A DNA stretch of 64,000 nt from Ignavibacteriota bacterium (GTDB taxonomy: Bacteria > Bacteroidota > Ignavibacteria > Tepidaquicellales > Tepidaquicellaceae): contig JACREY010000020.1 of the NCBI GenBank assembly GCA_016218085.1, positions 186,001 through 250,000 on the forward strand, written 5' to 3'. The notes beneath the pieces were generated by a model. The model was given only the letters and a program-made list of their open reading frames with translations, did no database searches and was not told the DNA's origin. Both the position numbers and the translations under genes were made by a program. Within the stretch, counting starts at the first letter, position 1. Every line of letters begins with the position of its first letter. This document shows positions 1 to 64,000 of the stretch, piece after piece.

Positions 1-10
1 TTTGTTTTTT

Positions 11-93
11 CTATTAACAGGAAACCCGCTCTGCGGGTTTTAAAGAAAAAATCAAAACGTCTATTAACAGGAAACCCGCTCTGCGGGTTTTTT
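11..93 (+). terminator. Two tandem terminator-like hairpin repeats
   Basis: A 31-base unit occurs twice, at 11-41 and 61-91. Each unit has the leader CTATTAACAGGAAAC and a hairpin with arms AAACCCGC and GCGGGTTT around TCT, followed by T residues. Both look like rho-independent terminators for a gene lying left of the window. A related unit in the opposite orientation lies at 636-664, so this is probably a dispersed repeat family and not only a terminator. Confidence 0.6.
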
Positions 94-105
94 ATGTTCT
101 TATTT

Positions 106-241
106 GTAGCCCATGGCTTCAGCCATGGGTAGAGATACAAAAACACACCAAACCATTTCAATGGTTTGCCATCCTATAAACCGTTGAAACGGTTTAAACT
201 TTGTTTCGATTCGTTTCCCCACGGCTGAAGCCGTGGGCTAC
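106..241. repeat. Nested inverted array of four REP-like palindromes
   Basis: Four 20-base palindromes with 9-base arms and a 2-base loop lie at 110-129, 149-168, 177-196 and 218-237. The first two have loop TC and the last two loop GA, its complement. Palindromes 1 and 4 share one sequence family (CCCAYGGCT arms) in opposite orientation. Palindromes 2 and 3 share another (AAACCRTT arms), also in opposite orientation. The order is therefore A, B, B-inverted, A-inverted. The outer two are preceded by GTAG on their own strand (106-109, and CTAC at 238-241), as in REP elements mobilised by RAYT transposases. No RAYT gene is visible here. Confidence 0.65.
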
Positions 242-251
242 ATTGAAGAGC

Positions 252-371
252 AAGAGCGCAATGTACGTTCCCAACGGGGACGTTGGGAACGAGGAGAAGA
301 AAAGTACAAGAGCGAGATCCCCGCTAAGAACATGCGGGGATGACAATATTGTTTGGAGGGCTTTAGAGCAA
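252..371 (+). repeat. 120-bp direct repeat, copy 1
   Basis: This 120-base block recurs at 453-572 with a single C-to-T difference (321 versus 522). It contains a hairpin with 11-base arms (266-276 and 281-291, loop GGGA) and a second with 8-base arms (ATCCCCGC at 317-324, GCGGGGAT at 334-341). Its end (366-388) begins a partial third start of the same unit. No convincing protein is encoded; short ORFs across it are repeat-derived. Confidence 0.75.
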
Positions 372-452
372 GAGCGCAATGTGCGTTATCCACCGCGGCG
401 GACTGGAGCCCGCCACGGCGGATTATAAACTTGGTAACGAGGATAAAAATGG

Positions 453-572
453 AAGAGCGCAATGTACGTTCCCAACGGGGACGTTGGGAACGAGGAGAAG
501 AAAAGTACAAGAGCGAGATCCTCGCTAAGAACATGCGGGGATGACAATATTGTTTGGAGGGCTTTAGAGCAA
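453..572 (+). repeat. 120-bp direct repeat, copy 2
   Basis: Copy of 252-371 at an offset of 201 bases. The one substitution falls in the arm of the second hairpin and changes a C-G pair to a U-G pair, so folding is kept. Between the copies (389-452) lies another GC-rich inverted motif built from CCGCGGCGGA and CCGCCACGGCGG (about 392-420). A shorter relative of that motif recurs downstream of fusA (4118-4133). Confidence 0.75.
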
Positions 573-635
573 AAACACAAAGAACTTATTGTGCGCTAAC
601 AGCCACGGCAGATTATAAACCAGGCAACTAGAACA

Positions 636-664
636 GAAACTCCGTAGGAGTTTCTTGTTAATAG
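636..664 (-). repeat. Inverted member of the CTATTAACA hairpin family
   Basis: Read on the minus strand this is CTATTAACAAGAAAC followed by a TCCTACGGA hairpin. It matches the leader and layout of the two units at 11-41 and 61-91 but in the opposite direction. The three units therefore bracket the whole repeat field. From 665 to about 920 I see only AT-rich DNA without a gene. Confidence 0.5.
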
Positions 665-925
665 AAGTTGAGTCAGACAATAACAAATCTGTTACGCGGG
701 TTTAGTTTATCCTATTCCACTTTTTTGGACATTAATCAATATTCGTTAAATTAAATTCATACAAAATCACGATTCGTTAAAATAATTCTATTCAAAACCA
801 CAACGAAACACCACTTTTTTTCGTGTTTTTAAAATAATTCAATAAAAACACTAAAATCCGCTCAAATTTGATGTTTCCGCGCGCTATGCACTTTAAATAT
901 CTCTAACTTGCTATATTTATTAATC

Positions 926-956
926 TTGACTAAAATTACTATTTTTCGTATTTTTA
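926..956 (+). promoter_or_regulatory. Candidate promoter of the rpsL operon
   Basis: TTG at 926-928 is followed after 20 bases by TATTTTTA at 949-956. This resembles the Bacteroidetes primary promoter pattern (TTG, about 19 bases, TAnnTTTG), 45 bases before the rpsL start. The match is loose in AT-rich DNA, so this is only a candidate. Confidence 0.3.
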
Positions 957-1000
957 TTGTTTACAAGAAAAATTTTTAAAAACTATAAATATATTTATTT

Positions 1001-1390
1001 TTGCCAACATTAAATCAATTAGTTAGAAAAGGTAGAAGAGACAAAGTTTATAAGAGCAAAGCTCCTGCTATGGATGCCTGTCCTCAGAAAAGAGGTGTAT
1101 GCACGAGGGTTTACACAACCACGCCTAAGAAACCCAATTCAGCTTTAAGAAAAGTTGCAAGGGTCAGGTTGACTAATGGAATTGAAGTAACAGCTTACAT
1201 TCCCGGTGAAGGTCACAATCTGCAAGAACACTCAATCGTGCTTATCAGGGGCGGCAGGGTGAAAGATTTGCCCGGTGTAAGGTATCATATCATCAGAGGT
1301 GCTATCGATACAGCCGGAGTAGCCAACAGGAAAAAAGCCCGTTCGAAATACGGCGCCAAGAAAGCTAAAGACGCTTCTGTTGCAAAATAA
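1001..1390 (+). CDS. rpsL: 30S ribosomal protein S12
   Basis: Encodes S12 of the small-subunit decoding centre (129 residues, within the family range). The start is TTG at 1001, chosen because the protein then begins [12 protein letters not shown], the invariant S12 N-terminus, and no in-frame ATG lies near. The conserved [13 protein letters not shown] loop (about 39-51) and the [13 protein letters not shown] segment, the site of streptomycin-resistance changes, look wild type. No Shine-Dalgarno sequence is visible; upstream is AT-rich. It heads the str operon, with rpsG 34 bases downstream. Confidence 0.98.
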
Positions 1391-1424
1391 ATTATAAATT
1401 TTAACTTAGAATTAAAGTTCACAA

Positions 1425-1892
1425 ATGAGACGTAAAAGAGCAGAAAAAAGAATCAGAATACCTGACCATAAATATAATGATGTACTGGTTGGAAGATTCA
1501 TCAATAACCTTATGAAAGAAGGCGAAAAAGCCGTAGCTCAGAAAATAATGTATGCGGCATTCGGAATAATAGAAGAGAAGACAAAATCGGACCCTCTGGA
1601 AGTTTTCAATAAGGCAATCACAAACGTTCAGCCATCAATTGAAGTTCGTTCAAGAAGAGTTGGCGGCTCGAACTACCAGATTCCGACTGAAGTCAGACCG
1701 GACAGAAGAATTGCACTCGCTATCAAATGGATTCTTACTTATACAAGGGCAAGGAATGAAAAGACGATGGCACTAAGGCTTGCAAACGAACTTATGGCAG
1801 CGGCAGTAGGCGAAGGCAGTTCAGTGAAGAAAAAAGAAGACGTACACAGAATGGCAGACGCCAACAAGGCATTTGCACATTTCAAGTGGTAA
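1425..1892 (+). CDS. rpsG: 30S ribosomal protein S7
   Basis: Encodes S7 (155 residues, usual length), which nucleates folding of the 16S rRNA head and contacts E-site tRNA. It starts MRRKRAEKR. The conserved VGGSNYQIPTEVRPDRR segment and the C-terminal HRMADANKAFAHFKW are intact. It follows rpsL by 34 bases and precedes fusA, the classical str operon order. A GC-rich hairpin sits in the 126-base gap before fusA. Confidence 0.98.
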   Translation: MRRKRAEKRIRIPDHKYNDVLVGRFINNLMKEGEKAVAQKIMYAAFGIIEEKTKSDPLEVFNKAITNVQPSIEVRSRRVGGSNYQIPTEVRPDRRIALAIKWILTYTRARNEKTMALRLANELMAAAVGEGSSVKKKEDVHRMADANKAFAHFKW

Positions 1893-1944
1893 ATTAATTT
1901 TTTTTATAATTATAAGCGGTTTAATTACTGCATCAGTTTTCACA

Positions 1945-1974
1945 TTACCCCGGTCTCAAATCGGGGTAAATTTT
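1945..1974 (+). terminator. Hairpin between rpsG and fusA
   Basis: Arms TTACCCCG (1945-1952) and CGGGGTAA (1962-1969) enclose a 9-base loop and are followed by ATTTT. It could partly terminate rpsL-rpsG transcription or act as an operon-internal regulatory or processing site. The T run is short, so full termination is uncertain. Confidence 0.5.
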
Positions 1975-2018
1975 GACTGCAAAAAGAAATAAAACAAAAC
2001 AAAGGAAAAAATAGATTA

Positions 2019-4106
2019 ATGCCCCGACAGGTATCATTAGAAAAAACGAGAAACATTGGAATTATGGCGCATATCGATGCCGGTAAAACTACTACAACCG
2101 AAAGGATATTGTATTATACCGGTAAGGTGCACAGAATGGGTGAAGTGCACGAAGGCGCAGCCACGATGGATTGGATGGAACAAGAAAAAGAAAGAGGTAT
2201 TACAATTACCTCTGCGGCTACAACCTGCATGTGGGACGACCACCGTATCAATATAATCGATACACCCGGTCACGTAGATTTCACGGCAGAGGTAGAGCGT
2301 TCATTAAGGGTTCTCGATGGTGCAATAGCATTATTTTGCGCCGTTGGCGGAGTGGAGCCGCAGTCTGAAACCGTCTGGAGGCAGGCTGATAAATATCAGG
2401 TACCGAGAATAGCTTTTGTAAACAAGATGGACAGGATTGGTGCGGACTTCTTTCAGGCAGTTCAGATGATGAAAGACAGGCTGAAAGCCAATGCAGTGCC
2501 GATTCACTTACCCGTAGGACAGGGAGATATGTTCAAGGGTATAATCGATTTGATAACGATGAAAGCAAGAATGTTCAACGAAGATACACTCGGCGCTACA
2601 TACGAAGATATCGATATCCCTGCTTCTTTTAAAAAGCAGGCAAATGAATACAGGCAGCTTTTGCTTGAAGCAGTTTCGGACGTGGATGATACGCTTCTGG
2701 TAAAATTCCTCGAAGGAAAGGAAATAACTGCAGAAGAAATTACAGCTGTATTAAGACAGGCAACAATTCAGGTGAAAATAATTCCCGTGCTTTGCGGCTC
2801 GTCTTTTAAAAATAAAGGCGTTCAGAATCTGCTCGATAAAGTCGTTGAACTTCTTCCGTCTCCGCTGGATTCAGGCGCAGTGGAAGGACATCATCTCTAT
2901 ACAGATGACCACGTGAAAAGAGAAGTTTCTGATACGGAAAAATTCACTGCACTTGCTTTTAAAATTATGACAGACCCGTACGTGGGCAAGCTCTGCTTCT
3001 TCAGGGTTTATGCAGGCAAGGCAGAAGCAGGAAGCTATATTTATAATTCCGTAACCGGTAAAAAGGAAAGACTCGGAAGAATTCTTCAAATGCACGCTAA
3101 TCACAGGGAAGATGTTAAAGAAGTATACTGCGGCGATATAGCAGCAGCAGTAGGTCTGAAGAATACAAGAACAGGCGATACACTTTGCGATGCCACCGAC
3201 CCGATTATTATGGAAAAAATTACTTTTCCTGAGCCGGTTATACAGATTGCAATCGAGCCGAAGACAAAAGCAGACCAGGATAAGCTTGGAGAATCTCTTG
3301 CAAAGCTTTCGGACGAAGATCCGACTTTTAGAGTCAGCAGTGACGAAGAAACGGGGCAGACGCTTATTTCAGGAATGGGTGAACTTCATCTCGAGATTAT
3401 AGTTGACAGGCTGAAAAGGGAATTCAAGGTTGATGCAAATATCGGAAAACCTCAGGTAGCTTATAAAGAAACGATAAGAAAGAAAGTTGAAATGGAAGGG
3501 AAGTTTATCAGACAGTCAGGCGGTAAAGGCCAGTTTGGGCACGTCTGGATTGAAATCGAACCGAATGAAAAGGGAAAAGGTTTTATTTTTGAAAATGCAA
3601 TTGTAGGCGGTGTTATTCCGAGGGAATATATACCCGCAGTATCGCAGGGAATTCAGGAAGCAATGAAAAACGGTGTTCTCGCAGGTTATCCTGTCGAAGA
3701 TATCAAAGCAAAACTGTTCGACGGCTCTTATCACGATGTTGATTCTTCTGAAATGGCATTCAAGATTGCGGGCTCGATTGCATTCAAGGATGCGGCAAGA
3801 AAAGCGAATCCGGTTTTACTCGAGCCGATAATGGATGTGGAAGTTGTAACACCTGAAGAGTATATGGGCGATGTAATGGGCGATTTAAGTTCACGCAGAG
3901 GCAGAATAGAAGGGATGTCACAGAGAAGCGATGCTCAGGTGATTAAATCGATGGTACCGCTTTCGGAAATGTTCGGATATGCAACCATTTTGAGAAGCAT
4001 GACGCAGGGACGCGCTATTTATACTATGCAGTTCTCACATTACGATGAAACACCGAAGAGCGTATCGGAACAGATAATCGAGAAAGTAAAAGGAAAACAG
4101 AAATAG
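2019..4106 (+). CDS. fusA: Elongation factor G
   Basis: Encodes the translocase GTPase EF-G (695 residues, full length). The P-loop [13 protein letters not shown] is at about 17-29, followed by DTPGH and NKMD motifs. Domain IV and the C-terminal domain V ([18 protein letters not shown] region) are complete. AAAGGAA lies before the ATG. It is the third gene of the str operon. tuf does not follow directly: a 429-base gap with repeats and a tRNA-Ile separates them. Confidence 0.98.
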
Positions 4107-4117
4107 TTCATAAAGTT

Positions 4118-4260
4118 ATCCGCCACGGCGGATGCAAAGAACGCATAAAGTTCATAAAGTTCATAAAGTTTGTAAAGTTATAAAGTAATATTGTTTTTTT
4201 GCTCTTACCTTATAAACTTTCAACTTTAAAAACTTTCGAACTTAAAGTTTGGGTCGGTTC
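4118..4260. repeat. Palindrome and ACTTTATAA-type repeats after fusA
   Basis: 4118-4133 is a hairpin (ATCCGCC, AC, GGCGGAT) related to motifs in the repeat field at 390-423. 4144-4187 is a tandem run of CATAAAGTT and GTAAAGTT units, and 4208-4249 carries similar units in the other orientation. The same family occurs at 5759-5807 and 9046-9083. From 4261 to 4399 there is no recognisable gene. Confidence 0.55.
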
Positions 4261-4399
4261 TTTGAAATAGGTTAGAAGACTTCGTCAAAATCAGACACGG
4301 CGAAAACGCTCTATAAAACCTGAATTAGTCGTACTGAGCAGTCCGGATGAAACATTCGGCTTGTTCAGTATGATTGGATAGTAAGGTTATCCGGTAACT

Positions 4400-4473
4400 G
4401 GGTCAGTAGCTCAGTTGGTTAGAGCGCGTGCCTTATAAGCACGAGGTCGGAGGTTCAATTCCTCCCTGACCCA
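4400..4473 (+). tRNA. tRNA-Ile, anticodon UAU
   Basis: A full cloverleaf folds: acceptor GGGTCAG/CTGACCC, D arm GCTC/GAGC, anticodon stem CGTGC/GCACG (4427-4431, 4439-4443), T arm GGAGG/CCTCC. The loop is CTTATAA, putting TAT at 4434-4436. Anticodon UAU reads AUA (Ile). Most bacteria read AUA with a lysidine-modified CAU tRNA, so this species is unusual. CCA is not encoded. It lies 62 bases before tuf and may share its transcript. Confidence 0.9.
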
Positions 4474-4535
4474 CTAAATTAGCTTATTTTTAAAAATAAT
4501 ATTTAAACAAAACCTTATAAGGAGAAATTAATAAA

Positions 4536-5744
4536 ATGGCAAAAGAAGAACTGATTCTTTCGAAACCACACGTTAATATCGGAACTATCGGACACGTTGA
4601 CCATGGTAAGACCACTCTTACGGCAGCCATCACTATGGTGCTTTCAAGAAAAGGTCAGGCCAAAGTAAAGAAATTCGATGAAATTGACAAGGCACCTGAA
4701 GAAAAAGCAAGAGGTATCACGATTGCTACCGCTCACGTTGAATACGAAACAGAAAAAAGACACTACGCACACGTAGACTGCCCCGGACACGCTGACTATA
4801 TTAAGAACATGATAACCGGTGCTGCGCAGATGGACGGATCCATACTCGTAGTAGCAGCAACAGACGGTCCCATGCCTCAGACAAGGGAACACATACTTTT
4901 GGCACGTCAGGTAGGCGTACCGAGAATCGTTGTTTATTTGAACAAAGTTGACGCAGCAGATCCTGAATTACTCGAACTCGTTGAAATGGAAATCAGAGAA
5001 CTTCTTACGAAGTATGAATTCCCCGGAGATGAAATTCCGATAATCAGAGGCTCGGCACTTCAGGCTATGGAAGCCGGATTAAACGAAGGTGTCGGACTTG
5101 ATGACCCGAGATTCAAAAGCATATTCGATTTAATGGATGCTTGCGATTCATACATTCCGGAGCCGGCAAGAGATATCGACAAACCTTTCCTTATGTCAGT
5201 TGAAGACGTATTCTCTATCACAGGTAGAGGTACAGTAGCAACAGGCAGAGTGGAAAGAGGAAAAGTTAAAGTAGGTGAAGAAATCGAAATAGTAGGACTT
5301 GGTGCCCATAAAAAATCAGTCGTAACAGGAACTGAAATGTTCAATAAACTCGTAAAAGAAGCGCTTGCAGGATTCAACTGCGGTATCCTTTTAAGGGGCG
5401 TTGACAAAAAAGAAATCGAAAGAGGAATGGTTCTCGCAAAGCCGGGTTCTATCACACCTCATAAGAAATTCGAAGCTCAGGTTTACGTATTATCGAAGGA
5501 AGAAGGCGGAAGACATACTCCGTTCAGCACCAATTACAGACCGCAGTTCTATTTCAGAACTACAGACGTAACGGGTGTGGTTTCACTGCCTGAAAATATC
5601 CAGATGGTTATGCCTGGTGATAACGTTGACGGTTTGAAAATTGAACTTATCAATACAATCGCTATGGAAGAAGGTCTCAAATTCGCTATCAGAGAAGGCG
5701 GAAGAACTGTAGGCGCAGGTATCGTAACGAAAATTATTGAATAA
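4536..5744 (+). CDS. tuf: Elongation factor Tu
   Basis: Encodes EF-Tu (402 residues), the GTPase that delivers aminoacyl-tRNA to the ribosome. The P-loop GHVDHGKT is at about 19-26, with DCPGH and NKVD motifs and all three domains complete. Some spots depart from the commonest sequence, for example VYLNKVD where VFLNK is usual. AAGGAG lies 12 bases before the ATG, one of the clearer ribosome-binding sites in the window. At least six AUA codons occur, notable in a highly expressed gene and consistent with the dedicated AUA tRNA just upstream. Confidence 0.97.
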
Positions 5745-5758
5745 TAAAAAAATATTTT

Positions 5759-5807
5759 GTTTGTAAAGTTTATAAAGTAAATAAATTTACTTTATAACTT
5801 TACAAAC
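5759..5807 (+). terminator. Long AT-rich hairpin between tuf and rpsJ
   Basis: The left arm 5759-5781 and right arm 5786-5807 pair over 22 bases with one bulged T and a 4-base loop. It contains the GTTTGTAAAG/CTTTACAAAC repeat also found near 4144-4187 and 9046-9083. It may end tuf transcripts or be a repeat-derived stem within a tuf-rpsJ transcript. There is no long T tract after it. Confidence 0.5.
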
Positions 5808-5832
5808 CTTATTAACTTTTAACTAATAAAAA

Positions 5833-6141
5833 TTGGCTACACAAAAAATCAGAATAAAACTTAAATCTTACGATCATACATTGCTTGATAAGTGGACTGA
5901 GAAGATTATTAAGACAATAAAATCCACCGGTGCAATAGTTAGCGGGCCTATTCCGCTTCCTATTAAGAAGAACGTCTATACCGTTTTGAGGTCGCCGCAC
6001 GTCGATAAAAAATCGCGTGAGCAGTTCGAAACCAGGTCGCACAAAAGACTCATTGATATACTCAATTCGTCTAATAAGACCGTAGATGCGCTGACTAAGC
6101 TTGATCCTCCGGGCGGAGTTGATATCGAGATTAAAGTATAA
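5833..6141 (+). CDS. rpsJ: 30S ribosomal protein S10
   Basis: Encodes S10 (102 residues, typical), a small-subunit head protein that also serves as NusE in antitermination. The start is TTG at 5833, giving [19 protein letters not shown], the conserved N-terminus. This is the second ribosomal protein gene here starting with TTG. The PLPIKK and [14 protein letters not shown] segments are conserved. It heads a short S10-type cluster, 42 bases before rplC. Confidence 0.97.
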
Positions 6142-6183
6142 TTAACGTAAGATATATATTATTAATTTAAACAAGTTACACAA

Positions 6184-6804
6184 ATGTTAGGAATATTAGG
6201 TCGAAAAATCGGAATGACTACGATGTTCGAGGAATCCGGTAATGCGGTTCCTTGCACTGTTATAGAAGCAGGACCCTGTGTTATTACTCAGATAAAGACC
6301 AAGGAAAAAGACGGTTATTCTGCAGTTCAGTTCGGCTTTGGCACTAAAAAAGAAAAACACACTGCAAAACCCCAGAGAGGCGTTTACAAAAAACTGAAAA
6401 TCTCCCCGGCTCGCTATATTAAGGAAATCAAAGACTTTCCGGTCAATGATTTGAAAGTCGGCGATGTCGTTAAGGTTGATATATTCACTGTCGGTGAAAA
6501 AGTTAAAGTAACCGGTACCTCAAAAGGTAAAGGATTTCAGGGCGGCGTTAAGCGTCATAACTTCAGCGGCGGTGTTAGAACACACGGACAGAGCGACAGG
6601 GAAAGAGCTCCGGGTTCAATCGGTGCTTCATCTTATCCGTCCAGAGTTTTCAAAGGTCAGAGAATGGCCGGAAGAATGGGAACCGACCAGGTTACTTTAA
6701 GAAACCTGAAGGTTGTCAAGATTCTTCCTGACTCAAACCTGATTCTTATAAAAGGTGCCATCCCGGGCGCAAATACGGGCTTTGTTGAAATATATAAAAA
6801 CTAG
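6184..6804 (+). CDS. rplC: 50S ribosomal protein L3
   Basis: Encodes L3 (206 residues), one of the first proteins to bind 23S rRNA. It starts MLGILGRKIGMT, with the conserved central GTSKGKGFQGGVKRHNF and GSIGASSYPSRVFKGQRMAG loop that reaches the peptidyl-transferase centre. Usual length. The stop codon is 3 bases before rplD, so translational coupling is likely. Confidence 0.98.
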   Translation: MLGILGRKIGMTTMFEESGNAVPCTVIEAGPCVITQIKTKEKDGYSAVQFGFGTKKEKHTAKPQRGVYKKLKISPARYIKEIKDFPVNDLKVGDVVKVDIFTVGEKVKVTGTSKGKGFQGGVKRHNFSGGVRTHGQSDRERAPGSIGASSYPSRVFKGQRMAGRMGTDQVTLRNLKVVKILPDSNLILIKGAIPGANTGFVEIYKN

Positions 6805-6807
6805 AAA

Positions 6808-7434
6808 ATGGAATTAAAAGTATATAAAATTGACGGTACTGAAAGCGGAGAAATTGTAAAACTGCCCGATTCAGTGTTTGCCATTGAGCCCAATACTCAC
6901 CTGGTTTACCAGGCGGTAAGGTCTTTTCTTGCGAACAGAAGACAGGGCACACACAAGACAAAAGAAAGAAATGAAGTAAGAGGCGGCGGAAAGAAGCCCT
7001 TCAGGCAAAAAGGCACCGGCGGTGCAAGACGCGGTACTAACCGCTCACCGCTAATGGTCGGCGGCGGCACGATATTCGGACCCAAGCCGCATAAATACAG
7101 CGTTGACCTTCCGGTTAAGGCAGCACGCCTTGCAAGGAAATCGGCTCTCAGCATGAAGGCAAAAGAAAATGAAATCACGGTAGTAGAGGATTTTAATTTC
7201 GATAAACCGAAAACTAAAGACCTGCAGAGCATTTTGCAGTCCCTTAAACTTGACGAAACAAAGACTTTATTCCTGCTCACGGAAGCAAACGATAACCTCT
7301 ATAAATCCGGAAGGAATATTAAAAAACTTAATGTCAGGATTTCGGATAAAGCCGCAACGTATGACCTTGTGAACAACAAAATGATACTTATACAGAAGTC
7401 CGCTATAGACAACTTGTGCAAAAGTCTAATATAA
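6808..7434 (+). CDS. rplD: 50S ribosomal protein L4
   Basis: Encodes L4 (208 residues), which lines the exit tunnel. The extended loop is recognisable as NRRQGTHKTKERNEVRGGGK and KPFRQKGTGGARRGTNRSP (about 48-85). Family-typical length. It sits between rplC and rplW with short spacers (3 and 13 bases). In some bacteria L4 regulates the S10 operon; nothing in this sequence demonstrates that here. Confidence 0.98.
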   Translation: MELKVYKIDGTESGEIVKLPDSVFAIEPNTHLVYQAVRSFLANRRQGTHKTKERNEVRGGGKKPFRQKGTGGARRGTNRSPLMVGGGTIFGPKPHKYSVDLPVKAARLARKSALSMKAKENEITVVEDFNFDKPKTKDLQSILQSLKLDETKTLFLLTEANDNLYKSGRNIKKLNVRISDKAATYDLVNNKMILIQKSAIDNLCKSLI

Positions 7435-7447
7435 TTTTAAAATCGAG

Positions 7448-7744
7448 ATGAAAAGAATATTAATCAGACCATTAATCACGGAAAAAAATACGCTGCTTCA
7501 GGAACAGCAGAACCAGTATGCTTTTGAAGTCGCCAAAGATGCCAATAAAATCGAAATAGCCACTGCAGTTGAAAAGAAATTCAAGGTCAGGGTAATCGGT
7601 GTCAGGACTATGGTGGCAAAAGGCAAAAAGAAAAGCCAGTTTACCAGAAAAGGTAAATTCGAAGGCTACCGCGCAGACAGGAAAAAAGCTGTCGTATCGC
7701 TCCATAAGGAAGATAAAATCGACTTCCTCGGCGCAGTAGAATAA
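7448..7744 (+). CDS. rplW: 50S ribosomal protein L23
   Basis: Encodes L23 (98 residues), at the tunnel exit where trigger factor and SRP dock. It starts MKRILIRPLITEKNTLL, with the conserved VRTMVAKGKKK region. Normally rplB follows at once; here a terminator and then a sigma factor gene follow. The remaining S10/spc genes must lie elsewhere in the genome. Confidence 0.97.
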   Translation: MKRILIRPLITEKNTLLQEQQNQYAFEVAKDANKIEIATAVEKKFKVRVIGVRTMVAKGKKKSQFTRKGKFEGYRADRKKAVVSLHKEDKIDFLGAVE

Positions 7745-7755
7745 AAGTGCTTTCT

Positions 7756-7788
7756 TTCTGATATGGTATCAGAAGCAGATTTTTTTTT
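7756..7788 (+). terminator. Terminator after rplW
   Basis: Arms TTCTGATA (7756-7763) and TATCAGAA (7767-7774) with a 3-base loop; a run of nine T begins at 7780 after a 5-base spacer. This ends the rpsJ-rplC-rplD-rplW cluster and makes the truncation of the S10 operon look real. Confidence 0.75.
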
Positions 7789-7895
7789 GTTCATATATAT
7801 ATTTGATACTTCAAATAAATAGCTTCATTTGAAACTATCTTGCTTTTTTTATCGTTTTAAACAATGGAATAAAAAGCAATGCCTAAAAATAAATT

Positions 7896-8753
7896 ATGAA
7901 ATTAGGAAAACAATATACAAGTAGAGAAAACCAGTCTACTGATATTTATTTAAAAGAGATTAGTAAAACTACACCGCTTACCGTTGCTGATGAAATTGAC
8001 TGTGCGAAGAAAATCAAAAAAGGCGATAAAAGAGCTCTTGATGTACTCGTAAAAGCTAATCTCAGATTCGTGGTTAGTGTGGCTAAACAATACCAGAATC
8101 AGGGGCTTTCCCTGAATGACCTTATTAACGAAGGCAACCTCGGGCTTATCAAGGCAGCAAAAAAGTTTGACGAAACCCGCGGATTCAAATTCATATCCTA
8201 TGCGGTATGGTGGATTCGCCAGTCTATACTTCAGGCGTTAGCCGAGCAGTCGAGAGTTGTCAGGCTTCCATTGAATATTGTTCAGCAGAAATCCAAAATC
8301 TCAAAGACAATAAGCGAGCTCGAACAGAAAAACGAACGCGCTCCTAATGTTCTTGAAATTGCCGAAGAGCTCGATATGTCTGTTTATGAAGTTCAGGAAA
8401 CCCTGAAAAATTCAGGCGGACACGTATCGATGGATGCCCCGAGTATTCACGGCGAGGATACCAAGCTAATCGATATTATGCCCGATAAAGCAGAAAAGAT
8501 GCCCGATAATAAGCTGCTGAAAGATTCACTCCGTATCGAAATTGAGCGTGCGCTCGATACGCTTTCCCAGAGGGAAAAAGAAGTCGTAAAACTTTACTAC
8601 GGACTCGAAAAAGAGAATCCGCTCACGCTCGAAGAAATAGGCGATAAGTATAAACTGACACGCGAGCGCGTAAGGCAGATAAAAGAAAAAGCTATACGCC
8701 GCCTGCGCCAGGCATCGCGTTCAAAAGCACTTAAAGCATACTTAGGGCAATAG
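7896..8753 (+). CDS. rpoD: Primary-type RNA polymerase sigma factor
   Basis: A 285-residue sigma-70 family protein of the short Bacteroidetes/Ignavibacteria RpoD form, with little of region 1.1. It has region 1.2 ([11 protein letters not shown]), region 2 ([40 protein letters not shown]), region 3 ([12 protein letters not shown]) and region 4 ([33 protein letters not shown]). It is monocistronic after the rplW terminator. I call it the housekeeping sigma by form; a close paralog elsewhere could hold that role. Confidence 0.9.
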
Positions 8754-9086
8754 CTCTTTCAAATGTACAATGTTCAATTTACAATGTACAATGTAATTTT
8801 AAAAATAAGCATAAGTTCTTCTCAAAGATTTTAAATGCTGAATTCTGAATGCTGAATTCACATCGCAAGACAATTATTTATTGGGAATTCAAACTGTTCT
8901 TAATAACTAATTGGTAATAACGAATAACTAAGGTAGTTTAAATATTATTTTGAAAATGCAATTCTTCTCTGAATTGCATTTTTTATTTCAACGCTATTAA
9001 TTATTTTTATAAATAGTTAATAAATGTTCTTTCGCTCTTGTTTTGCTTTACAAACTTTATAACTTTATAAACTTTGTAACTTATTT
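8754..9086. repeat. Spacer with short AT-rich repeats
   Basis: This 333-base gap holds no gene. 8764-8797 repeats TACAATGT-type units. 8834-8845 and 8848-8859 are identical AATGCTGAATTC units. 8953-8986 is a terminator (separate entry). 9046-9083 carries the CTTTACAAACTTTATAA repeat family seen around tuf. Confidence 0.5.
8953..8986 (+). terminator. Terminator-like hairpin downstream of the sigma gene
   Basis: Arms AAAATGCAATTC (8953-8964) and GAATTGCATTTT (8971-8982) enclose TTCTCT. T residues run to 8984. Twelve paired bases and a T-rich 3' side make it a good intrinsic terminator, about 200 bases after the sigma gene. Confidence 0.6.
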
Positions 9087-9158
9087 GCCCCGCTAGGCTA
9101 ATGGATAAACCTTCTGACTACGGATCAGATATTAGAGGTTCGAATCCTCTGCGGGGTA
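9087..9158 (+). tRNA. tRNA-Arg, anticodon ACG
   Basis: Acceptor GCCCCGC/GCGGGGT, anticodon stem TCTGA/TCAGA (9113-9117, 9125-9129) and loop CTACGGA give ACG at 9120-9122. The T arm AGAGG/CCTCT is intact and CCA is not encoded. A34 would be edited to inosine to read CGN codons. The last 29 bases of the gene plus 4 flanking bases are duplicated at 9795-9827, marking it as an integration target. Confidence 0.93.
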
Positions 9159-9162
9159 CAAA
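9130..9162 (+). repeat. Candidate attachment site, left copy (inside tRNA-Arg)
   Basis: This 33-base stretch covers the variable and T arms and acceptor 3' strand of tRNA-Arg(ACG) and is exactly repeated at 9795-9827. The tRNA is complete on this side, as expected when an element enters a tRNA 3' end and rebuilds it. Confidence 0.7.
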
Positions 9163-9228
9163 AAAAATATACTATTATTTTCATTTATATCTGTTATATT
9201 ATAAATGGATTTTTAAAATAATTAGTTT

Positions 9229-9447
9229 ATGACTTACTTTGAAAGAATATCGATAAAACCAGAAATCAGATTTGGTAAACCTTGCATAAAAGGTACCAGA
9301 ATATCTGTTTACGATATTTTAAGCTGGCTTGCTTCAGGTATGTCAAATGAAAAAATCCTTACCGACTTTCCGGAATTAACTTTAGATGATATAAAAGCTG
9401 CGCTTTATTATGCCGCTGATAAAGAAAAAAGACTATCGGTTGCATAA
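9229..9447 (+). CDS. DUF433-family antitoxin
   Basis: A 72-residue protein of the DUF433 type (COG2442), a small helix-turn-helix family usually paired with PIN-like toxins. The hallmark IRFGKPCIKGTRISVYDILSWL and the later FPELTLDDIKAALYYAAD are visible. Family knowledge suggests it binds and neutralises the downstream toxin and represses its own operon; that is inferred here. Its TAA overlaps the next gene's ATG by one base. Both genes lie inside the 33-base direct repeat at tRNA-Arg. Confidence 0.85.
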   Translation: MTYFERISIKPEIRFGKPCIKGTRISVYDILSWLASGMSNEKILTDFPELTLDDIKAALYYAADKEKRLSVA

Positions 9448-9788
9448 TGAAATTACTTTTCGACCAAAATATTTCATTTAGAATAACAGAAATATTGAAA
9501 AACCATTTTCCTGATTCAAAGCATATAAATCAAATAGGACTAACTAATAAAAAAGATAAGGAAATATGGAAATATGCAAAAGAAAATGATTATGTAATTG
9601 TTACTTTTGATTCTGATTTTCAGGATTTTAGTACGTTATACGGCTCGCCTCCTAAAGTTATTTGGCTACGTATTGGTAACACTTCAACTGACAGAATTGC
9701 CGAAATATTAATCGATAAATTTGATACAATAAAAAATTTTACTGAATCTGACCTCCAAAAAGAAATCAGTGTTTTGGAAATCTACTAA
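9447..9788 (+). CDS. DUF5615 PIN-like toxin
   Basis: A 113-residue protein of the DUF5615/Mut7-C-like PIN family, presumed RNase toxin of a type II toxin-antitoxin pair. Seen: N-terminal MKLLFDQNIS with an early Asp, KDKEIWKYAKENDYVIVTFDSDF with further acidic residues, and PPKVIWLRIGN. The start overlaps the antitoxin stop by one base, so the pair is coupled. The stop is only six bases before the right-hand direct repeat. RNase activity is inferred from the family. Confidence 0.85.
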   Translation: MKLLFDQNISFRITEILKNHFPDSKHINQIGLTNKKDKEIWKYAKENDYVIVTFDSDFQDFSTLYGSPPKVIWLRIGNTSTDRIAEILIDKFDTIKNFTESDLQKEISVLEIY

Positions 9789-9794
9789 ACGTTT

Positions 9795-9827
9795 TATTAG
9801 AGGTTCGAATCCTCTGCGGGGTACAAA
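9795..9827 (+). repeat. Candidate attachment site, right copy (tRNA-Arg 3' fragment)
   Basis: An exact 33-base copy of 9130-9162, 665 bases downstream, not attached to a tRNA 5' half. It marks the far end of a small inserted segment that holds only the toxin-antitoxin pair; no integrase lies between the copies. Confidence 0.75.
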
Positions 9828-9923
9828 TTTCCTTGTATAAAATTCGATTTTGTTGATGGATATTAATAAAATAATCATTTCAAAATTCCTGCCAAAAAAT
9901 TGAAAAAAGACTAATATTTAAAT

Positions 9924-10637
9924 ATGGTAAATTGTATATTTCTAAAATCAAATAAACCATTTATGTATTCAGAATCAGCTTTATTGGAAGCAATAACTTT
10001 ATCCTTTAATAAATATAAAGAATATGGAGCTAGAAGTACTGCAAAATTAAAGCCGTTGCATAAGTATTTAGCAGAAACACAAAAGGATATTTGGGGAAGT
10101 GAATATGAAATAAATTTTCTAGGTGATTTTACTAAAGAACTAACAGTAGAAGGTAAATATTATCCCAAAGATGTAGATATTGCTATATCAAAAAATGGGT
10201 CAGTGAAATTTTGTATTGGGCTAAAATTTGTTACATCAAATTATAAACAAAATGCAAATAATTATTTTGAGAATATGATGGGAGAAACTGCTAATATTCA
10301 AGCAAATATAATTCCATATGCACAATTTATAATTCTTAGATATAATACTCCATATTATAAGAAAAACGAAGTAAATGATGTTTCGAAATATGAAATTATT
10401 AACAAAAAAGATATTCAAAAATACTTAAAACTAATGTTTGATAGTAAACAAGCTCATCGTCCTGAAATGTTATGTGTAAAAATTGTTGACATAAATGAAG
10501 AAAAAAGAAGTGTTGGATCAATTAACCTTGTAAAAGAATTTGGGGTTGAATTTGCAGAGTTGATGGAAGATAAACTTTCTCCGGAAATATTTTTTAAAGA
10601 TATTATTAATTATAAAAGGTTTATAGAAAGTAATTAG
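9924..10637 (+). CDS. Putative type II restriction endonuclease
   Basis: A 237-residue AT-rich protein placed one base before a DNA adenine methylase. The segment KDVDIAISKNGSVKFCIGLK (about 82-101) has the spacing of a PD-(D/E)XK nuclease core: Asp83/Asp85, then Lys101 after a beta strand, although the usual acidic residue before the Lys is Gly99. It is followed by NYKQNANNYFENMMGETANI, which I associate with a restriction enzyme family. Function rests mainly on the partner gene and this core. The target sequence cannot be read. Base composition is clearly lower in GC than the flanks, suggesting transfer. Confidence 0.65.
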   Translation: MVNCIFLKSNKPFMYSESALLEAITLSFNKYKEYGARSTAKLKPLHKYLAETQKDIWGSEYEINFLGDFTKELTVEGKYYPKDVDIAISKNGSVKFCIGLKFVTSNYKQNANNYFENMMGETANIQANIIPYAQFIILRYNTPYYKKNEVNDVSKYEIINKKDIQKYLKLMFDSKQAHRPEMLCVKIVDINEEKRSVGSINLVKEFGVEFAELMEDKLSPEIFFKDIINYKRFIESN

Positions 10638-10638
10638 A

Positions 10639-12141
10639 ATGGCTAGTTTAAATAAAGAATATTCCGAAGAAAAATTAAAAGGAAAAATATATACTCCATT
10701 TCAAATAGTCGATAGGATACTTGATGAGGTAGGTTATTTTAATGAATCCGATTTTGAAAAGAAAATTTTAGATCCAGCATGTGGAGATGGTCGTTTTTTG
10801 ATAAGAATTGTTAATAGAATAATTGATAATTCTAAATCAAGTAATTATGTTAAGTATTTATCAAATATTTACGGATGGGATATTGATGAAGAAGCAGTTT
10901 TTGATTGCAAAAAAAAATTAGATGATATAGTAAAGCCATTAGGACTAAAAATAAATTGGAATATTTCAGTAAAAAATTCTCTCTATAGTAACATTGAAGA
11001 AGATTTGTTCTCAGAACAAAAGGAATTTGATAAATATTCATTTATTGTTGGTAATCCACCATATATTAGAATTCAGCATTTAGAAGAAAAGCAAAGAAAA
11101 TATATTCAAAAAATATTTCACTTTTGTAGTAGTGGATCAACTGATATTTATATTGCATTTTTTGAACTTGCAATAAAATTGCTTGATGATGATGGTATTT
11201 GTGGATTTATAACACCAAATACATATTTGTATACAGAAACAGCAAAGCCTTTGCGAAAATATTTTGCAATAACATCGTGTTTAATAAAAATATATAATTA
11301 TGGTAATATCCAATTATTTGAGAATGCGACTACTTATTCGGCTATTACAATATTTAATAAAAAAAAGCAAAATGAATTTATTTTTTTAAAGGCAATTAAT
11401 AAAGATACGTTTAAAAAAAGGATAATAGAGTCTTCATTCCTTAACAACGAGGTTTGGAATCTTAGTATTGATGAATTAAATACGGTTAATGGTAAAAAAT
11501 TAAAAGATATATGCAAGATTCATGTAGGAATAACCACTCTTTTAGATAAAGCATATATGATGAAGGTAATAAAAGAAAACGGAAAATATGTTTGGGTAAA
11601 TTCAAAGTTTAAAGGTGAAGTAAAAATTGAAAAAGGAATTACAAAACCACTAATAAAAGCATCAAGATTAAAAAAATCAGGGGAAGAGATTAGTGAAGTG
11701 GTCTTATTTCCATATAAAAAGGTCAATGGAAAAAATATAATAATTCCAGAAGATGATTTAAAGAAAAATTTTCCAAATGCTTATGATTATTTATTATCAA
11801 TAAGAGAAGAATTAGATAAAAGGGATAATGGTAATCCAAATCCGGTTAAATGGTATGCATTTGGAAGAAGTCAAGGATTAGATACTAGTTTTGGTAAAAA
11901 AATTCTTTTTTCTCCAATGAATATAAAGCCAAACTTTATATATTCAGATAATGAAGAAGCCACATTCTATTCAGGTTATTGCATAAAATATGATGGTAAA
12001 ATCGAGAATTTGTTAAAACAGTTAAATTCAAGTAGAATGGAAAAATTTATTGAAGCATCTTCAAGAGATTTTCGTGGTGGTTGGAAAGCATATAATAAAA
12101 AAGTAATTGAAAATTTTGAAATAGATACAAGAAAATTGTAA
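10639..12141 (+). CDS. N6-adenine DNA methyltransferase
   Basis: A 500-residue gamma-class amino-methyltransferase. The order is YTPFQIVDRI, SAM-binding motif I LDPACGDGRF (about 45-54), and catalytic motif IV NPPY (139-142) in GNPPYIRIQ. The C-terminal half (KLKDICKIHVGI onward) looks like a TaqI/Eco57I-type target-recognition domain. It should methylate adenine and protect DNA from the upstream nuclease. It starts two bases after the nuclease stop. The pair is strongly AT-rich and lies just beyond the tRNA-Arg direct repeat. Confidence 0.88.
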   Translation: MASLNKEYSEEKLKGKIYTPFQIVDRILDEVGYFNESDFEKKILDPACGDGRFLIRIVNRIIDNSKSSNYVKYLSNIYGWDIDEEAVFDCKKKLDDIVKPLGLKINWNISVKNSLYSNIEEDLFSEQKEFDKYSFIVGNPPYIRIQHLEEKQRKYIQKIFHFCSSGSTDIYIAFFELAIKLLDDDGICGFITPNTYLYTETAKPLRKYFAITSCLIKIYNYGNIQLFENATTYSAITIFNKKKQNEFIFLKAINKDTFKKRIIESSFLNNEVWNLSIDELNTVNGKKLKDICKIHVGITTLLDKAYMMKVIKENGKYVWVNSKFKGEVKIEKGITKPLIKASRLKKSGEEISEVVLFPYKKVNGKNIIIPEDDLKKNFPNAYDYLLSIREELDKRDNGNPNPVKWYAFGRSQGLDTSFGKKILFSPMNIKPNFIYSDNEEATFYSGYCIKYDGKIENLLKQLNSSRMEKFIEASSRDFRGGWKAYNKKVIENFEIDTRKL

Positions 12142-12263
12142 ATTAATTGTATTTTATTAATTAAAACCTCATTTCGAGATTTATTTTATATCCTCCAATC
12201 ATCCTCAACTTTAAGTTAAACTTTTTTTTAGGCTCATTTGAAGTTCTGCTTTTTCTCTTTTTC

Positions 12264-13424
12264 CTATTCCCCATTCGGGTTTCTCTTGTAATATATTTCT
12301 CCGTTGCCGTCACGTTCATCAAGCCATATGACGTGTACGGTAGAACCGGAAACGGCAACAGACGGATACCACGAATTACCTTTGCTGTCTGTTAGTCGTG
12401 TTGCTTCCTCCCACGTTGCTCCTCCGTCGCCTGAATGATTGTAAAAGATTTCATCGTTTCCGTACACACCTTCCACCCATACCACGTGAACATTCGAACC
12501 TGAAAATGCAACCGAAGCATAATGGGAAGAGAGAGACTTTTTTAAACTGAAATCAGCTCCCCAGTTTGTTCCGTTGTCGGCGGAAATTTTGCAAAATATT
12601 TCACGATTTCCGTCTCTCTGGTCTGTCCATACAATATATACATTAGAGCCTGATGCGGCTATTGAAGGATAATGAGAAGCCTCGATGTTATTGGTCATTC
12701 TTGTATCCGAACCCCAGTTCTTTCCTCCATCGGCTGAAAGTTTATAGTATATTTCACGGTTTCCATCACGCTCATCAAACCATGCAATGTGAATATACGA
12801 GCCTGAAACTGCTACCGAAGGATAAGAAGAAACCGCAGTGTTATTTGTCAGCCGTATGTCCGATCCCCACGAAGCTCCTCCGTCGGCTGAATACTTGCAA
12901 TATATTTCCATATTTCCTTCCCGTCCGTCCTGCCACACTATGCAGACATTCGAGCCGGAAGCCGCAATGCAGGGCTGCCAGGAATTTGCGGAGTTATTCG
13001 TCAGACGTGTATCCGGTCCCCAGTTCGCTCCTCCGTCCGTCGAGCGCTTGCAATAAATTTCCGCGTTTCCGTCGCGGGAGTCCTGCCAGACTACGCTTAC
13101 AGTCGAGCCGGAAACAGCAATACCGGGATTCCCTGACCACGCAGGGTTATTTGTCAGCCGTATATCGGCTCCCCAGGTTACTCCTCCGTCAGTTGAGCGT
13201 TTGTAGTAAATTTCTGCATAGCTCATATTATCGCGGTAGTCATACCATACGGTGTGTATAAAATTTCCATTCGCAGCAATACAGCGGGCATTGTTGGATG
13301 TTGTAGATGAAGTGGCAGTATTATCGGTTAGCCGTATATCAGTCTCCCATTGAGCTTCGCAGTTTTTGATATGAAATGTAAAAAATAAAACTATTACAGC
13401 GGAAAACAGAATAACTTTTTTCAT
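12264..13424 (-). CDS. Secreted sialidase-like beta-propeller protein
   Basis: A 386-residue protein with an N-terminal signal peptide (MKKVILFSAVIVLFF, cleavage near CEAQ). The rest is about seven repeats of roughly 50 residues, each with RLTNN, IAxSGSxVxxVW, DxRDGNxEIYYK and S(A/T)DGGxxWG. These are Asp-box-like propeller blades. No catalytic sialidase residues can be assigned, so binding or structural use is as likely. Unlike other secreted repeat proteins here it has no T9SS sorting domain; it stops at NPNGE directly after the last blade. Confidence 0.7.
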   Translation of the reverse strand: MKKVILFSAVIVLFFTFHIKNCEAQWETDIRLTDNTATSSTTSNNARCIAANGNFIHTVWYDYRDNMSYAEIYYKRSTDGGVTWGADIRLTNNPAWSGNPGIAVSGSTVSVVWQDSRDGNAEIYCKRSTDGGANWGPDTRLTNNSANSWQPCIAASGSNVCIVWQDGREGNMEIYCKYSADGGASWGSDIRLTNNTAVSSYPSVAVSGSYIHIAWFDERDGNREIYYKLSADGGKNWGSDTRMTNNIEASHYPSIAASGSNVYIVWTDQRDGNREIFCKISADNGTNWGADFSLKKSLSSHYASVAFSGSNVHVVWVEGVYGNDEIFYNHSGDGGATWEEATRLTDSKGNSWYPSVAVSGSTVHVIWLDERDGNGEIYYKRNPNGE

Positions 13425-13670
13425 ACTGATTCATTTTTAGGTTTAAAAAACTAAAGTGGTTTTAATTATTTTAAATCCTGTTCCTCTAAATCTGTTGTAA
13501 TGTTTTTCATAAAATTACGGGATTATTTTTGCATATTCAATATTGTTATTTGATTGCATTAATTGATTTATCAATAGGGGATTTTCCTGATTTCTTCTTA
13601 ACATTGCAATTTCAAAAACCTTATGTTATTTTATTCAAATCATTAAAAACTAATCACTAATCATTTAAAT

Positions 13671-14153
13671 ATGATTTCAAAAATATTAGATATACTTAGG
13701 ATTATTGGTGTATCTTCTGCTTTCTTCTTCGGATATATGATAGGTTTCAGCGGTGAGTATAATCCGCAGGCTCAGCTTCATTTTATGATTCCCATTATCA
13801 TTGCTGCAGTTGCCGGACTTTCCGGAATCGAAGGATTATTTTTTGCCAAACAAGCCGCCGAAGCAAAGGGATATGAAGTAGGGAGCAACTATCAACGTCA
13901 GTCTGCAATAGCTATGCTGTCTTATGCAGTAGTTGCTGTATTCGTGTCTCTGAGCGGATGGGGGATAGTTGCAGAGCTTACAATATTCTTCGCATTTATG
14001 TTCTTCCTGATTTTTTCGGGAATAAATCACGCAGTGGATGCAGTAAAAAATAAAAACTATAAATGGCAGAATATCAACCGCCCTTTTATAACACTACTGC
14101 TCATTGCAGGTATTCTTTATCCGCTGATTAATGTTTTGAAAAAATTAAATTGA
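13671..14153 (+). CDS. Four-helix integral membrane protein of unknown function
   Basis: A 160-residue protein I do not recognise. Hydrophobic segments are near 10-27, 36-54, 84-117 (possibly two helices) and 138-155. A charged loop AKQAAEAKGYEVGSNYQRQ separates the pairs. It stands alone between a minus-strand propeller gene and the pilus-like locus, with 188 bases before the first pilin-like gene, so linkage to pili is uncertain. It could be a small accessory membrane protein. Confidence 0.6.
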   Translation: MISKILDILRIIGVSSAFFFGYMIGFSGEYNPQAQLHFMIPIIIAAVAGLSGIEGLFFAKQAAEAKGYEVGSNYQRQSAIAMLSYAVVAVFVSLSGWGIVAELTIFFAFMFFLIFSGINHAVDAVKNKNYKWQNINRPFITLLLIAGILYPLINVLKKLN

Positions 14154-14341
14154 CTTTATTAATTTTTGCAATATATGAAATTCAGTTAATATCATAGTAT
14201 CTATACTACGCAAAATAAATAAAAAACTCAAAAATACTCTGTTTTTAAACCTTTTTACCATTTCTTTACTGGCACGTTTATTGCTTGATTAAGAATAGAA
14301 TATTTAAATTAATTCTTAATTAATCAGGAAGGATAACAAAA

Positions 14342-14869
14342 ATGAAAGCAATATTTATAATTGTAACTTCAATTTTACTGCTTTTCCTATTCAATGATAT
14401 TTTCGCACAAAACAGAGAAGGTGTTGCGCCAACACCCATAACCGCAAGCATAACTGCTAAAGGTACTGTCTTATCTCCGATATCAGTCTCCACGACCAGA
14501 GACCTTGATTTTGGCAATGATATTTTACCCGGAATCATAAGGAGCATCGATAAAAATTCAAACTCTGCAGGAAAGTTTTCAATAGTGGGAGAGGCAGGCA
14601 AGGAAGTAAATATTTTGATTACTGCACCGGAAATGCTATATAACGGTACTAACTCACTTCCATTGCAATTCACTTATTCGGACGGTGGCTATCAGATTAC
14701 AGGGGGTCCCGTAGTTGAATTTGACCCGACAGTTCCCGTAAATGCAACACTCGGTACGGACGGTGTCCTTGATGTCTATCTCGGCGGATCTGTAAGCCCT
14801 GCTTTCAGGCAGACTCCAGGAGAATATTTAGGTACTATTATTGTTGAGTTCAATTATACCGGTAATTAG
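14342..14869 (+). CDS. DUF4402-type pilin-like protein 1
   Basis: A 175-residue exported protein (signal peptide about 1-22 ending FAQ). The DUF4402 pattern is visible as TRDLDFGNDILPG, AGKFSIVGEAGKEV, YLGGSVSP and PGEYLGTIIVEFNY. Such proteins are presumed beta-sandwich subunits donated by a chaperone to an usher. A strong GGAAGGA lies before the ATG, and an inverted repeat ATTAAGAAT/ATTCTTAAT (14288-14296, 14312-14320) precedes it in the leader. It is the first gene of the chaperone-usher-like locus. Confidence 0.75.
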   Translation: MKAIFIIVTSILLLFLFNDIFAQNREGVAPTPITASITAKGTVLSPISVSTTRDLDFGNDILPGIIRSIDKNSNSAGKFSIVGEAGKEVNILITAPEMLYNGTNSLPLQFTYSDGGYQITGGPVVEFDPTVPVNATLGTDGVLDVYLGGSVSPAFRQTPGEYLGTIIVEFNYTGN

Positions 14870-15034
14870 TAATTATCTTTAAATAATAAAAAGAAAATCT
14901 GCATTATATCTGTTTTTATTATTAATAGTATTCCTGACTACAAGCAATAATGTTACTTATGTTAAGTAATTTAGAATTATCATATGAGATTGCATATGCA
15001 TTATACAATTAGTAACTTGATATACAATTAAATA

Positions 15035-15493
15035 ATGAAAAAGAATATAATAGTACTGATATTATTATTAGCTTCATTATGTCATTCACAGACGGGAAAC
15101 CTGCAGGTAACGTATATGCGGGACCTTGATTTTCAGCAAATCATTCCGGGTGTTTTTAAAACTATAACCGAAACCAGCCCTTATGCGGGTAAATTCGTTA
15201 TAACGGGAGACGGTACAAGAATGACTGTATCGGTTGCCTTTAATCTCTCACAGAATATTATTTCCGGTTCAAAACAAATTCCCGTCAGATATACTGCAAC
15301 CCACAGCATATATCCTAACGATAATCAGCCGGGTATCCCGTTTGATCCTTATGCGGGCACTACTTTGATATTTGATGATAAAATAAAAGAATATTATGTT
15401 AAAATCGGCGGGACTATCAGTCCTGCAAACGTGCAGTTATCCGGAGTTTATAATTCATCCGTTATTATAATTTTAACAACAGTTGCAAATTAA
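15035..15493 (+). CDS. DUF4402-type pilin-like protein 2
   Basis: A 152-residue paralog of the preceding gene with signal peptide MKKNIIVLILLLASLCHSQ. It shares RDLDFQQIIPG, YAGKFVITGDG, YYVKIGGTISP and SGVYNSSVIIIL. It lacks the long linker of the first gene. The stop is three bases before the chaperone gene, so the two are co-transcribed. Probably a second structural or tip subunit. Confidence 0.72.
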   Translation: MKKNIIVLILLLASLCHSQTGNLQVTYMRDLDFQQIIPGVFKTITETSPYAGKFVITGDGTRMTVSVAFNLSQNIISGSKQIPVRYTATHSIYPNDNQPGIPFDPYAGTTLIFDDKIKEYYVKIGGTISPANVQLSGVYNSSVIIILTTVAN

Positions 15494-15496
15494 TCC

Positions 15497-16318
15497 ATGA
15501 AGAATCATTTTCTGCTAATAATCGCTTTATTGTTCCTTTCATTCAGGCTTACGAATTCACAGGTTACAGTTGCACCGGTAACGGTACACCTCGATGACCA
15601 TAATAAAAACGGTTATATCATAGTCAGGAATAATTCCAACTCTTCACCGTGGGAAGTAAATATCGAGATGAAATTCGGCTATCCGAAATCTGATTCCCTT
15701 GGCAATACTTTTATTTTCTTCCCGGAAAATGTAAACGATAACGACCCATCAGCGGTTAAATGGGTAAACTTTTACCCGAGAAAGTTTATACTTAAGCCCT
15801 ATGAAGAACAGAAGGTAAGAATTGCCGCTAAACCGAAAAATTTAAAAGAAGGGGAATACTGGGGAAGACCTGTGGTTAGTACAAAAGCAGTGAATCTTGA
15901 AGATACCTTAAACAAAGAAAGCATCAGCGTGGGAATCGGTCTGGAATTTAAAACCGTGATAGCCCTGAATTACAGGAGGGGAAAAACCTCGACCGGGATT
16001 AAAATCGAAAATTTCACGGGAGAATACAGGAACAATAAATTTATCTTATTTGCAAAACTAAACAGAACAGGGAATGCCGCTTATATAGGAAATCTGATTG
16101 TTAGAATATCCGATAGTAAAGGAGAAAAAATCAGGCAGTCAAGTCAGGATATTTCGGTTTATTATGAACTGAACAAAAAAATCGAAGTGGATTGTGCAAA
16201 TTTGAAAAGCGGTAAATACCAGGTGGAAATTGAACTGAATACTGACAGGGAAGAAACCGGAGGGAAAATAATCAAAGGTAATACTGCGACTGAAAAAATT
16301 ACCGTGATTGTGAACTGA
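15497..16318 (+). CDS. Periplasmic pilus-assembly chaperone (PapD-like)
   Basis: A 273-residue exported protein (signal peptide about 1-21, ending NSQ). It begins VTVAPVTVHLDDHNKNGYIIVRN, the first strands of a PapD-like domain. FYPRKFILKPYEEQKVRIAAKP resembles the strand that complements pilin subunits, and GEYWGRPVV follows. A second Ig-like domain (about 165-273) completes the boomerang. It would hold DUF4402 subunits in the periplasm. Its TGA overlaps the ATG of the usher reading frame. Confidence 0.75.
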   Translation: MKNHFLLIIALLFLSFRLTNSQVTVAPVTVHLDDHNKNGYIIVRNNSNSSPWEVNIEMKFGYPKSDSLGNTFIFFPENVNDNDPSAVKWVNFYPRKFILKPYEEQKVRIAAKPKNLKEGEYWGRPVVSTKAVNLEDTLNKESISVGIGLEFKTVIALNYRRGKTSTGIKIENFTGEYRNNKFILFAKLNRTGNAAYIGNLIVRISDSKGEKIRQSSQDISVYYELNKKIEVDCANLKSGKYQVEIELNTDREETGGKIIKGNTATEKITVIVN

Positions 16319-18896
16319 TGAAAACAGGATTTACATTAATATTGTTTTTTTTTTATCCATCAATGCGGCTGAAGCCTTTGAATCAGAATTAGACTCAAAC
16401 CTTTTAAAAAATAATCCTCCCGCAGAAGAAACTCCTTTGCAATTATCAGCGGAAAAAATTGGTACTGTCGATATTTCCGGTTATACAAGCGGTAAAACAC
16501 TTTTCATTCCGGTCGGTGAACTGTTTTCATTCCTTAAAATTAATTTTAATATATCAAAACACAGTTCCGAAATAAGCGGGTATTTTGTAGATGAATTAAA
16601 TAAATATAGTATTAATATTCCCGGAAATACGGCTGTAATAAAAAATAAAATCATTCCTGTTTCCAGAAAGGATTTCTATATTACCGAATCGGATATTTAT
16701 ATCAATTCCGGTTTGTATATGGATATATTCGGAATTAAGCTGGTTTTTGACTTTAACCAGCTGAAAGTTTTTCTTTCCTCAGACGGAAAACTGCCTGCTG
16801 AAATTGAAATTGAAAGAGAGCTAACACGCAATAAACTGGAATCAAACAGAAGAGAAACAGGAGAAACTGATTTTACCATACCAAGGTCGAGAAAAATTCT
16901 TGGTGTTGGTATGCTGGACTGGATGCTGTCTTATAGCCATACTTCTCCCGTAAACGATTATTATTCGTACAGTATGTCCCTGGGTTCTGAAATTCTCGGG
17001 GGGGATTTAAATGTTTTTTCAACAGGTAATAAGGATGATTTTTTTAATGGTGAGAATGTTAACTGGAGATGGAGATATGCGGATGATAAAAAGTTTTTCA
17101 GGCAGGGAATTGTTGGCAATATAAGCCTTGGGTCGGGATTGCTTTCCGGTACGCAGGGTTTCCAGATTACAAATTCTCCTCCGGTATCGAGAAAATCTAT
17201 TGGAAAATATAAAATATTTGACAAAACCGATCCCAACTGGAAAGTGGAGCTTTATATTAATAATGAGTTTATTGATTATACGTCTTCGGATAACAGCGGT
17301 TACTTTGAATTTAATGTGCCGCTATTGTATGGTTCGAATTATATTACTTTAAAATATTACGGTCTTTCAGGTGAAGTACGCACCGAGGACAGGGTCATAC
17401 AGGTACCGTTTAATTTCATTCCCGAAAAAACAGTTGAATATTCCGTGAGCGGAGGGACTCTTAAATACGGTAATCACGATGCTTTTTCCGAATCATCCCT
17501 TTTCTGGGGCATAACTCAGTTCCTGACTGCCGGTTCTAATCTGGTTTATCTGAACGAACCGGGTTTAAAGAAATTTTATCCCGGGGTAAATTTATCATAC
17601 AGAATTTTCGATAATCTTGTGCTCAGCTCGGGTTATTTCCATAATGTAAAAGGTACTGCAAGCCTTAGCTTATTATTGCCTTCACAGATTTTTACAACTT
17701 TAACTTTTATCAGGTACGGAGAGAATGATTTCTTTAATCCTGCTGAATATAAAGAAGAAAAAAATCTGACTGCCTATATTCCCGTCTCTTTTAAAAATTT
17801 CTCGACAAGCTTCCGAATAAACGCAAGAAACGTTTTATCCCAAAATTACGATTTTGTTTTTCTGAACACAGGGTTATTCGCAAATTATGACAGGTTGCAG
17901 GGCAGTGTTATAACAAGCGGCTCCTGGTCCAAGGCAAGCGGTAATTATACCGAAACAGGATTGACATCTGTATTTAGCTTATCTTACAGGATATTAAGTG
18001 ACTTCTTAATCAGACAGCAAACAGAAACGGAGCATTCAAAAGGGAGAGTTACAAGAACCGGAATCTATTTCGATAAAAGCATATTTAAAACCGGATGGCT
18101 CTCTGTCTTTGTATCAAGGGATTTCAGCCAAAACTCTTACTACGGCGGACTTACATTCAGATATGATTTTTCTTTCGGAAGATATAATTCCGGTTATTAT
18201 TTGAATAACGAAGATTGGTACTCTTCCCAAACAGTCAGCGGCTCGATAGGCTATGACCAGTTTAACAGCAGGATTATTATGAATAATCAGAATATGGTAT
18301 CGCGCGGAGGATTATCTCTCATTCCTTTTATAGATTATAATAATAATGATATTATAGATAAAAACGATAGAATAATAAATTCGGGTTTTAACTCTTCCGT
18401 GAATGCAGGTAAACTAATTAAATCGGAAGAAAACGATAAACACTGGTATGTTGATCTTAATTCATATGAAAATTATCGTCTGGAGGTTAATCCTGTATCA
18501 TTCGATAATCCTTTGCTCAGACCGAAATATAAATCTTTTTCCGTAGCAACTGACCCGAATCACTTTAAGGTAGTTCCAATACCTGTGTTCATATCAGGAA
18601 TGGTTAGCGGAAATGTGTTGCTTAATTCGGAATCAGGAACAAAAGGAATTTCGATGCTGAAGATTATACTTGAATCGCTTGATGGAAAAATATTGTTCGT
18701 GAAATCAACTTTTTCAGATGGAGAATATATTTTTGATAATATTCCTCCGGGTATTTATAGAATCTATCCCGAAAGTTCGGAATTGTCCAGACGTTCCCTA
18801 TCGATGCAATCAGCCATTCAGACTGTTGAAATTAAAATTTCAGAGGACGGAGATGTAATAGACGGAATAGATTTCCTTTTAACGAAAGAAAAATAA
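16318..18896 (+). CDS. Usher-like outer-membrane protein, signal peptide frameshifted at T10
   Basis: The ATG at 16318 overlaps the chaperone stop and encodes MKTGFTLILFFF, but after ten T (16345-16354) that frame soon stops. In the other frame the sequence continues LSINAAEAFESE without interruption to 18896. One extra T would restore a signal peptide plus a protein of about 860 residues; as read, the open frame starts only near 16437 (819 residues). The mature part has an N-terminal domain, GFQITNSPPVSR and a conserved inserted sandwich (VELYINNEFIDY), many barrel-like strands and a C-terminal regulatory-like domain. Role: pilus subunit translocation, by family resemblance. The break is either a sequence error or slippage-based switching. 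Confidence 0.7.
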
Positions 18897-18979
18897 GTTT
18901 TTTTTAAAAATACCATTTTCTCTCCTGCACTTTATTGCCCTTTTTAATGTTAATATTAACAGTATTTTAAAAATAATAT

Positions 18980-19612
18980 ATGGATATATACGACGAAATA
19001 TTTGAAAATAATAGAAAGTGGGTCGGGGAAAAAACAAACCGCGACAAAAGCTTTTTTGAAAACCTTTATAAGGAACAAAATCCTCATTTTCTTTATATAG
19101 GATGTTCGGATAGCCGCGTACCTGCTAATGAAATCACAGGGCTTGATATAGGTGATATCTTTGTACACAGGAATATTGCCAATGTTGTGTCAGGGAATGA
19201 CCTTAATGTACTATCCGTACTGCAGTATGCCATTGAAGTGCTCGAAGTAAACCATATAGTAGTCTGCGGACATTACGGATGCGGAGGAGTAAAAGCCGCT
19301 ATGCAAAAGAAATCTTACGGACTGCTGGATAACTGGCTAAGGAATATTCGTGATGTATACCGCATTCATGAAAACGAGCTTAACGGATTGAAAGATGATA
19401 ATCAAAAATACAACAGGCTTGTGGAACTTAATGTACTGGAGCAATGCATAAACGTAATCAAGACTTCCTATCTTCAGAAAAGTTATCTGAAGAATAAATT
19501 CCCGATAGTTCACGGATGGGTATTCGATATGAAAAGCGGATACCTGAAAGACCTGAAAATTGATTTTGAAAACATTTTAAAAAAAGTAAGAGAATTATAT
19601 AATCTGGAGTAA
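18980..19612 (+). CDS. Beta-class carbonic anhydrase
   Basis: A 210-residue enzyme that interconverts CO2 and bicarbonate. The zinc ligands are visible: Cys42 with the Asp44/Arg46 dyad in CSDSRVP, then His98 and Cys101 in CGHYGCGG. Length is typical of bacterial Can-type enzymes, and there is no signal peptide, so it is cytoplasmic. The TerC-family gene begins immediately after the stop codon, so the two are coupled. Confidence 0.95.
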   Translation: MDIYDEIFENNRKWVGEKTNRDKSFFENLYKEQNPHFLYIGCSDSRVPANEITGLDIGDIFVHRNIANVVSGNDLNVLSVLQYAIEVLEVNHIVVCGHYGCGGVKAAMQKKSYGLLDNWLRNIRDVYRIHENELNGLKDDNQKYNRLVELNVLEQCINVIKTSYLQKSYLKNKFPIVHGWVFDMKSGYLKDLKIDFENILKKVRELYNLE

Positions 19613-20530
19613 ATGAATTCGGAAATTTTATTTTGGATAGGGTTTAATGTATTTGTTCTTTTAATGCTTACGCTTGACCTGGGAGTTTTTCATAAAAAGG
19701 CGCACGATGTCAGCATTAAGGAAGCCGTTATCTGGTCAGCCGTCTGGATTTTCCTGGCTATGGTTTTCAACGTTATTGTTTATTTTAATTTCGGCAGCCA
19801 GAAAGCATTTGAATTCCTTACAGGATACCTTATAGAAAAATCTCTTTCCGTCGATAATATCTTTGTGTTCGTTCTTGTATTCGGATATTTTCAGATTCCG
19901 AATAAATATCAGCACAAGGTGCTTTTCTGGGGAATTATCGGAGCGCTTGTGATGAGGATAATTTTTATAGTTGCGGGAGTAAGCCTCATCCAGCAGTTTC
20001 ACTGGACAATCTATATTTTCGGGGCATTCCTTGTCTTCACGGGAATTAAAATGATTACCCAGAAAGATAAAAAAATGGAACCGGAAAAAAATCCCGTAGT
20101 AAGACTTGCAAGAAAATTTTTCAGTGTGACGGATAATCTTCACGGTGACAAATTTTTCGTCCGTCAGGACGGAAAGAAATATGTTACCCCGCTTTTCCTT
20201 GTGCTTATACTAATAGAAGTAACAGATTTGATTTTTGCAGTTGACAGCATCCCTGCTATACTCGCCATCACGCAGGACAGGTTTATTGTGTATACATCGA
20301 ATGTATTTGCAATTCTGGGACTCCGCTCACTTTATTTTGCACTCGCTCACATAGTTCACAGGTTCATATACCTTTCATACGGACTTGCAGTAATCCTGAT
20401 GTTCGTCGGTACTAAGATGATGCTTGTTGATTTTTTTAAGATACCTGTCTATGTATCGTTAATCATTATCGCTTTCATTCTTTCAGTCAGCATTATTTTG
20501 TCTCTCCTGAAAACAAAATCGGCTGATTAA
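19613..20530 (+). CDS. TerC-family integral membrane protein
   Basis: A 305-residue, roughly nine-helix protein of the TerC/Alx family. The conserved SLSVDNIFVFVLVFGYF and LVLILIEVTDLIFAVDSIPAI motifs with membrane acidic residues are present. Family members are implicated in metal (manganese) export and envelope stress; tellurite resistance is the historic name. It directly follows the carbonic anhydrase, with no spacer. Confidence 0.93.
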   Translation: MNSEILFWIGFNVFVLLMLTLDLGVFHKKAHDVSIKEAVIWSAVWIFLAMVFNVIVYFNFGSQKAFEFLTGYLIEKSLSVDNIFVFVLVFGYFQIPNKYQHKVLFWGIIGALVMRIIFIVAGVSLIQQFHWTIYIFGAFLVFTGIKMITQKDKKMEPEKNPVVRLARKFFSVTDNLHGDKFFVRQDGKKYVTPLFLVLILIEVTDLIFAVDSIPAILAITQDRFIVYTSNVFAILGLRSLYFALAHIVHRFIYLSYGLAVILMFVGTKMMLVDFFKIPVYVSLIIIAFILSVSIILSLLKTKSAD

Positions 20531-20602
20531 GAAAAAATTGTTTTATTTCTAAATTAATTATTATTATTTTTGGGAAATCGATAATAATTAATTTATTTTT
20601 TT

Positions 20603-20962
20603 ATGGAAAAAGTAAATGTATTGGAAAAGCTGAATCTTTTCAGCGACCACTGGAATCCAAAAATCGTTGGCGAACTTAACGGGCAGCAGGTGAAGCTTGT
20701 GAAATTTCTCGGAGAGTTTATCTGGCATCTGCACGAAAATGAAGACGAACTTTTTTATGTCTTAAAAGGAAAATTCAAAATGCAGTTCCGGGACCGCGAA
20801 GTGGAAATAGGAGAGAACGAATTTCTCATTGTTCCGAAAGGTATTGAGCACAGGTCAGCATCGGATGAAGAGGTCTGGGTAATGATTTTCGAACCCAAAA
20901 GCGCATTAAATACAGGAAATATTGAAAGCGAATTGACAAAAAAGATTCTGGAGAAATTGTAA
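20603..20962 (+). CDS. Single-domain cupin protein
   Basis: A 119-residue cupin_2 protein. The metal site is visible in HLHENEDELFYVLKG (two His and Glu) and the later IVPKGIEHRS. No signal peptide. Small cupins of this form serve as sugar or metal-linked enzymes or sensors, and nothing nearby specifies a substrate. It stands alone with 72 and 95-base spacers. Confidence 0.8.
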   Translation: MEKVNVLEKLNLFSDHWNPKIVGELNGQQVKLVKFLGEFIWHLHENEDELFYVLKGKFKMQFRDREVEIGENEFLIVPKGIEHRSASDEEVWVMIFEPKSALNTGNIESELTKKILEKL

Positions 20963-21057
20963 ATACTTGCATTTGTTTTTTCTGATGTTATCATTGCTTT
21001 GCGTATATATATAACATATTTGTATTTAATACGTATGATTTATATATAAGATAAAAA

Positions 21058-22245
21058 ATGAAAAATCTAATAATATTAATCCTGGTATTAAGTAATTATT
21101 TTCAAATCGGGATATCACAGACTTTCGAACCTGATTGGGTACTGAAAACAAAAAAACCGTTTTTTTCCTCTCCTTCTGTTTCCGACGGCATCGTTTATGC
21201 AGGCAGCCTTGACAGTAACTTATATGCTGTCGATATAAATAGCGGAAATATACTCTGGTATTTCAAAACATCCGGGGAAATAAGGTCAACTGCACTGGTT
21301 GAAAATAATCAAGTTTATTTTATAAGCGGAGACGGATATTTATATTGCCTGGATACATCCGGAAAATTATTATGGACTTTTAAAACACGTGGCGAAAAAA
21401 AATATGATTTTGCAGACTACCACCGGTCTTCGCCTGTATATTATAAGAATTCATTATTCTTCGGTTCGGGTGATGGAAATATATATGCTTTAAACTCGGA
21501 AAACGGGGAACTCTTGTGGAAATATCAAACAGAGGATGTTGTCCATTCAACTCCCGTTGTCGATGATAGCAATTTATATGTGGGATCTTTCGATGGATAT
21601 TTTTATGCCCTGAATATTAATGATGGCTCTATGAAATGGAAATATAAAACAACCGGACAAAAATATTTTCCGAAAGGTGAAGTGCAGGGGAGTCCCGCTA
21701 TATATAAAAATAATATAATTTTCGGTGCGCGGGATTATAAAGTATATGCACTTGATAAAGATAACGGAAGTTTAATCTGGGAAAAAACATTTGTAAATGG
21801 ATGGGTATTGTCAAATTCAATTTATCTTGATGAATTGATTATTGCCGGAGCGGATGAAAGAATTATCGCCTGTCTGGATCCGGTAACCGGAATCGAAAAA
21901 TGGAAAAGAAAAATGGAATTCCTTATTTTTGGAAAACCTGCTTTTAATGAGAATTTCCTTTTTATTGGAACAACAATAGGAAAACTACACGGACTTAATT
22001 TGAAAACAGGTGAAATAATCCGGACTTTTTCAACCGAAGCATACAATCAAAACAAACATAAATATTTCAAAAAAGATGATTCATACCGTGATGATATTTA
22101 TTCAATAATTAAATCCGATGAGCATTTTCTGGAAGTCGAAATAGAGCTTGGAGGATTTTTTTCTTCTCCTGTTATTTACAATGAAAAATTAGTCGTTACG
22201 AGTACGGATGGTAATATATACTGCTTTAAAATAATCTTAGAATAA
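21058..22245 (+). CDS. Secreted PQQ-type beta-propeller protein
   Basis: A 395-residue exported protein (signal peptide about 1-21, ending ISQ). It has eight or so PQQ/BamB-like blades with repeated SxPVxxxxxxYxGSxDGxxYALNxxxGxxxWxYKT. The last blade closes with STDGNIYCFK. No dehydrogenase residues are evident, so a scaffold or binding role is likely. It converges on the TonB-dependent receptor: the two stop codons are adjacent (22245/22246). Confidence 0.8.
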   Translation: MKNLIILILVLSNYFQIGISQTFEPDWVLKTKKPFFSSPSVSDGIVYAGSLDSNLYAVDINSGNILWYFKTSGEIRSTALVENNQVYFISGDGYLYCLDTSGKLLWTFKTRGEKKYDFADYHRSSPVYYKNSLFFGSGDGNIYALNSENGELLWKYQTEDVVHSTPVVDDSNLYVGSFDGYFYALNINDGSMKWKYKTTGQKYFPKGEVQGSPAIYKNNIIFGARDYKVYALDKDNGSLIWEKTFVNGWVLSNSIYLDELIIAGADERIIACLDPVTGIEKWKRKMEFLIFGKPAFNENFLFIGTTIGKLHGLNLKTGEIIRTFSTEAYNQNKHKYFKKDDSYRDDIYSIIKSDEHFLEVEIELGGFFSSPVIYNEKLVVTSTDGNIYCFKIILE

Positions 22246-24453
22246 TTAATCTATGTCAAAATGAAAACCGAAAACAAATTTCCTTCCTTCAAGGGGTCCA
22301 TAGATGTAAATTGTATCAAATAAATCTCCGAAAGGATTATTTGGATCGATTAATGGAGAATCCTGTCTATAATTAAAAATATTCTCAATTCCCGCATAAA
22401 TATTAAAATGATTAATTGATTTATTAATTTGGAAATTCCAGATGCTATATGGATTCGATTCTGTTGCTCTTGGATATGGTTTTAAAAATAACGGAAGCCT
22501 TTGAACTCCAACATATTTTGCAAGAAGACTGATTTCCATATCATATTTGTTTATTCTGTAGTTAATATCGGCATTAATTTTGTGCTTCGGATTGAAAAAT
22601 ATTATTTCCTCTTTTCCGTTATCATTTTTCCTGAATGAATTTAAATAATCATATGAAATTTTGAATTTTAGAGGTATAGAAAACTGATATTCGAAAACCG
22701 CAGAAAAACCCTGCGATACGGAGTAACCATTAAGGTTTCTGTATATAATACTTGCAGGATCAGAATTATAATCCGGTATTATTTGATTGGAAAACCTCGT
22801 ATAATATGCGTCGAGCATTATTCTGATAAACTGGTTTCCAAGGTCAATATCCTGAATAAAACCTCCCGAAAAATTTATGCTTTTTTCCGGCTTGAGGTCT
22901 TCAGCAATAATAATCTGTCTTGTGCCTGTTAGCGCTCCGTGATCTTCCGAAAAAATATTTACGGTTCTGAAACCCGTTCCTGCAGAAAATCTGATTGTTG
23001 TGTATGCAAGCGGATTGTATTTAATGCTGAATCTCGGCTGCAATATAGATTTCTGAATATTATGATAGTTGTACCTTATTCCCGCCGATGTTCTCAGGTT
23101 TTTGAAAATTGTATTTTCACTTTGCATAAATAATGAAAAAATCCTGTAACTTGCCGGATTGTTCAAAATTGAATCTCCCGTCGCCGGTGTATTATCATCA
23201 TAATCTTCGTGTTTATACCCGCCACCGAATATAAAAGAATTGTTATCCGAAAATTTATGGAACAGCAGTGCATCTCCGTAAATCGAAAACTGCCCGGCAT
23301 TGTATTTTGTCGTTCCGTAAAATGAATTTTGATTATGGTAAAACTGTGAGAAGTTTGATTCAAGTCTGACTTTATCGGAAATTTTTTTGTTGATTTTTCC
23401 AATGAATTCCTGCCTGTTTGTGTAAATTGATTCACCGTAAACAACATTGCCGCCTCTGTGGAGCCCCGCATCCCAGTTCATTTGCCCTCCAAACCTGTCT
23501 TCGTAAAGATATCTTCCTGTTAGTTCGATGTGTGTATTGAAACCCGGGTCAATATGCCAGCGGTTTAACAATATATATCTTTTATAATTTGGAATATCCG
23601 TGAAGCCGTCGTTGTTTCCATCAGTTCTTTTATTAAAATAATTTATTTCCGCATTCAAGCTTGCTTTTACTTTATTCCATTTTTTTGTGCCGCCGGCAAA
23701 AAATTTATTCTCAAGAAGCGAACTTGTTGATACATCGAAGGAAAAATCAGGCTTTTCGATCGGGTCTTTGAGAATTAAATTAATTGTTCCTGCAATTGCC
23801 TCGGGTCCGTATAAAATTGAACCGGGTCCCTTTATTATTTCAACCTGCTTTATATCCTCGACATTAAAACCCTGTAATCCGTATACAGTGCCAAGATTTG
23901 AAATTATCGGAGCGCCGTTAATCAGAATCTGCGTGTACTGCCCTTCGAGTCCCAGAATGCGTATGTCGTTCGTACCGCATACTCCGCAGTTATTCTGAAT
24001 CTTAATTCCCGGCGTGTATTCGAGTGCCTGTGTAAAATTAAAAGAATTTATCTTGCAAAGCTCCTTTTCGGTAAGTACTTCTATTTTTAATGGTGAATCT
24101 TTCAGATAAGTTTCTGTACGGCTTCCTGTGATTACAATCTGCTCCGTTTCGAAGATATCCGCTTTCATTTCGTGCGCGAATATCTTTCCCGTATCGAGAT
24201 GTACTTTTATTACTTCAATTTTATAACCAATATGCGAAAACTCAAGCTCAAGTGTCCTGATTTTATCAGGTATATTATTTAAGACAAAAACACCTTTTTC
24301 GTTGGTTTGTGTTTTTAAATTAAAATTTATTTCACGTACTAGTACATCTTTCATCGGAAGGGAATATTCATCGAATACTGTTCCAATAAAAGTACTCTGT
24401 GAATATATATTCTGGCAAATGAAAATCATAAATATCAGTACACGTAAAATCAT
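22246..24453 (-). CDS. TonB-dependent outer-membrane receptor
   Basis: A 735-residue receptor with signal peptide (1-18), a carboxypeptidase-regulatory-like domain (about 20-95), a plug domain (VITGSRTETYLKDSPLKIEVL, then NNCGVCGTNDIRILGLEG with two Cys, and IKGPGSILYGPEAIAGTINL) and a barrel ending GRKFVFGFHFDID. It imports a metal or chelate using TonB energy. The substrate is not readable, but a DtxR/MntR-like box lies 20 bases before its start and a DtxR-family regulator is divergent, pointing to iron or manganese. Confidence 0.9.
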   Translation of the reverse strand: MILRVLIFMIFICQNIYSQSTFIGTVFDEYSLPMKDVLVREINFNLKTQTNEKGVFVLNNIPDKIRTLELEFSHIGYKIEVIKVHLDTGKIFAHEMKADIFETEQIVITGSRTETYLKDSPLKIEVLTEKELCKINSFNFTQALEYTPGIKIQNNCGVCGTNDIRILGLEGQYTQILINGAPIISNLGTVYGLQGFNVEDIKQVEIIKGPGSILYGPEAIAGTINLILKDPIEKPDFSFDVSTSSLLENKFFAGGTKKWNKVKASLNAEINYFNKRTDGNNDGFTDIPNYKRYILLNRWHIDPGFNTHIELTGRYLYEDRFGGQMNWDAGLHRGGNVVYGESIYTNRQEFIGKINKKISDKVRLESNFSQFYHNQNSFYGTTKYNAGQFSIYGDALLFHKFSDNNSFIFGGGYKHEDYDDNTPATGDSILNNPASYRIFSLFMQSENTIFKNLRTSAGIRYNYHNIQKSILQPRFSIKYNPLAYTTIRFSAGTGFRTVNIFSEDHGALTGTRQIIIAEDLKPEKSINFSGGFIQDIDLGNQFIRIMLDAYYTRFSNQIIPDYNSDPASIIYRNLNGYSVSQGFSAVFEYQFSIPLKFKISYDYLNSFRKNDNGKEEIIFFNPKHKINADINYRINKYDMEISLLAKYVGVQRLPLFLKPYPRATESNPYSIWNFQINKSINHFNIYAGIENIFNYRQDSPLIDPNNPFGDLFDTIYIYGPLEGRKFVFGFHFDID

Positions 24454-24472
24454 TGCTTTTTTGTTTATTTAT

Positions 24473-24490
24473 TTTTAGGTTTACCTAAAA
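24473..24490. promoter_or_regulatory. DtxR/MntR-type operator
   Basis: A perfect inverted repeat TTTTAGGT-TT-ACCTAAAA (8-base arms) lies in the 67-base gap between the divergent receptor (start 24453) and the regulator (start 24521). It matches the TTAGG...CCTAA form bound by DtxR/MntR proteins. From this position it could repress both genes when metal is plentiful. Confidence 0.8.
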
Positions 24491-24520
24491 TAACCTTTTA
24501 TGTAAATTATTAGTTCCGCT

Positions 24521-24961
24521 ATGACTAAAAATTCCAGCTCGGTCGAAGATTACCTGAAGCACATATATAACTTGCAGTCCGTATCAGGCCTTGCCTCTAC
24601 AGGAAACCTTGCTGAAGTATTATCAGTGAAACCTGCATCCGTTACGGAAATGATAAAAAAACTTGAATCTCAGAATTATCTTATCAATAAACCGTATATG
24701 GGCTTCAGATTGACAAAAAAAGGAGAGAAAGCAGCACTTAAACTGGTCAGGAAACACAGGATTATTGAGACTTTCTTATTCAGCTTTTTAAATTATCCTC
24801 TTGAAAAAATTCATAATGAAGCAGAAGTTCTGGAACATAGTGTATCCGAGGAATTTATTGAAAGACTTGATGAACTTATGAAGTTTCCTGCGTTTGACCC
24901 CCATAATGAACCGATACCTGATTCAGGCGGGTATATAAAAAATACCGGTTATGAGATTTGA
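24521..24961 (+). CDS. DtxR/MntR-family metal-dependent regulator
   Basis: A 146-residue repressor. It has an N-terminal winged helix (SSVEDYLKHIYNLQ, LAEVLSVKPASVTEMIKKLE) and a dimerisation and metal domain (RKHRIIETFLFSFL, HNEAEVLEHSVSEEFIERLD, FDPHNEPIP). It lacks the C-terminal SH3-like FeoA domain of full DtxR and so is MntR-sized. It is divergent from the TonB receptor with a matching operator between them. Confidence 0.92.
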   Translation: MTKNSSSVEDYLKHIYNLQSVSGLASTGNLAEVLSVKPASVTEMIKKLESQNYLINKPYMGFRLTKKGEKAALKLVRKHRIIETFLFSFLNYPLEKIHNEAEVLEHSVSEEFIERLDELMKFPAFDPHNEPIPDSGGYIKNTGYEI

Positions 24962-25033
24962 TTTACTTTAATACTATTTATTTTTTTCGCTCTTTTATTT
25001 AACATTTAACATTCATAATTTTAAATTAAATAT

Positions 25034-25105
25034 GCCCCGTTAGGCTAATGGATAAACCGGCAGGTTCCGGTCCTGTCTTTAGAGGTTCGAATCCTCTACG
25101 GGGTA
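25034..25105 (+). tRNA. tRNA-Arg, anticodon CCG
   Basis: Acceptor GCCCCGT/ACGGGGT, anticodon stem GCAGG/CCTGT and loop TTCCGGT give CCG at 25067-25069. The D and T arms closely resemble tRNA-Arg(ACG) at 9087. CCA is not encoded. No duplicated 3' end is visible nearby. Confidence 0.92.
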
Positions 25106-25137
25106 CTGAATCTTTCTAACTTATCTTATTTTGCCTG

Positions 25138-25632
25138 ATGGAATTCATTTTTGAGAAAATGTCCGAAAAGCACGAAATCTCCGTAATGGATATTTTTAAT
25201 TACTACGTTGAAAACAGTTTTGCTGCTTATCCCGAGGAACACCTTCCGTATGAAACCTATAACCTCTTCCTCAATATGACAAGAGGGTATCCTGCATATG
25301 TACTTAAGGAGAATGATAATGATAAAGTGATCGGATTTTGCTTCCTGAGAGCTTATAATCCTCTGCCGGCTTTTAAAGAAACGGCAGAAGTGACGTATTT
25401 CTTTGACCCAGAAACTACAGGAAAAGGGATAGGCAAAAAGGCCCTTGAAAAACTTGAAAAGGAAGGTAAGGAAATGGGAATAAAACATATACTCGCCAAT
25501 GTTTCATCAAAAAATGAAAACAGCATACGGTTTCATCTGAAAAACGGATTTTATGAATCCGGCAGGTTTAAAAATGTTGCCGTTAAAAATAGTGAAACAT
25601 TTGATGTGGTATGGCTTCAGAAAGATTTGTAG
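25138..25632 (+). CDS. GNAT-family N-acetyltransferase
   Basis: A 164-residue GNAT enzyme of the phosphinothricin-acetyltransferase-like branch. The acetyl-CoA loop region AEVTYFFDPETTGKGIGKKALEKLE and C-terminal NENSIRFHLKNGFYESGRF are clear. The acceptor substrate cannot be told. The stop is three bases before an alpha/beta hydrolase, so the three genes to 27195 form an operon. Confidence 0.88.
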   Translation: MEFIFEKMSEKHEISVMDIFNYYVENSFAAYPEEHLPYETYNLFLNMTRGYPAYVLKENDNDKVIGFCFLRAYNPLPAFKETAEVTYFFDPETTGKGIGKKALEKLEKEGKEMGIKHILANVSSKNENSIRFHLKNGFYESGRFKNVAVKNSETFDVVWLQKDL

Positions 25633-25635
25633 AAT

Positions 25636-26418
25636 ATGAGCAATTTCAGAAAATACGGTAATTCCCCCCATCACATTGCATTGATACACGGAGGTCCCGG
25701 TGCTGCAGGATATTTGAAACCCGTAGCGGAAGTGCTGTCTGCTTCGAATGGAATACTTGAGCCATTTCAGACTGCAGGAACCATTGACGGACAGGTGGAA
25801 GAATTAAGAAAATTTCTTAAAGAGAATTCGGATTTACCCGTTACTCTGATCGGCCATTCCTGGGGTGCGTGGCTTTCGGTTATTTTCGCTTCGGAAAATC
25901 CTGAATATGTTAATAAACTGATTCTTGTTTCAGGCGGTCCTTTTGATGACGAATATGTTAAGGTAATAAATGAAACAAGAATGAGCAGGCTTTCTGAAGA
26001 TGAAATAATTGAAATGAATAAAATAAAGGAACAGCTGAATGACCCTTCTGTTCAGGATAAAACCGGATTATTGAAAAAATTCGGTACACTAAATTCCGGT
26101 ACAGATTATTTTTGCCGTGTAAATTCAACTGACCTGGTTACGGAATACCGGCCGGATATTTTCCTTACGGTAAACAGGGAATCTTTGTATTTAAGAAAAA
26201 GCGGAAAACTTCTGAAATCTGCAGGAAGGTTGAAATGCCCGGTCACTGCTATTCACGGTGATTTCGATTCACATCCTTCCGAAGGAGTTCAAGTGCCTTT
26301 GTCAAAAGTTGTTTCAGTTTTCAATTTCCATCTTCTGGAAAAATGCGGGCACTATCCTTGGAATGAAAAATATGCGAAAGATAGATTTTATGAAATTCTG
26401 GTTAAGGAATTATCCTGA
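25636..26418 (+). CDS. Alpha/beta-fold hydrolase
   Basis: A 260-residue hydrolase. The oxyanion segment HGGPGAAG (18-25), nucleophile Ser75 in GHSWGA, acidic residue in HGDFDSHP (Asp209 or Asp211) and His239 in KCGHYPW form a full catalytic triad. HGGPG recalls proline-iminopeptidase-like enzymes, but the substrate is unknown. It is cytoplasmic, second of three adjoining genes; the next gene starts right after its stop. Confidence 0.87.
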   Translation: MSNFRKYGNSPHHIALIHGGPGAAGYLKPVAEVLSASNGILEPFQTAGTIDGQVEELRKFLKENSDLPVTLIGHSWGAWLSVIFASENPEYVNKLILVSGGPFDDEYVKVINETRMSRLSEDEIIEMNKIKEQLNDPSVQDKTGLLKKFGTLNSGTDYFCRVNSTDLVTEYRPDIFLTVNRESLYLRKSGKLLKSAGRLKCPVTAIHGDFDSHPSEGVQVPLSKVVSVFNFHLLEKCGHYPWNEKYAKDRFYEILVKELS

Positions 26419-27195
26419 TTGAATAATAAAGTTAAAATAAAAGAAGGAAATATTTCTTTCCAAAAAATTAATTCCGAAATATACAGGGAAAAAGAACTGC
26501 TCGTATTTCTTCATGACGGGCTCGGAAGCATCAGGCAGTGGGGAAGCTTTCCTGAAAAACTGAGCGGTGAATTAAAATTACCAGCCATTGTTTACAGCAG
26601 ATTAGGGCATAACGGTTCTGATGATGCTCCGTCAAAAAAAGATAAGGGATTCTTTAAACGCGAAGCTAATTGCCTTTATGAGATATTGAATAAACTGAAT
26701 TTCAGTAATAAGGTAATATTAATCGGTTCAAGCGACGGAGGAACGATTTCACTCCTGTTTGCGGCAACTTATCCCGAAAAAGTGAAAGCTGTTGTGACCC
26801 TCGCAGCCCACACATTTGTAGAGGATGTTACTGTCAATGGAATTATGGATTCTGTTGAAAAATTCAGAAATGGTAATTTCAGAAATGCTCTTGAAAAATA
26901 TCACGGGGAAAAAACAGAAAGCCTATTCGCAGGATGGTCCGGCCTTTGGATTTCGGCAAACTTCAGGGACTGGAATATCTTCAGTGACTTGAAAAGGATT
27001 GAATGCCCCGTCCTTTCTCTGCAAGGAAATATGGATGAATACGGAACAATCGAACAGCTTTATTCAATTAAAAATAATGTGAAATCCGAATGTGGGATTG
27101 AAATGATAAAAGATGCCGGTCATTTTCCCTATTTCGATAAAAGCAAAGAGGTTAATGGATTAATCAAAGAATTTCTTTCTGATAAACTCTCCTGA
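26419..27195 (+). CDS. Alpha/beta-fold hydrolase, second gene
   Basis: A 258-residue hydrolase starting with TTG immediately after the previous stop. HDGLGSIRQWG, nucleophile Ser105 in GSSDGG, an acidic residue in QGNMDEYG and His in DAGHFPYF mark the triad. It is distant from its neighbour in sequence, so not a simple tandem copy. Its last 36 bases overlap the 3' end of the convergent rdgB gene. Confidence 0.85.
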   Translation: MNNKVKIKEGNISFQKINSEIYREKELLVFLHDGLGSIRQWGSFPEKLSGELKLPAIVYSRLGHNGSDDAPSKKDKGFFKREANCLYEILNKLNFSNKVILIGSSDGGTISLLFAATYPEKVKAVVTLAAHTFVEDVTVNGIMDSVEKFRNGNFRNALEKYHGEKTESLFAGWSGLWISANFRDWNIFSDLKRIECPVLSLQGNMDEYGTIEQLYSIKNNVKSECGIEMIKDAGHFPYFDKSKEVNGLIKEFLSDKLS

Positions 27196-27756
27196 TTTTT
27201 TGAATGCTTTTCCCCTGTGCGATGTTGAATTCTTCTCTTCCTCCGACATCTCCGCATATGTCTTGTTAAATCCGTCAGGTATGAATAGAGGGTCATATCC
27301 GAATCCTTTTTCTCCTCGCTTTTTTATGTCGATTCTTCCTGTGCAGATGCCTTCGAAAAATTTATATCTCCCTTCGGATTCGTAAAAGCATACAACCGTT
27401 TTGAAATAAGCAGTTCTCTTTTCTTCGGGAATGTCTTTCATGCTGTTTAAAAGCTTAACGCAGTTATCATCATAGGTCGCATTCTCTCCTGCATATCTGG
27501 AAGAGTAAACTCCCGGCTCGCCGTCGAGTGCGTCAACAAACAATCCCGTGTCATCAGCAATGGCAGGCACTTTTGCAATTCTGTACATCTCCTCTGCTTT
27601 CTTCAGTGCATTTCCTTCCAGTGTGTCTTTGTCTTCCTCGACTTCTTCACTGATATTAAGGTCTGAAAGCGTTACCAGTTCAAACCTGCCGCTGCCGAGT
27701 ATTTCCCTGATCTCGTTTACTTTGTGTTTATTGTTTGTTGCAATTAAAATTTTCAT
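27160..27756 (-). CDS. rdgB: RdgB/HAM1-type XTP/dITP pyrophosphatase
   Basis: A 198-residue house-cleaning enzyme that hydrolyses non-canonical purine NTPs such as ITP and XTP. It starts MKILIATNNKHKVNEI (substrate-binding TNNxxK), with ADDTGLFVDALDGEPGVYSSRYAG, FGYDPLFIP and SHRGKAF. Usual length. It is last in a minus-strand run after the two ABC genes (9-base gap) and overlaps the convergent hydrolase by 36 bases. Confidence 0.95.
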   Translation of the reverse strand: MKILIATNNKHKVNEIREILGSGRFELVTLSDLNISEEVEEDKDTLEGNALKKAEEMYRIAKVPAIADDTGLFVDALDGEPGVYSSRYAGENATYDDNCVKLLNSMKDIPEEKRTAYFKTVVCFYESEGRYKFFEGICTGRIDIKKRGEKGFGYDPLFIPDGFNKTYAEMSEEEKNSTSHRGKAFKKSGEFIRKKFFD

Positions 27757-27765
27757 ATTTCTATG

Positions 27766-29562
27766 CTATGCGTTTTTAAATTCTTCTTTGTATTGAAGCT
27801 GGTACAGCTTATAATATAATCCCTGGTTTTCGAGAAGCTGCTGATGGGTACCCATTTCCTTTATTTCACCCTTGTGCAGGACAATAATTTTATCACAGCT
27901 CTGAATCGTGGAAAGCCTGTGCGCAATGATTATTGAAGTTCTGCCTTCGATTAGCTTTTTTATGGCTTCCTGTATCAGAAGTTCTGTTTCCGTATCTACG
28001 CTCGAAGTTGCTTCATCAAGGATCAGAATCTTCGGATTATAGGCAAGTGCGCGGGCAAATGAAATCAGCTGTTTCTGTCCGACCGATAATGTGCTTCCGC
28101 GTTCATTCACCTTGTGGCTGATTCCTTCAGGGAGGCTGTTAATGAAATCATCCAGTCCCGTATTCCGTACTGATTCATCTATGGTAGCATTGGAAATTAA
28201 ATCATTTCCAAGGTCAATGTTGGACTTTATGTCTCCCGAAAAAAGAAATACATCCTGCAGTACAATTGCAATATTGCTTCGCAAATCCTGCTGGTTGAAG
28301 TTCCTTATGTCTGTATTCTCTACGGTGATTGAACCTTTTGTTACATCATAAAACCTGCACAGCAGGTTGATGATTGTGCTTTTACCCGCTCCTGTTGCGC
28401 CGACAAATGCAATCCTTTCGCCTTCTTTTATGCAGAAGCTCACATTCTTAAGAACAAAATCCTCTTCGTTGTAAGCAAACCATACATTTTTAAAATCGAT
28501 ATTGCCCTTCACATCTTTCGCAGGTACGGGATACTCAGGGTCAACGACAGGGGATTTCCTGTCGAGAAGATCGAAAATTCTTTCGCTCGATGCCATTGCA
28601 GTCTGAAGAATATTGTACTTCTCGGATAAATCCCTGATTGGCCTGAAAAACATTTCAGTAAACTGAATGAACGAAATAATCACACCTACGGAAATGTAAC
28701 TGCTAAATACCTGCCCGCCGCCGTACCATATAATTAAACCTACGGCAACAGCACCGAGAAGTTCGACAACAGGAAAAAACACGGCATAATAGAAAATACT
28801 TTTCTTGTTTTCTTCCGTATGGTCGCGGTTTATTTTTTCGAATTCTTCTACCGTTTTTTTCTCTCTTACAAAAAGCTGAACAATTGAAATCCCAGTAATG
28901 TGTTCCTGTATGTATGAGTTCATCTTTGCCACCAGAATTCTTATCCTCGCATATGAGGATCTGACATTCTTTCTGAAAACCGATGTGGCATAAACCAATA
29001 TGGGAAGTACCGATAAAGTCACAAGGGAAAGTTTCCAGTCCAGAGTGAACATAAAGTATAAAATCCAGATTATCGTGAAAATATCTCCGAAAGCAGTCAC
29101 AAGTCCCGACGAAAATACTTCGTATAGAACTTCTATATCATTTGTAACTCTTGTTACAAGACGCCCGATAGGATTATTATCGAAAAATTTCAGGTTCAGG
29201 TTTATTGTATGCTCAAAAACTTTTTTTCTTAAGTCGTAGATAATTTTCTGACCTATCCAGCTTGTAAGGTATGCCATTATATACTGAATCGCACCCTGAA
29301 GAACAAGCGTGCCTAACAGGATAATTATTATTATCTGAAGCCCCGGCAAATCCTTGTTGGCTATTTTATCATCTATTGCAATCGGTGTAAGCCTTGGCCT
29401 GACTGCTGCAAGCGCGGAAATCGTTATGGTCAGTATTGTCGCAAATGCAATCTGCAGTTTGTAAGGTTTGAAATAAGACAGGAGCCTCCTGAAAAGCTGT
29501 GAATCTAATGCTTTTCCTAATGCCTCTTCTTCTTTTTTATATTTTATTTTATGTACAGACAA
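27766..29562 (-). CDS. ABC exporter half-transporter, consensus-ATPase subunit
   Basis: A 598-residue fusion of six-helix permease and ATPase. Walker A is GATGAGKST, Walker B ILILDEATSSVD keeps the catalytic Glu, and the H-loop is IIIAHRLST. The signature is LSVGQ rather than LSGGQ. With its partner 4 bases upstream this is the pattern of a heterodimeric exporter with one degenerate site (TM287/288 or BmrCD type). The substrate could be lipid or drug; not readable. Confidence 0.93.
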   Translation of the reverse strand: MSVHKIKYKKEEEALGKALDSQLFRRLLSYFKPYKLQIAFATILTITISALAAVRPRLTPIAIDDKIANKDLPGLQIIIIILLGTLVLQGAIQYIMAYLTSWIGQKIIYDLRKKVFEHTINLNLKFFDNNPIGRLVTRVTNDIEVLYEVFSSGLVTAFGDIFTIIWILYFMFTLDWKLSLVTLSVLPILVYATSVFRKNVRSSYARIRILVAKMNSYIQEHITGISIVQLFVREKKTVEEFEKINRDHTEENKKSIFYYAVFFPVVELLGAVAVGLIIWYGGGQVFSSYISVGVIISFIQFTEMFFRPIRDLSEKYNILQTAMASSERIFDLLDRKSPVVDPEYPVPAKDVKGNIDFKNVWFAYNEEDFVLKNVSFCIKEGERIAFVGATGAGKSTIINLLCRFYDVTKGSITVENTDIRNFNQQDLRSNIAIVLQDVFLFSGDIKSNIDLGNDLISNATIDESVRNTGLDDFINSLPEGISHKVNERGSTLSVGQKQLISFARALAYNPKILILDEATSSVDTETELLIQEAIKKLIEGRTSIIIAHRLSTIQSCDKIIVLHKGEIKEMGTHQQLLENQGLYYKLYQLQYKEEFKNA

Positions 29563-29566
29563 AATT

Positions 29567-31315
29567 TTAAATTTCCTTTATTTCTTCTTCGAGCAACTGT
29601 TTCATGTAAATATTGTAATATATGCCTTCAAGTTTAATTAAATCATTGTGCGCTCCCTGTTCCTTAATAATTCCTCCGTCCAGTACTATAATATTATCTG
29701 CATTCTGAAGCGTCGATATTCTGTGTGAAATGATTATGCTTGTCCTGCCCTTCATCACCTCCTTCAGCTCCTTAAGAATCTCGGCTTCTGTACTCGTGTC
29801 TACTGCGGAAAGGGAATCGTCCAGTATCAGAATTTTCGGTTCCTTGTATATTGCCCTTGCAATGGATGTTCTCTGCTTCTGCCCCCCTGACAGGGTGATT
29901 CCTCTTTCTCCCAGAATAGTCCTGAATTTCTCGGGGAATAAATTCACATCCTTGTACAAGCCTGCCTTTTTCGAAACATCTGTAATTCTCTCCTCGCTTA
30001 TCTCACCAGTGTATGCAATGTTGTTTGCTATTGTATCGGAAAATAAAAATGACTCCTGAGGTACTATTCCGATTGACTTTCTAAGCTCGTTTAATGAGAT
30101 TTTTCTTATGTCTGCTCCGTCAATCAGTATTTCCCCTTCAGTTACATCGAATACCCTCGGTATCAGATTTATCAGCGTGCTTTTTCCCGAGCCTGTATAT
30201 CCTATTATTCCGAGAGTCGAACCTGCCGGGATTTTTAGGTCAACCTTTCTTAATATATCAATTTCCGTTTTTGGATACCTGAATGAAACTTTCCTTAATT
30301 CAATCTCTCCTCTTATGGATTCTGCAGTTAAATTAATGCCGGATTTTCCTGCGTCTTTTATTCCCGGCTCTGTGGTCATTATAGTGCTAATCCTTTTCAT
30401 TGCAGGTGCTGCCCTTTGTACCAAGCTTATCACCCATCCGAAAGCTATCATCGGAAATGTCAACTGGCCCAAATATACAACGAACTCTGCTATGTTGCCT
30501 ACGGTGAAAGTCCCGTTGATAACCTTCATACCTCCGAAATATATTACTATGATAATTGATAGTCCTGTTAACAGAAACATCATCGGAAATGAATATGCCT
30601 GCATTCTTGCAAGAGCGAGATTTTTCTTCTGGTAATCGGCAGAGATTTTATTGAACTGCTCAATTTCGAATTTTTCCCTTACGTATGATTTTATTACCCT
30701 GATACCGGCAAAATTTTCCTGTACCTTTGTAGTCATTGCCGAAAATGCTTCCTGCACTTTCATTGACCTGCCGTATGTTCTCTTCATTACACTATATACA
30801 AGGTATGAAATGAACGGTAATGGCACCAGTGCTATGACTGCTATTTCGGCATTTATACTGAAAAGGATTATGAGAGTAATAATCGTTCTCAAAACAGTTT
30901 GAACTGAATACATTATTCCGGGACCCAGAAAATTCCTGACATTGTTGATATCGTTTGTTGCATGTGCCATCAGGTCTCCGGTCGTCTTTTCATTGTAAAA
31001 ATTCTTAGGGAGCTTCTGAAGGTGAGCAAAGAAATCATTTCTCAGGTCATTTTCAATTTCCCTCGAAGCTACTATGATTGTCCTTCTTGTCAGGAAAAGA
31101 AAAAATCCTCCGGTGAGTATTATCCCTACACTCAGGAGTGCGTATTTAAAAAGCAGCTCTTCATTTGCCTTGCTTATCAAGTCATCTATCGCATTACCGA
31201 TTACAAGCGGATACAAGCTTTGCAGGAATATACTGACACTAACAAACAAAAAACCGAGAAAAATTTTCGATTTGTATTTTTTCAGATAGGGGAATAATGG
31301 AATTAAATCTCTCAT
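29567..31315 (-). CDS. ABC exporter half-transporter, degenerate-site subunit
   Basis: A 582-residue permease-ATPase fusion. Walker A is GYTGSGKST and the signature is canonical LSGGQKQR. Walker B reads ILILDDSLSAVD, with Asp in place of the catalytic Glu. The degenerate ATP site is thus formed by this Walker B and the partner LSVGQ, as in asymmetric heterodimers. First gene of the operon with the second half-transporter and rdgB. Confidence 0.93.
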   Translation of the reverse strand: MRDLIPLFPYLKKYKSKIFLGFLFVSVSIFLQSLYPLVIGNAIDDLISKANEELLFKYALLSVGIILTGGFFLFLTRRTIIVASREIENDLRNDFFAHLQKLPKNFYNEKTTGDLMAHATNDINNVRNFLGPGIMYSVQTVLRTIITLIILFSINAEIAVIALVPLPFISYLVYSVMKRTYGRSMKVQEAFSAMTTKVQENFAGIRVIKSYVREKFEIEQFNKISADYQKKNLALARMQAYSFPMMFLLTGLSIIIVIYFGGMKVINGTFTVGNIAEFVVYLGQLTFPMIAFGWVISLVQRAAPAMKRISTIMTTEPGIKDAGKSGINLTAESIRGEIELRKVSFRYPKTEIDILRKVDLKIPAGSTLGIIGYTGSGKSTLINLIPRVFDVTEGEILIDGADIRKISLNELRKSIGIVPQESFLFSDTIANNIAYTGEISEERITDVSKKAGLYKDVNLFPEKFRTILGERGITLSGGQKQRTSIARAIYKEPKILILDDSLSAVDTSTEAEILKELKEVMKGRTSIIISHRISTLQNADNIIVLDGGIIKEQGAHNDLIKLEGIYYNIYMKQLLEEEIKEI

Positions 31316-31400
31316 TTAATTTCTAATAAAATCATTTCATTGTATTATGCAATTTCTATTATTTAAAACTATAAAAAAACATAAAAAGTTTGCATAAAAA

Positions 31401-31433
31401 AAAGAGACTCCGCCCCCCATGAGTCTCTTTTTT
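31401..31433. terminator. Bidirectional-type terminator before the barrel gene cluster
   Basis: Arms AAAGAGACTC (31401-31410) and GAGTCTCTTT (31421-31430) with a C-rich 10-base loop. T follows on the plus strand and A precedes, so it can work both ways. It lies downstream of the minus-strand gene 31454-32293. The same GAGACTC stem recurs at 32559-32590. Confidence 0.75.
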
Positions 31434-31453
31434 GCCGCGAGTTTTCCGGTCTT

Positions 31454-32293
31454 TTACATTCTTCCCATATAAAATGTTATTCCTGCAAATAATTGCATAA
31501 ACCCGATAATTCTTTTAGTCTTAAGCAGGGGATTGAGTGCTGTATTGCTGTCATCCAGAAGCGATATATATCCGGCCTGGTCAGTCATTTCGGAAGATTT
31601 TGAAAATATATTAGGCAGTGTGAATTTTGTTCCGACGTGAAAACCTACCCAGTCTTCGAATCTGTATGAGTATGACGAATTTAATCCAACTCCGAATCTC
31701 AGAGATGGATTTATTGTCACATAAGATTCATTTGAATTCTGAATTGTTTCGTGCGCTCTTCCTGTGATTAATGTTGCCATTAAATCCAGTCCGAAATTAA
31801 ATGCTGATTTATTGTCCCTGTCTGTAAATACCGAGCATTCCAGGCCAAAACCCATACCCGGCATGTTCAGCCTTAATGAAGAAACTCCTGCTGTATCTCT
31901 GGGGTAATACGGAGTGTTGATGTTTGGGAAAGTTTTATTCGGCCATCCCATATCAACAGGCCCAACACTGTATGCCCTGCTGTCGCTGTTTGAGAAATGT
32001 GAATAACTCAGCTCCATTTTAATTTTAAGCTGTAACATTCTTGACGCAAAAACCCCCAGTTTGATATTTGCGTTCGTACCGAAACCCGAACCCATAGCAT
32101 AATCCGAAAGACTCCAGAAACTTCTTAAATCCCCGGAACCTTTTAAATCAAACAACGAATAATTATAACCACCGCTTACATTAATCTCTATGAAAGGTTT
32201 GGCTTTCTTCTGAGGGCTCAGTTCCTGTGAAAATATTTGTCCTGCAGGAATAATAAAGCATAGCAGTAAAATAAGAGTTGAAGAATTTTTCAT
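31454..32293 (-). CDS. Outer-membrane beta-barrel protein, paralog 1
   Basis: A 279-residue exported protein (signal peptide about 1-22, FSQ). Alternating strands such as SFGLDLMATLITGRA and VGFHVGTKFTLPN and a C-terminal FAGITFYMGRM suggest a porin-like small barrel. It is a paralog of 32610-33440: both share KAKPFIEINVSGG-like starts, GSGFGTNINxK, LRLNMPxMxFGLE and FGVGxNxSYSYxF. Function unknown. Confidence 0.75.
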   Translation of the reverse strand: MKNSSTLILLLCFIIPAGQIFSQELSPQKKAKPFIEINVSGGYNYSLFDLKGSGDLRSFWSLSDYAMGSGFGTNANIKLGVFASRMLQLKIKMELSYSHFSNSDSRAYSVGPVDMGWPNKTFPNINTPYYPRDTAGVSSLRLNMPGMGFGLECSVFTDRDNKSAFNFGLDLMATLITGRAHETIQNSNESYVTINPSLRFGVGLNSSYSYRFEDWVGFHVGTKFTLPNIFSKSSEMTDQAGYISLLDDSNTALNPLLKTKRIIGFMQLFAGITFYMGRM

Positions 32294-32609
32294 AAGCGTA
32301 TTTTTTTAATTTAGGGAAATTATAAAGTAAAAATTAAGATATTCCAAACGAATTTTGGGGGGATAGCGTATTTTAAAAATGATACGCCCGAATATATTGT
32401 GCAAACTTTTCCCCCGTCAGTGTTAAATCAAAAAACATTATTTGTAGGAAAACAGCAATTTTTATGCAAAATAAAAAATGCTGTTTTTGAAATAATTAAG
32501 GAATTATATGAATTTTTTGTAACAAAATGAGAATGGAGGGAAAATAAATGAGACAAAAAAAAAGAGACTCAAATATTTGAGTCTCTTTTTAATTAATCCC
32601 GTTTTTATC
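32294..32609. other. Spacer between two barrel paralogs
   Basis: A 316-base gap without a gene. A weak inverted repeat GCGTA/TACGC lies near 32366-32386. The palindromic terminator at 32559-32590 closes the upstream barrel gene. The rest is AT-rich and should hold the promoter of the 31454-32293 gene. Confidence 0.5.
32559..32590. terminator. Perfect 32-bp palindromic terminator
   Basis: The sequence from 32559 to 32590 is its own reverse complement (AAAAAGAGACTCAAAT and its mirror). It gives a long stem with A and T flanks and works in either direction. It lies just after the stop of the minus-strand barrel gene 32610-33440. Its stem reuses GAGACTC from 31401. Confidence 0.8.
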
Positions 32610-33440
32610 TTATTTTTTGCCTATGTAAAATGACATTCCCCCGAAGAAGTTCAAATATGCCATAGTTCTGTTTGAACTCAGAAGAGGATTTAAAACTGAA
32701 TGCTCTTTATCCAGAAGATATATATATCCTGGCTCGTCAGTAATTTCAGATGATTTTCCAAAAAGATTTGGCATTGTGAATCTGGTTCCAACGTGAAAAC
32801 CGACATAATTATCAAATTTATATGAATAAGAAATATTAACACCAAATCCAAATCTTAATGATGATTTTATAGTGTTGAATGTTTCACCACTAAAGCCAAC
32901 TATTTCGTATGCCCTGCCAGTTATTATATGAGTGGAAAAATCACCTCCAAAATTGAATGATGATGTATTTTTCCTGTCAGTATATATTCCGTATTCAAGA
33001 CCAAATGACATATTTGGCATATTAAGTCTTAGGTAAGAAGTACCGGTGGTTTTAACAGGGTTATATGGAACCGTCCCTCCTGCTATATTGCTGGGCCAAC
33101 CATAATTAACAACACCTACCGAATATGCGGCATTTTCCTCTTTTGAAAAATGAGTGTAGCCCAGTAGCAGATAAATCCTTAGCTGAGTCATTTTAGTCGT
33201 ATAAACACTCATTTTTGTATTTATTGTCGTGCCGAATCCGCTGCTCATTCCGTAATTATAGAAATTCCAAAATCCCATTAGGTCCTGACTTCCCGCTAGG
33301 TCCATTACAGGCAGGCAAAATCCGCCGCTTACATCAATTTCAAAATAGTTTTTTGTTTTCTTAGGAGTGATTAAGTCCTGCGAATCTGCTGACTGAACCG
33401 CAAAAAACAAAACCAGTAAGAGTGTAATGATTTTTTTCAT
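32610..33440 (-). CDS. Outer-membrane beta-barrel protein, paralog 2
   Basis: A 276-residue exported protein (signal peptide ending SADSQ). It is similar along its full length to the 279-residue paralog downstream: ITPKKTKNYFEIDVSGGF, SSGFGTTINTKMS, YLRLNMPNMSFGLEYG, VGFHVGTRFTMPN and final FFGGMSFYIGKK. It is probably a tandem duplication with each copy keeping its own terminator. Function unknown. Confidence 0.75.
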   Translation of the reverse strand: MKKIITLLLVLFFAVQSADSQDLITPKKTKNYFEIDVSGGFCLPVMDLAGSQDLMGFWNFYNYGMSSGFGTTINTKMSVYTTKMTQLRIYLLLGYTHFSKEENAAYSVGVVNYGWPSNIAGGTVPYNPVKTTGTSYLRLNMPNMSFGLEYGIYTDRKNTSSFNFGGDFSTHIITGRAYEIVGFSGETFNTIKSSLRFGFGVNISYSYKFDNYVGFHVGTRFTMPNLFGKSSEITDEPGYIYLLDKEHSVLNPLLSSNRTMAYLNFFGGMSFYIGKK

Positions 33441-33464
33441 GTTGAAAATTTTTAAATTTATAAA

Positions 33465-34763
33465 TTATTTTAATAATACCATTTTCTTTGTTATTGCTTT
33501 TGTGTTACCCGTCTTAATGTCTTTTATAATCAGTCTGTAAAAGTATATACCTGATGGATAACTGCTTCCCGAGAATCTTACTTTGTATTCTCCCGGAGGC
33601 TTTATTCCCTTGTAAATCGTTTCTGTTTCTCTTCCCAGTAAATTATATACCTCAATTTCTACCCGGCTGATATCCGAAATTACGTATTCAATTGTAGTAT
33701 TCGGATTAAATGGATTCGGATAGTTTTGCTTAAGACTGAATTTATTTACAGAAGAAATGTTTTCCCCAATATTAATCAGGGCTGAATTAAATTTTACAAA
33801 AACACCGAACATTCCGACACCAACCCCGAATTTATTGTTTATGAAAGTGACATCAAAAACCCGTGCCGTATCCGGAGTGTCGACTTCGTTCCAGGATGAA
33901 CCTGAATCAAGAGTCATGAAAAATTTCGGCAGGTCTCCCATCGCAGCCCATCCTTCGCTTTCCGTTCTGAATGATAAAGCCCTGGGAACTCCGAATATTT
34001 CCATGTTTTTGTAATCCCAGTTAACTCCTCCGTTAGTTGTTTTCAGAATGCTTGCACCGTATTCGTAGTCCCCTCCGATTGCTACCGCATGCAGACTGTC
34101 GTAAAACTTTGCATCTGTAATCGGTTCGGGTGCAACAATTTTTGCATCCCAGAAATTACCGTTGTTCGTCGTTATCCAGACCACACCCGCTATATCCATT
34201 ACACCGCCGAATGCGAAACCATAATTGCGTGAGTAAAATCTGAATTTTGATACAGGGAAAAGTGACGCAACATTAGTTGTGTCTATACCGCACTTGTACC
34301 AGTTGATTCCTGCATTCGTTGTCTTTAAAAGCGTTGCAGGACCACCTCCCATAAAGCCGGTGAGTGAATCCATAAAATAAATAGTCCTGATATAAGTGTC
34401 CGGAACGTGATACCTCGAAGTATCCCACGTATTTCCTCCGTTAGTAGTTTTTAAAATATATGTACCGTAAAAGTCAGGATTCAGTCCCCATCCTATTGCC
34501 CAGCCGAGTCTCTTATTCAGAAAAAAAACATTGGTCATGTATTCTCTGATTTTGGAATTCTGTATAGTCCAGCTTGCTCCGCCGTTTGAAGTATAGATTA
34601 TCGTTCCCGAATCACCTACTGCCCAGCCGTTTAATGTATCGACAAAACTGCATTTTGTAAGATTCTGATTTGATATTTTCCCCTTGTTCAGCCAGAATTG
34701 CTGTGATAGTGCATCCATCGAGGAAGCTAAAAACAATATTATGATTATTTGAAAAACTTTCAT
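33465..34763 (-). CDS. T9SS-secreted YCF48-like propeller protein
   Basis: A 432-residue exported protein (signal peptide ending ALSQ). Blades carry the YCF48/Asp-box pattern (LNGWAVGDSGTIIYTSNGG, ILKTTNGGNTWDTSRY). The last 90 residues are a type A T9SS sorting domain: NYPNPFNPNTTIEY, VEIEVYNLLGRE, PSGIYFYRL and ITKKMVLLK. It should cross the outer membrane by type IX secretion and stay at the surface. Its propeller is closely related to the N-terminal half of the 44581-46482 protein. Confidence 0.85.
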   Translation of the reverse strand: MKVFQIIIILFLASSMDALSQQFWLNKGKISNQNLTKCSFVDTLNGWAVGDSGTIIYTSNGGASWTIQNSKIREYMTNVFFLNKRLGWAIGWGLNPDFYGTYILKTTNGGNTWDTSRYHVPDTYIRTIYFMDSLTGFMGGGPATLLKTTNAGINWYKCGIDTTNVASLFPVSKFRFYSRNYGFAFGGVMDIAGVVWITTNNGNFWDAKIVAPEPITDAKFYDSLHAVAIGGDYEYGASILKTTNGGVNWDYKNMEIFGVPRALSFRTESEGWAAMGDLPKFFMTLDSGSSWNEVDTPDTARVFDVTFINNKFGVGVGMFGVFVKFNSALINIGENISSVNKFSLKQNYPNPFNPNTTIEYVISDISRVEIEVYNLLGRETETIYKGIKPPGEYKVRFSGSSYPSGIYFYRLIIKDIKTGNTKAITKKMVLLK

Positions 34764-34848
34764 TCTTCTATTTTATAAAAGATAATATAAATTTATTTGA
34801 AAAATAATTGAAATAAAATCTTATTTTCAGTCTTAATTTATATCGCGC

Positions 34849-36942
34849 TTACGGAAGATTTAGCCTTTTTCTGGCAAACCATTCTGCGGAAAAAATTAAA
34901 ATGATTAATATTAAAAAAATTAAGCTTGAGTTAGGATAAATTTTATTTTCCTGATGTGATACGAGCTCATCAGATTTGTTTTTTCCCGAAATTCTGTCTC
35001 TGACCTCGCTTAAATTTTCTCCCGTTATCCTGCTCCCCCCTGTTTTTGTCGCTAAGTCTTGCAGAATGCCTTTATCAGGCAGAGTGATTTTATATTCTTT
35101 TCCGGATTCCTTTATAATAATTTTTTTCATATCAGAACCCGAAATTATTCCGTTTTCCGTTAAGGTGCACATTACTGAGTATTCGCCTTTTTTCAAACCA
35201 TCGGTTTCCGAATAAAAACTTCTTCCGGAAATTATTATATCTTTCAATTCTTTTCTTACTTTATCGTTGAATATCTGCATACTGATAATCCGGTTTCCCG
35301 TATTTTCGTCTGAATTTACCTGCCCGCTAAGTCTCATACGCTCGCCCGGCCGGTAAACCTGCCTGTCGTAATTCAAAAAGATTTTTTTACTTTTTTCTTT
35401 ATCCGATATGCTTAATATAATATTTTTGACAATATTACCGAATAAATTTCTTGATTCGGTTCCTGTTTCATTTAACCGCCATTTATAAATTCCGTATCCT
35501 AAAAATGCTGCGGAATTCCTTTCTTCCGTTTCGGAATAAATCAAAACCGGCTTGGAATATTTTTCGGAATAAAAAACCGTTTTTGTACCTTCTTTCGGAA
35601 CTAAGGATGTTCCCGGAATAAATATATCGGGTATTCTCCCTCTGATTAGCCATTTATTGTCTTTCCGGTTAATATCATTTATGAACTTCACTGAAGATTT
35701 TCCATCTGTACCGCTCGAACCGGAAATATTGAAAGGCAGAAACTCATCTATTATTTTTGCTCTTTCGTAGTCGGTATTGCTTCCTGAAATAAAAAACATA
35801 GGAATTCTGTTTTTATCAAGACTGCTTTTTAGGTTTTCAAGAAAACCTATCCCTGTTGCTGAAGTAGGGAAATTGACTGCAATTATTGTGTGATAACCTT
35901 CAAGAGACGGAAACTGTCCTTCGTAAAAAGTATTTTCGGATTTTTGTGTGAAGTATTGTGCCTCGAAATTTTCCGATGCGGTTATCGATTCTTTTATGTA
36001 TGAAAAATCAGGACTCGGATTTCCCGATATCACCAGCAGCCTGAATTTATTGCTGAGGTATTCAATAAAAAATTCTTCCTCATTATTTTTATCCGTAATT
36101 TCTTCAATGTCTTTATCTATTTCAATTTTATATTTTCGTATTCCTTCTGCAGTTGAAGTTACCCTGAATTCGGTATTGTAAATGACTTTATCCTTGACTA
36201 CCTGAATATCCCTGCTCTGAACTAAAACATCATCTTCAAACAGGTTTACATTTAATGTCTTTTCAACGCCGTATGAATTTATTTCAGCAATTATCTGCGT
36301 GCTGCTTCCGGTGTAAGATGATTTATTGAAAAAAACATTTTTCAGAACAAAATCTTTTTTTTGAACGGTATCGCCAATAAGGAAATAATTAAACATCGCA
36401 CCTGACTGAAGTGCTGACTGCAGCGGATTTCCTCCTTCGTTGAAAATCCCGTCGGAAATAATATTAATTGTTGATATTTTTCTGCCGCCGCTTAGCCTGA
36501 TAAGTGACTCGATTGATTTCGTCAGGTCTGTGTTTCCCTCGCTTAATATCGCATTCGTATCCGGGTTTTCCTTATTATTATCATCGGTCAGTATGCCGTC
36601 TGAAAATCTGTAGTATTTGTTCTCGGCAGAATTGTTTTCGAGTGATTTGAACATTTCCCTTGTTTCATCTCTCTTCTCACTGCGCTTTTCAAGCGTTATG
36701 CTGCCGGAATTATCTGTGAGGAAAATGTTTATGGGCTTTTCGGTTTTTGATTTGCCTGATAAAATAAAAACAATGAATATCAATATCAGAATAAGAATAC
36801 TTCCTGATGCTCTTAATGATATTAGCAGTAATTTTGAAGGAGAGCTTAATTTTACCTTTCTGTAGTATAAATAAGATATAAGTATTGCAGCTGCTGATGA
36901 AAATATAAAATAGAGAATGCTATATTCCGTATTTATACCCAT
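34849..36942 (-). CDS. Membrane-anchored VWA-like protein
   Basis: A 697-residue protein with two N-terminal membrane helices (about 7-27, 39-63), a von Willebrand A-like region (INIFLTDNSGSI and TINIISDG, about 72-165), a glutamine-amidotransferase-like middle (RLLVISGNPSPDFSYI onward) and a C-terminal helix (LIFLILIILIFSAEWF). This matches the BatA-like or COG5426-type family, whose role is unclear. It follows the peptidyl-prolyl isomerase gene by five bases, so it may be co-transcribed in an envelope operon. Confidence 0.7.
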   Translation of the reverse strand: MGINTEYSILYFIFSSAAAILISYLYYRKVKLSSPSKLLLISLRASGSILILILIFIVFILSGKSKTEKPINIFLTDNSGSITLEKRSEKRDETREMFKSLENNSAENKYYRFSDGILTDDNNKENPDTNAILSEGNTDLTKSIESLIRLSGGRKISTINIISDGIFNEGGNPLQSALQSGAMFNYFLIGDTVQKKDFVLKNVFFNKSSYTGSSTQIIAEINSYGVEKTLNVNLFEDDVLVQSRDIQVVKDKVIYNTEFRVTSTAEGIRKYKIEIDKDIEEITDKNNEEEFFIEYLSNKFRLLVISGNPSPDFSYIKESITASENFEAQYFTQKSENTFYEGQFPSLEGYHTIIAVNFPTSATGIGFLENLKSSLDKNRIPMFFISGSNTDYERAKIIDEFLPFNISGSSGTDGKSSVKFINDINRKDNKWLIRGRIPDIFIPGTSLVPKEGTKTVFYSEKYSKPVLIYSETEERNSAAFLGYGIYKWRLNETGTESRNLFGNIVKNIILSISDKEKSKKIFLNYDRQVYRPGERMRLSGQVNSDENTGNRIISMQIFNDKVRKELKDIIISGRSFYSETDGLKKGEYSVMCTLTENGIISGSDMKKIIIKESGKEYKITLPDKGILQDLATKTGGSRITGENLSEVRDRISGKNKSDELVSHQENKIYPNSSLIFLILIILIFSAEWFARKRLNLP

Positions 36943-36947
36943 TCACA

Positions 36948-38240
36948 TTAATATTTCACGTCAACATATACCGTTTTCTTAAGTTCCTCGACCCATTTTT
37001 CCATCAGTTCATTTTCCTTGAACATGGTAGCAAGTTTTTTTATTCTTTCGTAATCCTGCTCGAGCGTTGCTGTATGTGATGGGATTTTCTTCATAACTTT
37101 CAGAATCTCGTATCCGTAATTCCTGTCTTCGCTTGTTTTTAGGGGATTGCTGATTTTTCCTGTATCCAGGCTTTTTAAAGCTTCCAGCGTGAGACTGTCA
37201 AGCCTCTCCAGCATCACAAAACCCATGTATCCGCCCTTCTGGTTTGTTGTTAAATCCTGCGAATATTGCTTCGCCGCATCATCCCAGGTAATGCTTTCGC
37301 TTTCAATTTTCAGTTTTAACTCTTTGAGAAATGTAATGGTCTCCATATCCGATGACTCGAACTTTGGAAATGCAACCAGTATATGCTGTGATTTTAGCTG
37401 CTCGCCTTTCTTATCATTAAGCTTTATTATATGGCATCCGAATTCAGTCTCCACTATTCCCGATACTTCTCCAATATTCAGTGAGTAAAGGGCTTCTTCG
37501 AATTCCTTCACGAATACGCCTTTCTTTGAATATCCAAGGTCGCCGCCGTTCATTCCGCTCTGAGTATCATCTGAGTTCCTTTTAGCAAGCTCCGAAAAAT
37601 CTATTCCGCTTTTAATGCTGTCGAGTATAATCTGCGCTTTTTCCCTTGCGGCTTTTTTCTCCGCTTCCGATACTTTCCTGTACATAAATATATGGGCAAG
37701 TTCGAATTCTTCGCTTACAGGGGGAATGCTGTCCCTGTATTTATTGTAGAAATTTTCGATTTCCTTGTCACTGACTCTTAATCCGCCCTGGAACTTATTT
37801 CTCTTGAGCTTGTCCGATTTCATTTTCTTCACCAGGTCGTCTTTAAGTGTCAGTTTAATTTTTCCGATTGACATCCCATATACTTCTTCGAGTCTTTTCT
37901 CCGAGCCGAGCTGGTCCACCATGCTTTTTATCCTGTAATCAAGCTCTTTCCCGATTTCATCTTCCTTGATTGTAATGCTGTCCTGTTCCGCTCTTGCATA
38001 AATTATCTTTTCCGTTAGCATTTGCTGGAAAATCTGCTGGGCAATAACAGGATTTATCTGAGTCAACTGGTTCTGCCTTGCATAAAGCTGCACCTGGTAC
38101 TGAAGGTCGGATTCAAGAATAATATCATAACCGACTACTGCCAGTATTCTGTCACCTTCTTTTTGTGAGTAAGATTCTGATGTAAGTGCAAAAAGCGCGG
38201 TAAGAATGAAAAATAAAAACCTAAGATGTTGTAATTTCAT
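36948..38240 (-). CDS. SurA-like periplasmic chaperone/prolyl isomerase
   Basis: A 430-residue exported protein (signal peptide ending SYSQ). It has a SurA N-terminal chaperone domain (GYDIILESDLQYQVQLYARQ, about 36-160) and two parvulin domains (about 175-285, with HIFMYRK and FGCHIIKLND; and 287-390 with SQHILVAF). It assists outer-membrane protein folding. It lies between a second PpiC gene and the VWA gene; a terminator separates it from the former. Confidence 0.9.
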   Translation of the reverse strand: MKLQHLRFLFFILTALFALTSESYSQKEGDRILAVVGYDIILESDLQYQVQLYARQNQLTQINPVIAQQIFQQMLTEKIIYARAEQDSITIKEDEIGKELDYRIKSMVDQLGSEKRLEEVYGMSIGKIKLTLKDDLVKKMKSDKLKRNKFQGGLRVSDKEIENFYNKYRDSIPPVSEEFELAHIFMYRKVSEAEKKAAREKAQIILDSIKSGIDFSELAKRNSDDTQSGMNGGDLGYSKKGVFVKEFEEALYSLNIGEVSGIVETEFGCHIIKLNDKKGEQLKSQHILVAFPKFESSDMETITFLKELKLKIESESITWDDAAKQYSQDLTTNQKGGYMGFVMLERLDSLTLEALKSLDTGKISNPLKTSEDRNYGYEILKVMKKIPSHTATLEQDYERIKKLATMFKENELMEKWVEELKKTVYVDVKY

Positions 38241-38284
38241 ATAAAAAAACGAGACCGTAAAAGTCCCTTATTAAATTTTTCTAA

Positions 38285-38314
38285 AACCCGTTTCCGGATT
38301 AACCGGAAACGGGT
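38285..38314 (-). terminator. Terminator of the PpiC lipoprotein gene
   Basis: Arms ACCCGTTTCCGG (38286-38297) and CCGGAAACGGGT (38303-38314) give a 12-base stem with a 5-base loop. Four A on the plus strand (T on the minus) flank it. It ends the minus-strand gene that stops at 38328. Confidence 0.8.
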
Positions 38315-38327
38315 AAAATATTTTAAA

Positions 38328-40088
38328 TTATTTCTTGAAAGCTTTTTCCAGTACGGCATCGTTTATCTTTACCGGATACTTCTGCCTGAGTCCTGTCATA
38401 TAAATGCCTTCCAGCTCCTTGAACTTATCCTGTTGAAGAGTCTGCGAAATTTCGGCTTTCACTTCATCGATTGTCCTGAATTTTGTTTCATTGTTTTCTG
38501 TGTACTGGTATTTCTGCTTGTTCTTTTCGTAATATTGCTGGATATCGAGATCCGTGATTTTAATCTTGCTCCAGAGTTCATCCTGGTCAATCTTGAAACT
38601 CAGCAGGCCGCTTTCATATTCCCTGTATAAATCCTGGTAATCCTCATCCTTCTCGATTTTTTCTTTTATTGCAACTTCATTCAGAATTGGTGTCTCTGAT
38701 GCACCTTCTACAATCTTTCTGAGAATGCTTGAATTTGCCTGATTCATAGCAAATTCCTTGTTTAGGTTCAGGTAATTTACAACATCGCTTATCTTAATCT
38801 CACCATTCTTGAATTTTGCAACTACTTTCTGCTTGTCCTGATCTGTATATATGCTGTCCGGTTTCTGGTCGTTTATGGTTTTCAGTGTGTCGTATTTTGA
38901 AACGAAATAATTGAAACCATCCTGAATTATTTCGAGTTTATAATCCTTGCGTGCTTTTTCCAGGAATTTGGAATAAGCTGTCTTGTATCCCTGACTTCTT
39001 TTGAATTCAGCTTTAAGGTTGTCTTTCTGCTTATCGAACGGCTGGTATTCTTTTATCTCGAGCAGCTTGATTATATGCCAGCCGAACGGGGTTCTGACTA
39101 TATCCGAAACTTCACCTGTCTTTAATGAAAAAGCTACACTGTCAAATGCCTGAACCATCCTTCTCCTGTCGAAAAATCCAAGGTCTCCGCCTCTCGGTTT
39201 TGAACCCGGGTCTTCCGAAACTTCAGTTGCCAGTTTTGAGAAATCCTCTCCGCCTCTTATTTTTGCAAGTATTTCTTTTATTTTATTGAATGATGTTGTT
39301 GAATCCACTACGCTTCCCGTTACTGTGTCCTTTATGTCCTGTATAAGTATGTGAGCCGCTCTTATGCTTTCATATCTTTTTTTCTTGTCTGTTAATTTTA
39401 CTATGTGAAGTCCGAACATTGTTCTTACCGGCTTTTTTGTATAGTCGCCGATTTTTAATTCATATATTGCATCTTCAAATTCCGGTACAGTCATTCCTGC
39501 GGTGAAGTAATATAAATCCCCGCTGTTCATCTTTGCGGACTGGTCGTCAGACATTTCCCTTGCTACGGTTCCGAAATCATCTCCCTTTTTAAGCCTGCTT
39601 ATTACTGTATCTGCTTTCAAAAATGCTTTGACAGAATCTTCAGGCGTTGCATTCTGCGGAAGGTTTACAAGTATATGCGAAGCCCTTATTTCGTATTTTT
39701 TTCTTTCGTATAATTCTTTTATGTTGGGCTCTACAACTTCCTTATCAATCAGGAATGTTGAAATAAAGCTCTTTTTGTAATCCGAAAGGTCTTTCTGAAT
39801 TTCGGGAGAATTTAAGTATCCTTTGTCTTTTGCATCTTTAACCTTCAGCCTGAATTTTATCATTAAGTCGAGGTACTCTTTTCTGTCTGCAACAGATTTG
39901 TTCATTGCAGTGTCGAGATTGTTGCCCAATGACTTTAAATACTGGTTCTCAAATTCGTAAAGGTAAATTTTTTCGTCGCCGATTTCGACAAGGATATCCT
40001 TCTTCTTTCCTGAACAACCAATAATTACTGCTAATAATGCTATTACAATTAGGTTGAAACCGTAAAATAAATATTTGCTTTTCATCAT
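38328..40088 (-). CDS. PpiC-type peptidyl-prolyl isomerase lipoprotein
   Basis: A 586-residue lipoprotein: signal segment to lipobox IIGCSG (about Cys25), then an N-terminal chaperone helix domain and two parvulin domains (RASHILVNLPQ..FGLHIVKLTD, about 135-235; RAAHILIQDI..FGWHIIKLLE, about 243-350), then a long helical C-terminal part. It would fold envelope proteins while tethered to a membrane. It precedes a SurA-like gene but ends at its own strong terminator. Confidence 0.9.
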   Translation of the reverse strand: MMKSKYLFYGFNLIVIALLAVIIGCSGKKKDILVEIGDEKIYLYEFENQYLKSLGNNLDTAMNKSVADRKEYLDLMIKFRLKVKDAKDKGYLNSPEIQKDLSDYKKSFISTFLIDKEVVEPNIKELYERKKYEIRASHILVNLPQNATPEDSVKAFLKADTVISRLKKGDDFGTVAREMSDDQSAKMNSGDLYYFTAGMTVPEFEDAIYELKIGDYTKKPVRTMFGLHIVKLTDKKKRYESIRAAHILIQDIKDTVTGSVVDSTTSFNKIKEILAKIRGGEDFSKLATEVSEDPGSKPRGGDLGFFDRRRMVQAFDSVAFSLKTGEVSDIVRTPFGWHIIKLLEIKEYQPFDKQKDNLKAEFKRSQGYKTAYSKFLEKARKDYKLEIIQDGFNYFVSKYDTLKTINDQKPDSIYTDQDKQKVVAKFKNGEIKISDVVNYLNLNKEFAMNQANSSILRKIVEGASETPILNEVAIKEKIEKDEDYQDLYREYESGLLSFKIDQDELWSKIKITDLDIQQYYEKNKQKYQYTENNETKFRTIDEVKAEISQTLQQDKFKELEGIYMTGLRQKYPVKINDAVLEKAFKK

Positions 40089-40252
40089 TATATTAAAATT
40101 TTTATTAATTACAATCTATAATTTTACAAAAATCAGGATTTAATAACAAGTCAATGAATGTTCAATTACTCCATTTCATTTTTACATTCATATTAATATT
40201 TTTACCGTAAGATAAACTATTTAAAGAATATTTAATCAAAAACAGTGTATTT

Positions 40253-41707
40253 ATGAAAATTTGTTTTGTTTCGAGCGAAAGCGATCCATTTGTAAAAACA
40301 GGCGGCCTTGCCGATGTCAGCGGCTCACTACCTGCCGCCCTCGAAAAATCAGGTTGTGAAGTTGCTTTGTTCGTTCCTTTTTATGACCTTATAGATTCGG
40401 GAAAATTCGCAATCAAGCCGGTTATAAGCATCCGCAATATCAATGTAAAAATTGGCAATAAAGAAGTCCTTTTCAGCCTTTATACGGCAAAATTGCCCGG
40501 AACCCGGGTTGATGTTTACTTTATCGACTGCCCCGGGTATTTTCACAGGAAAAAAGTCTATACAAATGATGCAGACGAAGATGAAAGATTTATACTGTTT
40601 CAAAATGCCGTACTGGTTTCTCTTATGCAGCTGAACCTCGCTCCCGATATTATCCATTGCAATGACTGGCAGACAGCCCTCATTCCTGCTTACCTTAAAA
40701 AAAATTTCAATAATGATTTTTTCAGAAATACTGTTTCCATATTTTCAATTCATAATATCGCTTACCAGGGTCTGTTTGATAAATCTTCTTACTTTAAAAC
40801 AAATTTACCTGCAGATGATTTTCAGCCGATGGGACATTATGAACTTTATGATAAATTCTGCTTCGTAAAAGCCGGTATCAGTTTCGCCGAAATAGTAACA
40901 ACTGTAAGTCCGACCTATGCTGAAGAAATACGGACAGATGAGTTTGGTTGCGGACTCGAAGGTGTTCTTGAGAGCAGGAAAAATGACTTATACGGTATTA
41001 TTAACGGAATCAATGACCGGCTGTGGAATCCTTCACTGGATAAATTGATATTCAAAAATTACACTTTCAAGACATTCGGCGAAAAAATAAAAAATAAAAA
41101 AGAGCTTTTGAAAAATTCGAAACTTGAATTCAGCGAAAATACACCACTTCTCGGTATTGTATCCCGCTTCGCCTGGCAAAAGGGCTTCGAACTCTTTGAA
41201 CCTATAATGGAAAAACTTGCTGAAAAAAATCTTCAGATTATTGCGCTCGGGGAGGGGGAAAAGAAATATGAAGATTATTTCAGGAATATTTCAGATAAAT
41301 ATCCCGGGAAAGTAAAAACATTTGTCGAATACAATAACGAACTCGCTCATAAAATAACTGCCGCAAGCGATATCTTTCTTATGCCGTCTAAATATGAACC
41401 CTGCGGACTTAACCAGATGTACAGTCTGCAGTACGGCACGGTGCCCGTAGTCAGAAAAACCGGTGGACTCGCTGATACAGTAAAAGATATTGAAGAATAT
41501 CCTGACGAAGGAAATGGATTTACATTCTCCGGTTTCGATTCGAAACAGTTTTATTCCGCAATCGAAAGAGCACTGACCTGCTTTAAAGATAAATCTCTGT
41601 GGATGAAAATTGTTAAGCAGGGGATGAAAGAAGACTTCAGCTGGAATTCCTCCGCTTCAAAGTACATCGAAATTTATCAGAAGGCGTTATCAAAACTGAT
41701 TTTTTAA
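40253..41707 (+). CDS. glgA: Glycogen synthase, starch-synthase type
   Basis: A 484-residue GT5 glycosyltransferase that extends alpha-1,4-glucan from ADP-glucose. The N-terminal KTGGLADVSGSLP motif (15-27), FSIHNIAYQG, SRFAWQKGFEL and the C-terminal PSKYEPCGLNQMYSLQYGT are all present. Full length. It is next to a TrmB-type sugar-responsive regulator gene, 147 bases downstream. Confidence 0.96.
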   Translation: MKICFVSSESDPFVKTGGLADVSGSLPAALEKSGCEVALFVPFYDLIDSGKFAIKPVISIRNINVKIGNKEVLFSLYTAKLPGTRVDVYFIDCPGYFHRKKVYTNDADEDERFILFQNAVLVSLMQLNLAPDIIHCNDWQTALIPAYLKKNFNNDFFRNTVSIFSIHNIAYQGLFDKSSYFKTNLPADDFQPMGHYELYDKFCFVKAGISFAEIVTTVSPTYAEEIRTDEFGCGLEGVLESRKNDLYGIINGINDRLWNPSLDKLIFKNYTFKTFGEKIKNKKELLKNSKLEFSENTPLLGIVSRFAWQKGFELFEPIMEKLAEKNLQIIALGEGEKKYEDYFRNISDKYPGKVKTFVEYNNELAHKITAASDIFLMPSKYEPCGLNQMYSLQYGTVPVVRKTGGLADTVKDIEEYPDEGNGFTFSGFDSKQFYSAIERALTCFKDKSLWMKIVKQGMKEDFSWNSSASKYIEIYQKALSKLIF

Positions 41708-41824
41708 TCTAAATTGCTGTAACCATAGGCTCTTAATTCAGAATTAGCTTCGCTGAACTTTGTTTCTTAATTCATAATTCAGAATTAAATAGACCCTTGA
41801 CTTTAATTTACAAAAAAATTAGTT

Positions 41825-41847
41825 TGTAGTAGGTTTCACCCACTACA
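41825..41847. promoter_or_regulatory. Candidate operator before the TrmB-type regulator
   Basis: TGTAGTAGGT (41825-41834) and ACCCACTACA (41838-41847) form an inverted repeat with one mismatch and a 3-base centre. It ends seven bases before the regulator ATG. The position suits autoregulation, but it could also be a simple hairpin. Confidence 0.45.
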
Positions 41848-41854
41848 ATTAATT

Positions 41855-42697
41855 ATGAGCGAACTCATACATAAATTAAAGTCCCTCGGATTTACGGAAT
41901 ACGAATCAAAAGTATTCCTTGCATTAATCAAGGGACATAGTATGTCTGCTCCCGAAATTTCCAAATCAGCTAAAATCCGGCGTACCGATGTATATGACAT
42001 TCTTAAGTCCTTTGTCGAAAAAGGATTCTGTAATGAAATCGAAACCAATTCCGTTCTGATGTATGAAATCATTGACCCCGATGTCATACTCGATAAGCTC
42101 GAACTCAAAGCTCAGCGCGAAAAAGAGAAACATATAAAATCATTAAAAGATACTTTTAAGGATTTGAAGCCGCTCTACGCAACCGAGAAAACAGAAAAAA
42201 ATAAATCCTTCAGCGTCGAACTCATCCGCGGATATAATGTACGCAGGGTTGAAAAATTTTATGAACTGATGCGAAGCTCTAAAAAAGAAATCCTCCTTAT
42301 GATTAGAATGGAAATGTATATCTCCGACCAGATTGATAAAACTGCTGCCGAATTTATCGGCAGGGGAGGAATCATTAAATCCGTTTATGAACTAAGCGAA
42401 AACTTTAAAATAAAAAAACACGACAGGTGGACCGACTGCACCAATGAAGACCTGCTTAAAGTTTTTACTGCCTTCGAAAGCTACGGAGAAGATGTAAGAT
42501 TAAGCAAAACCAAAATCCCGAACCTCGCAATCTTCGACCGCGAAACCGTTTTCCTTAACGTCGTGGATAAATCCGATACAAAGAAAAACAATGAAGCGGA
42601 TGTCATATTTAATAATAAAGACTTCGCCGAAACTATGGCGGAAATGTTCGGCAAGGCGTGGGAAAAATCATATGGATTGAAAGAATATTTTAAATAA
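41855..42697 (+). CDS. TrmB-family transcriptional regulator
   Basis: A 280-residue regulator. The N-terminal winged helix (LKSLGFTEYESKVFLALIK, APEISKSAKIRRTDVYDILKSFVEKG, about 5-62) leads through a coiled segment (about 80-125) to a PLD-like effector domain. TrmB proteins sense sugars and are best known in archaea. The place after glgA suggests control of glycogen or sugar use, which is inferred. A candidate operator lies just before its start. Confidence 0.85.
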   Translation: MSELIHKLKSLGFTEYESKVFLALIKGHSMSAPEISKSAKIRRTDVYDILKSFVEKGFCNEIETNSVLMYEIIDPDVILDKLELKAQREKEKHIKSLKDTFKDLKPLYATEKTEKNKSFSVELIRGYNVRRVEKFYELMRSSKKEILLMIRMEMYISDQIDKTAAEFIGRGGIIKSVYELSENFKIKKHDRWTDCTNEDLLKVFTAFESYGEDVRLSKTKIPNLAIFDRETVFLNVVDKSDTKKNNEADVIFNNKDFAETMAEMFGKAWEKSYGLKEYFK

Positions 42698-42713
42698 ATA
42701 TTAATAATATTTT

Positions 42714-44555
42714 ATGAAAAAAATTATTTTAGGTATATTGCTCGTTGTTATGAATCTTACATTAATTTCGGAATATTGTGAGGGGCAGTGGATACAAATG
42801 ACGAGTGGAATGTGGGATGGTAACGTAATTCAAGATATTGCAGTAAAAGATAATAATTTATATGTATGTACAATTGATAGTGGAGTGTATAAATCGACAA
42901 ATTATGGAGTCAACTGGATTAAAACACCTTTGAATAATATGAATATTCAAAGTCTTGCAATTTTAGGAGCAAACATTTTTGCTGGTGCCGGAGGTAGCGG
43001 AGTATATTTCTCATCAAATGATGGAAACAATTGGATTCAAACATCTTTAAATAATGCGATAGTAAATAAATTATTGACTTATGGGAATATTATTTTTGCT
43101 GGAACAAGTTTTGATGGTGTATATTTTTCGACAAATAATGGAGTAAACTGGACTCAAACCGCATCCGGTCAATCTGTTCGTACTTTAGTTGTGTCAGGAA
43201 ATATTATTTATGCTGGTACTGCAAATGGAACGGGTGTAGGTGGTGTATTAATTTCTTCAAACAATGGTGTAAATTGGATTCAATCTAATTTTAATTCAAC
43301 TTATGTTTTTGCTCTTGCTTCAAATCCAAACGCGGTTTTTGCAGGTACGGGAGGAATGGGAATTTATTTATCTTCAAATAATGGCATAAATTGGATTCAA
43401 ACTTCATTAAATGCTCCTTATAATATTCAATCACTTGCAACTTATGGAAATAATATTTTTGCCGGATTATACATGTATTGTTTTTTTATGTCAACGAATA
43501 ATGGATTAAATTGGATTCAGAAAAATGAAGGATTTGGTGTTACAATTCCAACTATAAGATCAATCCTTGTATTTGGGAATTATATTTATGCCGGAACTTA
43601 TGGCTTATCGATTTGGAGAAGGAATTTAAATGAATTATTAGGAAATGCTTTCTCCGTCTCCGGCTTTGTCCGTTATTTGGATAACAACCAGCCCGTTACA
43701 AGCGGAAAAGTGAAAGCATTCAAGTTCGATAAGAATACCTGGAATGTGATTTATCTGGATTCAGCAAATATTCAGTCCGACGGTAGCTATACACTATCTA
43801 ATGTCCCGCAGGATTCAATCGATATCGGAGTATTCCCGAACTCTACTCCTCCTAATGACTGGGTGATTACTTATTATCCTTCGACTATCTATTGGGAAAA
43901 TGCAACAACACTTTATCCGACAGGTAATCTTACCAATATTAATATCGGTGCAATAAGACTCGCTGCATCGACAAATAATAATTCCGTAAGCGGAAAAATA
44001 ACCGGCATTGCAGATAACCCTGCGAGCAATTTAAAAGATGCATTTGTATATGCAAAAAACGGAAATACTTTTGTAAGATGTACTACTTCTGACATAAACG
44101 GAAGATACAGCCTTGCTTCACTTCCTGAGGGAAGCATTAAAATAATTGCAACCCGTCTCGGCTTCAGCAGGGATAGTGCGAGCTTAAATGTTACATCTAC
44201 TAGCAATACAGATTCGATTAACTTCCTGCTAAGCAGGTACACTGTCGGAATAAATCAGATAAGTTCGGAAGTTCCTTCTGAATTTAAACTTTTCCAGAAT
44301 TTCCCAAATCCGTTCAACCCGACAACGATTATAAAATTTCAGATTAAAGATTCGAGATTAGTTACATTAAAAGTTTATGATATTCTTGGGAAAGAGGTTG
44401 CTGTACTTGTTAATGCAAAATTACAACCCGGAGAATATGAAACCCAATTTCCAAATATCTCAATAACAAATAACCAATTACCGTCAGGAATATATTTTTA
44501 CAGATTGCAAACAGAAAATTTCAGCGAAATTAAAAGAATGGTTTTATTAAAATAA
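42714..44555 (+). CDS. T9SS-secreted propeller protein with regulatory-like domain
   Basis: A 613-residue exported protein (signal peptide ending CEG). Residues 25-310 form a propeller of about seven repeats with SSNNGxNWIQT and IFAGTxxxGVY. From about 314 it changes to a carboxypeptidase-regulatory-like module (VSGFVRYLDNNQPVTSG, SGKITG) and ends with a type A T9SS sorting domain (NFPNPFNPTTIIKF, VYDILGKE, MVLLK). The N-terminal DNA is markedly more AT-rich than the C-terminal part, and the C-terminal part is shared with the next gene. Confidence 0.85.
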   Translation: MKKIILGILLVVMNLTLISEYCEGQWIQMTSGMWDGNVIQDIAVKDNNLYVCTIDSGVYKSTNYGVNWIKTPLNNMNIQSLAILGANIFAGAGGSGVYFSSNDGNNWIQTSLNNAIVNKLLTYGNIIFAGTSFDGVYFSTNNGVNWTQTASGQSVRTLVVSGNIIYAGTANGTGVGGVLISSNNGVNWIQSNFNSTYVFALASNPNAVFAGTGGMGIYLSSNNGINWIQTSLNAPYNIQSLATYGNNIFAGLYMYCFFMSTNNGLNWIQKNEGFGVTIPTIRSILVFGNYIYAGTYGLSIWRRNLNELLGNAFSVSGFVRYLDNNQPVTSGKVKAFKFDKNTWNVIYLDSANIQSDGSYTLSNVPQDSIDIGVFPNSTPPNDWVITYYPSTIYWENATTLYPTGNLTNINIGAIRLAASTNNNSVSGKITGIADNPASNLKDAFVYAKNGNTFVRCTTSDINGRYSLASLPEGSIKIIATRLGFSRDSASLNVTSTSNTDSINFLLSRYTVGINQISSEVPSEFKLFQNFPNPFNPTTIIKFQIKDSRLVTLKVYDILGKEVAVLVNAKLQPGEYETQFPNISITNNQLPSGIYFYRLQTENFSEIKRMVLLK

Positions 44556-44580
44556 ATTTATTAGGTTTTAATTTAACACT

Positions 44581-46482
44581 ATGACTAACAATCCGAAAAC
44601 CGGGAAAATATTTATACTTATTGCCGCACTCTTAATTTTTATTTCTGCGGGCGATGCCTTCTCACAGCAGTACTGGCAGAAAATCGGAAATGTTATTAAC
44701 CGCGATTTGATTAAATGCAGTTTCGTGGATACCCTTAACGGATGGGCAATCGGGGATTCCGGCACTATCATCCGTACTACAAACGGCGGATATAACTGGA
44801 CACTGCAGAATTCCAAGATTCACGCTTATATGTCAGCGATTTATTTTCTGAATCAAAGACTCGGCTGGGCTATAGGATGGGGAATTGGTCCCGAATACTA
44901 CGGCTCGTACATTCTTAAAACTACTAACGGAGGAAACACCTGGGATACGTCCAGATATTCCGTGCCCGACTCGTATATCAGGACTATATTTTTTCAGGAT
45001 TCACTTTACGGATTTATGGGCGGCAATCCCGCTTTGTTTCTTCGGACAACAAACGGAGGCGCTGTCTGGGAAAGATGTGCTATGGATAGCTCCGTCGTTG
45101 CCGGATTTCCCGTGAACAGGTTCAGGTTCTTTTCCAGAGATTACGGCATTGCCTGCGGTGGTATTATGGATATAGCAGGGGTTATCTGGAAAACCACAAA
45201 CCGCGGACTTTATTGGACAGTGCAGCCAATCGCTCCCGAACCGATTAATGATATAAAATTCCTTGACAGCCTGAATATATTTGTCATAGCCGGTGATTAT
45301 GAATACGGCACAAGCGTTATGCGCTCTTCAAACGGCGGTCAAAACTGGGATTACACGAATATCGGTGTATTCGGAATTCCCGGCACTATGGCTTTCAGAA
45401 CCTTTTCAGAAGCCTGGTGCCCTATGGGATATTTTCCCAGCTTCCTGATGACAAATAATCTCGGATACAGCTGGTACCAGATTGATACTCCTGACAGCTC
45501 TAAAATTATGGACCTGGCATTCGTAAATCAAAGATTCGGAATCGGTGTCGGTATAAATGGTGCCGTCGTCCGATATAATCCCAATGTTACTTTTACCGTT
45601 TCGGGAAATGTCAGGTATCAGGATAATAACCAGCCGGTTACCGCTGGTAAGGTGAAAGCATTCAAAATAAATAAAACAACATATCAGGTCGTATATGTTG
45701 ATTCTGCCGTAATTCAGCCGAATGGCACTTACACTTTAACTCACGTGCCGCAGGATTCAGTTGATATCGGCGTTTTCCCGAATTCCACTCCGCCTAATGA
45801 CTGGGTTATTACTTACTATCCATCTACCATAAACTGGCAGAATGCGGCGGTTATCTATCCTTCGCAGAATATGGATTCTGTCGATATATCTGTCTTCAGA
45901 CTTGTCAATACGGTAGCAAATAACTCCGTAAACGGAAAAGTAATGCAAAGCTCATTTGCCTTACTCCCGGGAATTAAAGATGCATTTATTTATGTGAAAA
46001 ACGGAAACGCTTTTGTGAAAAGCGGAATTACGGATTCAGCGGGTGTTTATCACCTCCAGTCGCTCCCTTCGGGCAGTCTGAAAGTTATCGTTAACAGAAT
46101 CGGGTACTCAGGCGACAGCTCTGTAATTACAATGACCCCAACAAGCAATCTCGATTCGGTGAATTTCTATCTCAGCAGGATATCCGTGAATATAAAGAAA
46201 GATGAAAACATAAACCCGTCGGATTTTATGCTGTATCAGAATTATCCCAATCCCTTTAATCCCTCTACAAATATAAAATTCAGGATTAAAGAACCGCGGT
46301 TCGTAACTTTAAAAATTTATGATATACTCGGCAGGGAAGCCGCAGTCCTTTTAAATGAAAAACTGAATGCAGGGGAATATACCCTGCGCTTCGATGCCCC
46401 GCATCTTCCAAGCGGATTGTACCTGTGCAGGCTCACCGCAGGCGATTTCTCCGAAACAAAAAAAATTGTACTGGTAAAGTAA
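44581..46482 (+). CDS. T9SS-secreted chimera of YCF48 propeller and regulatory-like domain
   Basis: A 633-residue exported protein (signal peptide ending AFSQ). Residues 30-330 are a YCF48-type propeller closely matching the 33465-34763 protein (LNGWAIGDSGTIIRTTNGG, ILKTTNGGNTWDTSRY). Residues from about 334 match the C-terminal part of the preceding gene (VPQDSVDIGVFPNSTPPNDW). It ends with the T9SS domain NYPNPFNPSTNIKF and MAIN-type closing strand TKKIVLVK. A clear domain swap. Confidence 0.87.
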   Translation: MTNNPKTGKIFILIAALLIFISAGDAFSQQYWQKIGNVINRDLIKCSFVDTLNGWAIGDSGTIIRTTNGGYNWTLQNSKIHAYMSAIYFLNQRLGWAIGWGIGPEYYGSYILKTTNGGNTWDTSRYSVPDSYIRTIFFQDSLYGFMGGNPALFLRTTNGGAVWERCAMDSSVVAGFPVNRFRFFSRDYGIACGGIMDIAGVIWKTTNRGLYWTVQPIAPEPINDIKFLDSLNIFVIAGDYEYGTSVMRSSNGGQNWDYTNIGVFGIPGTMAFRTFSEAWCPMGYFPSFLMTNNLGYSWYQIDTPDSSKIMDLAFVNQRFGIGVGINGAVVRYNPNVTFTVSGNVRYQDNNQPVTAGKVKAFKINKTTYQVVYVDSAVIQPNGTYTLTHVPQDSVDIGVFPNSTPPNDWVITYYPSTINWQNAAVIYPSQNMDSVDISVFRLVNTVANNSVNGKVMQSSFALLPGIKDAFIYVKNGNAFVKSGITDSAGVYHLQSLPSGSLKVIVNRIGYSGDSSVITMTPTSNLDSVNFYLSRISVNIKKDENINPSDFMLYQNYPNPFNPSTNIKFRIKEPRFVTLKIYDILGREAAVLLNEKLNAGEYTLRFDAPHLPSGLYLCRLTAGDFSETKKIVLVK

Positions 46483-46492
46483 AATAATTTTT

Positions 46493-46522
46493 ATCCCGTT
46501 TCAGAAATGAAACGGGATTTTT
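46493..46522 (+). terminator. Terminator after the second T9SS gene
   Basis: Arms ATCCCGTTTC (46493-46502) and GAAACGGGAT (46509-46518) with loop AGAAAT, followed by TTTTAT. It is a good rho-independent terminator ten bases after the stop of the 633-residue protein gene. Confidence 0.8.
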
Positions 46523-46607
46523 ATATTGCTTATTCAATTTTCCGCTTATATATTATCAATAATTGCAGTATTGCAAATAAATTTTTTTGCTGATAAAAAA
46601 ACTGATA

Positions 46608-47795
46608 ATGAAAAAATTATTTTTTGTTTTTCTGATAGCTTCAGCTTTTCAGGGATGCAGCGAATCATCAAATCCTTCAAACACAATATTCAATCCCCCG
46701 GTATCTACAAAACCGATTTTTCCGATGCCCGGCTATAATGCAAGGAATACTTCAAATCCGTATTGCATAAATGCTACAATAAATCCCGTGCAAAGCGGCA
46801 TTGCAGACTGGTCCTATACATTTCAGGGAGGCTATTTCAGCGACGGCAGTGAGTTTTGCGTGGATTCGAAAAGCAATGTATATTATATATCCCAGCCTCT
46901 TAGAACAGGAAGTTTCTATAAATTTTCTCCGAATGGGGATGTAATATGGAAAATTGACAGCCTCACTCAGGATAATTTTTGCGGAATAAGTTTAAGCGCA
47001 GATGAAAGCAGGGTATATCTAGTGGCTTATAAAATAAATACTCCCGATAGTCTTTACTGTATAGATTCTACAGGAAAAAAAATATGGGCGTTGCAGACTT
47101 TGACATTAAGCAAACCGCTTATTGGAAAGGATGGAGATTTATATACTTTCTTCGACGGAAAACTCTCAGCTATTACTAAAGACGGAATTTTCAGATGGCA
47201 GAATACCTCGATTACAGGTTACGAAGGCAAATACCAGATGGCTATTGATATAGAAGATAATCTTTATGTCGTAGGCAGCAACTATGTCTTATCAAAAGTT
47301 GACAGGACAGGAATGGTGAAGTGGACTTATAATGCAGGAGATTATGTTCACGGAATTGTGATAGACGGATTCGGTAATATTTATATAAACAGAAGTGATT
47401 CTAAACTCATTTGTGTTAGTAAAGATGGCTTGCAGAAGTGGATAAAAACAGGAGCAGATAGTTACAGTTATCCCGTTATTTCTTCAGATAACAGAATACT
47501 TGTCAATTCATACAGATGTATTATAGGATATGATACCAGCGGTGCCTTGGTTTGGAAATCAGATTCACTTACTCATAGTCCTGAATTCTTGCTTCTCGAT
47601 GATAACGATAACGTTTATTATCTATCTGATGGCAACTCCGGCAATATTGTCATCGGTGCCTTTACCTCCGCTGGAAAATACTGGTGGCAGTATGTTAGTG
47701 ATATGTCAGGTACACTGCCTCCGCCTGTTCTTCTACCGGTTGGTAAACTTCTTTTTGCTCCAAAACGTGCATGGAAAATACAGGCAGTAAGATAG
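46608..47795 (+). CDS. PQQ-like propeller lipoprotein
   Basis: About 395 residues from ATG at 46608, preferred over a TTG 21 bases upstream because MKKLFFVFLIASAFQGCSES then forms a textbook lipoprotein signal with Cys18. The rest has weak PQQ/propeller repeats (YCIDSTGKKIWALQ, LICVSKDGLQKWIKTGAD). It is probably surface or periplasmic. It stands alone after a terminator and converges on the beta-CASP gene with a 23-base gap. Confidence 0.75.
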   Translation: MKKLFFVFLIASAFQGCSESSNPSNTIFNPPVSTKPIFPMPGYNARNTSNPYCINATINPVQSGIADWSYTFQGGYFSDGSEFCVDSKSNVYYISQPLRTGSFYKFSPNGDVIWKIDSLTQDNFCGISLSADESRVYLVAYKINTPDSLYCIDSTGKKIWALQTLTLSKPLIGKDGDLYTFFDGKLSAITKDGIFRWQNTSITGYEGKYQMAIDIEDNLYVVGSNYVLSKVDRTGMVKWTYNAGDYVHGIVIDGFGNIYINRSDSKLICVSKDGLQKWIKTGADSYSYPVISSDNRILVNSYRCIIGYDTSGALVWKSDSLTHSPEFLLLDDNDNVYYLSDGNSGNIVIGAFTSAGKYWWQYVSDMSGTLPPPVLLPVGKLLFAPKRAWKIQAVR

Positions 47796-47818
47796 TTAAT
47801 ATATTGATAAATATATAT

Positions 47819-49234
47819 TTATATATTGTACCCCTCCCCCCTCTTCGGGATGAATATATTTTTAAATCCGCTTTTACGAAGTTCTCCTTCAAGAATTTTT
47901 TGTCCTTCTAATTCGCCGTGAACAAGGAATAATTTCTTTAAAATATTTTTGTCGAATTTATTTAAGTAAGCTATAAGTTCATTCTGGTCTGCGTGTCCGG
48001 AGAATGCATTGAGCACGCGAATCTTTGCCTTCACTTTATGCTCTTCACCGAATATTTTTACTTTTGTTCCCGGTGTATCTTTCGCTTCCACAATCCTTCT
48101 GCCTAAAGTATTTTCTGCCATGAATCCGATTATCATTATCACATTTTTATTGTTAGAAATGTTATTTGCAAGGTGATGAAGTATCCTTCCTGCTTCGCAC
48201 ATTCCCGATGCCGAGATTATCATGCAGGTGCCCTTGAACTCATTCAGCTTTTTCGAATCATTGACATCTTTAATGTATTCGACATTATCCAGTCCGAATA
48301 CATTCACTCCACTCGCAAGATAATCAGAAGTTTCTTTATCGAAGCACTCCGGATGAAGTTTGAATACGTCTGTTGCATTTACAGTAAGCGGACTATCCAC
48401 AAAAATCGGGAACTTCGGAATCTTTCCTGCCGTCTCAAGTTCAGTTAAAGCATAAACTAATTCCTGCGTTCTGCCTACGCTGAAAGAGGGGACTATTATC
48501 TTTCCGCCTGCTTCAATTGCTTCTTTTACTGTTGCTTCAAGCTCCGATTCAATCATCTCTGCATTGTGATGTGTCCTTCCGCCGTAAGTTGACTCCGATA
48601 AGAGTATATCCACATTGCCGAGGAAATCCGGGTCTTTTAAAATAGGTAAATGATACCTGCCGAGGTCTCCTGTGAATCCTAATATAAATTTTTTCCCGTT
48701 CTCTTCTATATCCAGCAATACCTGTGAGGAACCTAAGATGTGACCTGCCTCAATAAACGTGACTTCAACTTTATTATCCAGACCGTCTATGAATATTTTT
48801 TTATTGTATGGAAATGCTTCAAAGCATTCCAGCACACCTCTGGCATCTTCAATAGTATACAGCGGATTGAATAGCGGCTCGTGTCTTTTTGCCCTGCGCT
48901 TGTTAACGAATTCAGTGTCTTTCTCCTGAATGTATGCACTGTCCTGCAGCATAATCGAGCATAAATCCCTTGTAGCCGATGTGCAGTATATTCTTCCTGT
49001 AAAGCCCTTTGCATAAAGCGTCGGCAGGTTTCCCGCATGGTCAATGTGTGCGTGTGATAAAATTACGCAGTGCAGTTCTGCAGGGTCAAAAAGAAAATGC
49101 CTGTTTATTTGAAAAGACTCTTCTCTCTTTCCTTGTGACATTCCGCAATCAAGTAATATTTTCTTTCCGTTGATTTCCAGTAAATGCTGTGAACCTGTTA
49201 CGGTCTGTGCCGCTCCGCAAAATTGAATTTTCAT
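47819..49234 (-). CDS. Metallo-beta-lactamase/beta-CASP ribonuclease-like protein
   Basis: A 471-residue protein with zinc motif HAHIDHAG (61-68), LLDCGMSQGKRE, the second metal site in GFTGDLGRYH and the beta-CASP inserts (TYGGRTHH, SASGMCEAGRILHHL, FSGHADQNEL). Family members cleave RNA (CPSF/RNase J-like) and act in RNA maturation. The exact substrate is unknown. Its ATG overlaps the Mpg stop by four bases (ATGA), so the pair is coupled. Confidence 0.92.
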   Translation of the reverse strand: MKIQFCGAAQTVTGSQHLLEINGKKILLDCGMSQGKREESFQINRHFLFDPAELHCVILSHAHIDHAGNLPTLYAKGFTGRIYCTSATRDLCSIMLQDSAYIQEKDTEFVNKRRAKRHEPLFNPLYTIEDARGVLECFEAFPYNKKIFIDGLDNKVEVTFIEAGHILGSSQVLLDIEENGKKFILGFTGDLGRYHLPILKDPDFLGNVDILLSESTYGGRTHHNAEMIESELEATVKEAIEAGGKIIVPSFSVGRTQELVYALTELETAGKIPKFPIFVDSPLTVNATDVFKLHPECFDKETSDYLASGVNVFGLDNVEYIKDVNDSKKLNEFKGTCMIISASGMCEAGRILHHLANNISNNKNVIMIIGFMAENTLGRRIVEAKDTPGTKVKIFGEEHKVKAKIRVLNAFSGHADQNELIAYLNKFDKNILKKLFLVHGELEGQKILEGELRKSGFKNIFIPKRGEGYNI

Positions 49235-49839
49235 ATTTTATTGAATTTGTGTTTTGTAACGTATGGATTATCTTTTATAAAAAACCTGTACGGAAGTTCC
49301 GCACCTTTCACTATCCCGATTCTCTTCGAAACTGCAATTTTGAGTTTCTCTTCCCCCAGCGGCTCTGAAATAAAAATCCCTTTTGCCGATAAACGGGTGT
49401 TGTTGAATTCTCTGCCTATACCGAATGCCATGCACATCTTCGATGGACCGTTTGTTAAATCGTGAATACTCTTTATACCCGGCCTGTTTAATTTCATCTG
49501 CCCTATTCCCTCCAGAGGCTCTACTGCCCTAATTAATACTGCCGAGCCTGTACCCTTCTTTTCTGTAACCACGTTGAAACAGTAATAATTACCGTATATA
49601 AAATATACATAAATTGTGCCGCCTTCTTCATACAGTACACTGCTTCTGCCTGATGTCTTCTGAAAAGCATGACAGGCAGGGTCATGCTCTCCGATATATG
49701 CTTCGGTTTCGACTATTTTCCCCGATAAAATGCCTTTTTTGCCGTTATTTTTCACTAAAACTTTTCCAAGAAGGTCTTTTGCCGTTTTCAGGGTTTCCCT
49801 TTTAAAAAAATTATCGGTTAAAAGCTCATATTTATCCAT
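49231..49839 (-). CDS. mpg: 3-methyladenine DNA glycosylase, Mpg/AAG type
   Basis: A 202-residue monofunctional glycosylase that removes alkylated purines. Seen: AKDLLGKVLV, ETEAYIGEHDPACHA with the catalytic Glu, EGGTIYVYFIYGNYYCFNVV, RAVEPLEG and LTNGPSKMCMAFGI. Usual length. It is transcribed with the downstream beta-CASP gene through an ATGA overlap. Confidence 0.95.
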   Translation of the reverse strand: MDKYELLTDNFFKRETLKTAKDLLGKVLVKNNGKKGILSGKIVETEAYIGEHDPACHAFQKTSGRSSVLYEEGGTIYVYFIYGNYYCFNVVTEKKGTGSAVLIRAVEPLEGIGQMKLNRPGIKSIHDLTNGPSKMCMAFGIGREFNNTRLSAKGIFISEPLGEEKLKIAVSKRIGIVKGAELPYRFFIKDNPYVTKHKFNKI

Positions 49840-49944
49840 ATTTTAAATTAATTAAAAAATAAGAGTTTATATATTCAAAAATATGTATCAGATTGGAATA
49901 ACATTGTGCTTGAATTTACATAATTTTAATAGTATATTACATAG

Positions 49945-49966
49945 ATTTTGTGAGCAAAATTTTTTT
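49945..49966 (+). terminator. First terminator-like hairpin in the rimP leader
   Basis: Arms ATTTTG (49945-49950) and CAAAAT (49955-49960) around TGAG, followed by six T. The stem is short and weak, but it precedes a stronger copy of the same design by a few bases. Confidence 0.45.
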
Positions 49967-49969
49967 CAG

Positions 49970-49997
49970 AGTGGGTTAACGACCCACTTTTTTTTTC
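49970..49997 (+). promoter_or_regulatory. Attenuator-like hairpin immediately before rimP
   Basis: Arms AGTGGGT (49970-49976) and ACCCACT (49982-49988) with loop TAACG, followed by a run of nine T (49988-49996). The run ends seven bases before the rimP ATG at 50004, so nothing but rimP can lie after it. That argues for control of the rimP-nusA-infB operon by attenuation. Confidence 0.65.
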
Positions 49998-50003
49998 AAA
50001 AAA

Positions 50004-50462
50004 ATGGAAAATTATAAAAATATTATTGAAGAGTTTCTGAAGACCACTTCTTTTAAACTTATAGAACTTGTTAAAAGAGGTGAGCGCAGTAATATTTTGC
50101 TCGAAGTTTTTATTGATAAAGAAGATAATTTCGGAATAGATGAAATAGCAGTAGTGAACAGGGATTTATGGAAATACCTTGAATCGAATAACCTTGAAAA
50201 AGGAATTTCCAAAATTATTATTTCTTCGCCCGGTGCGGATAAGCCGCTGAAGTTTTTCTGGCAGTTTAAAAAGCACATCGGAAGGGAACTTGATATAAAA
50301 ACCCCGTCAGGTGAATCAATTACAGGCACGCTGGAGGAATTAACGGATTTCGTGAAAGGGGAATTCAGAATTTCCGTTAAAGAAAAAAAAGAAATTAAGA
50401 AAATGAATTTTATATTCGGCGAAATTTCCGAAGCAAAAGTTAAACTGAGTTTTAAAAAATAA
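50004..50462 (+). CDS. rimP: Ribosome maturation factor RimP
   Basis: A 152-residue protein needed for 30S subunit maturation. It shows the N-terminal alpha/beta domain (LLEVFIDKEDNFGIDEIAVVNRDL), SSPGADKPLKF and the C-terminal SH3-like domain (ITGTLEELTDFVKGEF). Typical length. It is first in the rimP-nusA-infB-rbfA-truB operon, with nusA 12 bases on. No Shine-Dalgarno is seen; a terminator-like hairpin ends just before the start codon. Confidence 0.93.
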   Translation: MENYKNIIEEFLKTTSFKLIELVKRGERSNILLEVFIDKEDNFGIDEIAVVNRDLWKYLESNNLEKGISKIIISSPGADKPLKFFWQFKKHIGRELDIKTPSGESITGTLEELTDFVKGEFRISVKEKKEIKKMNFIFGEISEAKVKLSFKK

Positions 50463-50474
50463 AAAATATTTGAT

Positions 50475-51560
50475 ATGAAATCAGAGATTATCGAAGCCTT
50501 CTCACAAATGGCAAAGATGAAGAATATCGACAGGGATATTCTGGAAAGCGTGATTAAGGATTCCTTCAGGAAAATGATGGAAAAGCGCTATGGTCAGGAG
50601 GCGAACTTTGATATTATCGTGAATATGGAAAAAGGAAATATTGAGATATTCCTTTACAAGACGGTTGTAGAAGAAGTGAACGACCCCACGCTGGAGATAG
50701 ACCCTGCATCTGCGAAAGAGAGATCAGGAGAGGATTTCGACCCCGGTGATGAATATGTGGAGGAAATTCCGATTATTGATTTCGGAAGAAGACTCGTGCT
50801 TAATCTGAAACAGAACCTGAACCAGAAGCTACGTGAAATTGAAAAGGAAGTGACGTTTAATAAGTATAAAGAGATTGTAGGCGAAATTATTGTGGGGGAA
50901 GTATACCAGATAAAGCCGAATTCGATTCTTCTGATTCATGACCATAATGAAGTTCATTTCCCGAAGTCAGAGCAGATTGCTAAAGAAAGGTACAAAAAAG
51001 GTGATACAATCCGTGCTATTATTAAAAGTATAGAAAAGAAAAGCTCAGGCCCGCCTGCAATTATAGTTTCAAGAGCCGACGAGCAGTTCCTTTATAAACT
51101 TTTTGAACTTGAAATTCCCGAAATTTTCGACGGAATACTTGAGATTAAGGCAATTGCACGCGAACCTGGCGAAAGAGCAAAGATTGCTGTGATATCCAAC
51201 GATGACAGGATAGACGCCGTAGGAGCCTGCGTGGGAATGAAAGGTATGAGGATTCATTCGATTGTAAGAGAACTCAGCAATGAAAATATTGACGTTATAA
51301 ACTTTACGGATGATATAGCACTTTATATTGCACGCGCACTTGCCCCTGCAAAACTTCAGGATATCTACATCGACAAGAATGCAAAAATTGCAAAAATCTA
51401 TGCTGATGAAGACCAGAAGAGCCTGATTATCGGAAAGAACGGTCAGAATATTAAGCTTGCTTCGAAACTTACCGGATACCAGATTGATGTAATCAGGGAA
51501 ACAGAAAAAGAAGCCGGCTCCGAGGAAGTAACTACGGAAACTCAGGAAGAAAAACAGTAA
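50475..51560 (+). CDS. nusA: Transcription factor NusA
   Basis: A 361-residue NusA that modulates pausing, termination and antitermination. The N-terminal polymerase-binding domain (about 1-130), S1 domain (VGEVYQIKPNSILLI region) and KH domains (GACVGMKGMRI, IIGKNGQNIKLASKL) are present. It lacks the acidic C-terminal repeats of the E. coli protein, which is normal for many bacteria. It lies between rimP and infB. NusA is a plausible regulator of the leader hairpins before rimP. Confidence 0.95.
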   Translation: MKSEIIEAFSQMAKMKNIDRDILESVIKDSFRKMMEKRYGQEANFDIIVNMEKGNIEIFLYKTVVEEVNDPTLEIDPASAKERSGEDFDPGDEYVEEIPIIDFGRRLVLNLKQNLNQKLREIEKEVTFNKYKEIVGEIIVGEVYQIKPNSILLIHDHNEVHFPKSEQIAKERYKKGDTIRAIIKSIEKKSSGPPAIIVSRADEQFLYKLFELEIPEIFDGILEIKAIAREPGERAKIAVISNDDRIDAVGACVGMKGMRIHSIVRELSNENIDVINFTDDIALYIARALAPAKLQDIYIDKNAKIAKIYADEDQKSLIIGKNGQNIKLASKLTGYQIDVIRETEKEAGSEEVTTETQEEKQ

Positions 51561-51590
51561 TTCAAATTTATTAATATCAAATTATCTTAA

Positions 51591-54545
51591 ATGTCTGCAT
51601 TGGAAACTAAAGTAAAAAAATATAAAGTTGCTGCCCTGATAAGGGAAATCAACAGGTCGAAGGAAGACGTAATAGATTTTCTGAATTCCATCGGAGTAGA
51701 GAAAATCACTATAAACACATCCCTTGAGCCTGAGGTTGTAGCTAAGGTGTTTTCCCATTTCAAAAAGGACATTGAAGAGCAGGAAAAGCATATTAAAAAA
51801 GTTGTAGACTTTGTACAGAAGAACAAGGTTGAGATATTCGAAGCGGACGAAAGAATAAAAAAAGAAGAAGAAGCAAAAGTTAAAAAAGCTGAAGAGCAAA
51901 GACTCAAGAAGATAATAGAGGACGAAACCAAGAAGAAAGAAGAAGAAAAGAAAAAACAGGAACTCCTCGCATTTTTGGAAAGGGAAAAAGTTCTGAAAGA
52001 ACAGGCGGAAAAAGATAAAAAAGACAGTCTCGAAAAAATCATTGCAGCAAAAAAGAAACGTGAAGAAGCAAGAACTAAAAAAGATGAACAGAAACCAAAA
52101 GTTGAAAAACCCGAAACCGCTGAAAAAGATACAAGGGCTAAAGTAAAAGATGAAAAGAAACATGAAATTGAAAAGAAACACGAAATCGAAAAGAAACCGG
52201 CTGTACCGGAAGCCCAAAAAGCAGTAAAGGAAAAGGAAAGTCATCCAAGGACATTTCAGACAGCAGGGGCAAAAGCTCATCCTCCAAGAGAAGATAAATC
52301 ATCTTCCCAGAAGGACGCTAAGCCGGCTCAAAGACACGATAACAGAGAAGTACGAAAACCTTTTGACCATCAGAAGCCAAAGAAATCGAAATACGAAAAA
52401 GTTACGCTAAAGGATATAAAACAGCATAAAAAGCCGTTCCAAAAGGACAAAGACGATAAAAAGAAAGATACTGCAAAGGGAAGCGGTGAATTTGTAAAGC
52501 AGACAGTGAAACCGGTGAAGCCCGAAAAATGGGACGGTGTTAAGAAGGAAAAAGATAAAAAGACGAAGGCAGATTATGAATATGAAAGAAAGAAAAAGAA
52601 AATTGCGAAAGGTCTAAAAGCCAAGGAATTTTCGCAGAAAGAAATTGATGACGCAATCCGTGAGACGATGGCAAAGATGGATGATGAAGGCTCACAGTCG
52701 GCAAGAAGCCTTGCAAGAAAGAGAAAGAAAAAGGAAAGGATGGAACAGGAAAAAAAGATACTCGAATACGAAGAATCAAGAAAGAATGTTATAAAGGTGA
52801 CGGAGTTTCTGTCAACGAGCGAACTGGCAAACCTAATGAGCATAGAAGCATCCGAGCTTATCAGGAAATGTTTCGACCTCGGAATGATGGTCTCAATTAA
52901 TCAGCGCCTTGAAAAGGATTTAATAGTTCTTCTTGCGGAAGAATTCGGATTCAGGATCGAATTTCAGACCGAATACAAGGAAGATCTACTTCAGGATGAG
53001 CAGGACCCCGCCGATTCGCTCAAACCGAGACCGCCGGTTGTCACGATTATGGGTCACGTAGACCACGGTAAAACATCGCTTCTCGACTATATCAGAAAAG
53101 CCAACGTTGTTGCTGGTGAAGCGGGAGGTATCACTCAGCATATCGGTGCATATAAAGTTAAACTCGATTCAGGAAAAGAGATTAGTTTCCTTGATACCCC
53201 GGGCCACGAGGCATTCACGGCAATGCGAGCGAGGGGCGGTCAGGCGGCAGATATCGTTGTGCTCGTTGTAGCCGCGGATGACAGCGTTATGCCTCAGACA
53301 GTTGAAGCAATAAATCACGCACTTGCTGCAAACGTTCCGATAGTTATAGCTATTAATAAAATCGATAAGCCGAATTCCAATATTGAAAAAATAAAGAAAC
53401 AACTTGCAGATAATAATGTACTGATAGAAGAATGGGGCGGTAAATACCAGTCGGTTGAAATTTCAGCCAAGTTCGGAAAGAATATCGACGTTCTTCTGGA
53501 AAAAATACTGCTCGAAGCGGATATTCTCGAGCTTAAAGCAAATCCCGACAGGAATGCCAGGGGAGTAGTGCTTGAATCAAAGCTCGACAGGGGAAAGGGA
53601 ATAATGGCTACAGTTCTCGTTCAGAAGGGTACATTGAAAGTAGGGGACTGCTTCTTATCCGGTATATTTTCGGGTAGAGTGAAAGCAATGTTCGATGAAA
53701 GAGAAAAAAGATTGGAAGCCGCTAAACCTGCAACTCCTGTACTCATTCTTGGGTTTAACGGAATGCCTCAGGCAGGTGATGCTTTTGTTGTAATGGATAC
53801 GGAAAACGAAGCAAGAAACATTGCCCTTAAAAGGCAGCAGCTTAAACGCGAACAGGATTTCAGGCAGGTAAGGTTTGCAACTCTTGATGATATTTCGAAA
53901 CAGATTAAGGAAGGTAAACAGGTCGAACTTAATATTATTATTAAAGCCGATACAGACGGCTCTGCTGAAGCACTTGCTGATTCTCTGGCGAAACTTGCTA
54001 CTAACGAAGCAAAAGTCAGGATTATCCACAAGGCGCTCGGACAAATCAGCGAATCGGATGTTCTGCTTGCCGAAGCTTCATCTGCAATTATAATAGGCTT
54101 TAACGTAAGACCAAATCTTAATGCCAGAAAGCTTGCTGAGAAAAATATTGTTGATATCAGGATTCATAATATTATTTATAAAGTTATCGATGAAGTCAAA
54201 TCCGCTCTTGAGGGAATGCTCGAACCTGAAATTTCCGAGGAAATTACGGCGACTGTAGAAATCAGGGATGTATTTAAAATTCCGAAAATCGGCAATGTTG
54301 CGGGATGCTATGTACAGGACGGCAAGATTATAAGAAATAATAAAGTCAGGCTTGTAAGGGAAGGATTCGTGATATTTGACGGAAATATCCTTTCGCTTAA
54401 GAGAATCAAGGACGATGTAAGAGAAGTCGAATCCGGATACGAATGCGGTATTGGACTTGAAAATTTCAATGATGTAAAGGTAGGCGATATAATCGAAGCA
54501 TATAAATTAATAGAAACCAAGCGTAAGCTTACAATAAATAAATAA
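51591..54545 (+). CDS. infB: Translation initiation factor IF-2
   Basis: A 984-residue IF-2 that brings initiator tRNA to the 30S subunit. The N-terminal 400 residues are very rich in Lys and Glu and carry an IF2 N-domain near the start (VAALIREINRSKEDVIDFL). The GTPase core has [16 protein letters not shown] (about 485-500), DTPGHEAFTAMRARG and NKIDKP; the C-domains that bind fMet-tRNA are complete. 30 bases after nusA and 31 before rbfA. The charged stretch yields long false ORFs on the other strand. Confidence 0.97.
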   Translation: MSALETKVKKYKVAALIREINRSKEDVIDFLNSIGVEKITINTSLEPEVVAKVFSHFKKDIEEQEKHIKKVVDFVQKNKVEIFEADERIKKEEEAKVKKAEEQRLKKIIEDETKKKEEEKKKQELLAFLEREKVLKEQAEKDKKDSLEKIIAAKKKREEARTKKDEQKPKVEKPETAEKDTRAKVKDEKKHEIEKKHEIEKKPAVPEAQKAVKEKESHPRTFQTAGAKAHPPREDKSSSQKDAKPAQRHDNREVRKPFDHQKPKKSKYEKVTLKDIKQHKKPFQKDKDDKKKDTAKGSGEFVKQTVKPVKPEKWDGVKKEKDKKTKADYEYERKKKKIAKGLKAKEFSQKEIDDAIRETMAKMDDEGSQSARSLARKRKKKERMEQEKKILEYEESRKNVIKVTEFLSTSELANLMSIEASELIRKCFDLGMMVSINQRLEKDLIVLLAEEFGFRIEFQTEYKEDLLQDEQDPADSLKPRPPVVTIMGHVDHGKTSLLDYIRKANVVAGEAGGITQHIGAYKVKLDSGKEISFLDTPGHEAFTAMRARGGQAADIVVLVVAADDSVMPQTVEAINHALAANVPIVIAINKIDKPNSNIEKIKKQLADNNVLIEEWGGKYQSVEISAKFGKNIDVLLEKILLEADILELKANPDRNARGVVLESKLDRGKGIMATVLVQKGTLKVGDCFLSGIFSGRVKAMFDEREKRLEAAKPATPVLILGFNGMPQAGDAFVVMDTENEARNIALKRQQLKREQDFRQVRFATLDDISKQIKEGKQVELNIIIKADTDGSAEALADSLAKLATNEAKVRIIHKALGQISESDVLLAEASSAIIIGFNVRPNLNARKLAEKNIVDIRIHNIIYKVIDEVKSALEGMLEPEISEEITATVEIRDVFKIPKIGNVAGCYVQDGKIIRNNKVRLVREGFVIFDGNILSLKRIKDDVREVESGYECGIGLENFNDVKVGDIIEAYKLIETKRKLTINK

Positions 54546-54576
54546 TTTTTGCAATAAGTTCTTTTAATAAATTGTT

Positions 54577-54933
54577 ATGTCACACAGACCCGAAAAGGTT
54601 GCCGAGGAAATAAAGCACAAACTGAATTCGGCAATGTCTAAAGATTTGATGGAACTGCATATCGGACTTGTTACAATTTCCAAAGTAATGATGACTCCCG
54701 ATCTGAGAATAGCGAAAGTATATGTCACTTTTCTCGGGAACAGGGAACCGGTTGAAAAGTGCCTGGACAGGATTAATTTCAGAAAAAAACACATCCGCTT
54801 TCTTCTTGCAAAGCACCTGAACATGAAATATATTCCGGAACTGAATTTTTATTACGACGATACACTCGACTATGCCGATAAAATCAACAAGCTTCTGAAC
54901 GAAGTAAGGAAAGAAGAAAATAAAAGCGAATAA
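54577..54933 (+). CDS. rbfA: Ribosome-binding factor A
   Basis: A 118-residue KH-fold protein that matures the 30S subunit during cold growth. It shows RPEKVAEEIKHKLNSAMSKDL, the strand VTISKVMMTPDLRIAKVYVTFLG and PELNFYYDDTLDYADKINKLL at the end. Usual length, in the standard infB-rbfA-truB order. Confidence 0.94.
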   Translation: MSHRPEKVAEEIKHKLNSAMSKDLMELHIGLVTISKVMMTPDLRIAKVYVTFLGNREPVEKCLDRINFRKKHIRFLLAKHLNMKYIPELNFYYDDTLDYADKINKLLNEVRKEENKSE

Positions 54934-54983
54934 AAATTCTATTCCTGCCGGAGAAATAATTTATCTTCGGCAATACACCTGTA

Positions 54984-55640
54984 ATGTACACAGATAAAAT
55001 AATTTTGACGGATAAGCCGCTTGACTGGACCAGTACGGATGTTGTAAGGTTCCTGAAGAAAAAACTGTCTCTTAAAAAAGTAGGCCACGCAGGAAGTCTT
55101 GACCCGCGCGCAACAGGTCTGCTGATACTCTGCACCGATAAAATGACAAAGCGGATAAATGAATTTATGGATTATGAAAAGGAATATCAGGGCATCATTA
55201 GAATAGGAGCAAGGACTAAAACATACGATACCGAATCCGAAGAGGAAGATTTCCGGGAAGTATCCGGTGTAAGCGGGAAGATGATTGAAGATGTCAGAAA
55301 GACATTTGTGGGTGAAACCGAACAGATTCCACCTATGCATTCCGCTTTAAAGCTTAACGGAAGACCGCTTTACAAGCTCGCCCGGAAAGGCGAAACGGTG
55401 GAACTGAAAGCAAGGAAAATCGTAATTAAGGAATTCGGGATAAAAAGACTTAACGACGAAGAAATATTTTTTAATATCATTTGCAGCAAAGGTACTTACA
55501 TACGCTCAATTGCAAATGATTTCGGGGAAAAACTCGGAGTTGGCGGTTATCTTAAAGAATTGAGACGGACTAGAATTGGAATCTATGATCTGAATAACCT
55601 AAATGAAACAGCAGGTGAAATTAAATTCTCTGCAATATGA
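54984..55640 (+). CDS. truB: tRNA pseudouridine-55 synthase TruB
   Basis: A 218-residue enzyme that makes pseudouridine 55 in the tRNA T loop. The catalytic Asp lies in GHAGSLDPRATGLL, and KTYDTES, QIPPMHSALKLNGRPLY and KGTYIRSIANDFG are conserved. It lacks the C-terminal PUA-like extension, making it short but of a known form. Last gene of the rimP operon. Confidence 0.95.
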   Translation: MYTDKIILTDKPLDWTSTDVVRFLKKKLSLKKVGHAGSLDPRATGLLILCTDKMTKRINEFMDYEKEYQGIIRIGARTKTYDTESEEEDFREVSGVSGKMIEDVRKTFVGETEQIPPMHSALKLNGRPLYKLARKGETVELKARKIVIKEFGIKRLNDEEIFFNIICSKGTYIRSIANDFGEKLGVGGYLKELRRTRIGIYDLNNLNETAGEIKFSAI

Positions 55641-55686
55641 AACAAAATTAAAATAAATCAGTAATAATATTTAAGAATAATTTAAA

Positions 55687-55776
55687 ATGAAAAGCAGCTA
55701 TATTTTATATGCCGGATTAATATTTTTGATGATTTCCATCATTTTTCCCATAATTTTGGCAAAAGTTACAAAATAA
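55687..55776 (+). CDS. Possible small single-helix membrane peptide
   Basis: A 29-codon frame starts at ATG 55687 and ends at TAA 55776. It would encode MKSSYILYAGLIFLMISIIF plus a short tail: one hydrophobic helix with a basic N-terminus and C-terminal Lys residues. It lies 46 bases after truB. I do not recognise it, and a chance frame in AT-rich DNA is possible. Confidence 0.35.
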   Translation: MKSSYILYAGLIFLMISIIFPIILAKVTK

Positions 55777-55879
55777 ATTAAAGTTAAAGTAAAATTTTCC
55801 CGTTTTTTTAAATAAGATTTTCATTTTTACCCGTATTGGATTGAAAAAAAATGAAAAAATATTTAAATTATAAGATTAC

Positions 55880-55965
55880 AGAGAGATGGCTGAGTGGTTG
55901 AAAGCGGCGGTCTTGAAAACCGTTGATGCCTACGGTATCCGGGGGTTCGAATCCCTCTCTCTCTG
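55880..55965 (+). tRNA. tRNA-Ser, anticodon UGA
   Basis: Acceptor AGAGAGA/TCTCTCT (55880-55886, 55958-55964), anticodon loop CTTGAAA giving TGA, a long variable arm (TGATGCCTACGGTATC region) as in class II tRNAs, and T arm GGGGG/CCCTC. It reads UCA and other UCN codons. CCA is not encoded. A nested hairpin with T tail follows at 55969. Confidence 0.92.
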
Positions 55966-55968
55966 CAG

Positions 55969-56009
55969 TGGTTTATTAGCTGACGAAAATCAGCCGGTAA
56001 ACCATTTTT
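55969..56009 (+). terminator. Terminator after tRNA-Ser
   Basis: Outer arms TGGTTTA (55969-55975) and TAAACCA (55998-56004) enclose inner arms GCTGA and TCAGC, followed by TTTTTA. It ends the tRNA-Ser transcript just before ybaK. Confidence 0.65.
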
Positions 56010-56028
56010 AATATGCCGAATTATATGT

Positions 56029-56496
56029 ATGAAAAAAACCAATGCGGTCAGAATATTAGAAAGTCTTAATCTTCAGTTTGAGTTATTAGAATACGAATTC
56101 AGCGAAGATGAAATCGATGCCGTGAGTGTTGCAAATAAAATTAGCGCACCGCCTGAAATGGTTTTCAAAACACTTGTGGCGTTCGGAGACAAAACGGGGT
56201 ATGTAGTTTTTGTAATACCCGGTAATGCAGAGCTTAATCTGAAAAAAGCTGCATTGGCAAGCGGAAATAAAAGCGTAGAAATGATTAAAGCAAAAGATTT
56301 ACTATCTGTGACAGGATATATTCGCGGAGGCTGCTCACCAATCGGAATGATAAAAAAATTCCCTACCTACATAGAAGAAACATCACAACTCTTCGATTTC
56401 ATCTATTTTAGTGCAGGCATACGCGGCATGCAAGTTAAACTTTCACCTCTTGAATTAAGTGAAATCACTCTATCTGAATTCTCTAATTTGATATAA
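56029..56496 (+). CDS. ybaK: YbaK/EbsC-type Cys-tRNA(Pro) deacylase
   Basis: A 155-residue trans-editing protein that hydrolyses Cys mis-attached to tRNA-Pro (family role). [22 protein letters not shown] with the conserved catalytic Lys (about 45), [18 protein letters not shown] and [20 protein letters not shown] fit the family along its length. It follows the tRNA-Ser terminator, so it has its own promoter. Confidence 0.92.
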
Positions 56497-56673
56497 TTTA
56501 AAAAATCGGAATTACAAGTAAAATAGTTGTTTTTATTAACTAAAAATAATATATTTAGGCAGTATCTGAGTTACGGGGGAAATCAAAAAAATTTGTACCC
56601 ATGCAATATCCGAAATTGATTGCTTACTGCATAGGGGCGTAATTATTTATTTTTTAATAAAATTTTAATAAGT

Positions 56674-59600
56674 ATGCCTGAAAATCGATCAATCACCCGC
56701 TCACCAATAAAAATTGTAATTCTATATATTCTCATCACAATATTTATCCTTGTTGCCGGAATCCGCTATTATTACAAGCAACAATCTGAAATTAAAAATG
56801 ATATTTATCAGGATTTATCCACAATTACAGAATTGAAAATTGGACAAATTGTAAACTGGCGGAAAGAACGGATGGGTGACGCATTTTTGATTTTTAGCAA
56901 TAAATCTCTTAAATCTGAAGTTAATAAATGGTTCCGGAATAATTACGATGAAGAATCCAAATCAGGAATAATCTCATTTCTCAATTCATACCTGAACTAT
57001 TATCATTATAGTAATATTATTTTATTTGACAGGGAATTTAACACAAAATATTCCGCAAAAGACAGCATTAAAGAGATAAGCAATATTACCAAAGAATATT
57101 TTAATAATTCGGTTAAAAACGGAAAACCTGAATTTACCAACATTTATTATTGTGATGTATGCAAAATCCTGCATCTTGATGTTTTAATTCCTTTAATTTT
57201 AAATGATTCTGTTATTGGAGGAGTAATATTAAGAAATGACCCGAATGTTTTTTTGTTCCCTCTAATACAGAGCTGGCCTGCAAACAGTAATACAGCAGAA
57301 ACTCTTTTGATTTCCGAAGATGGAGAATATGTCTATTATCTGAATGAATTAAGACACAAGAAAGGCACTTCGCTGAATCTGAAAATAAAAATAGACAGCT
57401 CAAATTTAAATATTCCTTCTGTTTTAGCTACTACCGGGAAAGAGGGTATGTTTGAAGGTATAGATTACAGGGGGGTATCTGTATTATCCGTTATTAGAAA
57501 AGTTCCAGATTCTCCCTGGTATATGATTACAAAAGTTGATATTGAAGAAATTTATGCACCAGTAAAAGAAAAAGCAGTTATTATAACTATACTTATATTT
57601 CTGACTCTGGTAGCGGTCGGAATTGGATTTATCTGGGTATGGTCAAACCAGAAAAAGTCACTTCAAATATTAAAGCTTGAAGATGAATATCACAGGCAGG
57701 CATTGGTAAAGCATTTTGAATATGTCGTGAAATATGCAAATGATATTTTTATACTTGCAGATAAGAATCTGAATATAGTAGAAGCAAATGATACAGCCTT
57801 GAATATTTACAGATATTCGAGAAATGAATTTATAGGTATGAACATTATGAAATTAAGAGCAGCCGAATCTGCAGGCGCTTTAAAGAATCAGGTAAAAGAA
57901 CTTGAAAAATCCGAATCTGTTGTTTATGAAACCGAACATAAGAAAAAAGACGGAAAAACATTTCCTGTTGAAGTAAGTCTGAGATATGTTGAGATAAGCG
58001 GTAAAATTTATTATCAGGGGATTTTGAAAGACATTTCTGACAGAAAATACACGGAAAAACTGATAAATATACGCTACAGGCTTATGGAGTTTTCTATTAA
58101 TCATACTTATAACGAGCTCCTGCAAAAAACTCTTGATGAAGTTTGTGAATTTACAGAAAGTTCTATTGGGTTTTATCATTTTGTTGACCCTGACGAAAAA
58201 TCACTGACACTTCAGGCCTGGTCTACAAAAACCAAAAAGGATTATTGTACTGCGAAAGGTGAAGGATTGCATTACAATATAGATGAAGCAGGTGTCTGGG
58301 TTGATTGCGTGCATCAAAGAAAGGCTGTCATTCATAATGATTATGCTGCTCTTTTGCATAAGAAAGGATTGCCTGAAGGTCACGCAGAGGTTTTAAGGGA
58401 ATTAGTAGTACCAATTTTCAGGAATAACAAAATTGTGGCGATACTGGGTGTTGGAAATAAACCTGTCGATTATATCGTAAAAGATATCGATACACTTACT
58501 TTTCTTGCAGACGTTGCCTGGGAAATTGCAGAAAGAAAAAGATCCGAAATTGAAATCGAAGAAAATCACAGATTATTGAATGATATGATGGATAACAGCA
58601 CATCACTGATTTATATTCTTGATAAAGATGGAAAATTTATTTCTGTTAATCACCAGTTGGAAAAAGTTCTCGGAAAAAACAGATTGGATTTAATAGGTAA
58701 GTCCAGAACGGAATTTATGCCAGAAGAAATCGCAAAGCAGCATTACGAAAATGACCTAAAAGTTATTAATTCTAAAAAAGCTCTATCTTTTGAAGAGGAA
58801 AATCCTGAAACTGACGGCGTTCATTATTATTATACTACCAAATTTCCTTTGTTTGACAGTTCTGGTAATGTATACGGAGTTTCAGGAATATCCACCGATA
58901 TAACAGAACAGAAAAAATCCGAAAAATTAATTATCGAAAGCGAAAGAAAATTAAGAAATACGCTTGATACTATGATGGAAGGATGCCAGATTTTGGGTTT
59001 TGATTGGAAATATATTTATATAAATGAAACAGCAGGAAAACAAAATAACAGACCTATCAAGGAGTTAATCGGAAAAAAATTCGACGATATGTGGCCGGGA
59101 ATTGAAAAGACCATTGTCTATCATCACTTAAAAGAATGTCTTGAGTTAAGAAAATCCAGCAGGTTTGAAAATGAATTTACTTTTCCTGACGGAAGAATAG
59201 GCTGGTTTGATATAAATATTCAGCCTGTTTCCGAGGGGGCGAAAATCCTTTCGATTGATATAACTGATTGGAAAAAAGCTGAAGAAAAAATTAGAAACAG
59301 TGAAAATAAATATCGAAGTTTATTTGAAAATTCAATTCTGGGAATATATAGGACAACTCCTGACGGAAAAATTATTGATTGCAATCCCGCTCTGATTAAA
59401 CTATTAGGGTATTCAAGTCTGGAAGAGCTTTCAGAGAGAAATCTGGAGAAATATGGCTATGAACCCGGTTATTCAAGGGATGATTTCAAGAAACTTCTGG
59501 AGGAAACAGGCGAAATAAAAGGGCTTGAATCTTCCTGGAAAAAGAAAGACGGTACAGCAATTATTGTACTGGAAAGTTCAAAGGTCGTTAAAGACATTGA

Positions 59601-62115
59601 AAATAATTTAGTCTTTTATGAAGGTACTGTTGAAGATATTACGGAAAGAAAGCGAATTGAAGATGAATTAAAAAAATCAGAAGTAAAATACAGAAGGTTA
59701 TATGACAGTATGATGGATGGATTAGTACTCACGGATATGAAAGGCAAAATCACGGACTGCAACGAGTCTTATATGAATATGCTCGGATATAATATGGAAG
59801 AGTTAAAAAAACTGACTTATATTGATTTAACTCCTGAAAACTGGCACGAATTTGAAAAAAGAATTGTGAATGAACAGATAATAACAAGAGGGTATTCTGA
59901 TGTATATGAGAAGGAGTATATAAAAAAGAGCGGAGAAATATTTCCTGTCGAATTGAGAACATTTACCTTTCATAATGATGCAAACGAAAATATTGGGATG
60001 TGGGCTATAGTAAGGGACATTACCGAAAGAAAGAAAACGGAAGAAGAATTGAAGTCATCCGAAGAAAAATTCAGACTAATATTTGAGAATTCTTTAATAG
60101 GCAAATCGATGACAAGTCTGGATGGGACCATTACAGTTAATAAAGCGTTTTGCGATATGCTGGGTTATTCAGAATCAGAACTTAAAAATATAAATTGGAA
60201 AGATATAACTCATCCCGATGATATAGAAACTACGGTTCTATTGTTAAAATCAATTAAAGAGGGAAAATTTGATTCTGCAAGGTTTGAAAAACGTTATATA
60301 CACAAAAACGGGAGTATAGTTTGGACTGACATAAGGACGGTTTTGCAAAAAGATTATAATGGTAATCCACTGTATTTTATCACGGCAGTGCTTGATTTAA
60401 CTGACTCAAAGAAAGCCGAAAAGGAAAGATTTAAATTGCTGAACGTGATAGAAAACAGTTTAAATGAAATATATATATTTGATTCTTCTACTTATAAATT
60501 TGAATTTGTAAACTATGGTGCATTAAAAAATATCGGTTTTACTTTAGAGGAAATGAAAAATATGACACCTGTGGATATAAAACCGGAATTCACATTTGAA
60601 GATTTCAAAGAATTTGTTAATCCTTTGGTTACGGGAGAAAAAGAAATTCTCATTTTCGAAACGATTCACAGGAGAAAAGACAATTCAGACTATAATGTGG
60701 AAGTTCATTTGCAGTTAAACAAGCAGGAAAACGAAAGTTTGTTTTACGCAGTAATTAATGATATAACCGAAAGAAAGAAAACAGAGGAACTTATCAAGGA
60801 TAGCGAGAAAAAATTTCATTCTCTGTTCGAATCTATGAATGAAGGAGTAGCACTGCACGAAATGGTATTTGATGAAAATGGTATCGCCGTTGATTACCGG
60901 ATAATTGATGTGAATCCTGCTTATGGAAAGCATACCGGATATAGAAACGAGATAGTTAAAGGCAAATTAGCAAGTGAATTATACGGAATAAAGCCTTTTC
61001 CGCCTTATTTTGATATTTACAAAAAGGTTGCGTTGACCGGAATACCAGAATATTTTGAATCTTACTTTCAGCCGTTAGATAAATATTTTGAAGTATCTGT
61101 TTTTTCCCCGAAGTTGAATTATTTTGCAACAGTATTTACGGATATAACCGAAAGAAAAATAGCGGAAGAAAAATTAAAAGACAGCGAAAGAAAATTAAGG
61201 GAAGCTCAGGAACTTGCAAATTTAGGATACTGGAACTGGGACATAAAATCCGGTAATGTTGAATGGTCTGATGAAGTTTATAAAATTTTCCGTTTGGATA
61301 AAAATTTATTTATTCCTCAAATAGATTCAATATTGGCATTATCTCCCTGGCCTGAAGAAAATCAGAGGGATAAAGAGTTAATCCAAAAAGCCGTTGAAAG
61401 TAGGGAACCCGGATTTTATGAGCAGAAATTTCTGCGTCCTGACGGAAGTATTGGGTATTATTCATCTACTTTTCAGGGGGACTATGATGATAACGGTGAA
61501 TTAATTTCTATAGTCGGAACTATAATTGATATTACGGAAAGAAAAAAAGTAGAATTGGCTTTGCAGGAAAGCGAATATTTCTTCAGGGAATCACAGAAAG
61601 CAGCAAAAATCGGCTCATACAAATTAGATTTTAATAAAGATCTTTGGGAGTCTTCCGAAGTGCTTGATTTTATTTTTGGTATAGACAAAGGTTATCTGAA
61701 AAACGTTGATGGCTGGCTGGATATTGTATTTGATGAAGACAGAAAAATGATGGAAGATTATTTTTTTAATGAGGTGATTAAGAAAAATAATTATTTTGAT
61801 AAAGAATACAGGATAAAAAGAAAATCTGATGGCGAAATAAGATGGCTTCTTGGATACGGTGTTCTTGGTTTTGATGAAAATAATAATCTTTGTACAATGA
61901 TAGGTACTATACAGGATATAACAGATCGAAAACTTATTCAGGAAGAAATTAAAAAACTTAATGAAGAACTTGAGCAAAGAGTAAAAGAAAGAACACAGGA
62001 AATTGAAGTTAAAAATGCTGAATTAAGCAGGATGAACAGACTATTTGTGGGACGTGAATTAAGAATGATTGAACTCAAGAATAGAATAAAAGAACTTGAA
62101 AATAAACTGAAATAA
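56674..62115 (+). CDS. Giant PAS-repeat transmembrane sensor without kinase domain
   Basis: A 1813-residue membrane protein. Helix 1 (about 13-34), a periplasmic Cache-like sensor (35-299) and helix 2 (300-323) lead to PAS1 (345-460), GAF (468-628) and nine further PAS domains (about 635 to 1753). Most end in the PAC signature DITERK. After the last PAS a coiled coil (1757-1813) with LNEELEQRVKERTQEIE and MNRLFVGRELRMIELKNRIK ends the protein. No HisKA, HATPase, GGDEF or other output domain is visible. The output must go through a partner, perhaps the PAS sensor starting at 62945. Confidence 0.9.
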   Translation: MPENRSITRSPIKIVILYILITIFILVAGIRYYYKQQSEIKNDIYQDLSTITELKIGQIVNWRKERMGDAFLIFSNKSLKSEVNKWFRNNYDEESKSGIISFLNSYLNYYHYSNIILFDREFNTKYSAKDSIKEISNITKEYFNNSVKNGKPEFTNIYYCDVCKILHLDVLIPLILNDSVIGGVILRNDPNVFLFPLIQSWPANSNTAETLLISEDGEYVYYLNELRHKKGTSLNLKIKIDSSNLNIPSVLATTGKEGMFEGIDYRGVSVLSVIRKVPDSPWYMITKVDIEEIYAPVKEKAVIITILIFLTLVAVGIGFIWVWSNQKKSLQILKLEDEYHRQALVKHFEYVVKYANDIFILADKNLNIVEANDTALNIYRYSRNEFIGMNIMKLRAAESAGALKNQVKELEKSESVVYETEHKKKDGKTFPVEVSLRYVEISGKIYYQGILKDISDRKYTEKLINIRYRLMEFSINHTYNELLQKTLDEVCEFTESSIGFYHFVDPDEKSLTLQAWSTKTKKDYCTAKGEGLHYNIDEAGVWVDCVHQRKAVIHNDYAALLHKKGLPEGHAEVLRELVVPIFRNNKIVAILGVGNKPVDYIVKDIDTLTFLADVAWEIAERKRSEIEIEENHRLLNDMMDNSTSLIYILDKDGKFISVNHQLEKVLGKNRLDLIGKSRTEFMPEEIAKQHYENDLKVINSKKALSFEEENPETDGVHYYYTTKFPLFDSSGNVYGVSGISTDITEQKKSEKLIIESERKLRNTLDTMMEGCQILGFDWKYIYINETAGKQNNRPIKELIGKKFDDMWPGIEKTIVYHHLKECLELRKSSRFENEFTFPDGRIGWFDINIQPVSEGAKILSIDITDWKKAEEKIRNSENKYRSLFENSILGIYRTTPDGKIIDCNPALIKLLGYSSLEELSERNLEKYGYEPGYSRDDFKKLLEETGEIKGLESSWKKKDGTAIIVLESSKVVKDIENNLVFYEGTVEDITERKRIEDELKKSEVKYRRLYDSMMDGLVLTDMKGKITDCNESYMNMLGYNMEELKKLTYIDLTPENWHEFEKRIVNEQIITRGYSDVYEKEYIKKSGEIFPVELRTFTFHNDANENIGMWAIVRDITERKKTEEELKSSEEKFRLIFENSLIGKSMTSLDGTITVNKAFCDMLGYSESELKNINWKDITHPDDIETTVLLLKSIKEGKFDSARFEKRYIHKNGSIVWTDIRTVLQKDYNGNPLYFITAVLDLTDSKKAEKERFKLLNVIENSLNEIYIFDSSTYKFEFVNYGALKNIGFTLEEMKNMTPVDIKPEFTFEDFKEFVNPLVTGEKEILIFETIHRRKDNSDYNVEVHLQLNKQENESLFYAVINDITERKKTEELIKDSEKKFHSLFESMNEGVALHEMVFDENGIAVDYRIIDVNPAYGKHTGYRNEIVKGKLASELYGIKPFPPYFDIYKKVALTGIPEYFESYFQPLDKYFEVSVFSPKLNYFATVFTDITERKIAEEKLKDSERKLREAQELANLGYWNWDIKSGNVEWSDEVYKIFRLDKNLFIPQIDSILALSPWPEENQRDKELIQKAVESREPGFYEQKFLRPDGSIGYYSSTFQGDYDDNGELISIVGTIIDITERKKVELALQESEYFFRESQKAAKIGSYKLDFNKDLWESSEVLDFIFGIDKGYLKNVDGWLDIVFDEDRKMMEDYFFNEVIKKNNYFDKEYRIKRKSDGEIRWLLGYGVLGFDENNNLCTMIGTIQDITDRKLIQEEIKKLNEELEQRVKERTQEIEVKNAELSRMNRLFVGRELRMIELKNRIKELENKLK

Positions 62116-62133
62116 TTAATACGGGAAATTTTA

Positions 62134-62907
62134 ATGAAAAAAACTGACACTTATTTTTTATTATTTCTGATAATATTTTTATCATTTAATTCGTTTGCCC
62201 AGATGAATAATGAGACAGCAAAGAAATTATCGAATCCGCTGGGATTTATTAGTATTCCGTTTCAAAGCAACTTTGATTTTAATATTCCTCCTAACAACGC
62301 TTTCAGGTGGACAATGTATCTGATGCCTATAATACCAATTAGTATAAACAAGGATTTTAATTCATTAAACAGAATCGTGCTACCGGTGATACATCAGAAT
62401 GATATATTTAAGGACAAAACACAGACAGGTATTGGTGATTTACTGATAAATGCTTTTTTATCCCCAAAAAGCGAAGAAATAGTATTTGGCATTGGACCTT
62501 CAGTATATATTCCAACCGGCTCACCGCTGCAGTTGACTTCCAGAAAATGGGCTGCGGGTCCGGGTGTAATTTCAATGAAATCAGAAGGAAGACTGATATT
62601 TGGTGCATTGCTTTTCCATTTGTGGACAGTGACCGGTGATGCATCCAGACCTGACTTCAGTTATACGTATTTTCAGCCGGTATCATTATATAATTTTAAC
62701 AAAGGCTGGGGGATTGGTCTGAGCGCAGAAATAAGCAATGAATGGAAAAAGAATGTCACAAACGGCTCGGTGATTTTTCAGGGTTCTAAATTAATGAATT
62801 TCTCCGGTCAACTGGTAAATTTTGTTTTAGGTCCGAAGTTTTTTTTTGGAGATTTCAACAGACCTGATTTTGGAATCAGATTTTCTGTAAATTTACTTTT
62901 TCCTTAA
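62134..62907 (+). CDS. Outer-membrane barrel-like protein
   Basis: A 257-residue exported protein (signal peptide about 1-22, SFAQ). It starts with ETAKKLSNPLGFISIPFQSNFDFNI and has GIGDLLINAFLSP, VFGIGPSVYIPTGS, LFHLWTVTGD and FGIRFSVNLLFP at the end, a pattern of transporter-like small barrels. It lies 18 bases after the giant PAS protein and 37 before another PAS sensor, so may be co-transcribed with them. Substrate unknown. Confidence 0.75.
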   Translation: MKKTDTYFLLFLIIFLSFNSFAQMNNETAKKLSNPLGFISIPFQSNFDFNIPPNNAFRWTMYLMPIIPISINKDFNSLNRIVLPVIHQNDIFKDKTQTGIGDLLINAFLSPKSEEIVFGIGPSVYIPTGSPLQLTSRKWAAGPGVISMKSEGRLIFGALLFHLWTVTGDASRPDFSYTYFQPVSLYNFNKGWGIGLSAEISNEWKKNVTNGSVIFQGSKLMNFSGQLVNFVLGPKFFFGDFNRPDFGIRFSVNLLFP

Positions 62908-62944
62908 ATTAATAGATTTCATAAAAATAAAACTGATTGAATAA

Positions 62945-64000
62945 ATGCAGATAGATATCAGGACACTGGTTTTTATAATTGGAATTACGCATATAATTCA
63001 ATTTATAGTTTTTTATATTCAATTCAAAGTTGTAAGGGTATATAAAGGTCCCGGTTGGTGGCTTTTGTGGAGCGCCGTTGAAGTACTTGGCTTTTTTGTT
63101 ATTTTACTCCGGGATATACCGGCAATTTTTCCTTTAGTAATTATAATACAGAATACAGCAATTATTTCAGGTACAATTTTTCTTTACATTGGTGTAATGA
63201 GATTTCTTAATAAAAAGGAAAATCTGAAATTAATAATTTCTGTATCCTCTATTTATTTGTTCGGTCTTCATTATTTTCTTTTTATCCATAATAGTATTCA
63301 GATACGCTCTATTATAATAAATGCAATGCTAGCTTTTGTTGCTTTTTTAACAGCTATTAGCTTATTTAGATATAAGTTTAATTCCGTAAGAAATGCAGCT
63401 AATTTTAATGCCGTTGTTTTTGTTATTCACGGACTGATATTTTTATACAGGACATTTATGTTTATATCCGGTGTTCGTGTGGAAGATACATTATCTCCTA
63501 CCTTATTTAATGTAATCATATTTTTAGATGCTCTGTTGGTCGGGCTTCTCTGGACTTTTGGTTTTGTAATAATGATTAATCAGAGATTAAATTCGGAAAT
63601 GACCGAAGCTAAGAATCATTTTGAGCTTATTTTCAGTACGAGTCCTGAGGGTGCCGTTATTACAAGAATGGAAGACGGTCTTATTGTAGATGTAAATAAT
63701 GGTTTTACCATGCTTACAGGATATTCCCGCGAGGAATCCGTAAACAAAACTATTTTTGAGACAAATATTTGGAAGAATATAGATGACCGGAATAGTGTAA
63801 TATCCGCATTGAAAAAAAACGGATATTGCTACAATTATGAAGCAATATTTATCAGGAAAGATCGTTCGGAACTGACAGGTCTGATGTCTGCAAAATTAAT
63901 AAAACTTAATGATGTTCAACATATTATTAGTATTACAAGAGATATAACAGAATTAAAAGAATCAGAGGAGAAAATTAAAAAATTAAATGAAGAACTGGAA
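62945..64000 (+). CDS. Membrane PAS sensor protein, 3' end outside window
   Basis: An open frame from ATG 62945 runs 352 codons to the window edge. The first 210 residues hold about seven hydrophobic helices (LVFIIGITHIIQFIVFYIQF, later LLVGLLWTFGFVIMI), then a PAS domain (about 222-340: HFELIFSTSPEGAVITR, VNNGFTMLTGYSREE, ITRDITELKESEE) and the start of a coiled coil IKKLNEELE. A histidine kinase or GGDEF could follow beyond 64000. It resembles the giant sensor only in its PAS and coiled-coil parts. Confidence 0.88.
   Translation, partial: MQIDIRTLVFIIGITHIIQFIVFYIQFKVVRVYKGPGWWLLWSAVEVLGFFVILLRDIPAIFPLVIIIQNTAIISGTIFLYIGVMRFLNKKENLKLIISVSSIYLFGLHYFLFIHNSIQIRSIIINAMLAFVAFLTAISLFRYKFNSVRNAANFNAVVFVIHGLIFLYRTFMFISGVRVEDTLSPTLFNVIIFLDALLVGLLWTFGFVIMINQRLNSEMTEAKNHFELIFSTSPEGAVITRMEDGLIVDVNNGFTMLTGYSREESVNKTIFETNIWKNIDDRNSVISALKKNGYCYNYEAIFIRKDRSELTGLMSAKLIKLNDVQHIISITRDITELKESEEKIKKLNEELE

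Follow-up and report, generated by a model that had tools for sequence, protein, structure and literature searches.

Inspection of the window, a stretch of 64,000 nt from an Ignavibacteriota bacterium, revealed a chaperone–usher operon whose usher-like gene is split inside its signal peptide by a run of ten thymines, leaving the start codon and the remainder of the gene in different reading frames. The same break recurs in three other species of the bacterial family; both the usher reading frame and the tract are under selection, and the family has two further genes with like sites. The tract probably serves as a conserved site of programmed frameshifting, where slippage of RNA polymerase would leave only some of the transcripts able to yield usher fit for export. 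We infer that transcription, not translation, is the source of the added base and that the purpose of the arrangement is dosage.

A split usher-like gene in a pilus operon

The window lies on contig C15 of its genome of origin (G000; 3.3 Mb in 22 contigs), and the tract, starts and frames of the usher gene were read directly from its sequence. On the plus strand, the operon comprises, in order, the gene for a putative pilin with a DUF4402 match (14342–14869; E = 1.6e-6, above the cut-off), a gene for a second putative, DUF4402-like pilin (15035–15493; a weak match of E = 0.0064, under the cut-off), a PapD-like chaperone gene (15497–16318) and the usher-like gene. This order is identical in L010, a locus of a related genome; genes for pilin, PapD-like chaperone and usher thus stand together at both sites.

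By profile comparison, the chaperone matched a Polaromonas chaperone with PapD_N (E = 5.5e-6), and a profile of ten homologues of the large protein aligned along 804 columns with a plasmid-borne protein of Polaromonas (profile match 100%; E = 4e-43). The gene for the latter comes after DUF4402 genes and adjoins an annotated fimbrial chaperone with PapD_N. Searches of the large protein with the usher models of Pfam and NCBIfam, including Usher/FimD, returned zero hits at E ≤ 1, and we refer to it as usher-like on the grounds of gene order and homology to the Polaromonas protein. The predicted model of the chaperone was weak (pLDDT 61) and contained two Ig-like domains, with Caf1M, CsuC, FimC and PapD among many Ig-fold matches; via structure, the chaperone mostly matched Ig domains of other proteins. 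The usher fold predicted from a two-sequence alignment (pLDDT 35) was unusable.

The chaperone gene ends in a TGA (16316–16318) whose last base is also the first of the split usher gene's ATG at 16318 (..AACTGATGAAA..), an arrangement that makes translational coupling of chaperone and usher likely. Nine codons, counted from this ATG, precede the T10 tract (16345–16354, plus strand), which falls where the hydrophobic core of the signal peptide is encoded and is the proposed slippage site. The ATG frame encodes MKTGFTLILFFF followed by out-of-frame residues, reading YPSMRLKPLNQN past the tract, and ends at TAG 16390–16392. The resulting 24-codon ORF (16318–16392, plus strand), with 11 codons after the tract and 12 out-of-frame residues, supplies the n-region and half of the hydrophobic core. 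The usher frame, one base off the ATG frame, is open from 16314 to TAA 18894–18896 (860 codons); past the tract (16355–18896, plus strand), it encodes the c-region of the signal peptide (LSINAAEA) and the mature outer-membrane protein.

One extra T, or equivalently a −1 ribosomal shift, fuses MKTGFTLILFFF with LSINAAEAFESE and yields a good signal peptide, MKTGFTLILFFFLSINAAEA|FESE, with a charged start, a hydrophobic core and A-x-A ahead of the mature protein. The preliminary description of the gene was accurate in these respects: the T10 run interrupts the signal peptide, a single added T restores it in full, and the remainder of the gene is unbroken. The usher of 819 residues mentioned there reflects TTG 16437, since this is the first ATG, GTG or TTG in the usher frame of the window genome. 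Alternative starts were considered and rejected, as none of these three codons occurs here before 16437, and a TTG within the tract of the three related species would give a signal peptide too short to function.

Conservation of the break and selection on the tract

The usher search covered 29 genomes of the bacterial family, one per species and, so far as we can tell, for the most part assembled from metagenomes. Besides the window genome (genus g1), four genomes carry the gene (G005, G020, G026 and G027), so that three of the five carriers belong to one genus (g8: G020, G026 and G027). A scan of genome contigs for other members of the usher family returned only L010, which is the G005 sequence; viral contigs returned none, and a search of plasmids gave distant homologues only.

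The ushers of the three g8 species share 52–58% protein identity with the window usher and 60–77% with one another. Each is preceded by an ATG overlapping the chaperone stop and by an equivalently placed T9, and in each the usher frame is displaced exactly as in the window, so that the frame junction is conserved with the same +1 offset in four species. Their composite signal peptides, as read by eye, are MKRILQNTVFF+LLICCIRVSFA, MRRFILNMVFF+LLVKFAAA and MKRIAAYMVFF+LLVRCLAA (for G020, G026 and G027, listed together). Measured from the ATG, the tract ends after 37 nt in the window vs. 34 nt in the g8 species; because a lead longer by two and a tract longer by one sum to 3 nt, the frame offset is kept. 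Tract length is fixed at T9 in the three g8 species, and the T10 of g1 comes with a compensating lead.

Comparing tract length and frame between relatives, as the preliminary description had proposed, therefore places four of the five usher genomes out of frame in the identical manner, with G005 as the only one that is probably in frame. There, a T9 follows a TTG that overlaps the chaperone stop, and the lead contains two Ns, which give a continuous frame when counted as two bases. NN runs are frequent in this assembly and looked frame-neutral in clean coding cases. G005 is thus a probable in-frame relative, a state that would fit phase variation or a lineage that is past the need for slippage. 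On this reading of G005, an extra base is not required in every species.

Synonymous sites are saturated in all usher pairs (pS 0.73–0.84). Where computable, dN/dS was about 0.1, indicative of purifying selection, and the usher ORF is intact in all five genomes. Given the codon usage of each usher, the chance of V-F-F-L remaining encoded by GTT TTT TTT TTG is about 0.006 in G020, 0.0013 in G026 and 0.0006 in G027. Judging from its survival despite saturated synonymous sites, the tract itself is under selection.

Homopolymer runs and like sites in other genes

A census of homopolymers (runs of eight or more A/T or seven or more G/C) over 864 kb of the window's own genome (26%) found only the T10 of the usher to break a gene, bearing in mind that such a census is blind where the wrong frame happens to be open upstream, as in the lipid A acyltransferase gene of G026, whose break was revealed by the G027 homologue. 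Within the same 864 kb, 118 A8 runs inside genes were intact. Of the A/T runs of this genome, the share lying in coding sequence was 0.85, 0.81, 0.78 and 0.68 for lengths five to eight, respectively, and 0.38 for length nine. Nine is the reported threshold for slippage-prone runs in many bacteria (PMC1088944), and A/T runs of at least about this length are present at the usher frame junction in the window (T10) and at the equivalent position in four relatives (T9).

In G026, 26 overlapping T9/A9 matches in about 3.1 Mb correspond to 24 separate runs. When each of these A/T runs of at least nine was inspected, breaks were seen in dnaX, the lpxL-like acyltransferase gene and the usher gene only, all of them +1. 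Breaks in the acyltransferase and usher genes were also seen in G027, whose dnaX was not among the matches to the dnaX query.

As about 14 of the T9-containing signal-peptide genes sampled family-wide are in frame vs. one that is broken, a break shared by several species is unusual. The single broken case, a DUF1028 gene of G005 (L143, contig C24), carries a T9 break (+1) in its signal peptide in this genome only, with 21 readable homologues intact; because it is lineage-specific, sporadic breaks must also occur. A btuB-like TonB-receptor gene of the window genome (L126, C21:423810) combines an out-of-frame ATG with a T9 and was rejected as a break, its signal peptide being complete from its own downstream TTG. 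Four further loci with an out-of-frame ATG and a T9 (L267, L269, L276 and L278) were left out of the count, since their ATGs seemed to lie inside other genes or out of frame with them. Two putative signal peptides, at L253 (G014 C2:222771–222802, T12) and L260 (G001 C106:3232–3269, T10), are apparently broken and need −1 or +2. The window itself holds a T9 at 62839–62848, in frame near the 3′ end of the ORF 62134–62907, where slippage would alter the C-terminus.

The gene for a lipid A acyltransferase (lpxL-like; PF03279, E = 5.9e-44), an enzyme expected to matter for the envelope, may be the stronger finding of the two. Of 24 genomes, 19, spanning 11 genera and including the window's, have exactly nine Ts in this gene and a break needing +1 (loci L352–L371; in the window genome L358, C16:121028–121798, minus strand), with the upstream frame encoding an N-terminal helix, GFxIRLFPLxxxQRxGKxxGL. 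The exceptions are G014, where the T9 is in frame, and G007, G019, G023 and G025, where the gene is tractless and continuous. Tract length is always nine in the broken genes, with acyltransferase sequences down to 42% identical. Nineteen equal frames at random (three-way) would have a chance near 1e-9, a value that ignores shared descent and, the genomes being related, serves as a guide only. Because the in-frame acyltransferases carry other residues at the tract site, residues there vary freely where no slip is needed. We found no discussion of this break in the literature searched.

An A10 run is kept in dnaX in the five genomes examined (L291–L295). It is in frame in G000, G001 and G005, where a slip leads straight to a stop codon. 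In G020 and G026, by contrast, a C-terminal stretch in which both share the motif KELFxAEE becomes readable only with one additional A. The dnaX runs of Thermus and Chlorobi are known or proposed sites of transcriptional slippage (PMC3711429).

Transcriptional slippage and its alternatives

In the mechanism that we favour, RNA polymerase would slip on the T9–T10 tract during transcription of the operon and add one U to some of the transcripts. Ribosomes finishing the chaperone would restart at the overlapping usher ATG, as the overlap suggests. On transcripts with the added U, the first half of the signal peptide, encoded from the ATG, would be joined to the second half and the usher, giving an exported outer-membrane protein, while unslipped transcripts would yield a dead-end peptide of 24 residues. 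Pilins and chaperone, encoded upstream, would come from every transcript, which would set a low usher-to-chaperone ratio. At the efficiencies known for slippage on T/A runs in secretion genes (15–55%, as cited in PMC4256274), the usher would be a minor product, as might suit a gated pore needed in few copies; dosage is our hypothesis for this arrangement.

The same product and the same conserved frame would result from a programmed −1 ribosomal frameshift on T_TTT_TTT, with the event placed in translation, a reading that we regard as unlikely. Ribosomes are known to slip on such runs (PMC3711429), and each of the four broken ushers has the heptamer correctly phased, just as any T9 holds T_TTT_TTT in whatever phase. 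Seven Ts would suffice for a ribosome, yet exactly nine are present in 19 of 19 broken acyltransferase genes, at a site where the in-frame homologues differ, and the coding share of A/T runs falls at nine, not at seven. A stem downstream of the usher tract was no better than in shuffled sequences in the four species (z = 0.79, 0.44, −0.78 and −0.56), a stimulatory downstream structure not always being needed for −1 ribosomal frameshifting. We place most weight on transcription because the run exceeds seven Ts and is held at nine, the acyltransferase residues are free to vary and a folding signal is missing.

Phase variation, put forward in the preliminary description, would have DNA polymerase slippage alter the tract length and toggle the usher, with the genomes caught in the off state. 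A surface pilus gene with a tract at its start that a single added T turns on would suit such switching, as would the related G005, in frame with T9. Nevertheless, all four species with readable sequence are in one and the same off-frame, T9 persists in the three g8 species despite saturated synonymous sites, and the 3-nt difference to the window (2 nt in the lead, 1 nt in the tract) preserves the offset. Likewise, the sampled T9 signal-peptide genes are nearly all in frame, no further broken tract was found in the 864 kb of the window genome, MutS is present, and 19 genomes share an lpxL-like gene that is out of frame at a fixed T9, the A10 sites of dnaX also being fixed. Polymerase slippage is favoured over phase variation because of the T9-gene survey, the depletion of coding runs at nine, the A10 of dnaX and the T9 of the acyltransferase gene, and we consider switching decidedly improbable. 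Still less credence is due to the competing explanation named alongside it, a sequencing or assembly error that shortened a true T11 in an intact gene: homopolymers are error-prone and the few, long contigs (22) make long reads possible, but three separately assembled genomes of other species share the off-frame with T9, and no other break at runs of eight or more emerged in 864 kb. The least probable reading, and a barely credible one, is a decaying gene or a cytoplasmic product made from TTG 16437, the first standard start in the usher frame. Against it stand the intact ORF in all five genomes and the purifying selection on it. Moreover, an outer-membrane protein would be non-functional if it lacked a signal peptide, and a conserved c-region, ending in A-x-A ahead of the mature part, is still present in the usher frame.

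Programmed transcriptional slippage, the reading that we prefer, has precedents in secretion-apparatus genes, e.g. mxiE, spa13, spa33 and mxiA of Shigella type III secretion. For mxiE and spa13, the long product requires slippage, at efficiencies within the range cited above (reviewed in PMC5009743). The Shigella genes encode proteins on both sides of the event, whereas the usher site splits a signal peptide and makes export as a whole dependent on the slip, in a different secretion system and phylum. The dnaX runs of Thermus and Chlorobi (A9/A10) resemble the usher tract in length (9–10) and in having a slippage-dependent frame, but transcriptional slippage there yields two functional proteins, tau and gamma; the usher has one plausible functional product. 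In tssM of Citrobacter rodentium (type VI secretion), a broken secretion gene is rescued by transcriptional slippage of about 20–25% (PMC4256274); its tract is poly-A (A11) and lies some 800 codons into the gene, and both variants are used. Phase-variable homopolymer genes of pili and other surface structures are alike in having a tract at the gene start where one unit flips the frame; they differ from the usher, where the off-frame and, within g8, the length of the tract do not change from species to species, as in the family's other proposed slippage genes.

Should the slip prove real, polymerase infidelity at a signal peptide would set how much of one component of a secretion machine is made relative to the others. 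Annotation pipelines would call the split usher a pseudogene or start it at the wrong TTG, and with genes of this kind handled in such a way, secreted proteins made by slippage have likely been overlooked. The acyltransferase site in 11 genera suggests that a biosynthetic gene of the ordinary kind can retain transcriptional slippage over long times, a point relevant to the true cost of slippage sites. There is about an even chance that the whole family routinely relies on RNA polymerase slippage to build its outer membrane, with the acyltransferase gene of 11 or more genera readable only via slippage on its T9 and the usher having joined it, its export hinging on transcriptional infidelity and possibly tunable by growth conditions.

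Homologous ushers (L049, L053, L055, L056, L057, L059, L062, L068 and L073; family f8, genus g25) have no ATG, GTG or TTG just before the signal peptide. Most g25 ushers contain a conserved ATC (ATC TGC GC. CG.) 6–8 nt past a GGGAG-like site, which suggests a non-canonical AUC start as another route to weak usher expression. L051 is unlike the other g25 ushers in having an ATG four codons upstream. In a more distant usher, L054 (G310), a T10 run lies in the signal-peptide region, in frame.
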